64,000 nucleotides of DNA from Telopea speciosissima (taxonomy: Eukaryota > Streptophyta > Magnoliopsida > Proteales > Proteaceae), in NCBI RefSeq assembly GCF_018873765.1, contig NC_057925.1, positions 4,785,568-4,849,567 of the forward strand, read 5' to 3'. The stretch's first letter is position 1. The number at the start of each line of letters is the position of its first letter. Made by a program: the position numbers and the translations under genes. The notes under the pieces are model-generated. The model did not search any database, was not told where the DNA came from, and saw nothing but the letters and a program-made list of their open reading frames with translations. Shown here one piece after another: positions 1 through 64,000 of this stretch.

Positions 1-2
1 CA

Positions 3-1803
3 CCACCTTCACCATCACCTCCTCCTCCATACTTGTACAAGTCACCGCCTCCACCATCTCCATCACCTCCCCCTCCTTACATGTATAAGTCACCACCACC
101 ACCTTCACCATCACCTCCTCCTCCATACTTATACAAGTCACCGCCTCCACCATCTCCATCACCTCCCCCTCCTTACATGTATAAGTCACCACCACCACCT
201 TCACCATCTCCACCTCCTCCATACTTGTACAAGTCACCGCCTCCACCATCTCCATCACCTCCCCCTCCTTACATGTATAAGTCACCACCACCATCACCTC
301 CTCCTCCATACTTATACAAGTCACCGCCTCCACCATCTCCATCACCTCCCCCTCCTTACATGTATAAGTCACCACCACCACCTTCACCATCTCCACCTCC
401 TCCATACTTGTACAAGTCACCGCCTCCACCATCTCCATCACCTCCCCCTCCTTACATGTATAAGTCACCACCACCACCTTCACCATCACCTCCTCCTCCA
501 TACTTATACAAGTCACCGCCTCCACCATCTCCATCACCTCCCCCTCCTTACATGTATAAGTCACCACCACCACCTTCACCATCTCCTCCACCTCCTTACA
601 TGTATAAGTCACCACCACCACCTTCACCATCTCCACCTCCGCCATACTTGTACAAGTCACCGCCTCCACCATCTCCATCACCTCCCCCTCCTTACATGTA
701 TAAGTCACCACCACCACCTTCACCATCTCCTCCTCCTCCATACTTGTACAAGTCACCGCCCCCACCATCTCCATCACCTCCCCCTCCCTACTTGTATAAG
801 TCACCACCACCACCTTCACCATCACCACCTCCTCCATATTTATACAAGTCACCGCCTCCACCATCTCCATCACCTCCCCCTCCTTACATGTATAAGTCAC
901 CACCACCGCCTTCACCATCTCCTCCTCCTCCATATTTGTACAAGTCACCGCCTCCACCATCTCCATCACTTCCCCCTCCTTACATGTATAAGTCACCACC
1001 ACCACCTTCACCATCACCTCCTCCTCCATACATGTATAAGTCACCCCCACCACCTTCACCATCTCCACCTCCTCCATACTTGTATAAGTCACCACCTCCA
1101 CCTTCACCATCACCTCCTCCTCCATACTTGTACAAGTCACCGCCCCCACCATCTCCATCACCTCCCCCTCCTTACATGTATAAGTCACCACCTCCACCTT
1201 CACCATCACCTCCTCCTCCATACTTGTACAAGTCACCACCCCCACCATCTCCATCACCTCCCCCTCCTTACATGTATAAGTCACCACCTCCACCTTCACC
1301 ATCACCTCCTCCTCCATACTTGTACAAGTCACCACCCCCACCATCTCCATCACCTCCCCCTCCTTACATGTATAAGTCACCACCACCACCTTCACCTTCA
1401 CCTCCTCCTCCATACTTGTACAAGTCACCGCCCCCACCATCTCCATCACCTCCCCCCTCCTTACATGTATAAGTCACCACCACCACCTTCACCATCACCG
1501 CCTCCTCCATACTTATACAAGTCACCCCCTCCACCATCTCCATCACCTCCCCCTCCCTACTTGTATAAGTCACCACCACCACCTTCACCATCGCCTCCTC
1601 CTCCATACTTGTATAAGTCACCGCCTCCACCATCTCCATCACCTCCCCCTCCTTACATGTATAAGTCACCCCCACCACCATCACCATCGCCACCTCCTCC
1701 ATCTCCATCACCACCTCCTCCATACTTCTATAAGTCCCCACCTCCTCCCTCACCATATCCTTCATACTATTATAGTTCCCCTCCACCACCCAAAGTTTAC
1801 TAG
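3..1803 (+). CDS. Extensin (Hyp-rich cell-wall glycoprotein), 5'-truncated by the window, with a one-base frameshift
   Basis: Only the C-terminal part of the gene is present. The frame is open from base 3 and consists of about 36 near-identical 16-residue (48-bp) units of the form [17 protein letters not shown]. Ser-Pro4 blocks are the sites of prolyl hydroxylation and arabinosylation in extensins, and YxY motifs are the known intramolecular isodityrosine cross-link sites, so the product should be a secreted structural wall protein. A run of six C near 1452-1457, where other repeats have five, shifts the frame. The first frame runs out at 1472, and the downstream frame (codons of 1465-1803) continues the same repeat to the family-type end [12 protein letters not shown]. 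This is either a sequencing or assembly error in a homopolymer within a hard repeat, or a real frameshift allele. An AATAAA poly(A) signal lies at 1853. Signal peptide and start lie before the window. Confidence 0.85.
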   Translation, partial: HLHHHLLLHTCTSHRLHHLHHLPLLTCISHHHHLHHHLLLHTYTSHRLHHLHHLPLLTCISHHHHLHHLHLLHTCTSHRLHHLHHLPLLTCISHHHHHLLLHTYTSHRLHHLHHLPLLTCISHHHHLHHLHLLHTCTSHRLHHLHHLPLLTCISHHHHLHHHLLLHTYTSHRLHHLHHLPLLTCISHHHHLHHLLHLLTCISHHHHLHHLHLRHTCTSHRLHHLHHLPLLTCISHHHHLHHLLLLHTCTSHRPHHLHHLPLPTCISHHHHLHHHHLLHIYTSHRLHHLHHLPLLTCISHHHRLHHLLLLHICTSHRLHHLHHFPLLTCISHHHHLHHHLLLHTCISHPHHLHHLHLLHTCISHHLHLHHHLLLHTCTSHRPHHLHHLPLLTCISHHLHLHHHLLLHTCTSHHPHHLHHLPLLTCISHHLHLHHHLLLHTCTSHHPHHLHHLPLLTCISHHHHLHLHLLLHTCTSHRPHHLHHLPPPYMYKSPPPPSPSPPPPYLYKSPPPPSPSPPPPYLYKSPPPPSPSPPPPYLYKSPPPPSPSPPPPYMYKSPPPPSPSPPPPSPSPPPPYFYKSPPPPSPYPSYYYSSPPPPKVY

Positions 1804-1867
1804 ATATTCCATCATTCCAATGTAGTTCATTAAAATTTTTCTATTCATTCCCAATAAATTGTACTTG

Positions 1868-2044
1868 TAGTTCATTAATTTCTAATTTTCCTCCCTGTTA
1901 TTTCTATTCCCTTCGGTGCAATTCCAAAACAATGAGAATAGTGGAGGTCCCGAAGGGCGCATCAATCAATCGAAACTGAGCTGAACCGAAGCTTGGATTT
2001 GGCAATAAAAGGTTTTTTTGGGGTTATTTTTTGCATTTTGTAAT

Positions 2045-2084
<40 letters not shown>

Positions 2085-2232
2085 CTCTGTTGGAAACTAT
2101 TGTATTTGTTACATGTTGGAAACTTGTTCATCATATGCAAATTAAGGCTTAAAAGGAGAATTGGCTAGAACTTGTTCCTTTTTATAAATATTTCTCTGTT
2201 TGGTTTTTTTGTATGAAGACAGTTATTGGAAG
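1868..2232. repeat. Duplicated extensin 3' flank, copy A
   Basis: The 3' flank of the first extensin matches the flank of the second (12085-12874) over several blocks: CCTCCCTGTTATTTCTATT, GAAGGGCGCATCAA, GCTTGGATTTGGCAATAA, TAAGGCTTAAAAGGAGAATT and TTTTTGTATGAAGACAGTTA. Copy B has about 430 extra bases, including a tRNA gene, between the last two blocks. This supports a tandem gene duplication that included flanking DNA. Confidence 0.8.
2047..2086. repeat. (CT)n/(GT)n microsatellite
   Basis: An uninterrupted CT run followed by a short GT run lies in the 3' flank of extensin 1. The corresponding place in copy B (about 12249-12268) has a shorter CT run. Confidence 0.85.
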
Positions 2233-2854
2233 CACAAACTTCCTCAACATATCTAAATCAACTTATCATGATTTCTTTTTCGGTTTTCACATATATCTAC
2301 AAACATGCAAATTTACTTCATCAAGGTCATGTGGGTTCAAATTCCCCACCCTCTCCCCCCCCCACCTAAAAAAAAAGTTATTAAATAAAAGGCTCAGATC
2401 GTTGGAGCACCCACAGCCGATGTGGGATTACCTCAATACTCTCCCTTACGTGCAGGCCTTCTTGTTGGCTCTATCTTTGTGGGTGGAATATGACCCATCA
2501 TCGACAAAGACCCAACGTACCCGCTCTAGTAGGATATCTTCATCAGCAATCTCTACATTTCTGGCCAGAGAACAATCCAAAAGGTAAAAAAAATAAAAAA
2601 GGGGAAAAATTGTTTGGAAAAATCAAGCATATACATCAGGATCACATACACAAAGAAAGTAAATTATTGAGTTCTGATGGCCTTTGCATTGAGCTCATAT
2701 ATCATCCACGATCTAATTATTAATTCCAGTACTACCAGATTTAAGTCTTTAAATTTGAAGAATCCCAATACACTTTACCTCTGATTTTACAAGTTCTAAC
2801 CAGGTATTGATGAGCTACAGAAATTAGGTTCCAACCATTTTTTAAAGGGTTTTT

Positions 2855-3300
2855 GCCCAATGCCCATTTGTACAAATACACCTTTACAACTGTACAATTT
2901 TTGTGTGTCCCCCCTACTTTCAAAATATTGTATTCCTTTAGTCCAGTAGGTTAGTTTGGAACATTATGTTCAAACGTCTGGACTTTTTTGTACATGGTTA
3001 GACCATTATGCCCTTGATAGGGTAGAATGACCAAGTTGCCTTCACTAACATTATTATGTGGGTTTTTACCAAATGCCCCCTTCAAAATGCCCATTTGTAC
3101 AAACGCACTGTTGTAACTTTACAATTTCCAGGTGCCCCCCTATTTTTTTAATTATTGTAACACTTTAGTTTAGTCCGTTAGTCTAGGATCTTAAACATTA
3201 GCTTCAGAAAATCTAATGACGAAAATGCCCTTATAATAAAATCCATCAAAATTAAAGGGTAAAGTGAACAAATTGCCCTCTTCTTCCCCAAATCGTTTAG
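2855..3300. repeat. Two direct copies of a transposon-end-like sequence
   Basis: Two imperfect direct copies, at about 2855-3055 and 3060-3300, share the blocks TGCCCATTTGTACAAA, TTTAGTCC..TTAGT and a CCCTT/TTGCC segment. The pattern (a run of T/C-rich text, a 'GTCCGTTAGT' block, then 'AAATTGCCCTC') resembles the terminal inverted repeats of the MULEs at 18939 and 41160. No inverted partner is visible nearby, so this looks like remnants. The rest of 2233-4531 shows no gene: it is AT-rich with homopolymers, including a G-run at 4126-4138. Confidence 0.4.
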
Positions 3301-3689
3301 GATTTGAAACTGAAAATCAATTTGAGGAAGATTTGGATAACAAAATTGCAGGTTCAGCATTGCGATAAAGTATATCATATTCTTACGAAAAGCTAATTTT
3401 CACTAAATTACGACAGAGAAACGAAGTCTCAAATCCCATAAAATTGACTTTTGAAGTGATTTAACTTACCGCCACTCCTTCAAAGAAAATGAAAATAAGA
3501 AGCTGGCTGCCGGCCACCAAATTGCAGTTGTGTTCCGCCTAATTTTCTACACAATTCTCTTTGCTAAGAATTCAGAATTCGCGTTAAGTAATGCATTGTC
3601 TAATGCCAATTGGCAACTTGCAAATGCCAATCGAGACTCACGTTATGCGACTGCATCAGTCCAATCAAAATCTTACCTACCCCTTATAT

Positions 3690-3885
3690 GTAATAAAATA
3701 TGGGTGAGGGTTCTTTGTGGGGGAGTGCAGGGACCATGTGTGTACAACAGGCTGGCAATCAATGCGAGCGCGTGCTGGCATCTCGGGGGTGAGATTTTCA
3801 TTTTTCATGGAGGCGGGGCTGTTATTGTGCCCTGGCCGCCCCCCCACTATGATTGGGCGTGGCGTCCCCACCCCCCCCCCCCCCA
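3690..3885. repeat. GC-rich foldback-like patch
   Basis: A GC-rich island in AT-rich DNA, with C-runs at its right end and the text GGGCTGTTATTGTGCCC. This resembles the core of the mini-foldback family at 16982 and 61784. The arms pair poorly and I see no clear target duplication, so membership in that family is tentative. Confidence 0.3.
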
Positions 3886-4531
3886 ACCCCCACCAAAAAT
3901 AAAAAATATTTTACAATGTAAATGTTGTAAGCTAATGCATACATTATTACATTATTACAGCTAACAAATGTAACCCTACATGCAAAGGAGTAGGAAAGAA
4001 AATAAGACAGATACTTTCACAGATACTTTCAATATTATAACGATCCAATTGTCGCATGCAAGACCCCCTGTCTCTCTCTCAAAATATAATGTCAGTCAGT
4101 ATGTCATTTTTTATTTTTTTTTTAGGGGGGGGGGGGGAGATAAACTAAGCTTTATTGATAAGAACGTGTAGTACACATAGATTCTGAATTACAAGTTTTA
4201 AAAAACCATGGAATGGAAATAGGCTAGATTGTCGTACACCTCAAGGACTGGTCCTACTTTAGTCTTTGACTCTATTCTAATTATCAAATGGCTGGATCTT
4301 AGTTTAATACAGATTTTGTTTAAATAATTCGGTTAAAATGACAAGTTAATAGTCAAGTTTGATAATCTAAAATAAACCATTTATCACAAAGAAATAATAA
4401 ATGACACTTAACTAATCATTTCTAGAAAGAAAAACTAATAAACTTGGTATAATGATTAATTATGTTTAATTATATTATTCATTCAGATTACTCTGACTAT
4501 TATATTGTCACTTTAATATCTTGATCGGACA

Positions 4532-7500
4532 CTAAATGTTACACTCGCGCCCAAAATATACCCTAATACCCCAGGGCAATTTAGACCTTCACCAAAGGGT
4601 AATGCATAGGTGGTAATGGTCAACATTAATGGCCTTAAGCCTAATATTTTATTATGAGTGTTTCCTCGAAGTCCTGGAAGTACGGGTCAAAGCCCAGCAA
4701 ATTTTCCTTGAAGTTTGGGTCCTGATAGCAGCACCGGAGTCACGAACGGACTCACTCGAACTGAATCCGTTTGAGGATCCGCCCGTGCTGTTATCTGCCC
4801 TTTTGGTTTATTTTCCTGTGGGACCTACATCTCCGTATCCCGGACACCATAATTAAACCCTTGGACCAAATAAACCCCCACCGTTACCTTTTTTGCATTT
4901 TTTAACCTTGTATGTGGGCCCACAAGGCCCAAATATAATGTTAATGAGTTTTAGTATTAAAGGCCTAAACCAAACAAGACTTAAGACCTTAGTACTAGAG
5001 GTTTTAATGAGAAATCAAACAGACCTTAAGGCCCATGTTTTATTCTAAAACTAACTTTAGATGTGTTTCTTGTTAAATGAACTTTTGAGCTACCCTACCC
5101 AAACATGCCCTAAGTTACAACTAAGAGACCCTAGCCAAACAAGCCCTAGACTAAAACACATTTTTGGGCCTTAAGCTAAGCCAAACATACCCTAACTAAT
5201 TGGACCTAAGAATCTTAGCCAAACTGGCCCTAAGGCCCATTTCATTTTATAGCCAATAGGTTCTTTTTAGGTTTGAGAAGTTGGGTTGGTTCAAGGATCA
5301 TGGGTTAAATCTTGGCCCAATAGTTGGACCATGGCTTGTTGTAGAGAAAAGAGAATAAAGGTAAGGGTAGTTTAGGGAGTTTACATTTTTTTGTTTATCT
5401 TAGTCTTAAGAGGGTAAATAGAGGAGGAATCTCTTAAGTTTTTCCTCATTTCTCCAAAGAACAAAACGTGGGAAGGAGAGGAGAAAAGAAAAGGAAAAGG
5501 AAAGAGAAAGGAGAAAGGAGGCTCATCTAGCCTTGGATTTTGCTTCTCCATTGGAGGTGAGTGAATCTTCCATCTCTCCCTCTCCATTTCTTTATTTACT
5601 AGCTTAGGGTTTTGAATCTTGAGGTTGAGATTAGCTTGGGTTCCACTTGGGACCTAATGCTCTTGTTGGAGAGATGATTGTAGTCCCTTTTGGGATGCTT
5701 TTGCCTACCCTTGCACCTCTCTTTGAAGTGCCATTCAACCCAAGCCATTCAACCTAGGGATTTCACCCAAAAACCCAAGTTTGGGTTGAGAAATTGGATA
5801 TAGACCATAGATGGCTTAATGCATTGTGCCATTAGGGTTATTAGGACCTTGATTAACTTTAGGAACCATCCCTACAAGCCCTTGAAGCCATTGGGGGCCT
5901 TGGGAACCAATTTGGATGAAGTTCGGAGTTGAAAAACTCATTCCTGCTGCGAACGGACTCAGCGGCGGACTCACAATCGTGCATTCGCCCGTGGATCCAC
6001 CCTTCTTGAGTGTGTCTCGGGTGTGTCTCAGGGTTTGAACGGATGCACGGGCGGACTCACACAAGTGGATCCGTTCGTGAATCCGTCCGCAGTTTACAGC
6101 ATGACCACTGTTTAGTATTTTGGGCATAACTTTGTCTATACATATCGTATCGACGTGATTCGAGTTGCGTTGTCAAATAGACTCAAAGGGATACATTTTC
6201 TATGAAGAAATGGTGGAACCAATCCAAATAAAAGACCCTAAAAAGTGGACCCAAACTTAGCTGATGTATTTTGACAGCTACTTTAGAACATAACTTTAGT
6301 TCGGTGACGTCACCCACATTGTGGCTGCTTGTGTAAGACTTAATAAATTTTAATAGGGATTAATTATCACCTAAAGTGCCCCCTAAATATGTTAATTAAT
6401 TGATCTATTGGGATACCAAGGTTTACCCTTGATGCCCTCAAAACCCCCTTGCTGTCCTAAGGGACTTGTGACCTTATCTTAGAATTGGAAAGTCCTAAAG
6501 TGATTCCAAACCTATGAATCCCAAGAACTAATGCTTAGACTAGCCCTTGGTGGTCTTGTTGGAACTTGAAATGGTCCTTTTAGGGTCCTAAAAGTCATAA
6601 CACCTATAGGGGTGAAGGTTGAAAGTGATTGACTTAGGTAATTTGTGTTGTATTTTATCAAACTTAACAATAGTAATACTTAGGGAGAACCTTAGAGTTG
6701 GATCAAATCCCTTGAATCCTCTAAGTCTTATAAAGGGCTAGATGTTTAGGACCTCCAACGAAGGATTGGACTCACATCCCCAACCCTAGGACCTCTATGG
6801 TTTCATGGATGAAGGGCTGAAGGTGAAAATCCTCTCAGATTTCAAAGGAATGTCGACGGAACCACGAGTGGATCCACGGCCCGTCAGTCCATCCGGTATA
6901 ACCTAGCTGTTTAGCCTTGGGCGGAGCCACGAGCGGACCCACTTGGTAAATCCGCCCGTAGCTCAGTTCACTCTTGGGAATGTCTTAGGGCTTGGACGGA
7001 TGCACGAGCGGATTCATGTTCCACATTCGCCCGTGAGTCCGTTCCATATATTTTCAAGGTTTGGCCTAAACGGATCCACGATCGGACTCACCTAGCTGCC
7101 TCCGTTCCTGCAACCACCCCTGCTGTCTTGACTAAACTTCAATTAAACTATTGAGACCCTTCGTGGGACCCACCTATACACTTCTAACATTGTTCTCATG
7201 CATCCTCAGACCTTGAAATTTATACGGGAGCACGTGCACATAAGCAAACCTTACCGAACACACCAAATGATGAACAAACAAACTGTGAGTGGGTTTTGGG
7301 TGATGTTTGGGCTTGTTATATATATATAGAGAGAGAGATCATATAATTGTGTATGTTTGCATCCATACTTAACATGTTGCATTCTTGCATATAAACTACG
7401 TTGGATAAAAATTGATGAATTGTGGATATGTTGCTTTACTTTATTATATTGGGTTACGGTACCGGGTATGCCTGTGTTGGAACCCCAAAATTATTATTAT

Positions 7501-8491
7501 TAAAATCATTGTTTGCCATCCTGATCTGTATGCGCCGTATCATGCTGGTATCCGGGTACTAGATAGAATGGGACATTGATGCACCCGGAGTACCTTTTGG
7601 GATGATAAGATTTGCATGTAGTATATCTGTGGCTAGGATTTATGCTCCCTTATGCTACGACCCTTGCCAACAGGGGTTTATGTGTTGGACAGTCTGAGCA
7701 CCTGATGTCTGTGGAGGCGAGAGAGGCCAGGTCAGGGGTAGTGATGACTATCGGGGTCTGCCACTAGGTGGTCTGATGGCTTCTACCGGCGTAGGCTCCC
7801 TCGTGATAATTGAGGTTTCACTGAGGCGATAGGTTAAGTGACCCTCAGTGTCTCCCGAGTTATCACAGTAGCATATACCATGACTTAGATTGTTTGTTAG
7901 GTGGAAAATCTATTAACATTTACATGCATCATGGACTATATGTGAATTGTATTTTTGTGCATTCCTCATCCCCTCACTGGGCTCAGTGGAGCTTACCCTC
8001 GTTGCGCAACCCTTTTTAGCTGTATGCAGGTGATCTATGATGGTGATCCTCTTTTTGGTATGGACTGATTGGAGCCTGTGATTTTGGACCTTGATGATAG
8101 CGTACACTCATGGTCTGTGCCATTGGGGCACAATTATATCTTTTTTTTTATTTATTTATTTTGTTCATTATGAGTATTGTATATATTTGGTAGTATTTCT
8201 ACTGTTTCAGTTTCAAGTAAATCTTTTGGGTCAAAATGTAAAACATTAAACTGTCTATCACATAGACTTTGAATCCTTTGTATCTGTAACGCTTCCGCCC
8301 AATTCTGATCTTTTGGAATGAAATATTCCTTTACTTTCTGCATTCTAATATTATTGTAATTTAATATTAGTTTAAGATTGTGAGTGGCCACTGCATCGAG
8401 ATCCTAGTAGTGGTTAGGATGTTGGTAAGCATCCTATCATACCCCTTTTATAGTGTTTTATCCCTTATTGGGATGGGGGTGTGACACTAAA
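4532..8491. mobile_element. Solo LTR of a Ty3/gypsy-type retrotransposon (about 3.95 kb) with 5-bp TSD
   Basis: The element starts TGTTACAC at 4537 and ends GTGTGACA at 8486, so its termini form an almost perfect TG...CA inverted repeat. It is flanked by CTAAA on both sides (4532-4536 and 8487-8491), the 5-bp target duplication expected from retroviral-type integrase. Inside there is no coding capacity. The right third holds text typical of large chromovirus (Tekay/Del-like) LTRs, such as CTCACTGGGCTCAGTGGAGC and TTACCCTCGTTGCGCAACCC. No second LTR or internal region is present, so it is best read as a solo LTR formed by LTR-LTR recombination. The lineage call is from memory of the motif, not from a search. 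Confidence 0.75.
4733..7130. repeat. Dispersed GC-rich short repeats inside the solo LTR
   Basis: Short variants of a GGATCCACGAGCGGACTCAC-like word recur in three clusters (4733-4795, 5945-6090, 6845-7130), in both orientations, within otherwise AT-rich LTR DNA. They read as degenerate tandem or palindromic repeats. LTRs often carry such arrays in the U3 enhancer, but a function here is inference. Confidence 0.6.
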
Positions 8492-8696
8492 TATTTGACT
8501 TACTAGTGTAATATGTAGTTAAAAATTATATAAATAATAATACATAAATAAAAATCTTCTCTGCAAAAAAACTGGATGGTCTGAATGATTTGATCTGCTC
8601 TAGAAATGAAGTCCAGTTCCTCTGCGCGTACATGTAATTTGTATGCATTTCAAATTACCGGCTTCTTACTATAAGCATTTGTGGCAAATTACATCT

Positions 8697-10330
8697 AGTT
8701 TCTTTTGGGGAAAAATAATGACAAGCCAAAGATAAACTGGATTTCATGGGAGCGGTTGTGTCAATCCAAGGAGAAAGGTGGCCTTGGCTTTCGTGATCCT
8801 TCTTTTCATAATAACGCTTTATTATCCAAGATTGCTTGGCAATTATGGAAAGATGGAGATAGTCTATTTTCCCGTTTTTTAAGTCTATATATTAACCAAC
8901 TTCCAATATTTTACATGCAAGGATTGGTAATCAACCTAGTTGGGGTTGGAGGAGCATTATGGAAGGCATTAGTGTCTTAAAGAAGTGTTTATGTTGGCGA
9001 ATTGGTGATGGTGAATCAGTTGATGTTTGGAATGATGCCTAGGTTCCTTCCCTACAAGACTACAAAATCAATTCATCTCACCTGAATGATGCTTCTATTC
9101 ATTTAGTGGCTGATCTGATTGACCAAGATAGAAGATCTTGGGATAATGGTTTGCTAACTTCCAATTTTTGTTTTATCTGATGTCAAAAGCATTAAGAAAA
9201 TACAGCTTCCCCTATTTCCTAATTTGGATAAGCTTGAGTGGATGGCCTCTAACAATGATGTTTTCTTTGTGAAGAGTGCTTATCATCTACTTGCTAATGC
9301 CTTAACAGTGGAAAGAAGTTTAGAGGCAACATATTAAAGGAACCACTCTTGGTCAGATGTGTCGAGGGGTGTTTGGAAGATGATCTGGAATTGTAGAAGC
9401 CATCCCAAAATTCAACACTTTCTGTGGAGAGTGTGTGTTGTTGGTGTAGCAACGGGTGATACACATTGCCATCGCAGTAGCAAAGTTGATCGGTGTTGTG
9501 CTAGGTGTGGATCTGTTGAAACTATCTCACACATTCTACTAGGTTGTTCTTTTGCCCGTGCAACCTGGTTTGGTTGTTCTTTAGGGTTCATGATTCCTTC
9601 GGGTGATGATCCTTCACTAAACGATTGGATCATGGGTTGGAGCAGTATTTCATGGGATAAAGGCACTCTTTGAATGGGAATCTCATTATGCTCTTTTATA
9701 TGTTGGATTTTTTTGGAAAGCACAGAATGATAATATATTTGGCAGATGATGTTGGTCTCCACTAGAGGTTATTCAGACCTCTTTCCCTGCTTTCCAAGAA
9801 TTTTATGAATCTCAGAATTCTATTGTTGTACAACCTCCATCGGTGACCTTTCTTCATCAGCGATTTCTGGAGAATTCTCACACCAGTCGGCGATGGCTTA
9901 GATTTTTTGTGATGCTAGCTTGCCTCCTAACTCTACTACAGGTGGTGTTGACATTATTTACTTGGATTTTTTAGGCCGACCCATATATTCATGTTGTTTC
10001 GATTCCAATGAGTTTTGAGGATATTGCTACTGGGGAAGCTATGACTATCCGTTCTTCTCTATAGGAGTACATATCGAAGGGCTATAAGAATATTGTTATT
10101 GCATCTGATAATAAGGAGGTTATCACTTACTTACACGGCGGGCTATCTGTGTTTCCTCTTCGCATCCATGACATCCTAGAGGATATTATTCACCTTTCTA
10201 CTTATCTTGATACATGTATTTTCACTCATGTTCCAAGGGAGAATAACAGTTGTGTTGACTCCCTGGCAAAGAAGGCGCTATCGATAACGTGTACGATGGA
10301 GTGGTCCATTTCCGATCCATAGCTTATTGA
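8697..10330 (+). pseudogene. Decayed LINE (non-LTR retrotransposon) ORF2 fragment: RT tail, zf-RVT, RNase H
   Basis: 8697-8980 encodes the conserved end of a plant L1 reverse transcriptase (SFFWGKN, INWISWERLCQSKEKGGLGF, then HNNALLSKIAWQLW). 9359-9673 encodes the zinc-binding zf-RVT module (HPKIQHFLWRV, then CARCGSVETISHILLGC). About 9905-10310 encodes an RNase H-like module (CDASLPPNST; ASDNKEVITYLHGG; THVPRENNSCVDSLAKKAL). The modules lie in the normal order on the plus strand, but stops and frameshifts separate them. The 5' half (endonuclease, catalytic RT) is missing, as is usual for 5'-truncated LINEs. A (TA)n tract follows at 10384-10404. Confidence 0.85.
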
Positions 10331-10625
10331 TCTATGTAATCCTCAGCCGTTCAGATGGAACATTTCCACATAATAGATAGGATATATATATATATATATA
10401 TATTAGATAAAGTTATCAGAAAGCTGTACTCACAAGTCACACCAACCAAAGGAAGAATTAGGCATCGGTGTAGCTTTTGTCAACATTTTTAGAATTCAAG
10501 GGATACCAACCCACCAGAGTGTAGAAAAATTCGTAGTGGGATGAATGAAATGAAAATCAAAATCTGGACTATTAATTAATTATATAAGATCTGCACTAGT
10601 TGGAAACTTTCTAAGCTAGGGATCA

Positions 10626-10635
10626 GTATATATAT
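10626..10635 (+). promoter_or_regulatory. TATA box of extensin 2
   Basis: The sequence TATATATAAG would place transcription start at about 10655-10665. That is downstream of the first in-frame ATG at 10647 and upstream of the ATG at 10710, so it supports the latter as the real start. Confidence 0.6.
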
Positions 10636-10709
10636 AAGCTAGCTCTATGGAATTGCCTCTCATTCCAAGCCATTCGCAAGTAGTGATCTCCTCCTCTTCT
10701 ATTCAGCCT

Positions 10710-12074
10710 ATGGCCATGACACCCCCTTGGCCTCACTTAGTTTATGCTTTGGCTTTGGTAGTTTGCTTGATAGCCACCAATGTTGTGGCAGATGAAATGT
10801 CTGTGAAATCTCTTCCACTTCCATATGGTCACAAATCTCAACCGCCGTATTACTACAAGTCCCCAACTCCATCACCACCTCTACCATTCTACTACAAATC
10901 ACAACCACCTCCATCTTCATCTCTTCCACCACCATATTACTACAAGTCACCACCTCCACCATCACCATTGCCTCCTCTTCTATACTATTACACCTTCCCA
11001 CCTCCCCCATTCTCATTACCTTCTCCTCTATATTATTATAAATCACCACCACCACTTCCATACTATTACAAATCACCACCTCCACCTTCACCATCACCTC
11101 CTCCTATGCTATACTTGTATAAGTCACCACCTCCACCATCTCCATCATCTCCCCCTCTCTACTTGTACAAGTCACCACCACCACCTTCACCATCGCCTCC
11201 TCCTCCATACTTGTACAACTCACCACCTCCACCATCTCCATCCCCTCCCCCTCCCTACTTGTATAAATCACCATCACCACCTTCACCATCGCCTCCTCCT
11301 CCATACTTGTACAAGTCACCACCTCCACCATCTCCATCACCTCCCCCTAAAGACTTGTATAAGTCACCGCTACCACCTTCACCATCGCCTCCTCCTCCAT
11401 ACTTGTACAAGTCACCACCTCCACCATCTCCATCACCTCCCCCTAAAGACTTGTATAAGTCACCGCTACCACCTTCACCATCGCCTCCTCCTCCCTACTT
11501 GTATAAGTCACCACCATCACCACCACCTTCACCATCAACTCCTCCTCCTCCTCCATACTTGTATAAGTCACCACCTCCACCATCGCCATCACCTTCCCCT
11601 CCCTATTCTTACAAGTCTCCTCCACCTCCATCACCATCACCACCTCCTCCATCCCTGTCGCTACCACCTCCCTACTTTTACAAATCTCGTCCACCACCAT
11701 CGCCACCACCTCCCTATTATTATAAATCGCCCCCACCCCCATCACCATCACCACCTCCTCTATACTACTATAAGTCCCCACCTCCACCTTCACCATCGCC
11801 TCCTCCATACTACTATAAGTCCCCACCTCCACCCTCACCATCGCCTCCTCCATACTACTATAAATCGCCACCCCCTCCATCACCCTCACCACGTCCTCCA
11901 TACTACTATACGTCTCCACCTCCACCCTCACCATCGCCTCCTCCATACTACTATAAATCACCACTCCCACCTTCACTTCCTCCTCCTTACTACTACAAAT
12001 CTCCACCTCAACCATCCCTCTCACCACCTCCTTCATACTATTATAGTTCCCCTCCACCACCCAAAGCTTACTAG
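10710..12074 (+). CDS. Extensin, complete (454 aa)
   Basis: A secreted structural glycoprotein of the primary cell wall. The ATG at 10710 gives [20 protein letters not shown] followed by IATNVVA|DE, a good signal peptide of about 27 residues. An ATG at 10647 would bury the signal peptide behind 21 residues and probably lies before the transcription start. The mature protein is a continuous array of [12 protein letters not shown] blocks separated by YYYKS (both ends) or YLYKS (middle), ending [12 protein letters not shown]. YxY motifs are the family's cross-link sites; Ser-Pro3-4 blocks are glycosylation sites. Repeat units are less uniform than in extensin 1, with local variants such as [10 protein letters not shown] duplicated as a 96-bp block near 11348-11500. 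It is a tandem duplicate of extensin 1, and it is intact in this sequence. Confidence 0.92.
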
Positions 12075-12084
12075 ATTGTGGCTG

Positions 12085-12874
12085 TAGTTAATTTATAAAT
12101 TTCCTCCCTGTTATTTCTATTATCTTCCAAGCAATTCAAAAACAATGAAAATAATGGAGTTCCGAAGGGCGCATCAACCAATCAAAATTAGGCTGAACCG
12201 ATGCTTGGATTTGGCAATAAGGTTTTTTCTAGGGGGTTACCTTTGCATTCTCTCTCTCTCTCTCTCTCGGTTGGGTTGGGTACTATTGTATTTGTAACCT
12301 AGTGTAAACTTGTTCATCATATGAAAATTAAGGCTTAAAAGGAGAATTGGCTAGAACTTTGTGATTGATATATGTTTTTTTTTAATGAATAAATTATATT
12401 AAAAAAACAAAAAAAAGAAAAATTAAATATACAAAAAAAAACAGATTGACATCCCGCATCAACAAAAGTGCCAAAAACAAGAAAACTAGAACTGATAATA
12501 AATAACTAAAAATTTCCCTTTCATTGCTTCCCTCAAGAATTGATCCTTAGATCTCTCTAATTAGGTTAGATGTCAAGCACTAACCAAGTTAAGGAACGAC
12601 TCCACTGGGGATCGAACCCAGAATCTCTGGTTCCGTAGACCAGCACCTTATCCATTGGGCCATGGAGTCTTAGTTGTCAAAATTGTTTAACGGGACAATG
12701 GACTTGACCTTCGTTCTGTCTTTGAGTTTCCATGTCAATGGCAAAAATTTTCCTTTCGCCTCTTCTTAATTTGGATTTAGAATGTTCCTTTTTTATAAAG
12801 ATTTCTCTGTTTAGTTATTTTCCCTGTATTGAAGTTGTGGGAATTGGTTTTTTGTATGAAGACAGTTATTGGAA
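12085..12874. repeat. Duplicated extensin 3' flank, copy B, with a 430-bp insert
   Basis: Homologous to 1868-2232 (see the shared blocks listed there). Homology breaks at about 12360 and resumes at about 12785 with TTTTTTATAAAGATTTCTCTG. The intervening A-rich segment holds the tRNA-Arg gene and has no equivalent in copy A. Confidence 0.75.
12597..12669 (-). tRNA. trnR-ACG: tRNA-Arg (anticodon ACG)
   Basis: The minus strand folds as a complete 73-nt cloverleaf. Acceptor GACTCCA pairs with TGGAGTC, with discriminator G. The D-arm contains the A-box text TGGCCCAATGG. The anticodon stem CTGGT/ACCAG encloses the loop CTACGGA (anticodon ACG). The T-arm is CTGGG TTCGATC CCCAG, containing the B-box. 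Compared with the plant tRNA-Arg(ACG) I remember, the D-stem has one C-to-T change (a G-U pair at 10-25). No T-run of four or more follows closely on the minus strand; the first lies about 90 nt away, so termination may be weak. The upstream text ACAACTAA contains the CAA triplet favoured in plant tRNA genes. Confidence 0.93.
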
Positions 12875-13248
12875 TCTTTAACTTAGCATACTTCCCTTTT
12901 CAATAAAACATGTTTAGGCCACAACTGGGCTTTGTTGGTTTTCTTTTGAGCTGGTTCGTTCTCATGCAAATTTCTTTTTTTCATTTTTTTTTTGGGTGGG
13001 GAGGGGGATTTAAATCTCATGCAAATTTCTCAATCGCAATATAAAAAAAATAAAAATAAAAACATGGTGGAATGTTGCACAAAATATTTACAACATCACC
13101 ATCTAAGACAAACCAATTCAATAGTTTTGTTTTTCCGTCCCAACCAAACCTTAAGTCAAAAGAATCCAAGTGCCCATCCCATTCATACCAGTCCAAGAAG
13201 TGGGGAATTATATTGTTTTTTATGGAGTTACTGGTGCATTATGAGAGA

Positions 13249-13441
13249 TAGGGGTGCAAGTTTGGCCTTGTTGGCCCGAACCCGTCCTGGCCCGCCCTGA
13301 GCCCGAATAAGGCCTGCGCTGAGATACCTGACCCTGAGGACGGATCAGGGCTGGAAATTGCTAGCCTTGAGTCAGGGTCGGGTTGGGTTAGCGTTGAGGT
13401 TTCGGGTTGAGCCCGGCCCAGCCCGACCCGGTTTTAAGTTA

Positions 13442-13480
<39 letters not shown>

Positions 13481-13822
13481 TATTATAATATACTATTTAT
13501 ATTATAAACGTTAAATGTCACACATATTTTGTTATATAGTATATTAAATATGAAGATAATAAGTGATAGTATATTTTATTATAGTGTTATATTATGTAAA
13601 ATTGATATTTTTGTCCTAGACCTTGCACAACTCAGTCCAATCCATGCATCTCTACCTTCCCTCATTCCATGATTAGGGCGAATTACCGTCAGCCCAGCCC
13701 GACCCTAAGGGCGGGTCAGGCCCTGAGTCAAGGTCGGGTCGGGCTTGGGCCCAGCTAAGGGGAGTTAGGGTTGGGTTGGGGTTTTGAAAAGCTCGGCCCA
13801 ACCCAACCCTGTTGCAGCCCTA
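13249..13822. mobile_element. hAT-like MITE (574 bp)
   Basis: The termini TAGGGGTGCAA and TTGCAGCCCTA form an inverted repeat with one mismatch, and both arms continue as C/G-rich 'GGCCCGACCC' text. Flanking 8-mers ATGAGAGA (13241-13248) and ATGAGAAT (13823-13830) match at 6 of 8 bases, as expected for an old 8-bp hAT target duplication. The centre is a (TA)n tract at about 13441-13480. No coding capacity. Confidence 0.75.
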
Positions 13823-14953
13823 ATGAGAATTGTATCCTCCATTGATGCTTCGATCCTAACCTCAAGAATCAAGATACATACTTAAACACCAAAAAAATAA
13901 AAGGAATCATGCTTAAAAGGTTGTGTAGTTTGATTTCTGTTGAAATTAGAATTAGTTGCTCTAAAGGATTCTAATCTATTGGTTGGACTATTACTCATTA
14001 ATTTTTCTGTTTGGAGTTTGGATTCCCACGATCCAAACTGAACATAGCATTAGCAAGCGAAAGAGCACACGAAAGTGATCAATTTGCCGCTTAAATATAG
14101 CAATGGCTTTCAGAGTGCAAGAAAAAAGGACTTGTAGATTTTGCTCAACATATCAACAACCTAGCTAGGTCCTCAAGAATTTTCCAGTTTCCACCCAAGC
14201 TTGAGTGCTCATCTAGGAAGACTTTCTTTTGGCATGTATAACTATAATTACCATATGGACTAATGATTTAGCATGAAACATATGTGAAATTTTTGAAGTA
14301 GACTATTTGTCAAATTTGGTGATCCATCTCAATCGTATAGCCAGCCTATATGTCCTATTTTTCTTAATAAACGTTGTTTTGTTAAATAATTCCCAGAATA
14401 AAAATGGATATAGGGATCGATCCCAGTATTACGAACCATGTTTTCGACCATCACTAAAGAGAGAGAGAGAGAGAGAGAGATAAATGGCTCAGTAGCCTAT
14501 TTAAGGCATGTCTAAGGCCATATAGCTCGATTTTCCACTCTCAAGATTCATATTGATAAATCGATCTCTGCTTCCAGCCAGTTCGCTAAGTAGACTCACT
14601 CTACCGAGGGGCAACAAAAGCTGGAACTATTCATGCCAAAAACAAGGGACCTACGTCTCAGGATCCTGAAGTAAGGGGACCAATTAGACCCGATCGAAAC
14701 TGGCCTGCACCGACCGGTTGACATCCTTACTGTTTTGATTAATTTTGTAATTAATAGGCATTATTGTTTTGGATACTTTGATTAAAGGAAAGATTAGGTG
14801 GATAATTTGGCAATAAAAAAACCGTTGTTTCAAAATAATATAATTTTTCCTTTTTCAATCAAACCCCATAAAACATTGTATTCTATTCTCTACACGAGGG
14901 GCATGCTTTTCATTTTGGCAATAGAGAATGGCTTACACTACTTATATTATAAA
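13823..14953. other. Intergenic, no gene seen
   Basis: AT-rich DNA with a (GA)n tract at 14458-14480 and no supported coding or RNA gene. Confidence 0.6.
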
Positions 14954-15067
14954 GGGGCGCTATTCTCTGTGCCACAGCGCAGCCTGTGCCCAGGCACATG
15001 GGGGTGGGCGCAATGACTACCCTGCCCCCTTACACAGGCTGCGCTGCGGCGTAGAGAACATTCTCCC
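14954..15067. mobile_element. Mutator-type mini-foldback MITE, copy 1 (114 bp) with 9-bp TSD
   Basis: Arms around CGCAGCCTGTG pair with CACAGGCTGCG, and the interior reads GGGCGCAATGACTACCCTGCCCC. TATTATAAA occurs immediately on both sides (14945-14953 and 15068-15076), an exact 9-bp target duplication. The size and core link it to the elements at 16982, 40127 and 61784. Confidence 0.65.
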
Positions 15068-15223
15068 TATTATAAATAACCCAATTCGCCATGTTACCCA
15101 TTTTGTCAACTTGTATCGATTATGGCATAATAGTGCTATATTAATTAAAGTGCACGACCCCAGCAGCCCAGCTGGTCATGACTTGGTGATACTTAACCTT
15201 TAACTTCAAGTCATTCCAAAAGG

Positions 15224-15228
<5 letters not shown>

Positions 15229-15262
<34 letters not shown>
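15229..15262. repeat. (CT)n microsatellite upstream of XTH
   Basis: A pure CT run about 170 bp upstream of the XTH TATA box. Such runs are common in plant promoters and 5' leaders. Confidence 0.85.
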
Positions 15263-15266
<4 letters not shown>

Positions 15267-15426
15267 GTGTGTGTGGTGTGTTATGACAGTAGCCCTTCCA
15301 AGTTGCTGTCTTTCCCTTCCATAACCATCTGGACACAACTCAATCTTCTCATACTTCATAAGCTTAAAGAAAAGCTCATAGAAGTCTGAACTTTCTTATA
15401 CCTTTCCTTTTCTTTAGCTTCACCAC

Positions 15427-15433
15427 TATAAAT
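15427..15433 (+). promoter_or_regulatory. TATA box of XTH gene
   Basis: TATAAAT lies 83 bp before the ATG at 15510. The predicted transcription start near 15457 leaves a leader of about 50 bases. Confidence 0.6.
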
Positions 15434-15509
15434 AAGATGCTAACCAAAGCAAAGAACCATCTCAATTCAAATTTGAAATCAATTTTAAGTCTCCTTACTC
15501 AAAGCCCAT

Positions 15510-16775
15510 ATGCAATTCTCCATGGATTCTTCATCTTCTTCTACTGTTTCAGTAATGTTAGTATCTGCTCTACTGCTTAGCTTCTTAATGGTTGTTTCAG
15601 CTAGCAATTTCTATCTAGATTTCGACACCTCTTATGGTGGCAATAGAGCTAAGATCCTCAACAATGGGGAGCTTCTCACTTTGTCACTTGACAATTCTTC
15701 TGGGTCTGGTGTCCAATCCAAAGGAGAATTTCTCTATGGTAAGATTGATATGCAGGTCAAACTTGTTCCTAACAACTCTGCTGGTACTGTCAGTACCTAC
15801 TATGTAAGCTCATCTCTTCCTCCATAAAAATTTCATCTTTTTCACTAATTAGTTCTCAATGCTTCTTATCTAAACTAAATATTCTATTGGGTTGCAGTTA
15901 TCTTCAAAAGGACAATATTGGGATGAGTTAGACTTTGAGTTCTTGGGGAATCTCAGTGGAGAACCTTATATTGTTCACACCAATGTTATCACCCAAGGCA
16001 AAGGCAATAGAGAACAGCAATTCTATATGTGGTTTGACCCAACTGCAGATTTCCACAATTACTCTTTCCTCTGGAATCCACAATACATCCTGTAAACACA
16101 CTCTTCCACCCATTAAATCTATTAAATTATTGACGCAGCTTTTAGGTGAAACAGTAGCGAACATGATATCTGAGCAGGGAGGTCAAATGTTTGACTTCTG
16201 AAAAGTGCATCAGAATAATCTTTCCGACATTTTTTCTCCCCTCAGTGCAACTGCACATGCAGGGGAGTGTTGATGTATACATTGATGCTGCACTTCCCTA
16301 ACAGTTTGAGCTTTTTTGTGGTTCCCTGTAATTCTCATCTGATTTGGTTTTTGTTTCATGTTTCAGCTTCTCTGTGGATGGAACTCCAATTAGAGAGTTT
16401 AAGAATTTAGAATCAAATGGGGTTCCTTACCCAAACAAACAATTAATGCAAATCTACTCTAGTATTTGGGATGGCAATGATTGGGCGACTCAAGGTGGGC
16501 GTGTCAAGATTGATTGGAGCAAAGCACCATTCACAGCTTCCTATAGGAACTTCACTACATATGCTTGTGTTCAGCCTAATGGTACTTTTTGCAGTTCCAA
16601 TTCTTCCTTTTCTACATCAAACAACAACACATGGTATTATTCACAGCAATTGGATTCAGCAAGTCAGGCTAAGTTGAAATGGGTGCAGGATAATTACATG
16701 ATCTACAACTATTGTACTGATACAAAAAGATTTCCAAATGGAACTTTCCCTTATGAATGTACTGTCACCAACTAA
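15510..16775 (+). CDS. XTH: Xyloglucan endotransglucosylase/hydrolase (GH16), three exons, 298 aa
   Basis: Cuts and rejoins xyloglucan chains in the cell wall. Exons 15510-15803, 15898-16091 and 16367-16775; both introns have GT...AG ends, and the joined frame is 897 bases. The N-terminus is a signal peptide (hydrophobic core about residues 13-31). The GH16 catalytic motif is DELDFEFLG at residues 107-115 (family DEIDFEFLG, nucleophile Glu108, acid/base Glu112), followed by the conserved glycosylation site NLSG. Later family landmarks are [34 protein letters not shown] and the XTH C-terminal Cys-rich region ([22 protein letters not shown]). A second in-frame ATG at 15522 is a possible alternative start. 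The usual S-T-H before DEI is replaced by Q-Y-W, a mild oddity. Closest to the common group I/II XTHs by motif; the subgroup is not certain. Confidence 0.93.
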
Positions 16776-16981
16776 TTGTAGAAAGATAAGAAGACTCCAT
16801 AAGAACAAGAACAAAAGGAGTTAACTCTGTTACTGTATTAATTAGATTCATTTTTTCCTTTCTTTAAAACTTTTATTTGTTATCAGTTGATTCACAGGAA
16901 CTATATATAAGTGCATTGAACATGAAATTAATACAATACTTAAATATGAAATGTTGGACTTCCTCCATGAGAATTGATGGC

Positions 16982-17164
16982 GGATCCAGATCGTCTACGG
17001 CGCACTGCCCGTAGTAGCCTGAGCGGTGCACAAATAGGGCGCGCTGCAATGACCGCCTTACCCCCACTCAAGCAAGGCATTCGGGCAGGGGTAAGACAAT
17101 CATTGCAGTATGCCTGATTTGTGTGCTGCTCAGGTCGCTACGGGCAGCGCACCGTAGAGGATCT
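16982..17164. mobile_element. Mutator-type mini-foldback MITE, copy 2 (183 bp) with TSD
   Basis: A near-palindrome: the left arm GATCGTCTACGGCGCACTGC pairs with right-arm text GCAGCGCACCGTAGAGGATC. The centre reads CCTTACCCCCACTCAAGCAA...GGGCAGGGGTAAG. The 11-base word GAATTGATGGC flanks both sides (16971-16981 and 17165-17175). Homologous to the element at 61784. Confidence 0.75.
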
Positions 17165-17404
17165 GAATTGATGGCTGATCGCCTTTGTAGGCTGAAGTGG
17201 GCTAACCAATAATTGTTTACAGGCCTCTAGTGGGTCTCCAGGTTTTAAACGTGTTAGTGTTACCCAAAATGAAATATTCCAAAATTTCAAAATTACAAAT
17301 AAATGCATTTTATTATTATTATTATTTATTTTGAATGAAATTCCTTTTATTATTCTTAAATTGTAATCTTAATTAATTTTCAAAATATATGGTGATGCAT
17401 TATT

Positions 17405-18095
17405 ATTATTAGAGAAGATTATGTCCCCCTCCCTTGCATTCCTCTTTTGGGTGGTGTCGGCCAAGGCTTCGATGGCGCCACCAAACCCTAGCTTGGGACC
17501 CTCTATCAATAAAGGGCCCCTCCTCGTTTGAAAATTCACTGAAAAAAATAGAGGTTTTGGTCCCTAGAAAAGTTTTGTTTGTGATTAAGGCGCGAAAGTC
17601 TTGTCGGTGTCTCGAAGGTCCAGTTGGTGAAGGCCCGGAAGTCCTGCTAATGTTTTGCCCATATGGCGTCGTAGTATTGCCCGAAGTTCGAGAAATAGGC
17701 TCTTTCATCCCTTGTAACGCCGCTATTTTGCCCGAAGTCCGAGTATCATGAATCCCATTTATAGCTGTTACTCAGCTTCAAGTTTGAGTTACGAGCTTCC
17801 CTTTTACAATGGTATAGTTCTTACTCTGCCTGAAGTCTGAGTTGCAAAATACCTTGTTTATAACTGTTATTCTACCCGACAAGAGAGATGTAGGTAGTTT
17901 GTTCATCTCCACCTGAGCCGGGTTGTCCCCCATTTCGCTTTTGTCAGTTTTTGGTAAATTTCACCATCATGTACATATTTTTATTCTATTTATGTATTTT
18001 GGCACAAGGTAGATTGTTTAAACATATTTTTTGCTCTTTTTCTCTCTTTTTCATTATTTTAATCATATTTACCATCTACATGTTAGTATAATGGG
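17405..18095. mobile_element. Degenerate Tat-type LTR fragment
   Basis: Resembles the LTR at 36978-38217. Shared words in the same order are TCTGCC(C)GAAGTCTGAGT, TTATTCT, CCGACAAGAGAGA, CACCTGAGCC, ATTTCGC, TTTTGGCA and ACATGTTAGTATA. No PBS or LTR ends can be seen, so this is a fragment. Confidence 0.55.
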
Positions 18096-18574
18096 AAAAT
18101 TACTTATACACCTCATTTATTAGGCCCAATTGCTTGATACACCCAACTTTTCAAACAATTACTTGATGCCCCATGAAACCTGACAGTATTAGTCTATTGT
18201 TACTTGTTAGTGGTTGAATGGAAAACTTCATTTTACCTTTATCACCTATTCAATTGAAAATAGTAAAATAAAAAGTACAATTTACCCTTCTTCTTTTTCT
18301 TCCTGCAACCCTACCTCCTGTTGCAACACACCCACTCCTACCCCCTGAACTTCACGCCACCCCTACCATCAACTTCCCCTGCTTCCTCATTCTTTGCATA
18401 CATGTTTGGATACCATAACCAATACCAAAATTATCCAGCCCTTCTTCCTTTACCTCCACCAATACCTCTGCTACTACCTGAAGTTTCACCGTCAACCCAA
18501 CTCTAGAATCTTAGATCCAAAACCCATGTGCAGAAAAATAAATTTCTATAAAATTATGAACTTACCATAATAAA
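18096..18574. other. MULE-end-like sequence, no gene
   Basis: 18098-18310 has the composition of the local MULE termini (TACTTATACACCTC..., then a segment before TTTACCCTTCTTC). It is followed by a short Pro-rich open frame (18321-18506) of unknown meaning. No inverted partner is seen. Confidence 0.35.
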
Positions 18575-18918
18575 GGCTCTGTTTAGTTGCAAGGGAAATT
18601 AAAGGGAGGGGAAAGGAAAATTTTCAAACCTAAAAAAAAAACTTTTGTAATCATTAATTATCCCGTGTAATTGTATAAACTACTTAAATTTCTTACCATA
18701 TTTAGTAATGATACATTTTATATATAATATTTATTTTTATAATTTAAACCAAAGAGAATTGGATGCAAAGTAAAGTGAGATTTAGTAACAAAATATGGAA
18801 TGATTTGGAGATAGTGGTAATGTCAGATGGGATAATGATTACAAAAATTTCTTTTTTAAGTATGAAAATTTCACTTCCCTTCTCTTTCCTTTAATCCCCC
18901 TTGCAACCAAACAAAGCC
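18575..18918. mobile_element. MITE with about 90-bp terminal inverted repeats (344 bp)
   Basis: The left end GGCTCTGTTTAGTTGCAAGG and the right end (complement GGCTTTGTTTGGTTGCAAGG) match over roughly 90 bases with indels. AAA flanks both sides as a 3-bp duplication. The GGC-CTGTTTGG-type end and 3-bp TSD suggest PIF/Harbinger, but this is a tentative assignment. Confidence 0.65.
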
Positions 18919-19533
18919 AAACTGAATAAAGGAAGGGAAATTTACACATACCACTGAGGTTTGACTAAAGGATATTTTCACTCCCCCCAGTTTTGGAAAA
19001 TTCTGCGTACCCCCTGAAGTTTGCAAACGGTAACAAATAAACCCATTCCGTCAGTTCATGACTAACACTGTTAAAAATTAGACTTGAACTGACGGAATTG
19101 CCCTTACAAGGGAAAAAAAAAAAAAAAAAACACCTGCAACTCATCTTCCCCAATATACCCCAATATTGGAGAAGATGAGTTGCAGGTATCCTTAGTAGGG
19201 AACACCATGGATGCCGAGATGAGTTGCCGAAAGAACACCTGGGAGAGAGACTGGTTAAGGAGAGTTACAAGAATGATAGAAGAGGGGAAAGGATGAAAGG
19301 ACATGTTGTTCATCAAGTTGAGATTAGGGTTTCGGATCGGTTGATAGAAGAGTTGCAGGTTAGATGGAGCTAAGATGAAAATCGCTGGTTCAATTTGGAA
19401 GGAAGAACATCCATGACAACCTTGTACAAGTATAAAGGCTGCGGATTTGTCAATATCCTCATCCCATTCTCATCCCAGAAGAATAGTCGACGTGGTGGTG
19501 AGGACGATGGGGAAGCAGCAGAAGCAGGCATAA

Positions 19534-19722
19534 CCGTCATCACAGGAGGATGCAGATCTAATGGAGGCATTCAAGGTGTTCGACGAGAACGACAACGGAA
19601 AGATGGATGCGAAGAGATTAGGAGTGTTGTTTCCATCTCCGATTGGAAAGATGCGGTTGTTTGCCCTAAACCTTGGCGACTCAGTGGCTTCAACCATGTG
19701 GTTCATGGCCCTAGGCCGTTGA
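19534..19722 (+). pseudogene. Captured fragment of an EF-hand (calmodulin-like) gene
   Basis: The frame beginning at 19534 reads DADLMEAFKVFDENDNGKMD followed by AKRLG. This matches the 'DLxEAFxVFDxNxDGxIxxxEL' pattern of plant calmodulin-like proteins. The Ca-binding loop is DENDNGKMDAKR; loop position 12, normally Glu, is Arg, so calcium binding would be impaired. A stop lies just upstream, the similarity ends after a few codons, and the frame stops at 19722. It is a fragment inside the MULE TIRs, not a gene. Confidence 0.6.
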
Positions 19723-19814
19723 GATGGCAATTGAGGTAATTTCTCCAACCTTTTTACATCTCTTCCTCTGTCTGATTCACGAAATCGTTTCAAAATTCTT
19801 TTTTTTCTCTGATG

Positions 19815-20015
19815 TTATTTTTTCGAGATATAAAGAGGATTGTTTCTGATATGGATGATAATTTGAGAAACCTCTGTTGGTGAGAAGCCATCAGGATAGA
19901 GGGATTTGATGAAGTTCCATCGGCTCTTTGAGCGTTGTTCTCTAAGAATCGAAACAACAGATGAGATTAAAGTTTCGTGAGGAGGGTTTTGATCTGATGG
20001 GGATGATGATGGCAA
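19815..20015 (-). pseudogene. Captured N-terminus of a pentatricopeptide-repeat (PPR) protein
   Basis: The minus strand encodes LISSVVSILREQRSKSRWNF, IKSLYPDGFSPTEVSQI, then IRNNP. This is the conserved lead-in of a group of organellar PPR proteins (…HQRSKSRW..LRSLYPxGFTPxxFSQI..LxxNP…). The expected continuation LALRFF is replaced by YISKK and a stop, so the fragment was cut there. The start codon region (20013-20015) keeps a plausible ATG. Organellar RNA processing would be the role of the parent gene; this 66-residue piece should not function as a PPR protein. Confidence 0.65.
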
Positions 20016-20829
20016 GGAATGGAAAGATAATAAGAAATAGATGGAGAATTGTCTGTATGGAGAGATTGATAGACAGCGATATCATTTCAATATCGCCATT
20101 TGGAAAAGCTCAACAGGAAACACAGCCGACAAGAGGTTATCTGCTCTCAACATGCCCACTCACCAAAGCTCTGTGGAAAGGAGAAACAAGCTGAAGAGGC
20201 AAAATAGCAAAATTCTTCAACAAACAAATCTCTATTGGTCCATCTCGTCTTTGCGCAGAGTTCATACCAATCTCAATTAACACTTCTCATTTTTCCAATC
20301 TGAATCCAAAAACAAACCATGAATTAAAAGATCTTTTTGAAACTTATTCTCCATAAAACCTGCAACTCATCTTCCCCAATCAGGTTATGTTATTTTTTTT
20401 TGTCTTTTCTTTTCTTGTAAGGATAATTTTGTCATTTTATTTCTTATTTTTAACAGTGTTAGTCATGAACAGATAGAATGAGTTTATTTGTAACCGTTTG
20501 CGAACCTCAGGGAGATATGCAAAATTTTCCAAAATTGGACGTGAAAATATCCTTTAGTCAAACCTCAGGGGTGGTATGTGTAAATTTTTCATAAAAGAAT
20601 AAATATTAAATTATAAGAAGAAAAGTTTCTCCAGTGTCTAAAAGGTCTTGAGAAACATAAGTTTAGCACAAGTATTTTGTCACATGGTTGAGTAAATGGA
20701 GCTGAAATTCTGTGAACAAGCAGCTTCCGCACGCAGTCCACTGTTTACATGTCAAGCTTTAATCAAGATGGAATTGTTCTAGTGACAGAATAAAGGTTTA
20801 AAAATTCAAGTGAATAAACGAAATTTTTC

Positions 20830-20999
20830 AAAAGGGCGTATCCAATGCACGATGCTTCAGCCACTACGGGGTTTAGGGAAGGATCATAATGTATGCAGCC
20901 TTACCCCTGTTTTCACAAAGAGACTGTTTCCATACTCAAATCCATGACCACTTGATCACAAAAGAGCAGTCTTTACCATTCCACCATGGCCCACCCTCG
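20830..20999 (-). mobile_element. Au-like SINE (170 bp) with 17-bp target duplication
   Basis: Read on the minus strand, the element starts with a tRNA-like head: an A-box region GGTGGAATGGTAAAG and a B-box-like GGATTTGAGTA. It continues GGAAACAGTCTCTTTGTG, GGGGTAAGGCTGC and GATCCTTCCC, the order I recall for plant Au SINEs, and ends in a short CCCTTTT tail. AATAAACGAAATTTTTC (20813-20829) and AATAAATGAAATTTTTC (21000-21016) flank it, a 17-bp duplication with one mismatch. The minus-strand orientation follows from the promoter boxes and the T-rich tail. Confidence 0.8.
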
Positions 21000-21016
21000 A
21001 ATAAATGAAATTTTTC

Positions 21017-21610
21017 ATAAATAAAAAATAGACTTCAGTTTTTTATAAATGTAAGTCTAGACTTTCCAGGTGGAAATGAAGACTTATTTCTATCTGTTTT
21101 ATGAACCTTGTTTTTCTTTGTTTGATGTGTATGAATGAATAACCCTCTTTCTATCAAAAAACATAAAAATAGTTAAAAGACTTCACTTAGTTAAAATAGT
21201 GATATCAAGCATTGTTATCCATACCAATGGAAAGAGAATGAGTGGAATTCCACATGTCGAGCTCCCACCTTATAAAGATGTTAGATAGGGTCCTTGTGTT
21301 GGGACCTGATCCTGACTCTCTCAAGTCCATCAAAGATTGTAGAAATTTGAGATCAGTGCAATAGAAAACGTTGGAGATCATAGGTTGCAAATAGTTGGGT
21401 TGAAGTCGGACCTTAAGATTGAATTTATACCTATGCTCCATTGAAGCATGGGATGGTCGAAATCAAGCGCAGAGGCTGATGATTGCAGATCTACCATTTA
21501 TTGAATTTGATAAAACCAGTGGATTACATCAAAGCATTACATCACCATTTGTGAAGGGGATTCACTCTTCACCCTGTATGAAGGAAAACTTAATCAGATG
21601 AAGAGATCCA
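21017..21610. other. Intergenic, no gene seen
   Basis: AT-rich sequence between the SINE and the next MULE. Short open frames here have no recognisable content. Confidence 0.5.
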
Positions 21611-21619
21611 TTGTTTTTT

Positions 21620-23690
21620 GGATCCACATCCTCTACTTCCTCAACCCTACTTCCATCTTACTTCCATGAGTGCCTAGCGTGCCACGTGTCCTGACAACCA
21701 TCCAACAGTGGTTATTTACAAAATTCAATTATTTTTGAATTCCAATCCCCATCTATTTGAACCACTTTAAACCTCAAACCAATCCCATCTGACCGGTTCA
21801 AAACAAACCAAATCAAACTTATCTCCCTCAAAACAAACCCATTTCACTCATTTGCCAAGGGTTTCAGATCGAACGAACATTTACCAGCAGAACCTCTCTT
21901 GAATCCCTCCCTCACTCATCCCTCTCACAACTCCTCAGTGGCGACGGCGACGGCGACGGCGACATTCTCTCTCTCTCACAACTCCAAGGACCCTGAAAGT
22001 TATTTGGAAAGAAAACCAGCGAAGGAAGGCCAAGTCGTGACCAAATCTGGCTGCGACTGCGATGGCGACGGCGACGGCGACAGCTACATCCTCTCCCTCA
22101 CACCTGCTTCTGCTGCTTTCCGGTGTACTCGTCGCCTCCGCCGCCGCCACCACCACCACCACAATCAAGACCAAGTAGAGGAAGCAGGAAAATTGCAGGA
22201 AGGAATAAAAAGATGATGATACAGAATTTGGAAATTTGCAAAGAACTAGTGAATTTGGCACTAGATTTCATCTTGGGTTTTGCTCAAGTTTTAGAGTTTT
22301 ATTTTCGTCGTGATGACTCCAGCTCCTTATTAGCAATCCTTCCCAGCTTCTCCACCACTGTCCCGTCACCATTCCACTTTATGGCGTTGGTCCTTATTGA
22401 CAATCACTTTTGTTCTCAAGAGATCTAAAAGATCTTAATTATTGCCTTTTGCTTTATGCTAAATGTCTACTATCTCATCTATTATGCAATTGTAACACAT
22501 CAAGTGTTGAGGAGACACAGATCGAGAGAGAGTGAGAAAGTTTCTTGTAATATAATTGGTAAGCTGATCCGTAAAGTAAATCATGTTCTACACTGAATTG
22601 CCAAGATTACATGTTATAAGTGAGCCTTTCTTGATTCATTCCTGAATTGAAATGGTTAATTAAAGCTTGGATGAGCGTTCCCATTACAAAGAAATGCTTC
22701 CACTACACTACAGTTGCTCAGTTCATTGATTCTGCCTCAAATTCTTGAAACAGAGACTTGATCTTCCATTGGGTTCAAAGAAAATTTGCGTTAACTGTGG
22801 TTGAACATTTGGCACCTCCCTACAGTTCCCAAGATCCAGCATTTAATTTGGAAGATTATTCACCATAGACTCCCTCTTCCCGATCTACTTATTGGTAGAG
22901 GAATCAACCTAAACCCTCTCTGTTTTCTCTGCAATCAAGAACTGCAATCAGCTAATCATCTTTTCTTCGAATGCCCTATCATTTTTCACTTGTGGCTTCA
23001 ATCGGGACTTCTTCAATTCACCTGGCCTATTTCTGCTACATCATTTGGTTCATCTGGACGGATTATTGGGATTTCATTTTCAGAAATCAAGACTTTAAAT
23101 CTGACTCGTTCACAAGATCAGCAAGCTTCAAGATTTATTAAATGGATCCCTCCTCCTTCTCCCTATGTCAAGTCCAATGTAGAAGACGCTAGCAAGGGAA
23201 CCCAGGGGATGCCGGTATTGGTGGCATCTGCCGTTCTTCGGATGGCTCTTTGATGTCGCCGTCGCCGTCGCCGTTGCAGTCGCAGCCAGATTTGGTCACG
23301 ACTTGGCCTTCCTTCGTTGATTTTCTTTCCAAATAGCTTTCAGGGTCCTTGGAATTGTGAGAGAGAGAGAATGTCGCCATCGCAGGTCGCCACTGAGGAG
23401 TTGTGAGAGGGATGGATTCAAGAGAGGTTCTGCTGGGAAATGTTCTTTCGAAACCCTAGGTAAATGAGTGAAATGGATTTGTTTTGAGGGAGATAAGTTT
23501 GATTTGGTTTGTTTTGAACCGGTCAGATGGGGTTGATTTGAGGTTTAAGGTGGTTCAAATAGATGGGGATTGGAATTCAAAACAAATTTTTTAAATAACC
23601 ACCGTTGGATGGTTGTCAGGACACGTGGCACGCTAAGAACTCATGGAAGTAGGATGGAAGTAGGGCTGAGGAAGTAGAGGATGTGGATCC
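21620..23690. mobile_element. MULE with about 450-bp TIRs and exact 9-bp TSD (2.07 kb)
   Basis: The ends are GGATCCACATCCTCTACTTC (21620) and its inverted copy ending at 23690. The arms align over 21620-22082 and 23254-23690 with high similarity and a few indels. TTGTTTTTT sits immediately outside each end (21611-21619 and 23691-23699), an exact 9-bp duplication diagnostic of Mutator-type insertion. Both arms contain the same short coding-like block (SHNSKDPESYLERK) next to a GGCGAC repeat. The interior carries a LINE/RNase H-related fragment (22801-23253). No transposase is seen, so it is non-autonomous. Confidence 0.88.
22801..23253 (+). pseudogene. zf-RVT and RNase H fragment inside the MULE
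   Basis: Residues near the start read TVPKIQHLIWKIIHHRLPLP, then CFLCNQELQSANHLFFECP, a zf-RVT zinc-binding module as found after plant LINE reverse transcriptases. Further on, KWIPPPSPYVKSNV begins an RNase H-like domain. With one frame change the next text is GNPGDAGIGGICRSSDGSLM, a good RNase H match, which is cut exactly where the right TIR begins (23254). This shows the fragment was captured rather than being a separate LINE insertion. Confidence 0.65.
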
Positions 23691-23699
23691 TTGTTTTTT

Positions 23700-24230
23700 C
23701 TCATTATCATTTGGCCTCTGCAGTCACTGGAGAGGTAGTTCCTCCAAAATTAGCAGTCACTACATTTATTAAAATTTAGAATACTAATAGAAAACTGTAG
23801 ATGACAACCGAATAGAGAATTATTCTGTCTTAGACTGTGTAGGAATAAAGCAGAGCATCAAGAACGTTTCAGGGCCTAAAACATTGGGAACCAACCATTA
23901 GAAAAGGGAATAGATGACAACAAAATTTAAAGTCTTAACTGATTCTAATAAAAAACTAACCACACTTACAGATGCCTTCTTGAAGAACATAAACTCCTCT
24001 TGGAGACATCTATTGCAACCTCTCAATTAAATATCAAGTTTATAGGAACCAAAAGACTCCAACCAAAAACGTAAACTGGTTCGGGAGAAACTCCCTCACA
24101 ATCTCTTCCTCTGAAACTAAATTATTCAAAAGGGCAAAAATTCGCAAGACAATTTCCCATAAGGAAACTAAATTAACTTTTTCATCACCATCTAAGGCTA
24201 ATTGGTAGGTTATGAAGGGCGATCATTAAA
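23700..24230. other. Downstream flank of the ADP/ATP carrier, no gene
   Basis: AT-rich; expected to hold the 3'UTR of the minus-strand carrier gene. I cannot set a poly(A) site with confidence. Confidence 0.5.
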
Positions 24231-25983
24231 TTAGCCTCCACCAGATCCGTACTTCTTTCCAAAAACGATCAGCTGCAGCTTGTCATAACCAGCAAGCACA
24301 CCAGCACCGGCAACTGCACGGAGAATGTTCGCTCCTGCACCTTTGAACAAGGACTTGGCTCCCTCATTCTTCAGGATCTGTGAGAATGCATCCAATGAGC
24401 TCTTGTACTTGACAGCTTCACCGGAGGTCATCATCATTCTTCTTCGAACAGTGTCAATTGGGTAGGATGCAAGACCAGCACCATTTGTGATGAGCCAACC
24501 CAATGCAAAGCTAGCAAAGAAACTATCCTGAAATTCATCAAAACAACACAATTTGCACTTTGTAAGCATCGAGTTGGTGAGCGAAAACAAAGTAGAACAA
24601 TACTTAAAGGATACAAAAAATCAACATGAGAGTTTTGACTGTCACAGAAGATAGTGTTATAGTTACAGCATATGGAATCCAGAATTTGTAGCCTCTACAG
24701 TGATGTTAAATAGATGGGTTTTACATCATTAAATGAGAAGCAGTTCAATCCAGTAAGAGGTGCCAGATGCATTGGGAAGTGGGTGTCACTAAAGGTTCTC
24801 CCCCCCATGAGGAAATTCAGTTATTACCACAGATAAATCAATAGCATGCTAATTACCAAACTACGGCTGGTATACAACACAAAATTAGCAGCCCAAGCAG
24901 TCAATGTAGGCATCCAATTTACGAGGCTTCAAGCAACATTCCAAAAATACCATTGCTAAACAATGAAAACCACTACCTTGCTCTCCATCTAAACAAGTCC
25001 AGCAAAAGTTACTAACCTGTAAATTTCCAGTAAGAAGAACTGGCTTCAAAGAATCATACAGTCCAAAGTAGAGACCACGGTAAACAATGATTCCGACACA
25101 TGAAATGTTGAATCCACGGTAAAGGCCAGCAATACCATCTGACTGGAGTGTCTTCCTGTAGACATCAACGAGACCATTGAATTGTCTCTCTCCTCCTTTC
25201 TTTGCTGCCTTGGAATCATTAGCCAGACGGGTTCGAGCATAATCCAGTGAATAGACAAATAGCAGGGATGAAGCACCAGCAGCACCACCAGATGCCAAGT
25301 TGCCTGCAAACCATGTCCAGTATCCATCCTTGTCTTTCTTGAAGTTGAACAACCTCTTGAAGTAATCCTTAAAGGCAAAGTTCAAGGCCTGGAACAAATT
25401 TGAGTTGTTACAAAAAAGCTTTCCAATAAAAAAGATCAAACAGCACTACAGTAAGAACATATCCAACCTGTGTTGGGAAGTAACGGATGACATTAGCAGT
25501 GTTCCCTCTCCACAATGACATCACCCCTTCATCCTTCATTGTCCGGCTAAAACAGTCCCCAATACCTTTGTAAGGCTCAGACAACCGACCAGCCTTGATC
25601 ATTTCATCTTGGTTCTGAATCAAAAGCTTAACACGCTCTATAGGTGCAGCAGCTGTTTTAGATACAGCTGCAGATACTCCACCCATAAGAAAATCAATAG
25701 CAAAGTTGGTGAAGTTTTTCTCCTTGGGGGCTTGAACAAAGATCAGTGAAGTGGCAGAGGAAACCATGGACAGGTCGATGTTCCCATTGCATGACTGCAT
25801 CAATGGGGACTGCAAATTTGAATTGCAATAATTTCCATATGAAAAATGCCTCTGAGACATAGCTGGTCTATATAAACCCCCATGGTGTGCCGGCACATCA
25901 CGGGAAAGACTAGATCCAAGATTGAGCTGTCCAGTAACCTTTTGAAGGACTGTGGGGTGCTGAGGCCGATCACCAGCCATCAT
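24231..25983 (-). CDS. AAC: Mitochondrial ADP/ATP carrier (adenine nucleotide translocator), 394 aa
   Basis: Exchanges cytosolic ADP for matrix ATP across the mitochondrial inner membrane. Coding exons on the minus strand are 25983-25468, 25388-25017 and 24527-24231. Introns have GT...AG ends in phase 0, and the joined frame is 1185 bases. The N-terminal ~85 residues form the plant-specific cleavable extension ([16 protein letters not shown] region). Three carrier repeats follow, each with a signature: [16 protein letters not shown] and [12 protein letters not shown]. The last contains RRRMMM, the diagnostic hexapeptide of ADP/ATP carriers. I place the start at ATG 25983; an in-frame TTG upstream is not needed. 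A 5'UTR intron of about 2.1 kb separates this from the leader exon near 28081-28205. Confidence 0.95.
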
Positions 25984-26129
25984 ATCTTGCAAACTGAAAA
26001 CCCTGAAAACAGTTACTGGTAAGACAAAGCAGACATTTCACAGCTTTTTAACAGTTCAGAAAACTTTTTATCAAAAGAAACAGGGCTATCAGGCATTGCT
26101 CAGGCTATGGAAAACAAAACAAAACAAAA

Positions 26130-26131
<2 letters not shown>

Positions 26132-26157
<26 letters not shown>
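26132..26157. repeat. (CA)n microsatellite
   Basis: An uninterrupted CA run inside the predicted 5'UTR intron. Confidence 0.85.
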
Positions 26158-26162
<5 letters not shown>

Positions 26163-26336
26163 AAGTAAAGAGAGAAATCCTACAGTCCAAAAACCAGCCA
26201 CAGCGAACTCCAAAGTAGAAAGATCTAGACATTATAAGCAATTTGCTCAAGGCTCCGGAAAAAAAAAGCATTAAAGGATAATACATACAAAGCAAAACAT
26301 AAAATCCTAGAAATAGCAAAAATTGATAAATTGATC

Positions 26337-26750
26337 CAAGTATTATAGGTGAACCTCAAGCAGAAAATATCATGCTTCTGTAATATTTTATAAAAATCGC
26401 AGCTTCTCATTACATTGTCCTATTCCAATTCTTTTTCATTCGCAAATATATCACTTTCTACAAATTCGAAAAACACACAAAAGAATGATGAATTATGGTA
26501 ATAAACAAAAAAATCAAGAATAATAAGTGGTAGGTTTCAAGATCAAGTATTATAGGTGAACCTCAAGCAAAAAATATCATGTTTCTGTAATATTTTACAG
26601 AAATTGCAGCTTCTCATTACATTGTCCTATTCAAATTCTTTTTCATTTGCAAATATATCACTTTCTATAAATTCAAAAGATACACAAAAGAATGATGAAT
26701 TCGGGTCGTATACAAAAAAAATTCAAGAATAATAAGTGGAAGGGGAAAGA
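26337..26750. repeat. Tandem duplication, two 207-bp units
   Basis: CAAGTATTATAGGTGAACCT occurs at 26337 and 26544, and the two units stay aligned with scattered point changes through AAGAATAATAAGTGG. Lies within the predicted 5'UTR intron of the ADP/ATP carrier. Confidence 0.9.
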
Positions 26751-28080
26751 GAATAAATACATGGTAATCCTCACGGCATGGAAAACCCAAAAATAGCAAG
26801 GACTGCACACCAATACAACCAATACCTAGACAACTTAAACACCTTGACTTAAAGCACCAACAACCATTTGCATGTGATATTAGGCTCCGGTTTGCATTCA
26901 TATACATCAATGAAACAATAATATGGGAAAAGATGGACAGCATGACAACATAGAGCCATTAACCTAACCTAAACAGCATCAGTTTTAATACCCAATTTGT
27001 AGGAACAAAACATTTTGAGTTGTAGAATTTGGAAATGTTGAGGCTAAATGAGTAAGCTCAACTTCTCGAAACTTCTTCAGAAGTGGTGAAACCACACACT
27101 CTGGATCTATCAGTAGAGTTTGAAACATAACAATTGTATAAAACTATTTGAAGACGAAACTAATGCAAAATTTAATCCTCCAATTCTCCTATAGCTTCAA
27201 TTTAACAATCACTTTGCAGGATCAATACAAAACATACACTATACTCCCATATCTGCAAACCATACTTTTAAATCTTCTGTAATCACTGAGGTCACGTCAT
27301 ACTTACTAACTCTACATCAATGGATAAGTGTATAAACAGATTAATAATCCATTCTAATAAACAATTCATTTATTGTAAGAAACTGAATCTCTATAAAAAC
27401 AAATAGCTCGAAAAGAAAATAATGTATCAGAATTCAGAACTTAGATCTATGAAAGCCCAAGCAAAACCATCCAAAAAAATTGAATCCACTGTACAACAAT
27501 GGGGTGAAGAACACAACGTATGTGGATCAAGATCCATAAATGAAATGGGGAAAAAGCTTCTTATTTAATGAAATAAAAGGGATCGAACCACCAAACTAAA
27601 CTGCTAAAGGATCTACTCAGCAAGTAGTTCTAATTTCTAAAAGAAATATGACATCAGTATAAGATAAAACCAGGAAAAAAAACCTGTTAACCACCCCAGC
27701 TGACCTTTTATGGATCTACACGGAAATTTGTTCCAATTTCTAAAAGAAATATGACAACACCATAAGCTAAAAAACACTAGAAAAGTATAAAATAGTAACA
27801 GGGAGGAAAGCAATTGAGCGAGAAAGCTATGCAAATCGAGAAAAAAAAGAAACCGTATTTTCGCAACTAATTTAAGAAAAGCTTAAAATTAGATCACTAA
27901 AGGCGAGATTTCTGAACAGAAAGAAAAAACAGAAAACAATCCAAACTAATAGCAACAACCACGCATCTATACATTCAGATCAGATCTCCCGAAGCAGACG
28001 ATCGGGTCAGTTCCGACCACTAAACACGTTACAGCATATTCACAAGAAAGAAAAGAAGCAAAAATCGCCGCAGATCATAC

Positions 28081-28240
28081 CTTCAAGCAGTAGATTGTTG
28101 AGATCGCTCCGCCTATCGCTTGGAGAAGCGAAAGGAGGAGAGAAGACCGTGGAGAAGGAATAGGAGAGGAGGCAGGAGACGATAGGAGGAGAAGGATTGG
28201 GTGAGGCTAAATAAGGGCTGACTTCAAAAGATAGTATATA
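28081..28240 (-). promoter_or_regulatory. Leader exon and TATA region of the ADP/ATP carrier gene
   Basis: The minus strand reads CTATATACTATC at about 28226-28240, a TATA-like box. A C/T-rich leader follows (TCCTTCTCCTCC and TTCTCTCCTCCTTTCGC) up to the donor at 28081. C/T-rich leaders are typical of highly expressed plant genes. Confidence 0.5.
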
Positions 28241-28910
28241 GCTGGATGATTTTTCGCTACTTCTAAAACTATTTTTTTCAATTGCGTTCTTCGTACGACC
28301 ACCATTGTCACCGTTGGATTCTACGATAATAAGGACAAATTGGAAATTACCACATTAATGTCTGGCGCACCGTTAAAAAAGGCAACGGGAATTATTACGT
28401 CAGGGTGTCCATAGCTGGCTAGATATCACTTACCAAAACAAAAAGATTCCAATCTGACAGTTAGAAACCACCCAATTACTTGACTTTTCTATATTGTACG
28501 CCTCGGTTCTTTGTATCTGGGTAGGAAATGTGAAGAAAGATCTCGTTGAGCGTCCCAATGAAAAGGAATGGAAGGGATACGGCGATACGTCATTGGAAGT
28601 GTATCTGTGTAGGTGGTGGGTCCAAAGTAATTATGGACCATCCGATGGAATTCGATCCTTTTCTTTTAAACGGGCCCACTAAATCAATGGTTTAGTGTTA
28701 AAGAGAAACAATCAACGGTATGAATGGTTGAGAATTTACGTGGGATAATGGGAGATTAGTTGGACTGGTCAAACAGTAATAGAGCATTTCAGCTGGTCCA
28801 CGTCACCGCTGGTGATTGGACGGCTAAGATGAGTGAGTGGTCAGAAGACTCAAACTCTGAAAATAACTAACGGGCCGTTTTGTTTGACGACACGCGGGAA
28901 TGGGAGCGGC
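28241..28910. other. Upstream region of the carrier gene, no gene seen
   Basis: Mixed-composition intergenic DNA between the carrier promoter and the MITE holding the LINE. No coding similarity recognised. Confidence 0.5.
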
Positions 28911-28981
28911 GTTTCAGGTTTGTCTCTTACTTCTGGGCCCATACCTTATTTTTTTGTGTTTTTTTTTGGTAAAGGACAATG

Positions 28982-31900
28982 TTATAACGTAAGGGGGCAA
29001 GGAGAGCTCAAGGCTTCTTTACAAAGATTCAGAAGCCAAGGAGTGGAATGCGGCCAATCTATCGTACTTGCCATAGGCAGGGTCTTCCGGGCTAGGGAAT
29101 GAGCCAATACATTAGCGTCCCCAAGAATAGTAACAAAGTTACAAGCAGAAAAGTGCAAGGTAAGGCTTTCTATATCATGGAGAAAGCCAATAGCACAGAC
29201 AGGAGGAGGGGTAGCCCTCAGGTTGATAAGATCCACAAGCGTCGAGCAGTCAAATTCCACTGTGACATGCGTCAGTCCCAGGTCCTTCGCGAGTATCAAA
29301 CCCAATCTCACAGCCCAGATCTCACAGATTAGGGCCTCCGAGAACTCAGCTGGGCAGGAGGTGGCTAAGAGAAGGTGTCCATGGTGGTTCACTATACTTA
29401 CACCAAGTCCTCCAAAGGTTGAGTCCGTGGGTAAGGCCGCATCACAGTTTATCTTCAAGTAACCCAGAGATGGGAGGGACTAGGTAGCAATGTTTTGGGC
29501 TCGAGAGACGCCTAATGGGTGGGCCCATCTACATTTCCAGAGTGCAGTTGGGAAAGAGATCGATACTCATTATAAGCCCATTGACCCCTGGAGAACACTT
29601 CTTCAGGAGACCAACATTTTTGGTTGAAGCATAGGTCATTTCGGGCTACCCAGAGATACCAGCAGATGTAGAAGAAGATGCTCAGAGTCTCCGCCTTAAG
29701 CTGTTTGGAAGAGAAGCCCAATTTATCCCAGTTGGTGAGGACTTGGCATAAACCATTAGAGTTTGAATTGGGCAAAGTTAGTGTGAGATTGCTGCCAAAC
29801 CAAACCACCTGCGCAAACGGGCACCCCATAAGGATATGGTTGTTAGTTTCAATCTCCTGCCCGCATCTGTGGCAACTTGGATCAACCGAGATGCAGCGTT
29901 TAAATAAACCTTCCCCTGAAGCAAGGCCTTGGGCACAGCATCACCAAATGAAGTTCTTGATTTTCGGGGGGACCTTACCGTGCCAAATTTTCTTCCAAAC
30001 CGAGGGTTGTATATTATCCCACTCATGGGTACGTGATGATGAGGCCTCCATAGCAACCCGAGAATCCCTAAGATTGGAAAGATGGTGATACGCGGATTTC
30101 ACCGTGAATAGGCCATTTCATGATCCTCCCCATACAAGACGATCCTCATGAGCAAATAAACTCAACTTTAGCCCTTTAATTGCCTTGACATCCAACGGAT
30201 GGAACCAACGATCAAGCAGATGAGCATCCCATGCCCGATTATCGTGGTCAATAATATCATGAACCTGAACTAAATCACAGTGAGGTGGCTTGGGATGTTG
30301 GATTCTAAAGTCCTTCGATAGTGGGAGCCAATTACTATGCCAAATGTCGACTTTCTCTCCATTACCCACATGCCATAGTAAGCCGTTGTCCAGCACCTTC
30401 TTGCCTTCCATTATGCTGCGCCAAGCCCATTATGGGTTGTTGCCAATCTGAGCCTGAAGAAAATTAGAGTGGGGGAAGTATATAGCTTTTGTAAACCGAG
30501 CTCAGAGAGAGGTGGGGTTCTCCAGCAGTCGCCAGGCTACCTTCACAAGGAGGGCTCTGTTATGGAGGATCGGATCGCGTAGCCCAATACCCCCTCTCTC
30601 TTTAGACCGACATAGCCTAGTCCAGGAAACCCAGTGCAATTTCCTCTCTTCCCCCTTTTGTCCCCAATAGAAGTCCGAGGTGGCTTTCCGAATGGCATTG
30701 TGATAAGAAACAGGCAAAGAGAAATGAGAAGCTGCATAAGAGGACATCGAGGAAGCCACTGATTTGATCATCACCTCCTGGCCCGAATGAGAGAGCAACT
30801 GTTGTTTCCAACCCTGAACCCTTCTACACGCCTTCTCTCTAATCTCCTTGAATATCTCAGCCTTGGAAACACCAATTTCTGCTGGCAACCCTAGATATTT
30901 CCCTGGCCCATCTGAGTAGGGAATTTTCAAAATCCAAGAGAACCAACGCTTGAGCCTGGATGGGGTGTTGGGACTAAAGGTGACGGTGGATTTCTTCAAG
31001 TTCACCCGCTGGCCACTCGCTTTGCAGTACAGATCTAGGCAATCCTTCAGATGGTTGGTGCAATCAAGCTTAACCTTGGAGAACAGGAGGCAATCATCCG
31101 CGAATAGCAAATGGGTGATAGGAGGAGCACGCTGGCGTATTCTGATGCCTTTGATTAGGTGGTTATCTTCCGCCTCATTAATGATGGAGCTTAGGACCTG
31201 TGAACATAGAATGAACAGAAAGGGAGACAGGGGGTCCCCCTGCCGAATGCCCCTAGTCGGAGAAAAAGAACTTCTTTCCGACCCATTAATAAGCAAGGTG
31301 TAGGAAACAGTGGAAATACATTCAATTATCATATCCACCCATTTTTCACAGAAACCCAATCTCGATAAGGCACTTCTAATGAAAGACCACTCAAGCCTAT
31401 CATAGGCCTTTTGCATGTCAAGTTTCACAGCCATATATCATTTTTTACTTTTCTTCTGATGCTTAATATAGTGATAGATCTCATGGGCTATGAACACATT
31501 ATCTGAAATTAAGCGATCAGGAACAAATGCAGATTGAGTGGGAGAGATGATACCTGGTAAAGTGCCCTTGAGACGATCAGCTAAGATACGGGTAATAACC
31601 TTCACCACCACCCCACATAGGCTAATAGGTCTAAACTGCTCCGCAAGCTCTGGATTCGCCACCTTGGGGATAAGGCATATAAATGTCTTATTAAGCTCCT
31701 TAGGAAGGGTACCCATGGAGAAGAAATCGGAGACCACCTTGAAGATATCAGTCTTCGTGATATTCCAGAATTTGGTGAAGAAAATGGGGGGGAAACCATC
31801 CGGTCCGGGTGCTTTGAGAGGCCCCATAGCCAACAAAGCCGAAGAAACTTCATTTTCAGTGGGGGGGGGCACACAAGGCCACATTAGTCTCCTCCGAGAT

Positions 31901-33186
31901 GATAGGAGAAACTGAAGCTAAAGCATGCTGGAGTGCCGCATTGTCAACCCCTTGGGATTGGACCACTTCACTAAAGTGATTGTGAATCTCAAAAAATACT
32001 TCCTCCTCAGATGTGGTCCACACGCCATCATGACACTTGAGCTTCAAAATGCGGTTATGTTGACGTCGCTGAACAGTTGACACATGAAAAAAGGCAGAAT
32101 TGGTATCACCACTTGTTATCCAATCCATTCGAGCCTTCTGATGCCACAATATTTCTTCTCTAGCGAGCTCTTCCTCGAGGTTACTAAGGAGAGTATTCTC
32201 ATGGTCCTGGCAGTACTCTGAAGGGGGAAGGCTTTGATGCAATTCCAATTGGAGCTTGAGTTTTTGGATGTTGGACTGAACATGTCCAAAGTCCTCGTGA
32301 TTCCACTTGATCAGGGCCTCTTTGCAGTTAGAGGTCTTCTGGAGCCAGAAATGGTGCTCCAAATCATGGGGGTCATGGGACCAAGAGGCAGAAACAACGT
32401 CCTTACAGCGAGGGTGGCGGAGCCACATGGCTTCAAAATGAAATGGACGCGAGCCCGCTGATTTTCCCCCATTAGTAGCCACCAACAAGGGATTGTGATC
32501 AGAGGCGATGGCAGGACAAATAAAAACAGCAGCATTGTCGAACTCCATACACCACGCGGGATTGGAAAAGGCTCAATCCAACTTAACTCTGATATTAGTC
32601 GTGCCCCTTCTCTTGTTGTTCCAAGTAAATATGGGCCCATGTGAACCTAGATCCAAAAGGTTACAGTGGTTAAGGAAGTCCCTAAACGTTTACATATCCC
32701 GATTTCCAGATTTATTCCCTCCAGTCTTCTCATGCCAACTCAAAATTGAGTTGAAATCACCCACACAAAGCCACTTCTCAATTCTACTGGCTCCAAACTG
32801 ACTAATGCGATCCCAAACCGACTAATGCGATCCCAAACCAAATGTCTATGAGCCTTCACTGGGTCCCCATAAATGCAAGATAAGAAGAAACAGTCCCCCT
32901 GATCAGAAATAATTTCTGAATCAATAATTCTATCGTCAGCGAATAGAACCTTCACCTTAATGTGTTGTTGCCACAAAATTGCCAAGCCCCCAGAAGCACC
33001 AGCAGTGTCCACAGAAAAGGACTTGTGGTAGCGCATCTTTCTCTTCAAGGTGCTGATCCGACTAGCCTTGCTCTTGGTTTCAATCAAAAAAAGAAAATCC
33101 GGCCTTTTCAACTTAGAGAGATTTTTTAATGCATACACTGTCCGAGGGTTCCCCAGGCCCTAGAAGTTCCAACTAAGAACCTTCAT
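28982..33186 (-). pseudogene. LINE ORF2 (endonuclease, reverse transcriptase, zf-RVT, RNase H)
   Basis: Starts MKVLSWNF*GLGNPRTVYAL at 33186, where the family has WNCRGLGN, so codon 9 is now TAG. The endonuclease region has FLIETKS, SGGLAILW and ASDHNPLL. A 20-base tandem duplication at 32799-32838 (GACTAATGCGATCCCAAACC twice) causes a frameshift. The RT (31884-30502) has GPLKAPGPDGFPP, KTFICLIPK, QFRPISLC, KLDMQKAYDRLEW and the catalytic LLFADDCLLF; one TGA interrupts it just before KLDMQ. After it come zf-RVT (about 30000-29790; CHRCGQ, ILMGCPFAQVVWFG) and RNase H (29458-28982; NCDAALP, FDCSTLVDLIN, DANVLAHSLARK). It provides target nicking and reverse transcription in live relatives. Confidence 0.9.
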
Positions 33187-33503
33187 AATCCTCCGTGGGA
33201 TTGATAAACCCCAGTGTCCACAGGTCCGAGCGATAAAAAATGTTCTCCATTGCTGTTGGAAGTAGCACCAGCTGATTCCAAGGTAACTTGCAGAGGTAGA
33301 TTGCAGTCTTGCAGTTCTTTCCTTGAATGCCGAGGTCGTTTAGATTTGTTGTATTGCTTAGGAGGAGCAGATAGCTTCAGCACTCTACTAACCTTAAGAT
33401 GAGCCTAGGTACCCTGTAGCGTAGTGGAATTCAGGTTATGGGTTCTCCAGAGCAAACTTGGGCTCTGGACCATAATAGGTTGGGTCTGGGAATGAGTTTG
33501 AAA

Positions 33504-35047
33504 CTAGGTTGGTGTTGGAGATAGATGGGCCGTTTTGGGTTCCATGGTCTGGGCTTTTGGTTGGACCAGGCGAGGAGATAATGGGGCTTGGTCACAGGGA
33601 ACCGGGTGCGTCAGGTGTGCCAGTTGAGGTTGGTTCTGTGAGGGTTCAAAGGTGGATGATAATAATTTTGGATCCAAATTAGAAATGGACACCTCAGCCA
33701 TGTGCTGCAACAAGGAGAGGATGGCTTCAGAATGTTGGAGGCATTTGATTAAAAAATCATGAATGGGGGGGAGGGGGAGGAAAGGTGCTTGGGATTCCAA
33801 TGATTGGTGTGTGGTAGAGTTTGTGGTGATTTGTGAGGCAAGGGAGTACCTGGGGTGGTCCACAAATGATTTGGAGGAGGGTTATGGGGGGACAGGATTG
33901 ACAGGTGGCAGGGCAGAGTAGTACTCATGGTAGGGTTTGTCTGGCATGGAATGGCAGGCTGCTGGTACGGTACCAGCTGGTGACCACGAGGCAGGGCCAT
34001 GGAATCCGATGGGAAGGGTGTTGAAGGATAAAAGGACCCTGCCGTAGCTCCGGTAGGCTGAGCTTTAGGGGTGTGTTCTGTAGATACAATCGAGGGGGAA
34101 TTCTGAGTACTAGAATCTTCATTCTCCTCTTCATTGAAGATGACAATGGCCTTCCGAATAGTACGTTCATCAGGGGAAATGCCTCGTACCTCAGGGCCAC
34201 ATCTGGGTGGGGGAAGCTCCTTGCAGCAACTAGCGCTATAGCACCCGTGGAGATCCCTGTGACGTGAGAAAGCTTCGAACCTCGACGTACACCTCTTATC
34301 GTCATGTCCCATTAACCCACAATAGTAGCAGAACGTAGGTAGTTTCTCATACTTGATGGCCACAGTTGACGAAATGGTTTCGCTTCGTTTGATATTAAGA
34401 ACCAAACGAATGGGTTTTGTAACATCAAGTTCCACCCGAACGCGGATATAAGCAATCTTGGCTCCAAACTAAAAACCATTGACCACCATCACCTTCTTCG
34501 GTGTTCCGAGCTTCCTAGCGATTCTCAGGATGACTTCTGCCGCTTGGAGCTCAAGAGGGATTGCATGTAGTTGCACGCAGAACTCACATCGCTGGAAAAG
34601 CCAGCTTTGGTTGGGGTTCCATTTTTCTAGAAGGAGCAGATTCTCGGAAATTGACCACGGCCCTTCACGGCAGATGTTAACCATATCCATTCGATGTTGG
34701 AAGTGAAATAGGAACTTTCGGTCGTCCAAAGAAGAAACCTCGACTGAGTGCCTCGGATTCCATGCCGGTATAAACGCCTCCATTACCGCTTGCTTATGGA
34801 ATGGTCTACCTTCCATGACGAAACCCACCAGAGATGTCTCCCAGGCCTTGGATAGGTGATGCTGCAATGCTTCGTCGATGATGATATCATCATCCGAATC
34901 CACTGAGTGTTCAGTAGGGGTTGAACTATCTTGTGTGGTATTGGAGTTGTCCATAAGAAGAGCCAAGTCCGGCGATGAGACCGGGGAAGGTGTAGTCTCC
35001 CTAGTCGGCGAGGATAATGGAGATGGTGTATAGTCCCTGGTCAGCAT
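33504..35047 (-). pseudogene. LINE ORF1 (nucleic-acid-binding, DUF4283 and CCHC zinc knuckle)
   Basis: ATG at 35047. The first part (to 34469) contains WETSLVGFVMEGRPF, FHFQHRMDMVNICREGPWSI and LQLHAIPLEL-type text, typical of the DUF4283 region of plant LINE ORF1. An in-frame TAG at 34469-34471 interrupts the text VNGF*FGAKIAYIRVRVELD. Reading resumes in the same frame with the CCHC-type knuckle CYYCGLMGHDDKRC. A further frameshift near the C-run around 33770-33780 joins the Pro/Ser-rich C-terminal part (to 33504). ORF1 proteins bind the element RNA. This copy is broken. Confidence 0.85.
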
Positions 35048-35309
35048 AGATGACGGAGGTAGGGGGTAGATCAGTAGAAGCGCAAAGGGACAGGTGCATG
35101 AAAAAGTAGCAGAACAGTAGAGCGAGGCGCCGGGAAGTTTTCACGCACTCATGGCAGAGAAAATATCACGCACTCATGGCGGAGAAAATATCCATAAGAG
35201 AGTCATTTCAAAGGGGGCCCACACCTTATTTCAGCCCATAAAACCATGTAGATTAAGTCATATCATTTAGGTGTGGGCCCAAAATTAAGAGACAAACCTG
35301 AAACAAAGT

Positions 35310-36977
35310 GAAGTTTCAATGGAGATGGAGTTTATTAAGTCACAAATAAAAGCTTTGAAAGTCCACAACAACTATGGGAACATAAACTAGGTATTAATAT
35401 TATATCGTTATCAGCAATGATCATACCTATACAGCATTGATACGTATCGGACGATGTGAGGATTTTTTTTATGTTAAAAAGTGATTTCTTGTATTAGAAT
35501 TGGACAATATCAGTATTGACAAGGACAATACCAACGTTGATACCGTGAACTAAAATCTTGTATGGGAGTGTTCATTGTAGTAGTTGGAGTACCTTAAATC
35601 ATAGATGAATTTGAATCTAAATTTTGACAAAATAGCTTATGTAAACCATCTACTATCTATCCAACAGTTAGAATTGCCACACCATTTCTTCAGATGGCAA
35701 AATTTTGTGCACTGTCAAGAAAATCTTATCATTTTCGTACGGGGAAATTGGATATTTTTGTTTTTGTTAATACCTTGATTCATTGTATCAAAGGAGTATA
35801 TGGTTTGATGAACTCTACACAATCGGACCATCTACCATTTTGCTTTTGACAATCAGCGATGCAATCATTTTGAATGGAAGAAGGTTTTAGCTCTAGTCAT
35901 CAAATTAGGTAGTTATATTATTTGGATCACCTGGTTCTAACAAATTTTGAAAAATATTTGGTAAACATAGCGCTATGCCAGTTGAGTAAAATATGTGGTG
36001 ATACTTTGCATAAAATATATCATCCTTCATACAGGGTCACCTATTATATTAAATCACATTTATTAAGATTCCAATGATTTACCATTGGATCTACTTTTTT
36101 AGATGCATACCTTTAACAACTATTTTTGGTATTGTCCTTCTATATTGTGACCATGTATGTGGGTCTCGCATTAATATTCTCTCTCCTCTTTATGTCTCCC
36201 TGGACGCTCAGTCGCCTTATATAAATTACCTTAATACACAGGCAACTATCATGTTTTAAGTTTTGCAATAATTTTAGTTACAAAAAAGTGGGATAAACAC
36301 AAGCAATGTGCTTATGTGGAGTCAACCGCAAAAAGCACACATCTACATTTGTGTGGAAAGGCATTCATCTCCATTGTTCTTAAGTGCATGGAATGAATCC
36401 TTTATGTGAGGCCTTATAGCCGGTATCATATTATTATAATATTTATTAGATATTTTGACATTTGATGTGTTTATCAAAATCAATTTAATTATAATAAATT
36501 AATTAATTATATTTTCAGTAATCGCTTGTTATAATTATTACATTTTGTGCAACTATCCAAAGAGTATTGTTACTTGTTCTCAATTATGGATAGACTTGGG
36601 CACTCTATTCTAGGGTTACTGTATTGAATATTTCCCTGATGGGGATTGGTTGGAAACATAATATAAATAAAGAGCACTTTAATGTGTTGAACACTAATTC
36701 ATAAAAACTCTTGAATGGTTAGTTGTGTTTGACAACAAGATATTCTAATAGTCAGTATTTCATGTACCTAAGAGGCAATTATTGTGATATTTGTATTTTG
36801 TATGTTTGTGGTGTGCCAATGATTGATGTCTACCAGCAAGACTGATTGCACATTGGCTGTTCCGTGTAAATGATGTAAATGGTAGTGAGAGTGACACTCA
36901 ATAAGGTTTTCACTTCCCATTTAGAGAGAACATCCAAGTAAGAGTTTTGTCGAACTATGACTGGTCGAAATCCAAGG
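35310..36977. other. Intergenic, no gene seen
   Basis: AT-rich. Around 35400-35560 there is text of the 'GATACGTATCGG' type that recurs at 40730-40900, 58270-58340 and 58695-58820, so a dispersed degenerate repeat is likely. Confidence 0.5.
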
Positions 36978-38217
36978 TGTAGACACTGAATTTTGTCACC
37001 CCCCGGCGATGATGACAACAGGACACGGACAGACATCGGTATCTCTCTCAAGAAGGACTCTTGTCCCTACATCTAAACCAAATCACCCTAACATCCCTAA
37101 AATGACTTATAAGGCCCTTTTATCAAATGTTGAAGGAGGTACTGCTCACCCTCCCCCACCACGGCGCCGTGGACATGAAGAGTCAGAAGGGAGCCAAAAA
37201 CCCAAAAAACAAGGAAAAATGGCACTGCGCTCCCACGGTGCCGTGGACTCTTCCCACGGCGTCGTGGACGCCTTCCCACGGCACCATGGGCGCATTCCCA
37301 CGGCACCGTGGGGATGTGTACCGGATTTCCACGGTGCCATGAGGGGGTGTGACATCAGCCTGCTGACGTCATCCACGGCGCCGTGGAGGACTTATCTAGC
37401 CAAGAGAGAGAGGGGACCCCTCCTTATAAATAGGAGGGTCTCCCCCCTTCATTTCTCAAGCTTTTTTTCGGGTAAGGAGACCCTCCAGGGCTTGTTTTGC
37501 CCATTTTTCACCCTCTTTTCCTCTGTCTTTTCCTCTTGAGTATGTGAGTGAGTGGAGTTCTTCGACTTGGGTAGATCCTTCGATTACCCATCCAAGCATA
37601 GAGCGATTCTGCTCTTGGGTATTGTTATCCCGTCAGTGTACGGATAACGAAAAATCCCCTTCACAGCCGTTATTCTGTCTGTATACAAATAACGAAAATC
37701 TCTTATACAGTCGTTACTCTGCCCGAAGTCTGAGTGACAAAACTCATCTCGTATAGTCTCATTCTGTCCGACAAGAGAGAGACAAGCCGATCGTCCGTCT
37801 TCACCTGAGCCGTGGGACATCACATATTTCGCCCTCAGTACGTTTTCATTTATTTCTTGCATTTCTAGACAGGTATCCGTCTCTTTCCCCTATCATTATT
37901 TTTGGCATAATGTAGACAATTAAAGTAACTCGTTTTAGTGTACATAGTAAATGATTTTTCTTTCTTTGTCATGATTAGTGCATCATAACTAAGCCTTACA
38001 TGTTAGTATAGGATATATTATTAAGGGAGAATATTCAAAAACTAGCATCTAGTAGAAAGACCGGTTTATCCGGGCGAGGTAGGTGCCTAACACCTTTTCA
38101 CCCTTGTAACCTGACTACTTACCCTGAATCTCTAACCAGACCATATGGAATCACGTAGCCCCTTTCCGCTAACCCCGGATGGGGCTACACCCATTGGGTC
38201 CAGGCCCTAACCCTAGG
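36978..38217 (+). mobile_element. LTR of a Ty3/gypsy Tat-type retrotransposon
   Basis: Begins TGTAGACACTGAATTTTGTC and contains, near its end, GTAGGTGCCTAACACC and GTAACCTGACT, text I know from Tat/Ogre-type LTRs. It is followed at once by a tRNA-Arg primer-binding site. The right boundary is approximate because no second LTR is present to compare. A plus-strand TATA-like TATAAATAGGAGGG lies at about 37423-37436. Internal coding is absent, so only the 5' LTR and a little internal sequence (to about 38350) survive. Confidence 0.7.
37158..37388. repeat. Seven CCACGGCGCCGTGG-type palindromes in the LTR
   Basis: The 14-base palindrome CCACGGCGCCGTGG occurs perfectly near 37158 and 37374. Five variants (CCACGGTGCCGTGG, CCACGGCGTCGTGG, CCACGGCACCATGG, CCACGGCACCGTGG, CCACGGTGCCATGA) lie between, spaced about 20-75 bases. 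They sit just upstream of the LTR TATA box, the usual place for U3 enhancers. Confidence 0.85.
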
Positions 38218-38228
38218 TGGCGACTCCA
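38218..38228 (+). promoter_or_regulatory. Retrotransposon primer-binding site complementary to tRNA-Arg(ACG)
   Basis: TGGCGACTCCA is the exact complement of the 3' end of tRNA-Arg(ACG) with CCA added (…TGGAGTCG-CCA). That is the same tRNA encoded at 12597-12669. The match stops after 11 bases. Confidence 0.7.
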
Positions 38229-38349
38229 TTTCTTTATAAAGTATGATCCCAATCCCCATGATGATATATCGGAACGATACACCGTTATTCATCGAACCCA
38301 ATCTTTGTCGCCATAAAGCTGAGGAACCCTCATCCCGAAGACCATGGTA

Positions 38350-39850
38350 CTTACACAAGGCTTGGTAATTGTTTTGTCAAAAACTTATAAAAAATATTTT
38401 ATTTTATTATTACATTAATAAATTATATTTGAAAAATATTTTCAAATGTTTTTTTGTCAAGTCACTAGTCATGACATTCTCATATTTATGTACAATGGAT
38501 TTAATTTCATGGGAATGATTTTATTCCACATGTGCTAGGTCCATTGTGGATGTTGGTTGTGTGGAGGAGAAAGTGTAATAAAAATTTCTATCACTGGGGG
38601 TTTTTCAGGTTACGTCTTTTATAATGTCATCTTTTAGTGCGATTAAAGACACCTTTTAGGATCACCATTCGGCGTGATCTAGTCCATTAGATTGTAATCT
38701 CCTAGTATATATTGACTGTAAAAGAGGTGTTATGGCTAAAACCCTAATTGCATATCTTGCAAGTCATAATTTTGAGAGAAAATTTTGAAGAGAAAAAGAC
38801 TTCTTCTTCTTCAAACTTGGGATTAAGCCATTTGGAGAAGGTGCATTTGACAGATCGAGACCGTGATAGACTGTTGTATTCCTTTGAAGGAGTACGTTGT
38901 TTGTGTGTTTTAGATAATTATGAATCCTCATTGTTAGATTTATTCGATGTATTCATTGAGATCCTTGTTTCAAAAAAAAATTTAGATAGATAGTGTATCA
39001 AACTGTTTCAGCCGCCACCCACAATGTTAAGATTCTAATTGACTTAAAGGGGAAGAGAAAATGATTGTACTGTACATTGGAGAACATGGTTAGGTATGCA
39101 CTTGCCTTGAAAAAAAAAATGTCATATTCTATGCTTATGTGCTACCCATATGGGGACTATGGAAAATCCATACACATAAGTTACATGAGTCTTTGGGCAT
39201 GGTACTTATGAGAACAATGAAAATTTACCTCCAGATAAGATGATCTTTTTTTTTTTTTTTCCCGGTAATAAGATCTCTGAGTTCTTAAAAAACCCATCAT
39301 CACCTATTTGGGAAGAGAGAGAACAAATAAAAAATCACCACCTAGGTTAGGGTCTAGGAACCACGTAACAAACAAACAACTCCATGACGGTTGTAATAAG
39401 GACCAATCCAATTAAGTCTAGAGTTCAGGTCATGTTTCAGCCGGTTTTCTCATCTGTTTCTGAAATCCTACTCATATTCAACTTCTATAAATATGAGTTT
39501 CTGAATATGATTTATCCCTAGGATTTTCTAGTTTCATTAATCATCCATTTAAACTCTTAGATCCGTCTCGATTGAGTTATCTGGGTATCTTAGTTTCCTA
39601 CAATTCTGTTGCAAGTTAATCTCCCAATGAATTTCCTTGGTTCAGGATTAGTTCTGCATTACCAAATATCAAGTAAAACTGCATAGACATACACAAACAA
39701 AAAATCATAATCAAGCAAAGTAGGAGAATCTATGGGAAAAAAAGAAAAACTAAGTACGAAAAAATAAAGTCGGGTACCTTTGACCAAAAGATGTCATTGA
39801 CAAGTTAAAATTATAGAATAAAGTTCAACAAGAAGCTCAGAGAGAAAGAG
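38350..39850. other. Intergenic with possible LTR debris, no gene seen
   Basis: AT-rich. Text around 38600-39020 (GTATATATTGACTG, AAAACCCTAATTGCATATC) has the feel of a retroelement LTR, but I see no ends or target duplication. Confidence 0.4.
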
Positions 39851-39852
39851 AA

Positions 39853-40044
39853 TTACGGATGTAAATGGATCGGATTCGGATATTGCTAAATGGATACGGA
39901 TCGGATATTTTATCTGTTTACATGTAAATATGGCTTTTCAATAGCTATAGCCTATCCGTATCCGCATCCGTTTAGCTTTCGGACGGATTCGGATAGTGCT
40001 AAATGGATACGGACACGGATTTCGACTATTCATTTACACCCGTA
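39853..40044. mobile_element. hAT-like MITE (about 190 bp)
   Basis: The ends TTACGGATGTAAATGGAT and CATTTACACCCGTA form an inverted repeat, and both arms carry GGATTCGGAT/ATGGATACGGA words in opposite senses. No coding capacity. I could not see an 8-bp duplication. Confidence 0.5.
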
Positions 40045-40126
40045 CCTAGGCATAACCAAGGAACTGAAACTGTACACCCTAAATTACTAAGCCCTTTCCA
40101 AAAAGGGAAATATCAAGTCTATGATC

Positions 40127-40313
40127 GAATTTTTTTCCTGTCAGGTTCCTTGTCCCGTCCGGTTGTTTGGTTCCTCTCATAGGGGGCGGAAATGACAACT
40201 TAACCACACCCAAGCAGTGTGTTTGGGCAGGGGGTTAGCTCATCATTTTCGCTCCCCTATGAGAGGAACCGGACAACTGTACCGGATAAAGAACCTGAAA
40301 GGATAATGATCCA
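40127..40313. mobile_element. Mutator-type mini-foldback MITE, copy 3 (187 bp) with 9-bp TSD
   Basis: The arms pair around GGTTCCTCTCATAGGGG/CCCCTATGAGAGGAACC, and the core reads GCAGTGTGTTTGGGCAGGGG. TCTATGATC flanks both ends (40118-40126 and 40314-40322), an exact 9-bp duplication. Confidence 0.7.
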
Positions 40314-40469
40314 TCTATGATCAGCCCTAAGCTCACCGTAAGTGAAGGTGAGGCGACAACGGCTAGGGAGATTAGGCGCATATACAACCAAATCAATAAT
40401 TCTAATTGAGGTTGATAGAATTGAAAATGAAATATCATCATTTCAAAACAACGTTGAACCTCCCAAAAG

Positions 40470-40570
40470 CCCTATAGAATTGTTATCCCCTGCCCGAATA
40501 CATTGCCCAAGGTGGGATAGGGTGGTCATTTCCGCTCCTATATGAGGAATTGGAGGAAATTGGAGCGGGC
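40470..40570. repeat. Partial relative of the mini-foldback family
   Basis: TTATCCCCTGCCCGAATACATTGCCCAAGGTGGGATAGGG pattern (40482-40521) and GGTCATTTCCGCTCC repeat the core and flank text of copy 3, but only one arm is clear. Confidence 0.45.
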
Positions 40571-41159
40571 AACGAATTGGAGGTGATAATTATTCGATTA
40601 ACAATTAAAGAGTTTGCGAAGCCTAACCTTTGCTTTAGTCGATCTGATCCCTAGAATCTCATTCACAACCACGCCTCACATCTATGAGTTATTAGTCGGA
40701 GATCAACCCCACAGTTTTAAGAATTGGTACAGATCGATCGTATTGGCTGATCCGTATCGATATTGGCAGTCAATGATGCCAATACTGGATTTGTGATACA
40801 ATACAAGCATAGGACAAAATGGTCAAATCCTTATTGTATTCGTATCTTATGGACGATACGTATCGTTTTTGGAACTGGTCGATACCCAACCCGATTCCTT
40901 GAACTAAGACCCTCATCAAGCCTAATTTCTCTCTACCACCTAGGTTAGTTTCAGGAGTTTTTTTTTTTTTTTTTTTGTAAAAATTTCTAACCTCTGATTG
41001 ATCTACCTATTGGTTGGGTTTGAAAGAGTTTCGTGTTACTTACCTGACTCCAAAGTTCCAGTGGTTGGTTTCCGCATCTTCCTATTGTTGTTATGGGCAT
41101 CGGTAGGTTGAGGAAGAAGACCCCCTTTTTAATTACTATTAAAGACCAGTTAGAATAAA
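40571..41159. other. Intergenic, degenerate 'GTATCGATA' repeat
   Basis: Around 40725-40900 the text GATACGTATCG and GATCCGTATCGATATTGG matches dispersed copies elsewhere in the window. No gene is seen. A T-run lies at 40959-40976. Confidence 0.45.
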
Positions 41160-41522
41160 GAGCAAATTAGTCAGACCTCCCTTGACCTTTCTGATAATTC
41201 AATATTCTCTCCTGTCTTTCTAAGAACTACTCATATCTCCCTTGCTTTTTAAACTGAACTTCACTTAACCCCAGTCCGTTAATTTTTTAAAACAGATAAA
41301 TTTGATAAAATTAAAAAAATTGTCAATTATAAGTATTTAACCTATAGAAAGTTACCCTATTACCCTTACAGTCTTTCCCTTTCTTTCTTCTTCTTCATCA
41401 AATCTCAGAAAATGTTGAAAATAACACCCAACGCCGGAAAACTTATCTAACGCTGCCATTTGAACCACCTTAGCTCATCTGCGCAGAAGAAAAGTAGAAC
41501 TCCAGCCTTGGATATTCCATAA

Positions 41523-42067
41523 ATGGACATCCTCTTCGCTCAGGTCCAGGCTGATCTATGTTCCAATGATGCTCTTCGTCAGTCCAGTACCTTTCTGCAA
41601 GCTTTTCAACAGTCAGCCACCGGCAGAGACATTTCCGTCATTGCAAAATCCGCTTGCGAAGAGATAGCTGCATCTCCAGCCTCCGCTGTTTGCGAAAAGC
41701 TCGCTTTCGTTCTTATCCATTTGACTAGACTCACCGCTGATCTATGGGAGACTGTCTGCACTGGTATCCGCGCCGATCTCCACTTCCCGCATCCAGCTGT
41801 CACTGCCGCTGCTGTGTCCATCCTCGCTGCTATACCTTCCTATCGGCTCGGCATGTTTATTGCCGATTGCAATAAGGGAATCTCCAATTGCTTTGATTCT
41901 TATAGTGATAATCTTCGATATTCAATCACTGAAACGCTTGGATGAATTCTAGCACGGGATGATCTCGTCACTCTGTGCGAGAACAATGTAAATTTGCTCG
42001 ATAGGGTCTCAAATTGGTGGAGAAGGATTGGCCAGAACATGCTTGATCGATCTGATGCAGTTTCGAA
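41523..42067 (+). pseudogene. TPLATE: 5' fragment of TPLATE (endocytic adaptor-complex subunit)
   Basis: The frame starts MDILFAQVQADLCSNDALRQ and continues GRDISVIAKSACEEI, LTADLWETVCTGIRADLHFP, TAAAVSILAAIPSYRLG. This closely matches the N-terminus of TPLATE, the plant endocytosis protein with adaptin-like repeats. After TETLG a TGA stop (41943-41945) replaces the Cys codon of the family. The same frame then goes on: ILARDDLVTLCENNVNLLDR, then WWRRIGQNMLDRSDAVSK. At that point (about 42067) TPLATE sequence ends and a cystatin leader begins. Full TPLATE is over 1000 residues, so about 85% is missing. Amino-acid changes spread along the fragment (e.g. RS to CS, AVEE to ACEE) suggest relaxed selection. 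Confidence 0.9.
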
Positions 42068-42080
42068 AATTAACACAAAA

Positions 42081-42425
42081 ATGAAGATGATGAAGAGCCG
42101 TTCCCAATCTGTTCTTATTCTCTGGTTAGTGGTGGTGGTGGTGTTCTCTCTTCTGGATTCTTCGTCGGCGGCAGGGAGAACGGCACTGGTGGGTGACTGG
42201 AGGCCGATCAAAGACGTGAATGAAACTCACGTCCAAGACATCGCTCAGTTCGCGGTGGGAGAACACAACAAGGAGTACAAGACAGAGTTGAAGTACGATC
42301 GTGTGGTTCAGGGTGATACTCAAGTCATCGCCAGTGCAAATTATCGCCTCAACAATTACCATGCCGTTGTTTATGAGAGGCTATGGGAGGGTTTCAAGAA
42401 TCTCACTTCCTTCAAGCAACTCTAG
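42081..42425 (+). CDS. Phytocystatin-like cysteine-protease inhibitor, atypical, 114 aa, inside a Pack-MULE
   Basis: Cystatins block papain-like proteases in the secretory pathway, vacuole or apoplast. Residues 11-31 are a hydrophobic signal peptide. The mature part has the N-terminal Gly (Gly38 in VGDWRPI), the phytocystatin helix DIAQFAVGEHNK (about 53-64) and the C-terminal ERLWEGFKNLTSFK. Two inhibitory elements are altered. The QxVxG loop is QVIAS (81-85, Gly to Ser), and the PW loop is LW (101-102). About nine residues that normally separate them are missing, so the strand between the loops is short (SANYRLNNYHAVVYERLW). The reading frame is intact and without introns. Upstream it is continuous, in the same frame, with the TPLATE fragment. 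Activity as an inhibitor is doubtful. Confidence 0.8.
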   Translation: MKMMKSRSQSVLILWLVVVVVFSLLDSSSAAGRTALVGDWRPIKDVNETHVQDIAQFAVGEHNKEYKTELKYDRVVQGDTQVIASANYRLNNYHAVVYERLWEGFKNLTSFKQL

Positions 42426-43142
42426 ATTTCAAACCATTTGTAACTGTCTGCAAACCCCAAAAACCCTGTCTCTCTCGCTTATTTTTTGTTTGTGTTTATG
42501 TTTGTAAGAAAGGTACGTGCCTTCCCTTCCCCCACCCCCCATCCCCTTTCTTGATTCTCTGAATAAATTCTGACCTTCAGATTTTAAAGAAGGGAAAATC
42601 CAGGCGTTTACTGTATGTGATGTAACTGGGTCATGGGCCCCTGCAATCAAATGTTGTGAACATCACAAGCTTGAAGAAAAGGTCGGTGACAGTAATGGTG
42701 TATCCGTGAAAATCCATTTTTAGATTTGGATGTCTCTTCCAACAGGCGTAAGGAAATTTTCAATTTGGATTTGGATCTCTCTTCTTCTCCCTCCACTTTT
42801 CTAGTGGATGGGTTTAATCTAGGTTTTGGATCAGATTGATGTCGTTGGTGGGATGGAGTTTGCAGATAGAGGGGTGAGTTGGGGCAGGGAGAACATGGTG
42901 GGGCGGTGGCTGTGGCAGCAGTACCGGCGGTGGCAGTGGCAAGAGGAAGAACAAGAAGAAGAAAAAAAGGGAAAAGTGTAAGGGCATTTTGGTCACAGTA
43001 GGTAATATACTAACATCATTAACGGATTTGGATTAAGTGAAACCAAGTTTGAAAAATAAGAGAGATCTGAATAATTGTCACAAGGGCAGGGGAGATTCCT
43101 TGAATTATCAAAAAAGTCAAGGAAAATCTGAGTAATTTGCTC

Positions 43143-44137
43143 AAAATTTTAAGTTTAATTATATAGACCTATGCGTACCTCTTATTCTTTAGACCATTGT
43201 TTCCACTATACCTTCTTAGACATTCATTGTGCATGAAATTGTGGTGCAAATTCACAATGATATTTTCATCATAAAATATACATTTATAGACCTAGTCATT
43301 CTTCTTCTAATCAATATCAGTTTGTTTACAAATAACATGATATTACCATAAAATTATCATGGAAATCTATGAATGTGGGTTGAGAAGAACACTACTGAGA
43401 CATGAGAGGAAACCAATAAGCCAAGTAAATACGCATTTAACCATGAAGTATTAATTAACGTGCATTTTGTCAATTATAATTCTATGATAGTGATTATATT
43501 GTATTTGCTAATATAGTTCATTTTACAAGTGTCTCATGAAACCACAAAATAACAATAAGCATTTTTTTTTTTTGAAAGGTGGAAATTTATTTCTTCTCCT
43601 GATTGACCGTTTTCTCTAAGGCTAGAGCATTTTCTCTGAAGATCTCTTCTCTGAGCCTCCAATGTGTTCTCTGAAGTTCTCCTTGGGCAGAACCACTAGT
43701 AGATCTATACTCCAGCTTTGTGGCTTAGCTCGATAGTCATCTGGTAGGTTTTGTAACTTTTGTCATGTTTTCATCAAATAAGTTTTAGATCTTGACCCTT
43801 CAACTTTCTTGTTCTTGTGTTTCTTCGATACAAATGCTCGATAGATCTACCTATTGGTATTTGTATGTAATCTTGCCTTTCCTGAATTGTTTGGATCGTA
43901 TGCTAGGGTTTAATTTCTACTTGTCTTGTCTGATTTTCGTTTTAGTCTTGGTTTCCCTATGTTATCTGCAATTGTACGTTTAGTTTCTTTCTTCTATTTT
44001 ACTAGCTGCAGTTTGTTTTCCATTATGATGTCGCATTGAATCTTAGAGTTAGCATTGCACCTTTCTATTAGGTACCTAGGTTTAATCATAAATAAAGGAG
44101 AAATATAAGATGATTCGAGACTGCCAGAGCAGCAAGC
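43143..44137. other. Intergenic, no gene seen
   Basis: AT-rich. Some C/T-rich text around 43590-43750 looks like a leader, but no coding continuation is recognised. Confidence 0.45.
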
Positions 44138-44483
44138 CTAACTGTATTGGGAGGCAATCTCTCCATTTTTTTATCATGTTGAGCAGCGACATGAATTGTG
44201 GGTGAAGATGGAGGATGGGGAGAGTTCTTGGGTGAAGCAGTTCTGCTTTAGTCAGTCCCTTATATATCAAGGAATTAATGAACGGGGAAACATAAAACTC
44301 TTGGGCTTAAAAAACGGTAAGGTTTTACTGAGGGGAGATGAAAGGCCATTTTTATTTGACCAAGTGACCAAAGAGTTGAAAGTTCTACATCTCAGTGATC
44401 AATGGGAGTTCTCTAACATTCATTCCTACATTAAGAGCCTCGCCATTAAGAGCCTCGCCACGCTTACCGCCGGAGACACATAG
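44138..44483 (+). pseudogene. Fragment of an F-box protein (F-box-associated C-terminal domain)
   Basis: The text LTVLGGNLSIF, then after a frame change HVEQRHELWVKMEDGESSWV, KQFCF, LGLKNGKVLL and the closing IHSYIKSLATL follows the order of the F-box-associated (FBA) domain of plant SCF substrate receptors (…LGGxLxIF…ELWVMKEYGVxESWxKxF…). The F-box itself is missing. One frameshift and the truncation mark it as dead. Confidence 0.65.
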
Positions 44484-44584
44484 GTAACAGGTAGGGTACT
44501 TTGATGTATTCTATATGATTTATATATATATATATATACGCATCCTGCTATATATTTGATCAAATTGGAAAAAGTCCATGTTCA

Positions 44585-45003
44585 ACAGTAGTGATGGTGC
44601 TTGGCATGCTAATAGATCTTTTGGTGACAGGGGCATTATCATCAGGGATTTTCAGAAGGGATTTGTAGCGGCTATGGGTAAAGCATGCTGGAGTTTCTCT
44701 GCGTCTTGTATGTTAGCTTAGGCTATGAGGGATGGTTTGCTGTTGGCCAGAAAACTTTGGTTGCTGAAGATAGTGATGTTCTCTGATTCCGAAGGTTTAG
44801 TGGCATGTTTAAATCAGTTTTCTTTTTCTACTGACTGCGCCACTGGCCTGCTTGTAGATGACATCCCAAGTCTTAGTTGCTGTTTTGGTAGTATAGTTTA
44901 CTTGTTCATTCCTAGGGAACTAAATGGTGAGGCTCATACATTAGCTAAGAGCACTTCCCTCTTCCATTTGTCTAGATTTTGGTGGAAAAAAAAAAAAAAA
45001 AAG
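44585..45003 (+). pseudogene. LINE-type RNase H fragment ending in a poly(A) run
   Basis: The frame from about 44590 reads DGAWHANRSFGDRGIIIRDF, then after one TAG MRDGLLLARKLWLLKIV, FSDSEGLVACLNQ and FIPRELNGEAHTLAK. This is the RNase H-like (RVT_3) end of a plant LINE ORF2 or a relative. An A-run at 44986-45002 follows directly, as expected of a 5'-truncated retroposed copy. Confidence 0.7.
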
Positions 45004-45574
45004 TCTGTAGCAGCATCAACCAACCCAAACTGACCCACGTTGCTTTCAGGTTTAGAATTGACTGGTTCAGAACTCATTACACTTTGGTCATATTTGGATT
45101 AGAATTTTTCGACTCATCCAGGACCAACTCTCCACGGATCTAATGCAATCTGTGGATAATAACAGAAACCAAAAACGACGTGCCCATATCATTGCTTCTT
45201 TAAGATAGAGGCTTGAGCCAATAGGCTATTTGCCAACACTACCTGATTATGACCTTACCCAACCCAGATCAAAATAACCCTTAGCCACCTTTATCTAGTT
45301 CAGTTGAAAGTAACTAGTGGATATAACACCCAGATTTCTGTGTAAGTGCCTCCATATGGTTCAATCAATCATTGACAAGAATATACAGCATGATGGGAAA
45401 AGTTTGGGAATATAATGATGTGCATAGAAAAGCCTCTTATTTTGGAGTGCACGACCCAACGGTTGGAATTAGTTATTTATACATTCAGGGGAGAATATTG
45501 TAAGCATGAAAATGTCAAAATGCAAAACACAAGACAGCTTCTGTTAAGATTAAAAAAGAATTTGCCTAAAAGGA

Positions 45575-46120
45575 ATACTGTTAGCAAAAATGCGTTTAAA
45601 ACTTTGTTTTAAACACGTTCCCGTATTTTATCGTTTTAAACACGTTTTGTCGTATGCTTCTCAAACATACGGTAAAAAAGGGCAAACGGCAAGCATTCCC
45701 GTTTTAAACGCATTTAAAACACGTTTCCCTTTTTTTGGCCTTTTTTAAGACCTTGGACTTAACTGACCATATCTCTCTCTTCCGAACTCTGATCGGCTTG
45801 ATTCTTTCACCGACGTAAAGATGACTCGAAGGGCTACATTTTTCATGATATCACCTTCAACTCAAAGTCAATGCATGGATACCGGAAATAGAAGCATGTA
45901 TTTCAAATAAAAATTCCTCAATTTATATGAGAATAGTAGCATTTTTTTGGTTCCCTTTTTTTGAAATATAAACGTTTAAAACCCGTACCGTCCGTTTTTC
46001 GTTTTTTACCGTTCCCTATTTTTTTGACCGTTTTATTTGACCGTCTGTTTGTAATTTTTTACCGTTTAGAATCCATACCGTAAAACTCCGTTTTATTACC
46101 GTTCCCGTTTTTACTAACTA
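45575..46120. mobile_element. MITE-like element with repeated 'ACCGTTTT' text
   Basis: The left end ACTGTTAGCAAAAATGCGTT and the right end (inverted: ATAGTTAGTAAAAACGGGAA) are similar. Both flanks repeat CGTTTTAAACACGTT and TTTTTACCGTT motifs in opposite senses around a non-repetitive centre. No coding is seen, and a target duplication is not clear. Confidence 0.5.
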
Positions 46121-47824
46121 TAAAGGATCCACCAAGAAGCCCAATTCATTCTCTAGATCGTTACTTATCATCCAAATAATACTCTTTTGAGCAGGGTTCC
46201 TTTCAAAGGACCTAACCTCTTCTTGCTTTGTGGATGGAAAAATAAATATTTTACTCTGTTAAGAAGGAAATTTCAATCAAAGACGAAGAGGGAAAAAGTT
46301 CAAGTTTTTGAAATTAAAAGATAAGTAAATAATTCAGTAAACAGATATGAACATTAGTGAAGACAACAAAGTCAGAGGAATGATGACATTTTGTGAAGAT
46401 ACAGAGGAAATCAGATTAAAAAGCCATCAGCAAAAAGAGAAAATTTTAACTGAACAGAACCAGCACCCGAAAGTATTGCTGAAGCAGTTGATCCAACTGC
46501 TGAAGTACGTGCTGAAATATTGCTACTAACAGGTTAATACATGCAATCTTGTATGCTTGTGTAATTAATGTAGAAGGGCTTCAACACTTCAACTAAGAAC
46601 TACTCTACAGTCGATGACAGGTCACAGCAGAACATCATAATATCAATAAAACTAGAATTCATAACTTAGGAGGTAAAGATCAAACCAGACTGTAGAACAG
46701 TGTTAAACATAGGTTGAGTGAAGGAGGTGAAGGGATGCTACACTCAAAATTTCAGTCAAATCCGATGAATAAAAATTGAGATACGGAAATAACGCAAAAT
46801 TAGAAGGTTATGGAATATCGTGCAAAACAGCACTGGGCTTGGGCTCCAAAGTGGATAGAGTATCAGCCTTGATGAGATGAAGCTTTGCTGCAAGTTTGGT
46901 CTTATAGAGTGGAATGTGGCATTCTTGTTTAAACAATGACACTTTGACTGTCACACCTAACATACTCTTTTTATTCCAAACCCAACTCCATAAAAAAAAA
47001 ATTCAAAAAAAAATTCAACCATAGCATCTCCTTACAAGCTTCTGTAACAACAATGTATGTTTATTTTTTATATTACTACAATTCTTCCTTGTATGTTTAT
47101 TTTTTATATTTTGTTTTAGTTGATGACATGGGAATGGGATTGGATTGTCAAGCCAGGTCCTATCCCCTCTTTTCTCTCCATTTTGTTCTCAGTTTCAGCA
47201 AGTTATAGCGTGAGTGTGTGGATGTGTAACAAATTAAACTGAATCTATCTTCCTGTGAGTTCGATTCCACCTTCTTATTGTCCATCCTCTTTGTTTTATT
47301 TTGATTTTATTCTCTCTTTGATCTACTAATCTTCTCCCTAAGTTTCTATTCGTGCATATCAATTCTGTCCACTTGTGTTCTCTGTCTTCTCTTAAAGATT
47401 TGAGCCTATCCAACAGTCAAATTGATCTGAATTTTGGATATATGATGTTCCTCCCTAATATTACTGCATCTGTTCAGAATTTCAGCATCAGATCTGGAAC
47501 TTTGGAGATATACACGTTTTAGTAAGTTACTACTTGCTGTTTTCCTTAAGTTTCTACTATCTGTCCACTGTCGTTATTCACCATCTAACCTATGGTTTCC
47601 TATGATATTTTTGCCATAAGTACATCAAGTTTAGCCAGTCTTGACCAGTTTTTCTGCCTCATCGGTTGGTTAGTTCTTTAGTTATTGATCTGCTTTATTT
47701 CTGCTGCATTGTTCTCTAATTCTGGGTTAGTTTCTCAAATCTGTCCTAACATGTTAGTAAAACTCATCATTTATGATTTGAACCTGTTGCTATCTAATTT
47801 CTATTACTCTTTGTGCACCCAAGT
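46121..47824. other. Intergenic, no gene seen
   Basis: AT-rich, with several leader-like C/T-rich stretches at 47150-47420 but no supported coding. Confidence 0.45.
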
Positions 47825-48440
47825 AGACAAGTGGGTTGGTGACCTTGACCTTCTCAAGCCTACTAGTTTAGAAGTTCACCAATCTATTAATGAAACTCTA
47901 ATCCCCTGGCCTGATTACCCAGGGCTTTTACCTTGTACATCATGTTATAGTATGTGATGGGAGTTTCGAGTCTTCTTCTTGCATGGTTGGTTGGGCGGCG
48001 GTTTATTTTTTTTCGGATAGAGCGTGTATTTGTGCCTCAAATTCTAGTTATGCAGGGAGCACACAAGAATCCGAAGCCAGAGGAATTCTGAAAGGTTACA
48101 GTAGGCAAGGCAAATAGGTCTCATCACCACCACCGTTTGAACTAGTTGTGAATAGGTAATAAAGCTTGTGCAATAAGAACAGGAAAGTTCGCCATGGGAA
48201 CTGGGAAGTGTTATCTTTTTTGTTGGATATAAGAAAGGGGAGAGTTTTCATACATGGCCGTGCTTTCAACTATTGGATGAACATGATCGTGTACAATACA
48301 CGATTTGCCTATAAGAAATGTTTTCAAACAATTTAACTATTTGCATGTGGAGAAGAAAAATAGGAATATTGTGTATCTTGCTCATCAATAAGCTGGGAGA
48401 GCTAAAATTGATAATATTTCGAGTTTTGTAATCTCTAACT
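47825..48440 (+). pseudogene. LINE-type RNase H fragment
   Basis: The text TLIPWPDYPGLLPCTSCYS leads, after a frame change, into VCDGSFESSSCMVGWAAVYF, STQESEARGILKG and much later RKNRNIVYLAHQ*AGRAK. This matches the start (DGSF), middle (E in EARGI) and end (NxVAHxxA) of plant RVT_3 RNase H domains. Several stops and shifts. Confidence 0.55.
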
Positions 48441-48973
48441 TCTCGCTGCTTTAATGAATTTCATTCTATTTTTATCAAAAATAAAAGGTAATGGACCAAC
48501 CACATGTTTGGGAGTTGGTCCCCATAATATTTACCAAAATAAGAACTTTGAGAAATTTTATTTTTTGGGGTAAAATTTTGAGATAACATTATTCATCTAA
48601 ATTTTAAAATGATGGTGAAGGATCCCCATGACGCCAGCACAAAAATGAAACTGCACACCTCCACCCATATAGTTCACCCTACCCTACGCATGAAAATCCC
48701 CTCCATACCACCCCATATTTAAAGGGTCTTCCCTATGTCAGCCCTCCTCCTTCACCCGAAACTGCACACGGGCACTGATGGGAACCCTTCCCCAAAAAAC
48801 ATTTAGCCAATTAGGCGTGGTTTGTGGAACTCTTGTGAATAATCAAAAGTCGACTTGGACTAGTTAAGGCACTTACATAGATGAAGCATTCATTATAGCA
48901 AGCATAAACCCATCTCAGGATGATGTGTATGTGCTAAATGTGTCCAAAATTAGCCAAATTACACACAATTTGA
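48441..48973. other. 3' flank of HMA5-like gene, no gene
   Basis: Contains text such as GGTGAAGGATCCCCATGACG and many CCC-rich words that look like dispersed repeat. The 3'UTR of the minus-strand ATPase should lie at its right end. Confidence 0.4.
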
Positions 48974-51900
48974 CTAATCAATTGTTCCCCGAGTATCTTG
49001 GATGTGCAGAGGCTTTTTGTAAGACTGCAGCAGGAGGGATGAACAGACAACACTTAGTGAAGATGCTGCCATGCAAGCCCCAGCAAGCCATGGAGGCAAC
49101 CGGATTCCAGTGAAAGGGAACAAAATACCAGCAGCAATTGGCATGCCAAGCACATTGTAACCCAGAGCCCATGCATAGTTGAGTCGGATGCGATTAAGAG
49201 TCTTTCTGGAGAGATCAATGGCAGTTACTACATCTTCCAAGTTGCTCTTGATGAGAACTATGTCAGCAGCTTCAATAGCAACATTAGTGCCAGCACCAAT
49301 TGCCATGCCAACATCAGCGGCAACTAAGGCGGGCGAATCGTTGATTCCATCCCCCACCATTGCAACAGCTAACCCTTTCATCTGGCATGAAATTTAATTT
49401 TATAGTCAGAAACACATTACTAGTATCCAATATTCAAATTCATATCTGTTCTATTAACACTACAACCACATGCTATTCACACAGTATTATAATTTACCAA
49501 GCCCATAATCAACAAAGATAAATAACCTATTGATAAATTTAGCCTCAGACCCAGTAAACTGTCATAAAGTCATGTTTTGTTGATGGGTTTTAACCTATCA
49601 TCTTTTTGAAGTGATACTAGATCATCCTTTGTTCCAAAGGACGAACCAAAGATTTTAGCTAGAAACCAAGGGAAAGTCCCAAACAAGTAAGACTTGATTG
49701 TAATTTAAACTAGGACATTATACTCGGACACTGCCTGAGCTGGCATTGGCCTCCTATAAACGCATACACAGTCACACATGCACTGCAGCATGAACAAAGT
49801 GCATCTGCATCACTCTCTATCTATCTAACATTTAAAATTGCAGGCAGTTGAGCTTGTCTAATTCCCTCAATTTTTGCATGACCAATGAGATCTTCCCAAA
49901 TAAGACACCAAACCAAAACCTCAGGTGCTCAAAACTAGAGAACAAAACAGGTGGGCAACTTTAACAGCTATTTAGTGAGTCTTACAGCCAGAACTCATAG
50001 TTTCATCGTTGCATCTTTACTACACACTATCCATGCCAAATTCAAAATCAATAAGATAAAATCTCTCCCCAGAAACACTTAGCAAGTTGTTATGCTAGTT
50101 AGATGAACTGCTCTCCGTATAATGCAACTTGTTGGTTGATGTGCTTCAACATTTTCATGTCAGATCTAATTTACATCATAATTTTAGTTTGAATGAAAAA
50201 ACTAATCCACATTACCTACATAAATTCATTAATCATGTGGTTTACAGGTCAATATTTTGCTTAGAAGAAACCAAGGGTAAAGCAATTAAATTGGTCAATA
50301 CACCCAATCAAAGTGATGAGTAGTTCATATGAGATTGTGTGGATTAAGTTTCTGAGCATAAATAATTACCTGCAACTCTTTGATCTTATTGGCTTTTCCT
50401 ATTGGATCCGTCTCAGCAAAAACATTAGTAATTCCAACCTCCTTTGCTATGGCCGTTGCTGTAGCCCAGTTGTCACCAGTCACCATGATGCTTGAGATGT
50501 TCATTGACTGAAGGAAAGATACAACACGCTCTGCCTCTGGTTTCACAGGATCTGTCACAGCAAAAGCCCCAGCAACCTTCCCATCAATGGCAACTAGCAC
50601 ACAAGTGCGTGCTAGCTGCTCAGTTTCTGAGATGTAATCTTCAACCTCAGGTCCCAGTTGAACATTATAGGACACCATGAGCTTCCTATTCCCAACCAAC
50701 ACTAGTTTCCCACCAACATTCCCACTCACTCCAGCTCCCAGGTGTACCTCAAAGTCCCTCGAATCGGTTACATGTTCAGTGTAGGACCCATATTGCTGAC
50801 GCAGTTTCTTAGCATACTTCACTACAGCCTTTGCTATAGGGTGCTCACTGTATGCCTGCCACCAAAGATTGTGAACAATATTTAGTGAAGTCAACCCTCT
50901 GTTCTGCTCTTCCTCATAGCAAAACAAGCAACCTGCACAAAATTAAGAACTATATATCAGTGCCTACCTCTGCTGCAGCAGCCACATCACAAAACTCCTG
51001 GATAGGCACATTGGAAAAAAGCATTGAACCAACTACCATTGGCTTTCCCACTGTCAGGGTCCCTGTCTTGTCAAAGACCACAGTATTCACCTGCAGCTTC
51101 AAGGATAACAACTGTTAATAACTGAAGCAAAACTAATTATTAATTTTTGAGACATTAAAAAAGATTTCCTTTTTAGCTCAACTATTTATGAAAAACACAC
51201 AGAAGTCTTTCCATGCCTTGTATGGAGAAGCAAGGAAATGCTTCTACAATGTTGTATGATCCAACATTCCACTAAAAATACTCGAAGAAAATTTTACAAG
51301 ACAGCTATAAGAGCAGCGATGCTGCATGGAGCTAAATGCTCGGCACTGGGCAGGAAATAAATAACAGATCAGGATTAACGCACAATGGTGCTCTATGGGT
51401 CAGCTCAATCATCGGGAGAGATGAGTGGCAAAACAAGAAAAGACAAAATGACAAATGACGAGCATCAAGGTAATTGAAGAGTGGCACCAAGAGGTGACAC
51501 GTTGAGGGAAGTCATTTAGGAAGATTCTGATTTAATAAGCAGGTGAGGAGTGATGTGGTGTAGATTAGATAAGTTAAAAGAACAGAGTAGGTTGACCCAT
51601 TTAGCAGGTGTAAGGCTTTTCGAGTTGAGTTTCCTTGCCTTATGTGCATTTTCAAGTGCATTTCCACCTTTGATGAGGACCCCTTGAGAAGCTCCTTTTC
51701 CTGTAGCAACCATGACAGCCGTTGGGGTTGCTAGTCCCAAAGCACATGGGCAAGCGACCACCAGTACTGAAATACCAAACTGAAGTGCCAGCTCAAAGCC
51801 ATCCATGGCTTTTGGAATCCAATGTTTAGGGTAAAGACCAGCTTCTCCAGGAATGAACCAGCCCAACCACGTAAGGAATGCTGCAATAACAACCTGCAAT

Positions 51901-54900
51901 ATGGTGGAGCAAATAAATGATGGATTTATCATTGACCAGCAGCCATAGCAGACATTAAGGAAATTTTACATCATGAGGAACAGAATTAACAAATTAAAAA
52001 AATAAATAAATAAAGCACCTCGAAGCTAAAAGCACGAAAGGTTTATTTAGAGAGAGAGAGAGAGAGAGATGGACCATACAGCAACTGCAGTACCGTATAA
52101 CCTCCTAAATGTAACGGATAAATTGTAAAATACCTTCTGGTTGTCAAAACTTCATTGAACTGTTCTGCAATTGAAGAAATGAAAGTAAACTTTTACTTAT
52201 ACTTTAAAGGCATATTATTAAAATCAAACTCAGGTAACCTTTGGACTGGTGGCATTTAGGATTGCCCATCTTGTTGAGTACCGGGAGACCAATTATTTGA
52301 AACAAAATACCAAACTGGTTTCCAAAAATAATATGTGCCTCTATATGCACATTCAATCCCCCAACAAAATGGTAATAATATCTGGAATAATCAGAGTTTG
52401 ACCATTTCACAAATATGTGAACCCCTCCAACCAATTGCAAGCTGCCTCCCCTCTTCACACCTCCCTCCCACCCCCACCCCAAAAAAAAAAAAAAACTTTT
52501 ATATTGAGGAGCACCAGATATCTTGTGGAATGTCACACGGCTGACCAGCCATTTTGTTTTCACCCGATTCAGTACCTGTTTTTCCACCACCACCGTTTTC
52601 TTTCTTTGTGTCAAGTTTAATTTACCTTAAGCTCCGCTCATTTCATCAGATTATATTTTCCTGGAAAGTCATTTCATGATTATTAAAGTTGTGTATTTCT
52701 TTGTCATTTGTCTTATTTATAATTATGAAGCATTTTCAGACATGTTTGGGTGAGTAAAGAATCCAACTATATGGAAGTGTCCTCCATGGGTGACAACTGT
52801 TTGATTGACCAAGATGGCATCACCTTTTTTTTGGGGGGGGGGGGGGGGAAGTCTTGCAAAACGTACAGAAAATATTGCATTTTAGTAAAATATTTTCTGG
52901 CTTTTTCATTCCCAAAACAATTTTCTTTTACTTATCAATTCCTGCAAAATATTTTCTGTTAAAAGTTAAAACAAACAAAATCTAAAGGAAAAGCAGATAA
53001 TATGCTCAGTAAGACCTGCAAAATTGATCAAACAAGATTGCAAGTGATTCAAGAAGATTTGAAAGTGACAAAAATTATAGACGAACAAAGAACTTACAGC
53101 AGGAACAAAGAACTTAGAAATTTGATCTGCCAGTTTCTGAACCGGTGCCCTGGCAAGCTGAGCTACTTCCACTAGCTGGACTATTTGGGACAATGCAGTC
53201 TCTGACCCAACATGAGTAGCCTTAACTAGTAAGCATCCATTCTCGTTCATGGTTCCACCAATAACCTGTTCATGACATATTTGAGCATTTATAAATTTCA
53301 ATCAAGTTTAGAAGGTCAAAAGGCAGAAAAAAGAAAGATAAGAGGAACAAGATAAAGCAAAAATGATGAAACCTTGTCTCCTGCCCTCTTAGCGATGGGT
53401 CTTGCTTCTCCAGTGATCATACTCTCATTCACATGACTCTGACCCCTTATAACAATACCATCAACAGGAACCTTTGCCCCAGGGACAATCTTGATCACAT
53501 CATTCCTTTGTATCAGCTGAGTGCTTATTTCCATTTCTGATATCACATCGCCATCCCCATTCAAAGTTAAAAGATAGGCTGTATCAGGTGCCAGGTCTGT
53601 CAGTTTTGCCAAAGCATCTGACGTCTTCCCCTTAGCCACAACCTCCAAATATTTTCCTAAGAGAATAAAAGATATTAACATAGCACTAGTCTCAAAAAAA
53701 TCCTGCCCTTGAAATGAATCCGAAGTCAGCGCTTTTATAACAATGTATACAGAGTAGAAATAAGCTGCGTTGGTGCCCAATGCAACCAGAACATCCATAT
53801 TAGCAGAACCTCGTTTCAACGCATGGTAGGAACCCAGATAAAACCTGAATCAATAATAGATAGAGCTACATTACCATTAAGTTGCAGATTGTGTGTACAA
53901 ACAAAAGAAACAATCTACTAAATAAAATGATTGAAGTATAATGCAATACCTTCGGCCTATAATGAATTGTACAGGCGTGCAAAGAACCAATCTCAGAAGC
54001 ATCCCAACAGTAAGCATGTTGTAGAGCTTGCAATTCAACCAGTTACCATAAGGAGGAATCATTGGAAGGACCATGGAGAATACAAATACTGGAAATGAAA
54101 ATAGACAGCTCCAAAGAAACAGGTTTCTATATGCCTGAATTTCATACTGACGCTCTGTTTCTCTTTGTCTTGGGGGAGTATATAAGCTCGCATTGTAGAA
54201 GTTGGGCCCATGGCCAGCTTCTTGTACGAAATGTATTAGAGACCTCGGACCAGTGAGATTGGGGTCATAACTAATAGTCCCCTTGTTACCCACTGGGTCT
54301 ATCACCACATGATTCACACCTTCTACTGCCTCAAGACAGGATTGAATAATGGAAACATCATCTGGGGAACTGATTCCGTATAGATGTAGATGCACTTTGT
54401 TTATATCATCTCCAGAGCTGATAAGATCAGCTCCAAATCCAGCATCTTCAATGGCATGGATAAGGTGGTCAGCATCAGTGAGGTTTGGATCAAAGTGAAT
54501 CTTTGCCTCTTCAAGGGCTAAGCCCACCACTGCTGTTTTCACTCCATCAACTGCAAGGATGGCACGCTCAACAGACTCAGAGCAGCTGGTGCATGCCATT
54601 CCTTTGATTCGGATTCGACATACTGCTATATCTTGTTCAGGGAAATCATCAACTTGATAGCCCATGCCTTCTATCATTTCTTTAACAGCTTTTGCCTGAA
54701 GTAGAGCACCAATGTAAATGTTTCTAATCCCAGGAAGTAGATAAAAATAGAATGGGTGGAAAGTATGGAAACAGAACTAGTTCAGAAAATACCCCTACTT
54801 TGATATATTATATTTTAAAAAACATAATAAATTGCAAGATGTATAGAGATTGAGGAAGGGGCAGATATACAGATCGAAAATCTGAAAGTAGTGTTATATT

Positions 54901-56001
54901 ATAGGGAATAACAATGGTTCCTGCATACATTGACTTGCAACACATTCTTTAACTAAGTTCCTCTGAAGACGCAAAGATTAATCTACACAATAATTGCATA
55001 TCATGTTCCTGAAATTCCTAAGGAAAAAATATTCTTGGCTTAACAGTCCCTCAACCTTATCCAACTACTTTGGTTCAGGTACATGAATCCTGTTCTGTGA
55101 CTGTTTCGGGCAAGGTCAAATAGCAAATACTCAAGATAAATGCTAAAAAGTTAAAACCAGAAAAAAACAGAAAAAAGCCCACCAGTACACTGTCCAGATA
55201 GGAGAATGTCGACATATTTTTTTACAACTAAGTGTATTAATTTGGTAAGCCTCATCCAAATTACTTGGGTTTGGTACACAAATTGCCTGTTCTGCTTTCT
55301 ATTTTGGACAAGTTTAAAATAGCAAATTTACGGATCAATGTTGAAAAGTTAGTTCTAAAAGATTAACAATTGTAACAAGCCAACAGTTCACAGTCCAGAT
55401 AAGAAAATCTCAACACATTTCGTGGTATTTAAGTCTAGTAAGTGCAATGCTCATCAAAACTGGCCTTCTCTATCTTCAATAAGGTGCTTGTCTATCATTC
55501 TTTGTTACAGATCAACACAAAATTATTATTTTTTTTTTTAAATTATCACTGGCAGTAATCAACAATTCAAAAGACATTCAAATTATTGTACTGGTCCATT
55601 ATGGTATATAATTCAAGAGGATAGTAGTATAAACTGTTGAAAATTACTAAACAGAGTAAAGAACTTTAGTAAACCACTTATAAAAGGAAGATAAAAGGCA
55701 GAGCATACAGGGGGACTTGCCAAGTAACTAAAAGCCGACTTACAGTGACAAATTCTGGTTTGTATCTGATAATGGCCTGCCCCTGAAGAGGCGATACCAT
55801 GACAGTTTCAATCCCATTAAGCTTTCTAAGCTCAGATTCTATGGAGACCACACAAGAAGCACACTTTATGCCTCGAATTTTAAACACAACTGTCTTGGTT
55901 TTCCTGATTACATTCGGAGTTGGTTGAGACACTGTAACAGAAAAAGTTTCTGAAGGTTGAAGAAGAGGTGCCTTAAGATCATCTTTCCCATTCACTTCCA
56001 T
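48974..56001 (-). CDS. HMA5: Copper-transporting P1B-type ATPase, HMA5-like, eight exons, 971 aa
   Basis: Pumps Cu(I) out of the cytosol using ATP. Exons on the minus strand: 56001-55744, 54695-53950, 53844-53373, 53265-53098, 51893-51639, 51090-50968, 50855-50370, 49381-48974; joined frame 2916 bases. Metal-binding domain 1 has CASC at 47-50 and domain 2 CTSC at 121-124. A third HMA-like fold (about 183-250) lacks CxxC (GISSPDD), as in the HMA5 group. Core motifs: actuator TGEA (479-482), channel CPC (596-598), phosphorylation DKTGT (Asp640), HP (679-680), GDGIND (846-851). It ends …[10 protein letters not shown] plus a short tail. Seven introns end in AG; six start with GT and one, after 51639, with GC. 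An upstream leader with a possible donor near 56404 suggests a 5'UTR intron. The sister group RAN1/HMA7 is less likely from the N-terminus and length. Confidence 0.95.
51091..51638 (-). other. GC-AG intron of the copper ATPase gene
   Basis: The donor reads AAG|GCAAGG and the acceptor CTGCAG|GTG. Using it joins ENAHK to [11 protein letters not shown] in phase 0, the sequence expected for this family. Plant GC donors keep a strong AAG|GCAAG match, as here. Confidence 0.8.
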
Positions 56002-58948
56002 TTCCGTGACGAAATTTCAAGCCCTTGATACTAAAAAACCAAGAAATAAATTTTTAAAGTGAAAGTCAGTAATTGCAATCCAGATTATATGAATTTTATC
56101 CATGACATTCAAGCTCAAAACACAAACCAACATAAATGGAAATATAACAAAGAATAAAATCCTTAAACCTTTTTAGTGAAAATAAAAAGAAAGATGAAAT
56201 CTTTAACTGCTAACTCGACATACAACCACTCTGAAATCTCCCAATAGTCATCCAAACAACCAATAAAAACTACCCGAAATATAAAGACTTCACTTTCTTT
56301 TCTAAAATACGGCCTAGACTTGGCAACTACAATCAAATATGAACATCAAGACGGAAGCATTTATAAAGAAGAGACAAGATAAAATAACACAGAAAAATCT
56401 CTCACCAAGACACGATTTCCGAAACACAATAATCGAAAGATCGGATATGCGAATCGCTGTAAAGTTTAGTGACTATCTTTAACGTTTTCTTCGTCGAATT
56501 ACGAGGCTAACACGTGAGCATGCCTGAGAAAGCTAGGGTTTCCTGAAAGCCAAAAAAATTTGAAAACTAGGGCCTTAGAATCATTAGAGAGGACTCAAGA
56601 TTCTCGCACGGAAAAGGATAAGAGAAAATAGGAAAATTAGGGTACGATGGAAATGGGAGGTGGGCGCGACCGCTGAGACTTGAGATGAGACAGTGCGCGA
56701 GAAAGTTCTCTGTGACCTTCTGTCTTTCTTTCGCACCAAAATCGTGGTGGCTCTTGTGCAGTGGCGTATCCTTTTTGAATTTTCGAATCACCAACGTCCC
56801 ACTAACTTTATATTTAGTACTCCGTAATCTTGTGCGCGAAAACCTAATAAAATTCCTTAAATACCCTCGTATCATTCAGTTTTGCGAATATACTTGCTAG
56901 GGCACAATAGGGCGGCTGCAAGATTCTTTTCAGTGCTGCTGGGCATTTTCATATTAATGGTATCCTCTATGACTTCATACATCTCTCCTTTCTACATTCT
57001 CACTCTTTCCATCTCTATATCTAATCCCTCCACCTCTCATAGGCTTGGTTCAAGTTTCAACTGAGATGTCTCGATTTCTCAAGTTTTCGAGGTGATCGAA
57101 ACCTATATGTAATATTGTATTGATCAAGTTTTGACATATTTCGACAATATATTGGAAATTTTGATAATTTCAACTAGTTTCGATCGATTTCAATCAGTCC
57201 TGTTTTTTATCTATGCATGACTTGTCGAGTTTTGCCCAAAAAATACTAAGTTTCGATCGAAACTTGAGAAATCTTAGCTTCCTAGCTTGTTGAAACAAGC
57301 CTCAATCTACAATTCCCAATTGAAATGGAAGAGATGAAGAATTGGAATCACTTCACCATCTTCTTATACCACAATGGCTTATGATATGCATAAACATGCA
57401 TTGAATGGAATCAAGTAATAAGTACTATCCTCCACATACTGAGAAAGTCTCATTATTTTATGAAATCTTATTTATTTGATTATTTATAGTTTAATTTGAT
57501 AAGATCACTAGCAATAATAATGTTTTTAAAAACTGTTTATAAAAATAAACAATCTTTGTTTGAAAAAAAAAAAACTCATTGAAGAAAGGGTTGAAAGCCC
57601 CACAACAGTGGATCTTGGACTAAAAGAATGAAAAACTTTTTGATATGTTGTTTACTAATAATTAAATGATCAAAGCATCATTCCATGTGGCATAAATAAA
57701 AAAGAGCAGCAAATTAAAATGATTTACAAGTTCATCTAAAGGCATTTAGGTTGTCTCATTTGACAATGTATTTTGGTTCTTAAATATTTTAGATATAAAT
57801 CATCATCCAATCATGAAGTTAAATTTCAATTTAATTCGATTTATTTATGTGTAAGAAAGTTATTTTGAATAAAAAAATAAAAAGCCCATAGTGATAAGGT
57901 CACTTTATGGCATCCAACCTTATATGGGTTATTGGGGTGGGGGGTGGGGGGTGGGGGGGTTTGGGATTCCACACATGGGTCCCAGAGGGGATTTCACAAC
58001 CATATTATCAATCCTTTTGGCCCAAATGGGTGAGCTAAATGAAAAAGGCTTCTGCCTCAACTGACTACCTTTATCCTATATAATTGATTATCCTATCTTG
58101 GTGGGGGGGGGGGGACTTATCCTATATTGGTGGGTTTCCCTCACTAATTGGGAAGAAAAAGTGTGTTATATGTATGGACCATGGAGTCTCAATCTAGACA
58201 AGGTGAATTTTGGAAATCTAATGATTATGAATCTATAACAAGCTTTGACCAAAAACAGGTTATCCACATCATGTACGGTTTTAGGTATCGATATCGGATC
58301 AATTGTCAATCCATATTTATATCGTTGATGATCAATGCTGATACCAATATCATGAACTAAATCTTTGATTTTTCATTCATCCAAAAAAAGATTTTTTACA
58401 CACACACACACACACAAAAATCAAAATAAAAAAAAAAAAAAAAAAACCCTAAAGCCTTGGTCCACATGGCTTAAAAAAATGGTGACCCAAAATTAAGATA
58501 GGCCATCCTTATGAACTTTTGCCTTTTTTATTAATAAAAATTTGAAAATCCCATCCCACCATATGTGGGATAGATTCAACATGATTGCCACTATAATCTA
58601 GCAAGTTGGGGGAGCACGCGTACTGACACCATTATAAAAGAAAAAAAGTGGGAGGTTGGAGGGGTCCCCTATGACCATAAATCAACCCAAGTACACGGTT
58701 TGAGGGTATCGGTGGTATCGGATCGCCTCTATCAGGCGATCCATATTAGTATCGTCTCTATTGGGCGGTCCATATTGGTATCGCTAGTCACCGATTTCAA
58801 TATCGTATCGGTGAAATAATACAGACCAAAGGTAAAACAATTTACAAAAAAAAGACAAATTTGTCTGAAAAGGGCCAATTTGTGCCTATTCTTATCGATT
58901 TTGCAGGTGATCGAAACTCAATCCAATACTATGTACTAAAGCCATGCC
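56002..58948. other. Upstream region of copper ATPase and intergenic DNA
   Basis: 56002-56700 should hold the leader and promoter of the ATPase. The rest is AT-rich with no gene. It includes a G-rich tract at 57935-57960 (runs of 4-7 G separated by T), a (CA)n at 58398-58416, and degenerate GTATCGG-type repeat at 58270-58340 and 58695-58820. Confidence 0.5.
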
Positions 58949-59024
58949 CATGTTGTTTATACCCTATTTTTACAAATTTCACACTCTACTTTTGGTTATT
59001 AATCGAAAGACTATACGTACATGG

Positions 59025-59480
59025 TTTAAGGTCGTGCATTGCACATTGTCAAAAGAGGTTGCTTTTTGAATTTGAACAACAAAGTGGGTAGGTGGTGCAA
59101 GAGATTGGTTACTTAACCACTTAAAGATAAATTCAAATTCAAATGAGAAGTGGAAGTTGCTGGAACTACCCACAACTCAACACTCTGCAAGTTTAGTCTA
59201 TATATAAGCATTTCATCTTTTACTTGAGGGGGATTGAACATTCGGAAGAGGCATCATGTTCTTAACATCAGTAGACTACTTGACATCATATTGACATCTA
59301 TAGGCTAGAAACGAAGACATCATGTTATAGCATCAACCATCAGTAGGCCCTGGCAACCATGTGATCTACCAACATATGTAGGCCAAGGGGCATCATGTTA
59401 TCAACATCAATAGATTTGATACAAGGGCATCATGTTCAATATCAGCAAGTCATTAGCACTATGTTATCAACATCAGCAAG
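59025..59480. repeat. 'GCATCATGTT...AACATCA' subrepeats in the LTR
   Basis: Words of the form (G)GCATCATGTT(A/C) followed by ATCAACATCA-TAGGC recur about every 35-60 bases from 59250 on, and the same in the second LTR (61022-61245). They are internal to both LTRs. Confidence 0.7.
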
Positions 59481-59814
59481 CTAGGAATGGAGTGTTGATC
59501 TACCATTTTCTTTTAGTTTTATTATTTTTAAATCAATATCATTATCTTTCTATCTACCTCTTCTTCTTTCATTGCAATTTTTACATTGTTAGAAGTCCTT
59601 GGATTACCAAGGCACTGGTAGAATCCATCTTTGCTTGAAACAATATTTTTAATAGTTTCCTCATTCAAGAATGGTCTTAAGACCGAAGTTAAATTTGAGG
59701 AAAACATTTTGACATATCCGGTGGGACACCAGAAAGCAAATTTGTGATGGTTTGAGGAAAAAAGAATGCCAATTTTTGAATCAGACAATTTAATTTATGC
59801 TCAACAAGGGGCAA

Positions 59815-60000
59815 ATCAGGGGCAAAAACCTGCCGGATATGGGTTGATCGAGCAAAGGGTACGGTAACCTTGCGGCTGTTCCTTGTTGATTTGCTCTGCA
59901 GTGGACGGAAGCATTTCAGAACCAGGGGCAAAAACTTGCCGAATATGGGTTGACCGAGCAAGGGGCACGGTAACCTTGCGGCTGTTTTCTGTTGAACGCC
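59815..60000. repeat. Tandem repeat of about 110 bp in the LTR element interior
   Basis: AGGGGCAAAAACCTGCCGGA, then GGTAACCTTGCGGCTGTT, recurs about 110 bases later as AGGGGCAAAAACTTGCCGAA, then GGTAACCTTGCGGCTGTT. Two units are seen. Confidence 0.8.
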
Positions 60001-61783
60001 TTTGGCACTTGTCCCTTCACACAAAAAACAAAAAAAAAAACAAAAGGCAGGCCAAAACGAAGTAAACCTCCTTCTATTTGGCTTCCACTTTCCTAAAGGT
60101 TTTTATCCATCATCATTATGTTGGCTGACTCCCATTAAAACCCTCTTTATTTATATGGAGAAAAAGGTTATTGTGTCATATTGATGAGGGTAATGTCTTC
60201 ACTCTTTAGATTTAATGGCCGTCAGGTTCAAAGCTGTTTGGACGATTGAATTGGTCTCTATTGCGTGCTTATCCATCGCTACCATGTCAAAAAAGAGATA
60301 GGAGGTTTGATTGATTTTATTTCGGTTATTATTTTGTGGTTTCTTTTAGTGCACAGATAAAATCGTTCAAGTGCATAATAAAAAATGGGAAAAATATCTC
60401 TGTTCGGGGGTGTGAGGAGAGAGATAGACTCATGGGAGTGCTGGCGTAGGCCACACTTCAATACAGAAAACTATTTCCTATAAAAAAATATATTGACCAA
60501 TCCAAAGTTTCCAAAGTATGAAATTGGCAACGGAATTGATCACTGCAGGTTTCGAAACAAATCGAAAAACAAACTCCACCAAGTCAAAGCCCTAGAACCA
60601 ATTTCAAGTTGCATTGGCCTATCCTGAACCGGTTGCATGGCCTTGGCCTCCTTGACCGAATACGGTCACATATACACAATCCCATCGAACTAGCGTGGTG
60701 ACACTGTTCAACGGGATTGTGAGGGACATTGTTTATATCCTATTTTTAGAAATTTCGTACTCTACTTTCGGTCATTGATCGAAAGACTATACATGGTTTA
60801 AGGTTGTGCATTGCACATTGCCAAAAGGGGTTGTTTTTTTAATTTGAACAACAAAGTGGGAAGGTGGTGCAAGAGATTGGTTACTTAACCACCTAAAGAT
60901 AAATTCAAATTCAAATGAGAAGTGGAAGTTACTAGAACTACCCACAACTTAACACTCTGCTAGCTTAGTCTATATATAGGCGTTTCATCTTTTACTTAAG
61001 GGGGATTGAACATTCAGAAGAAGCATCATGTTCTTAACATCAGTAGGCTATGACATCATATTGACATCTGTAGGCCAGAAACGAAGATATCATCTTATTG
61101 CATCAGTAGGCCATGGCAACCATATAATCTATCAACATCTGTAGACCAGGGGCATCATGTTATCAACATCAATAGGTTTGATACAAAGGCATCATGTTCA
61201 ATATCAGCAGGTCATTAGCACTATGTTATCAACATCAACAGGCCAAGAATGGAGTGTTGATCTACCATTTTCTTTTAGTTTTATTATTTTTAAATCAATA
61301 GCATTTTCTTTCTATCTTCCTCTTTTTCTTTCATTGCAATTTTTACATTGTTACAAGTCTTTGGATTACCAAGACACTGGTAGAAGAAACTGTAGAATCC
61401 ATCTTCACCTAAAACGATATTTTTAATAGTTTCCTCATTCAAGAACGGTCTTGAGACCGAAGTTAAATTTGAGGGAAACACATGTAACTTGAACGAAATC
61501 ACATGATCGAGATTGTAACTTCATGAGAATGAACCCACGTAATTTATTGGGACAAAATTTTTCTACTAGTGCCTGCTACTTGGGTTGCAGGGATGTTCCT
61601 GTTACCCGGTTCACAACGAAAGAAACTGAATCTAAAAGGGCATTTTGAAAAATACTCAAACCTAAAAAGGTATTTGTGAACTCAAAGGGTAAGTGAATTA
61701 TTCCGTTTCTTTGACTGCAAGCTCTAGTAGCAGGAACATTATGGCAACCTGGGTAGCAGCATAATTTTTTCCAATTTGTTGAT

Positions 61784-61973
61784 AGATCGTGATCGTCTAT
61801 GGCCTGCTGCCCGTAGCGGCCATAGCAGCGCACTAATGAGGCGAGGCGTAATGATCGCCTTACCCCCGCTCGGGCAAGGCGCTCGGGTAGGGGTAAGGCC
61901 GTTATTGCACCGCGCCTCATCAGTGCGCCGCTCTGGCCTCTACGGGTAGGCAGGCCGTAGACGATCTGGATAC
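61784..61973. mobile_element. Mutator-type mini-foldback MITE, copy 4 (190 bp) with 9-bp TSD
   Basis: A near-perfect hairpin: the arm GATCGTCTATGGCCTGCTGC pairs with GGCAGGCCGTAGACGATC. The core is CCTTACCCCCGCTCGGGCAA followed by GGCGCTCGGGTAGGGGTAAG. TTTGTTGAT occurs exactly at both sides (61775-61783 and 61974-61982). Confidence 0.8.
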
Positions 61974-63506
61974 TTTGTTGATCGCCATTAAAAGAAAAAC
62001 AAAAAAAATAATAAAATGGAAATGGGGTAGGGGGCTTCTCCTAGACACTATAAATCAAACCACAAACTAGAGTAGCAGCAAACTTTATATCCACCCTTGC
62101 TATTTTTTATTTTATTTTTTGATGGAAAATATCCACACTTGCTATTGATAACAGTTTAAAAATTCATTTAAATTTTCAAAGAAATAATAAAGTAATATGG
62201 TCTCTTTTTTAATCACTTTGTGGAAGATGTTTAACAATGGAATCACTACAAGGACTTCATTAAGTCACTTTTTGAGTATTGAGGATAGCTGTACCTTTTT
62301 TTCTTTTTTATAGTGGAAGAAAATTAAATTAAGAGAAAGTAGAAGCAGAGATCTACATTGTTTCCTTTACATACAAAATGACTCTTATTGTTTGAGGCAT
62401 GGAAGGCCACCATTTTAACTAGATAAACATAACATGAATCTTCTTTCGGGTACAGAAAAAATCATGTAGAATTGTCTGTAATCTTCAAAAGTTGTAGAAT
62501 AAGGAGCAAGCTGGCCATGCTCTGGAAGATGGAGTTGGAAGTAGGTTTGAGATGTCTTTGTTGCTGCACCATACTTCTTTGATCCAGTACTTCAATGATT
62601 TCACGTGCTTGAGACCCAAAGCAATGCAATGACCTTCAGGTTCCAAAAAATGACCTATAGCCATAAATCCAGCAATCACCAAAACACAATGTCCTTCTAA
62701 CAAAATGCAATAAGCTCAATCAGATGTATTTATGCCTAGGTTAAACAAATCTATGTAAATCAAAACAGGGGAATTTAACAAAGGAAAAGATTCAGTAACA
62801 GGGAACGGGGACGGCCTAGAATGGTCCTGCTTAGATACATCACAGGGGGATGAAAAAATTGGGGGGTAAATATTAAGATTAGAAATCCAACGAGAAATAT
62901 TCCGACGAAGGGTCGATTGGGGCTGGGTTTCTCTGTTTTTATTATTACTTGTTACTTTATTTGCAGTCTCAGGAACAAAGTGTTAAAAGGATGGTTGTAC
63001 CTTTTGTTCGTGAGAAATAGAGATTGATTGACACCTATTTTTGTCTTGCACTTTCTCAAAAAGGATATGTGCCGTAGGAATTTTGGGTTTAAAATCAAAG
63101 TGCCTTCAAGTTCCATCTCTACCAACGTTGTCTGAGGATCTGATGAGTTCTCTTTTACTTAAAAAGATATGATCCTTATAATTCTAGTCTTTTCTATTAC
63201 TTGTTATTTTTGTGGAGGACTAGAAATCGATGTATAGCTATCAAATGTCGATATAATCCATGAGCATTAAGAAAAATATTGATAGATGGATAGTGGATCT
63301 AGGGTTGCTTCACTATTTTTCTAGTCATAATCCATCTGCAACCTAGTTACTTGATATGACCCTGTCTGGAATTTGGATACCATGAGCTGCTCTTATCAGA
63401 ATCTTTCATAATCATCTGTGATGGGAGCTTCTCCATTGATTGCTCTAAAGAAGATGGACATTTGTGGTTGCTTTTGATAAAAAAAAAATTTGTTGGTGCT
63501 TCTTCT
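61974..63506. other. Intergenic, no gene seen
   Basis: AT-rich except for the weak RNase H-like patch at 62485-62703. Confidence 0.4.
62485..62703 (-). pseudogene. Possible RNase H-like (RVT_3) fragment
   Basis: The minus strand gives VIAGFMAIGHFLEPEGHCIA, LGLKHVKSLKY, later SSRAWPACSLFYNF. This is weakly like the middle of plant RVT_3 domains (a Glu before an 'A..LGL..A..L' helix, then a 'xPW' segment). No flanking domain supports it. Confidence 0.3.
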
Positions 63507-63929
63507 TAATGTGTATATTGAAGATAAGGGTGGACCGGGTCTATGACCGGGCCTTCAAGATTCGCTAGTGATAAGGTTTATTTAATTATCTCTCATATCT
63601 AAGATATTCTATTAAATATGTTTCCTGACTTGGTCGCCAAGATTGTTGGTGATACCTTAAAATATCCTACCATACTTATCTCCTGTAATTGTGCATTCAC
63701 TCTCTACATCAATTGGCACCCAAATATATAGAGGGTGAATGCACAATTATAGGAGATAAGTATGGTAGGATATTTTAGGGTATCACCAACAATCTTGGTG
63801 ACCAAGTCAGGAAACATATTTGGTAGAATATCTTAGATATGAGAGATAATTAAGGAAACCTTATCACCAGCGAATCTTGGTGGCCCTGTCATAGATCCGG
63901 TCCACCCTTATCTTCAATATACACGTTAA
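63507..63929. repeat. Long palindrome (two arms of about 195 bp)
   Basis: The left arm (GTATATTGAAGATAAGGGTG at its start, AGTATGGTAGGATATTTT-type text inside) is repeated inverted in 63735-63929 with only scattered mismatches. The loop of about 30 bases contains TCAATTGGCACCCAAATATA. It is a foldback element or two inverted element ends. Confidence 0.85.
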
Positions 63930-64000
63930 CACTTCCATGAATTTTGATTCTAAACTATCCCATTTAAATGCACAACATCATATAATGATACAAGGACATA

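Follow-up and report, generated by a model that had tools for sequence, protein, structure and literature searches.

A TPLATE-cystatin gene fusion in Telopea speciosissima, very probably captured, transposed and decayed within a Pack-MULE

A 903-base stretch of the Telopea speciosissima genome reads in a single frame from the start codon of TPLATE to the stop codon of a cystatin. How did two host genes come to be joined, and does the fusion work as a gene? We analysed the surrounding 64,000 nucleotides (C10:4785568-4849567, referred to as the window; positions without a contig name are counted in it) and searched the whole genome (823 Mb, 1,287 contigs). Translation of 41523-42425 agreed with the initial annotation of a TPLATE-cystatin chimera broken by one TGA. 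The frame opens at the TPLATE start, meets an in-frame TGA at codon 141 (41943-41945) and ends with a terminal stop at 42423-42425. The half after the TGA matched the Pfam families SQAPI (1.7e-23) and Cystatin (1.4e-07), and the half before it matched no Pfam family. We consider it very probable that a Pack-MULE captured parts of the two genes, that these were fused and transposed as a unit, and that both copies of the fusion have since decayed. The features are summarized in Table 1.

Table 1 Features of the chimeric element and its relatives (window positions unless a locus is given).
Feature	Position	Strand	Basis
Whole Pack-MULE, 1,983 bp	41160..43142	+	Ends from inverted repeats and from relatives with 9-bp TSDs
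Left terminal inverted repeat	41160..41396	+	At least 33 of at least 38 other element places match up to 41391-41404 only
Captured sequence upstream of TPLATE ATG, 126 nt	41397..41522	+	Alignment to L011 starts at 41397
Captured TPLATE exon-1 fragment, to codon 183, end placed to within the 5-base overlap	41523..42071	+	C3 TPLATE match, TPLATE-named relatives
In-frame TGA	41943..41945	+	Private to the window copy among aligned sequences; C3 gene, C8 gene and C5 copy encode an amino acid here
Fusion point, 5 bases AAATT in both donors (microhomology)	42067..42071	+	Donor sequences beside the junction
Captured cystatin coding sequence, altered, 114 codons and stop	42081..42425	+	Pfam SQAPI/Cystatin; donor on C9 is P0001
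Captured 3' flank of the cystatin gene	42426..42713	+	Match to L013 in two pieces, reaching 42713
Right arm with right terminal inverted repeat	42799..43142	+	Common to C1 and C11 elements
Sister elements, TPLATE leader and other interior of ~760 bases	L016:2917-4561, L017:3939-5574, L018:3853-5469		

The donors, which the initial annotation proposed to seek in the same genome, were found there: the TPLATE donor lies on contig C3 and the cystatin donor on C9. The C3 TPLATE exon, which has an open frame of ~400 codons, was identical to window positions 41397-42071 at 634 of 675 bases (93.9%) in a gapless alignment. The element holds ~182 TPLATE codons and 126 nt upstream of them. The identification of the 5' gene as TPLATE takes its name from annotated relatives such as P0042, P0046 and P0060; a PDB search with this part gave no match. 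The C9 cystatin gene matched positions 42064-42546 at 81.1% identity, in an alignment with many gap positions, and 42576-42713 at 89.2%. With gaps omitted, 23 of the 345 bases of the cystatin coding sequence differ from the donor. The donor's protein, P0001 (cysteine proteinase inhibitor 1 of T. speciosissima), covers 100% of the 114-residue query at 79% identity, and a PDB search with the cystatin part returned 10 chains.

The five bases at the fusion point are present in both donors, which fits template switching. Both donor stretches are open and join in phase; the fusion frame was therefore probably open when it formed. A genome search with the 903-base stretch gave 11 matches, namely the stretch itself, TPLATE genes on C3 and C8, the cystatin on C9, two pieces on C5, and fragments on C7, C8, C11 and, twice, C1. 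Together the two C5 pieces, which lie ~12 kb apart, make up a further TPLATE-cystatin chimera joined at the same junction; they match the window copy at 85.5% and 87.2% identity. This second element has a target-site duplication (TSD) of 9/9 bases, AAAATGTTA, at its ends. No similarity was found between the flanks of the two copies when 3,000 bases on each side of the C10 copy were compared with 2,857 and 2,670 bases at C5. The TSD and the unrelated flanks indicate that the fused unit moved by transposition, with the reservation that the right repeat at C5 lacks most of its last ~30 bases and its end was placed where the duplication starts. The same two observations led us to reject segmental duplication as the source of the pair. 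The divergence between the window and C5 copies was similar in both halves, as expected of one unit (60 of 610 bases for TPLATE with 62 upstream bases, 29 of 343 for the cystatin coding sequence).

The two copies carry independent lesions, and an open fusion frame was found in neither. The window copy has the TGA, and the C5 copy is broken by stops, two frameshifts and a ~12-kb insertion (C5:29104883-29116846, ends in L009 and L010). This insert has a terminal poly-A and a 19-base duplication, AAACGCTTGGATGCATTCT, and on these features it resembles a LINE-type insertion. Since both copies found with the fusion are broken, the locus looks like an ordinary gene capture that has decayed.

The chimera had been placed inside a Pack-MULE, an assignment borne out by long terminal inverted repeats, two captured host-gene fragments and 9-bp TSDs in relatives, with none at the window copy. 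The terminal repeats of the 41160-43142 element are identical at 152 of 188 aligned bases (41159-41400 against 42951-43140) and fall within the length range of Pack-MULE repeats, ~100-500 bp according to PMC4858842. Fragments of identifiable host genes, TPLATE on C3 and the cystatin on C9, lie between them. A TSD of 8-11 bp was not found at the window copy; 4 of 9 bases agree at its ends and at best 5 of 9 at nearby offsets, which is a point against the main reading, in which this copy's own arrival by simple transposition is presumed. No transposase was recognised in Pfam among the three element frames of at least 120 aa.

A broken LINE-like element (30502-35140) precedes the Pack-MULE and P-type metal ATPase exons (50325-54776) follow it; no gene across the insertion was seen among the ten translated frames of the window that were judged. 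The LINE-like element, on the minus strand, has reverse transcriptase, zinc knuckle and DUF4283 matches in Pfam, and the ATPase exons, also on the minus strand, have HMA, E1-E2 ATPase and hydrolase domains. A mitochondrial carrier domain is encoded at 25408-26037 on the minus strand. Just left of the element, 40133-40306 holds a 60-nt inverted repeat, 80% complementary with its arms 54 nt apart, which is possibly a small inverted-repeat element.

Related copies with the same terminal repeats, which had been suggested for a search in sister species, are present in the T. speciosissima genome itself, in at least 38 other places. This count is a lower bound from a search with the left end, which gave 42 matches with 40 of 205 candidates scored; the count does not include the window copy, the C3 gene or two matches that are second pieces. 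At least five of these places carry TPLATE (C5, two on C1, C7 and C11), and at least 33 end at 41391-41404. Thirty loci, the window copy and the C3 gene included, were examined; both ends were identified in 13, and 17 were not scorable. Ten of the 13 two-ended loci had a TSD of 9/9, one of 8/9 and two of 6/9, taking the best within 3 bases of the ends. The flanks and TSDs of the two C1 copies are alike by eye; these copies are one duplicated insertion and account for two of the ten 9/9 loci.

The C1 and C11 elements share the arms of the window element and the TPLATE leader to coding base 137, followed by a different interior of ~760 bases, bounded in L016 by the inverted pair GACCTTGTTCTTCACCTC / GAGGTGAAGAACAAGGTC. 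The C7 copy holds TPLATE to about coding base 252, and its right end was looked for and not found. Two changes absent from the C3 and C8 TPLATE genes are common to all six element copies, which fits a single TPLATE capture. The cystatin was found in two element copies. A further TPLATE fragment (L014:4462-4892) matched no element arms. Of four changes that set the window and C5 copies apart from both genes, it carries two and lacks two, and it may be either a remnant or a separate copy.

We then compared the changes in each half with a neutral expectation, taken from a model with the same base changes. We assigned changes in TPLATE by parsimony, using the C3 gene and the C5 copy, and left out two three-state sites. 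The window lineage has 19 changes (2 synonymous, 16 nonsynonymous, 1 stop) against 4.9 synonymous expected. This is a neutral pattern, which the initial annotation had named, for both halves, as a refutation. The C5 lineage has 36 (12 synonymous, 21 nonsynonymous, 3 stops) against 10.6 synonymous expected. Private changes of the C8 TPLATE gene are 29 synonymous and 7 nonsynonymous, against 2 and 14, including the stop, in the window copy (Fisher p = 5e-6). From these change counts, with the C8 gene as control, no purifying selection on the TPLATE part was seen in the window lineage. The window and C5 copies share 13 coding changes relative to C3, 10 of them synonymous. With one change upstream of the ATG these make 14, and 10 of the 14 agree with the C8 gene; they are thus mostly the C3 gene's own changes.

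For the cystatin, changes were counted on the coding sequence alone. The window lineage has 7 changes, a small count, of which 1 is synonymous and 6 are nonsynonymous, with 1.6 synonymous expected under neutrality. The C5 lineage has 22 (10 synonymous, 9 nonsynonymous, 3 stops; 8.0 synonymous expected) and a 2-base deletion. The neutral-like pattern is also seen in the cystatin of the window lineage, on 7 changes only, and these counts may be compatible with weak constraint. Sixteen changes relative to C9 are common to both copies, 11 synonymous and 5 nonsynonymous (4.8 synonymous expected, P = 0.0007). These 16 changes combine what happened in the donor gene with what happened in the fusion ancestor, so the ancestral cystatin part may have been under constraint.

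The cystatin motifs were compared with P0001. QVVAG has become QVIAS and PW has become LW (G89S and P115L in donor numbering, both in the window lineage), a single stretch of 10 residues is missing, and so are 4 close to the start. We take the two substituted sites, also in view of an alignment to oryzacystatin, to be the QxVxG loop and the second-hairpin PW of phytocystatins. Neither motif of an active phytocystatin is intact in the window copy. The C5 copy misses 2 of the 10 codons, and both copies lack the 4 codons near the cystatin start. The proposed secreted inhibitor is not supported: besides the 10 missing codons, the glycine of QxVxG and the proline of PW are gone, and the leader would be internal in a fusion.

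Nor was the captured promoter that had been suggested supported: ahead of the TPLATE ATG the capture spans only 126 nt, and the cystatin box was left behind. The cystatin capture begins ~14 nt before the donor ATG, and the TATA-like CTATAAAAACG of the donor lies outside it, which eliminates a captured cystatin promoter. No match to TATA[AT]A was found in 41159-42090; by eye, the left repeat holds a looser TATAAG (41328-41333). The first frame of more than 12 codons that a transcript from that repeat would meet is the 140-codon TPLATE frame. Reinitiation at the cystatin is made less likely by three out-of-frame ATGs (41959, 41986 and 42055) and an in-frame one (42039) between the TGA and the cystatin ATG. 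Protein searches limited in length range gave 47 hits with coverage of at most 61%, none over both halves, and further searches gave 9 hits (limited length range) and 6 hits (63-199 aa), none from the window locus. An annotated fusion elsewhere was thus rejected, as no hit in these length-limited searches spans both halves or equals the window locus.

Several other readings of the locus were weighed. The cystatin open frame (42039 or 42081 to 42425) could be translated from an element-initiated transcript into a small secreted protein. The frame of 114 codons is open, encodes a hydrophobic leader and has Pfam matches, the C5 copy is more broken than the window copy, TATAAG is present in the left repeat, and the changes shared by both copies lean synonymous. 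We nevertheless regard this reading as improbable: the window-lineage changes are as neutrally expected, the motif residues and 10 codons are gone, several ATGs precede the frame including that of the 140-codon TPLATE frame, and none of the 6 protein hits came from this locus. We give equally little credence to a broader account, in which the repeat family kept the TPLATE leader as a constant 5' module (six copies: C10, C5, C7, two on C1, C11) with differing partners (cystatin in two, the other stretch in three), the TPLATE-cystatin fusion was once open and perhaps expressed and constrained, and a small cystatin of altered sequence is still made from the window copy.

Readthrough of the stop codon into a TPLATE-cystatin fusion protein is very improbable. 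The frame is continuous on either side of the TGA, but the TPLATE half is unconstrained in the window lineage, the cystatin leader would be internal, and the base after the TGA differs from what we take to be the known leaky context. TPLATE is an essential gene, and strong silencing of it would therefore be selected against; this makes it doubtful, at a level close to that of the secreted protein and slightly below it, that the element is a source of small RNAs acting on the TPLATE or cystatin donor genes. Such RNAs are reported for captured sequences in maize according to PMC13317346, and 26 of the 36 changes in the TPLATE coding part at C5 are C to T or G to A, as methylated DNA would give (9 of 19 in the window copy). 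A junction made by assembly, which had been named as a possible refutation, or a chance in-frame run can practically be dismissed, since a second copy with the identical junction lies on a separate contig, C5, within unrelated flanks, and we found no support for either.

The preferred reading, capture followed by transposition and decay, would run as follows. A non-autonomous Mutator-like element would have acquired the 5' end of TPLATE from the gene that today lies on C3, and one branch of it the cystatin gene from C9. Their joining at the 5-base microhomology would be most simply explained by a template switch in the course of repair or replication. The join would be in frame by chance (one in three), and the frame was probably open at birth. 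The fused element would then have transposed as a unit, giving the copies on C10 and C5. The window copy presumably decayed through the TGA, missense changes at the inhibitory motifs and the 10-codon loss, and the C5 copy through stops, two frameshifts and the 12-kb insertion ending in poly-A. On these sequence features, neither copy would retain a function.

We compared the element with known systems. Pack-MULEs are common, with more than 3,000 given for rice (PMC4858842) and 1,447 for sacred lotus, which belongs to the same order, Proteales (PMC4053705). Like these, the window element has long terminal repeats, a length of ~2 kb, unlinked host-gene fragments, no recognised transposase and relatives with 9-bp TSDs; unlike them, the window copy has no TSD. 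In most Oryza species, according to PMC4858842, two or more parental genes contributed to 5-10% of the putative genes derived from MULEs; Ka/Ks lies significantly below 1 in ~4% of these putative genes, and some expression is seen in 20-40%. The window fusion resembles the chimeric ones among them in joining two parental genes in one frame, but its frame is broken, and neither an annotated gene nor constraint in the window lineage was found. Animal Pack-TIRs formed by template switching also have few-base microhomology at breakpoints (median 2 bp) and multicopy spread by transposition, according to PMC8277862. They differ in that their breakpoints, as described there, are between element and filler, whereas the window microhomology is between two captured genes. 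Searches of the open-licence literature for TPLATE with Pack-MULE, cystatin with Pack-MULE, and TPLATE with cystatin and fusion gave no match. Within that literature, the TPLATE-cystatin pairing is new, and the element is of an already known kind, decayed.

The window element adds no new mechanism. It provides a clean case, in which probable donors, fusion point, sister copy and less complete family members are found in one genome, of how an in-frame fusion of two genes would form at a short microhomology, be spread by transposition and then decay.
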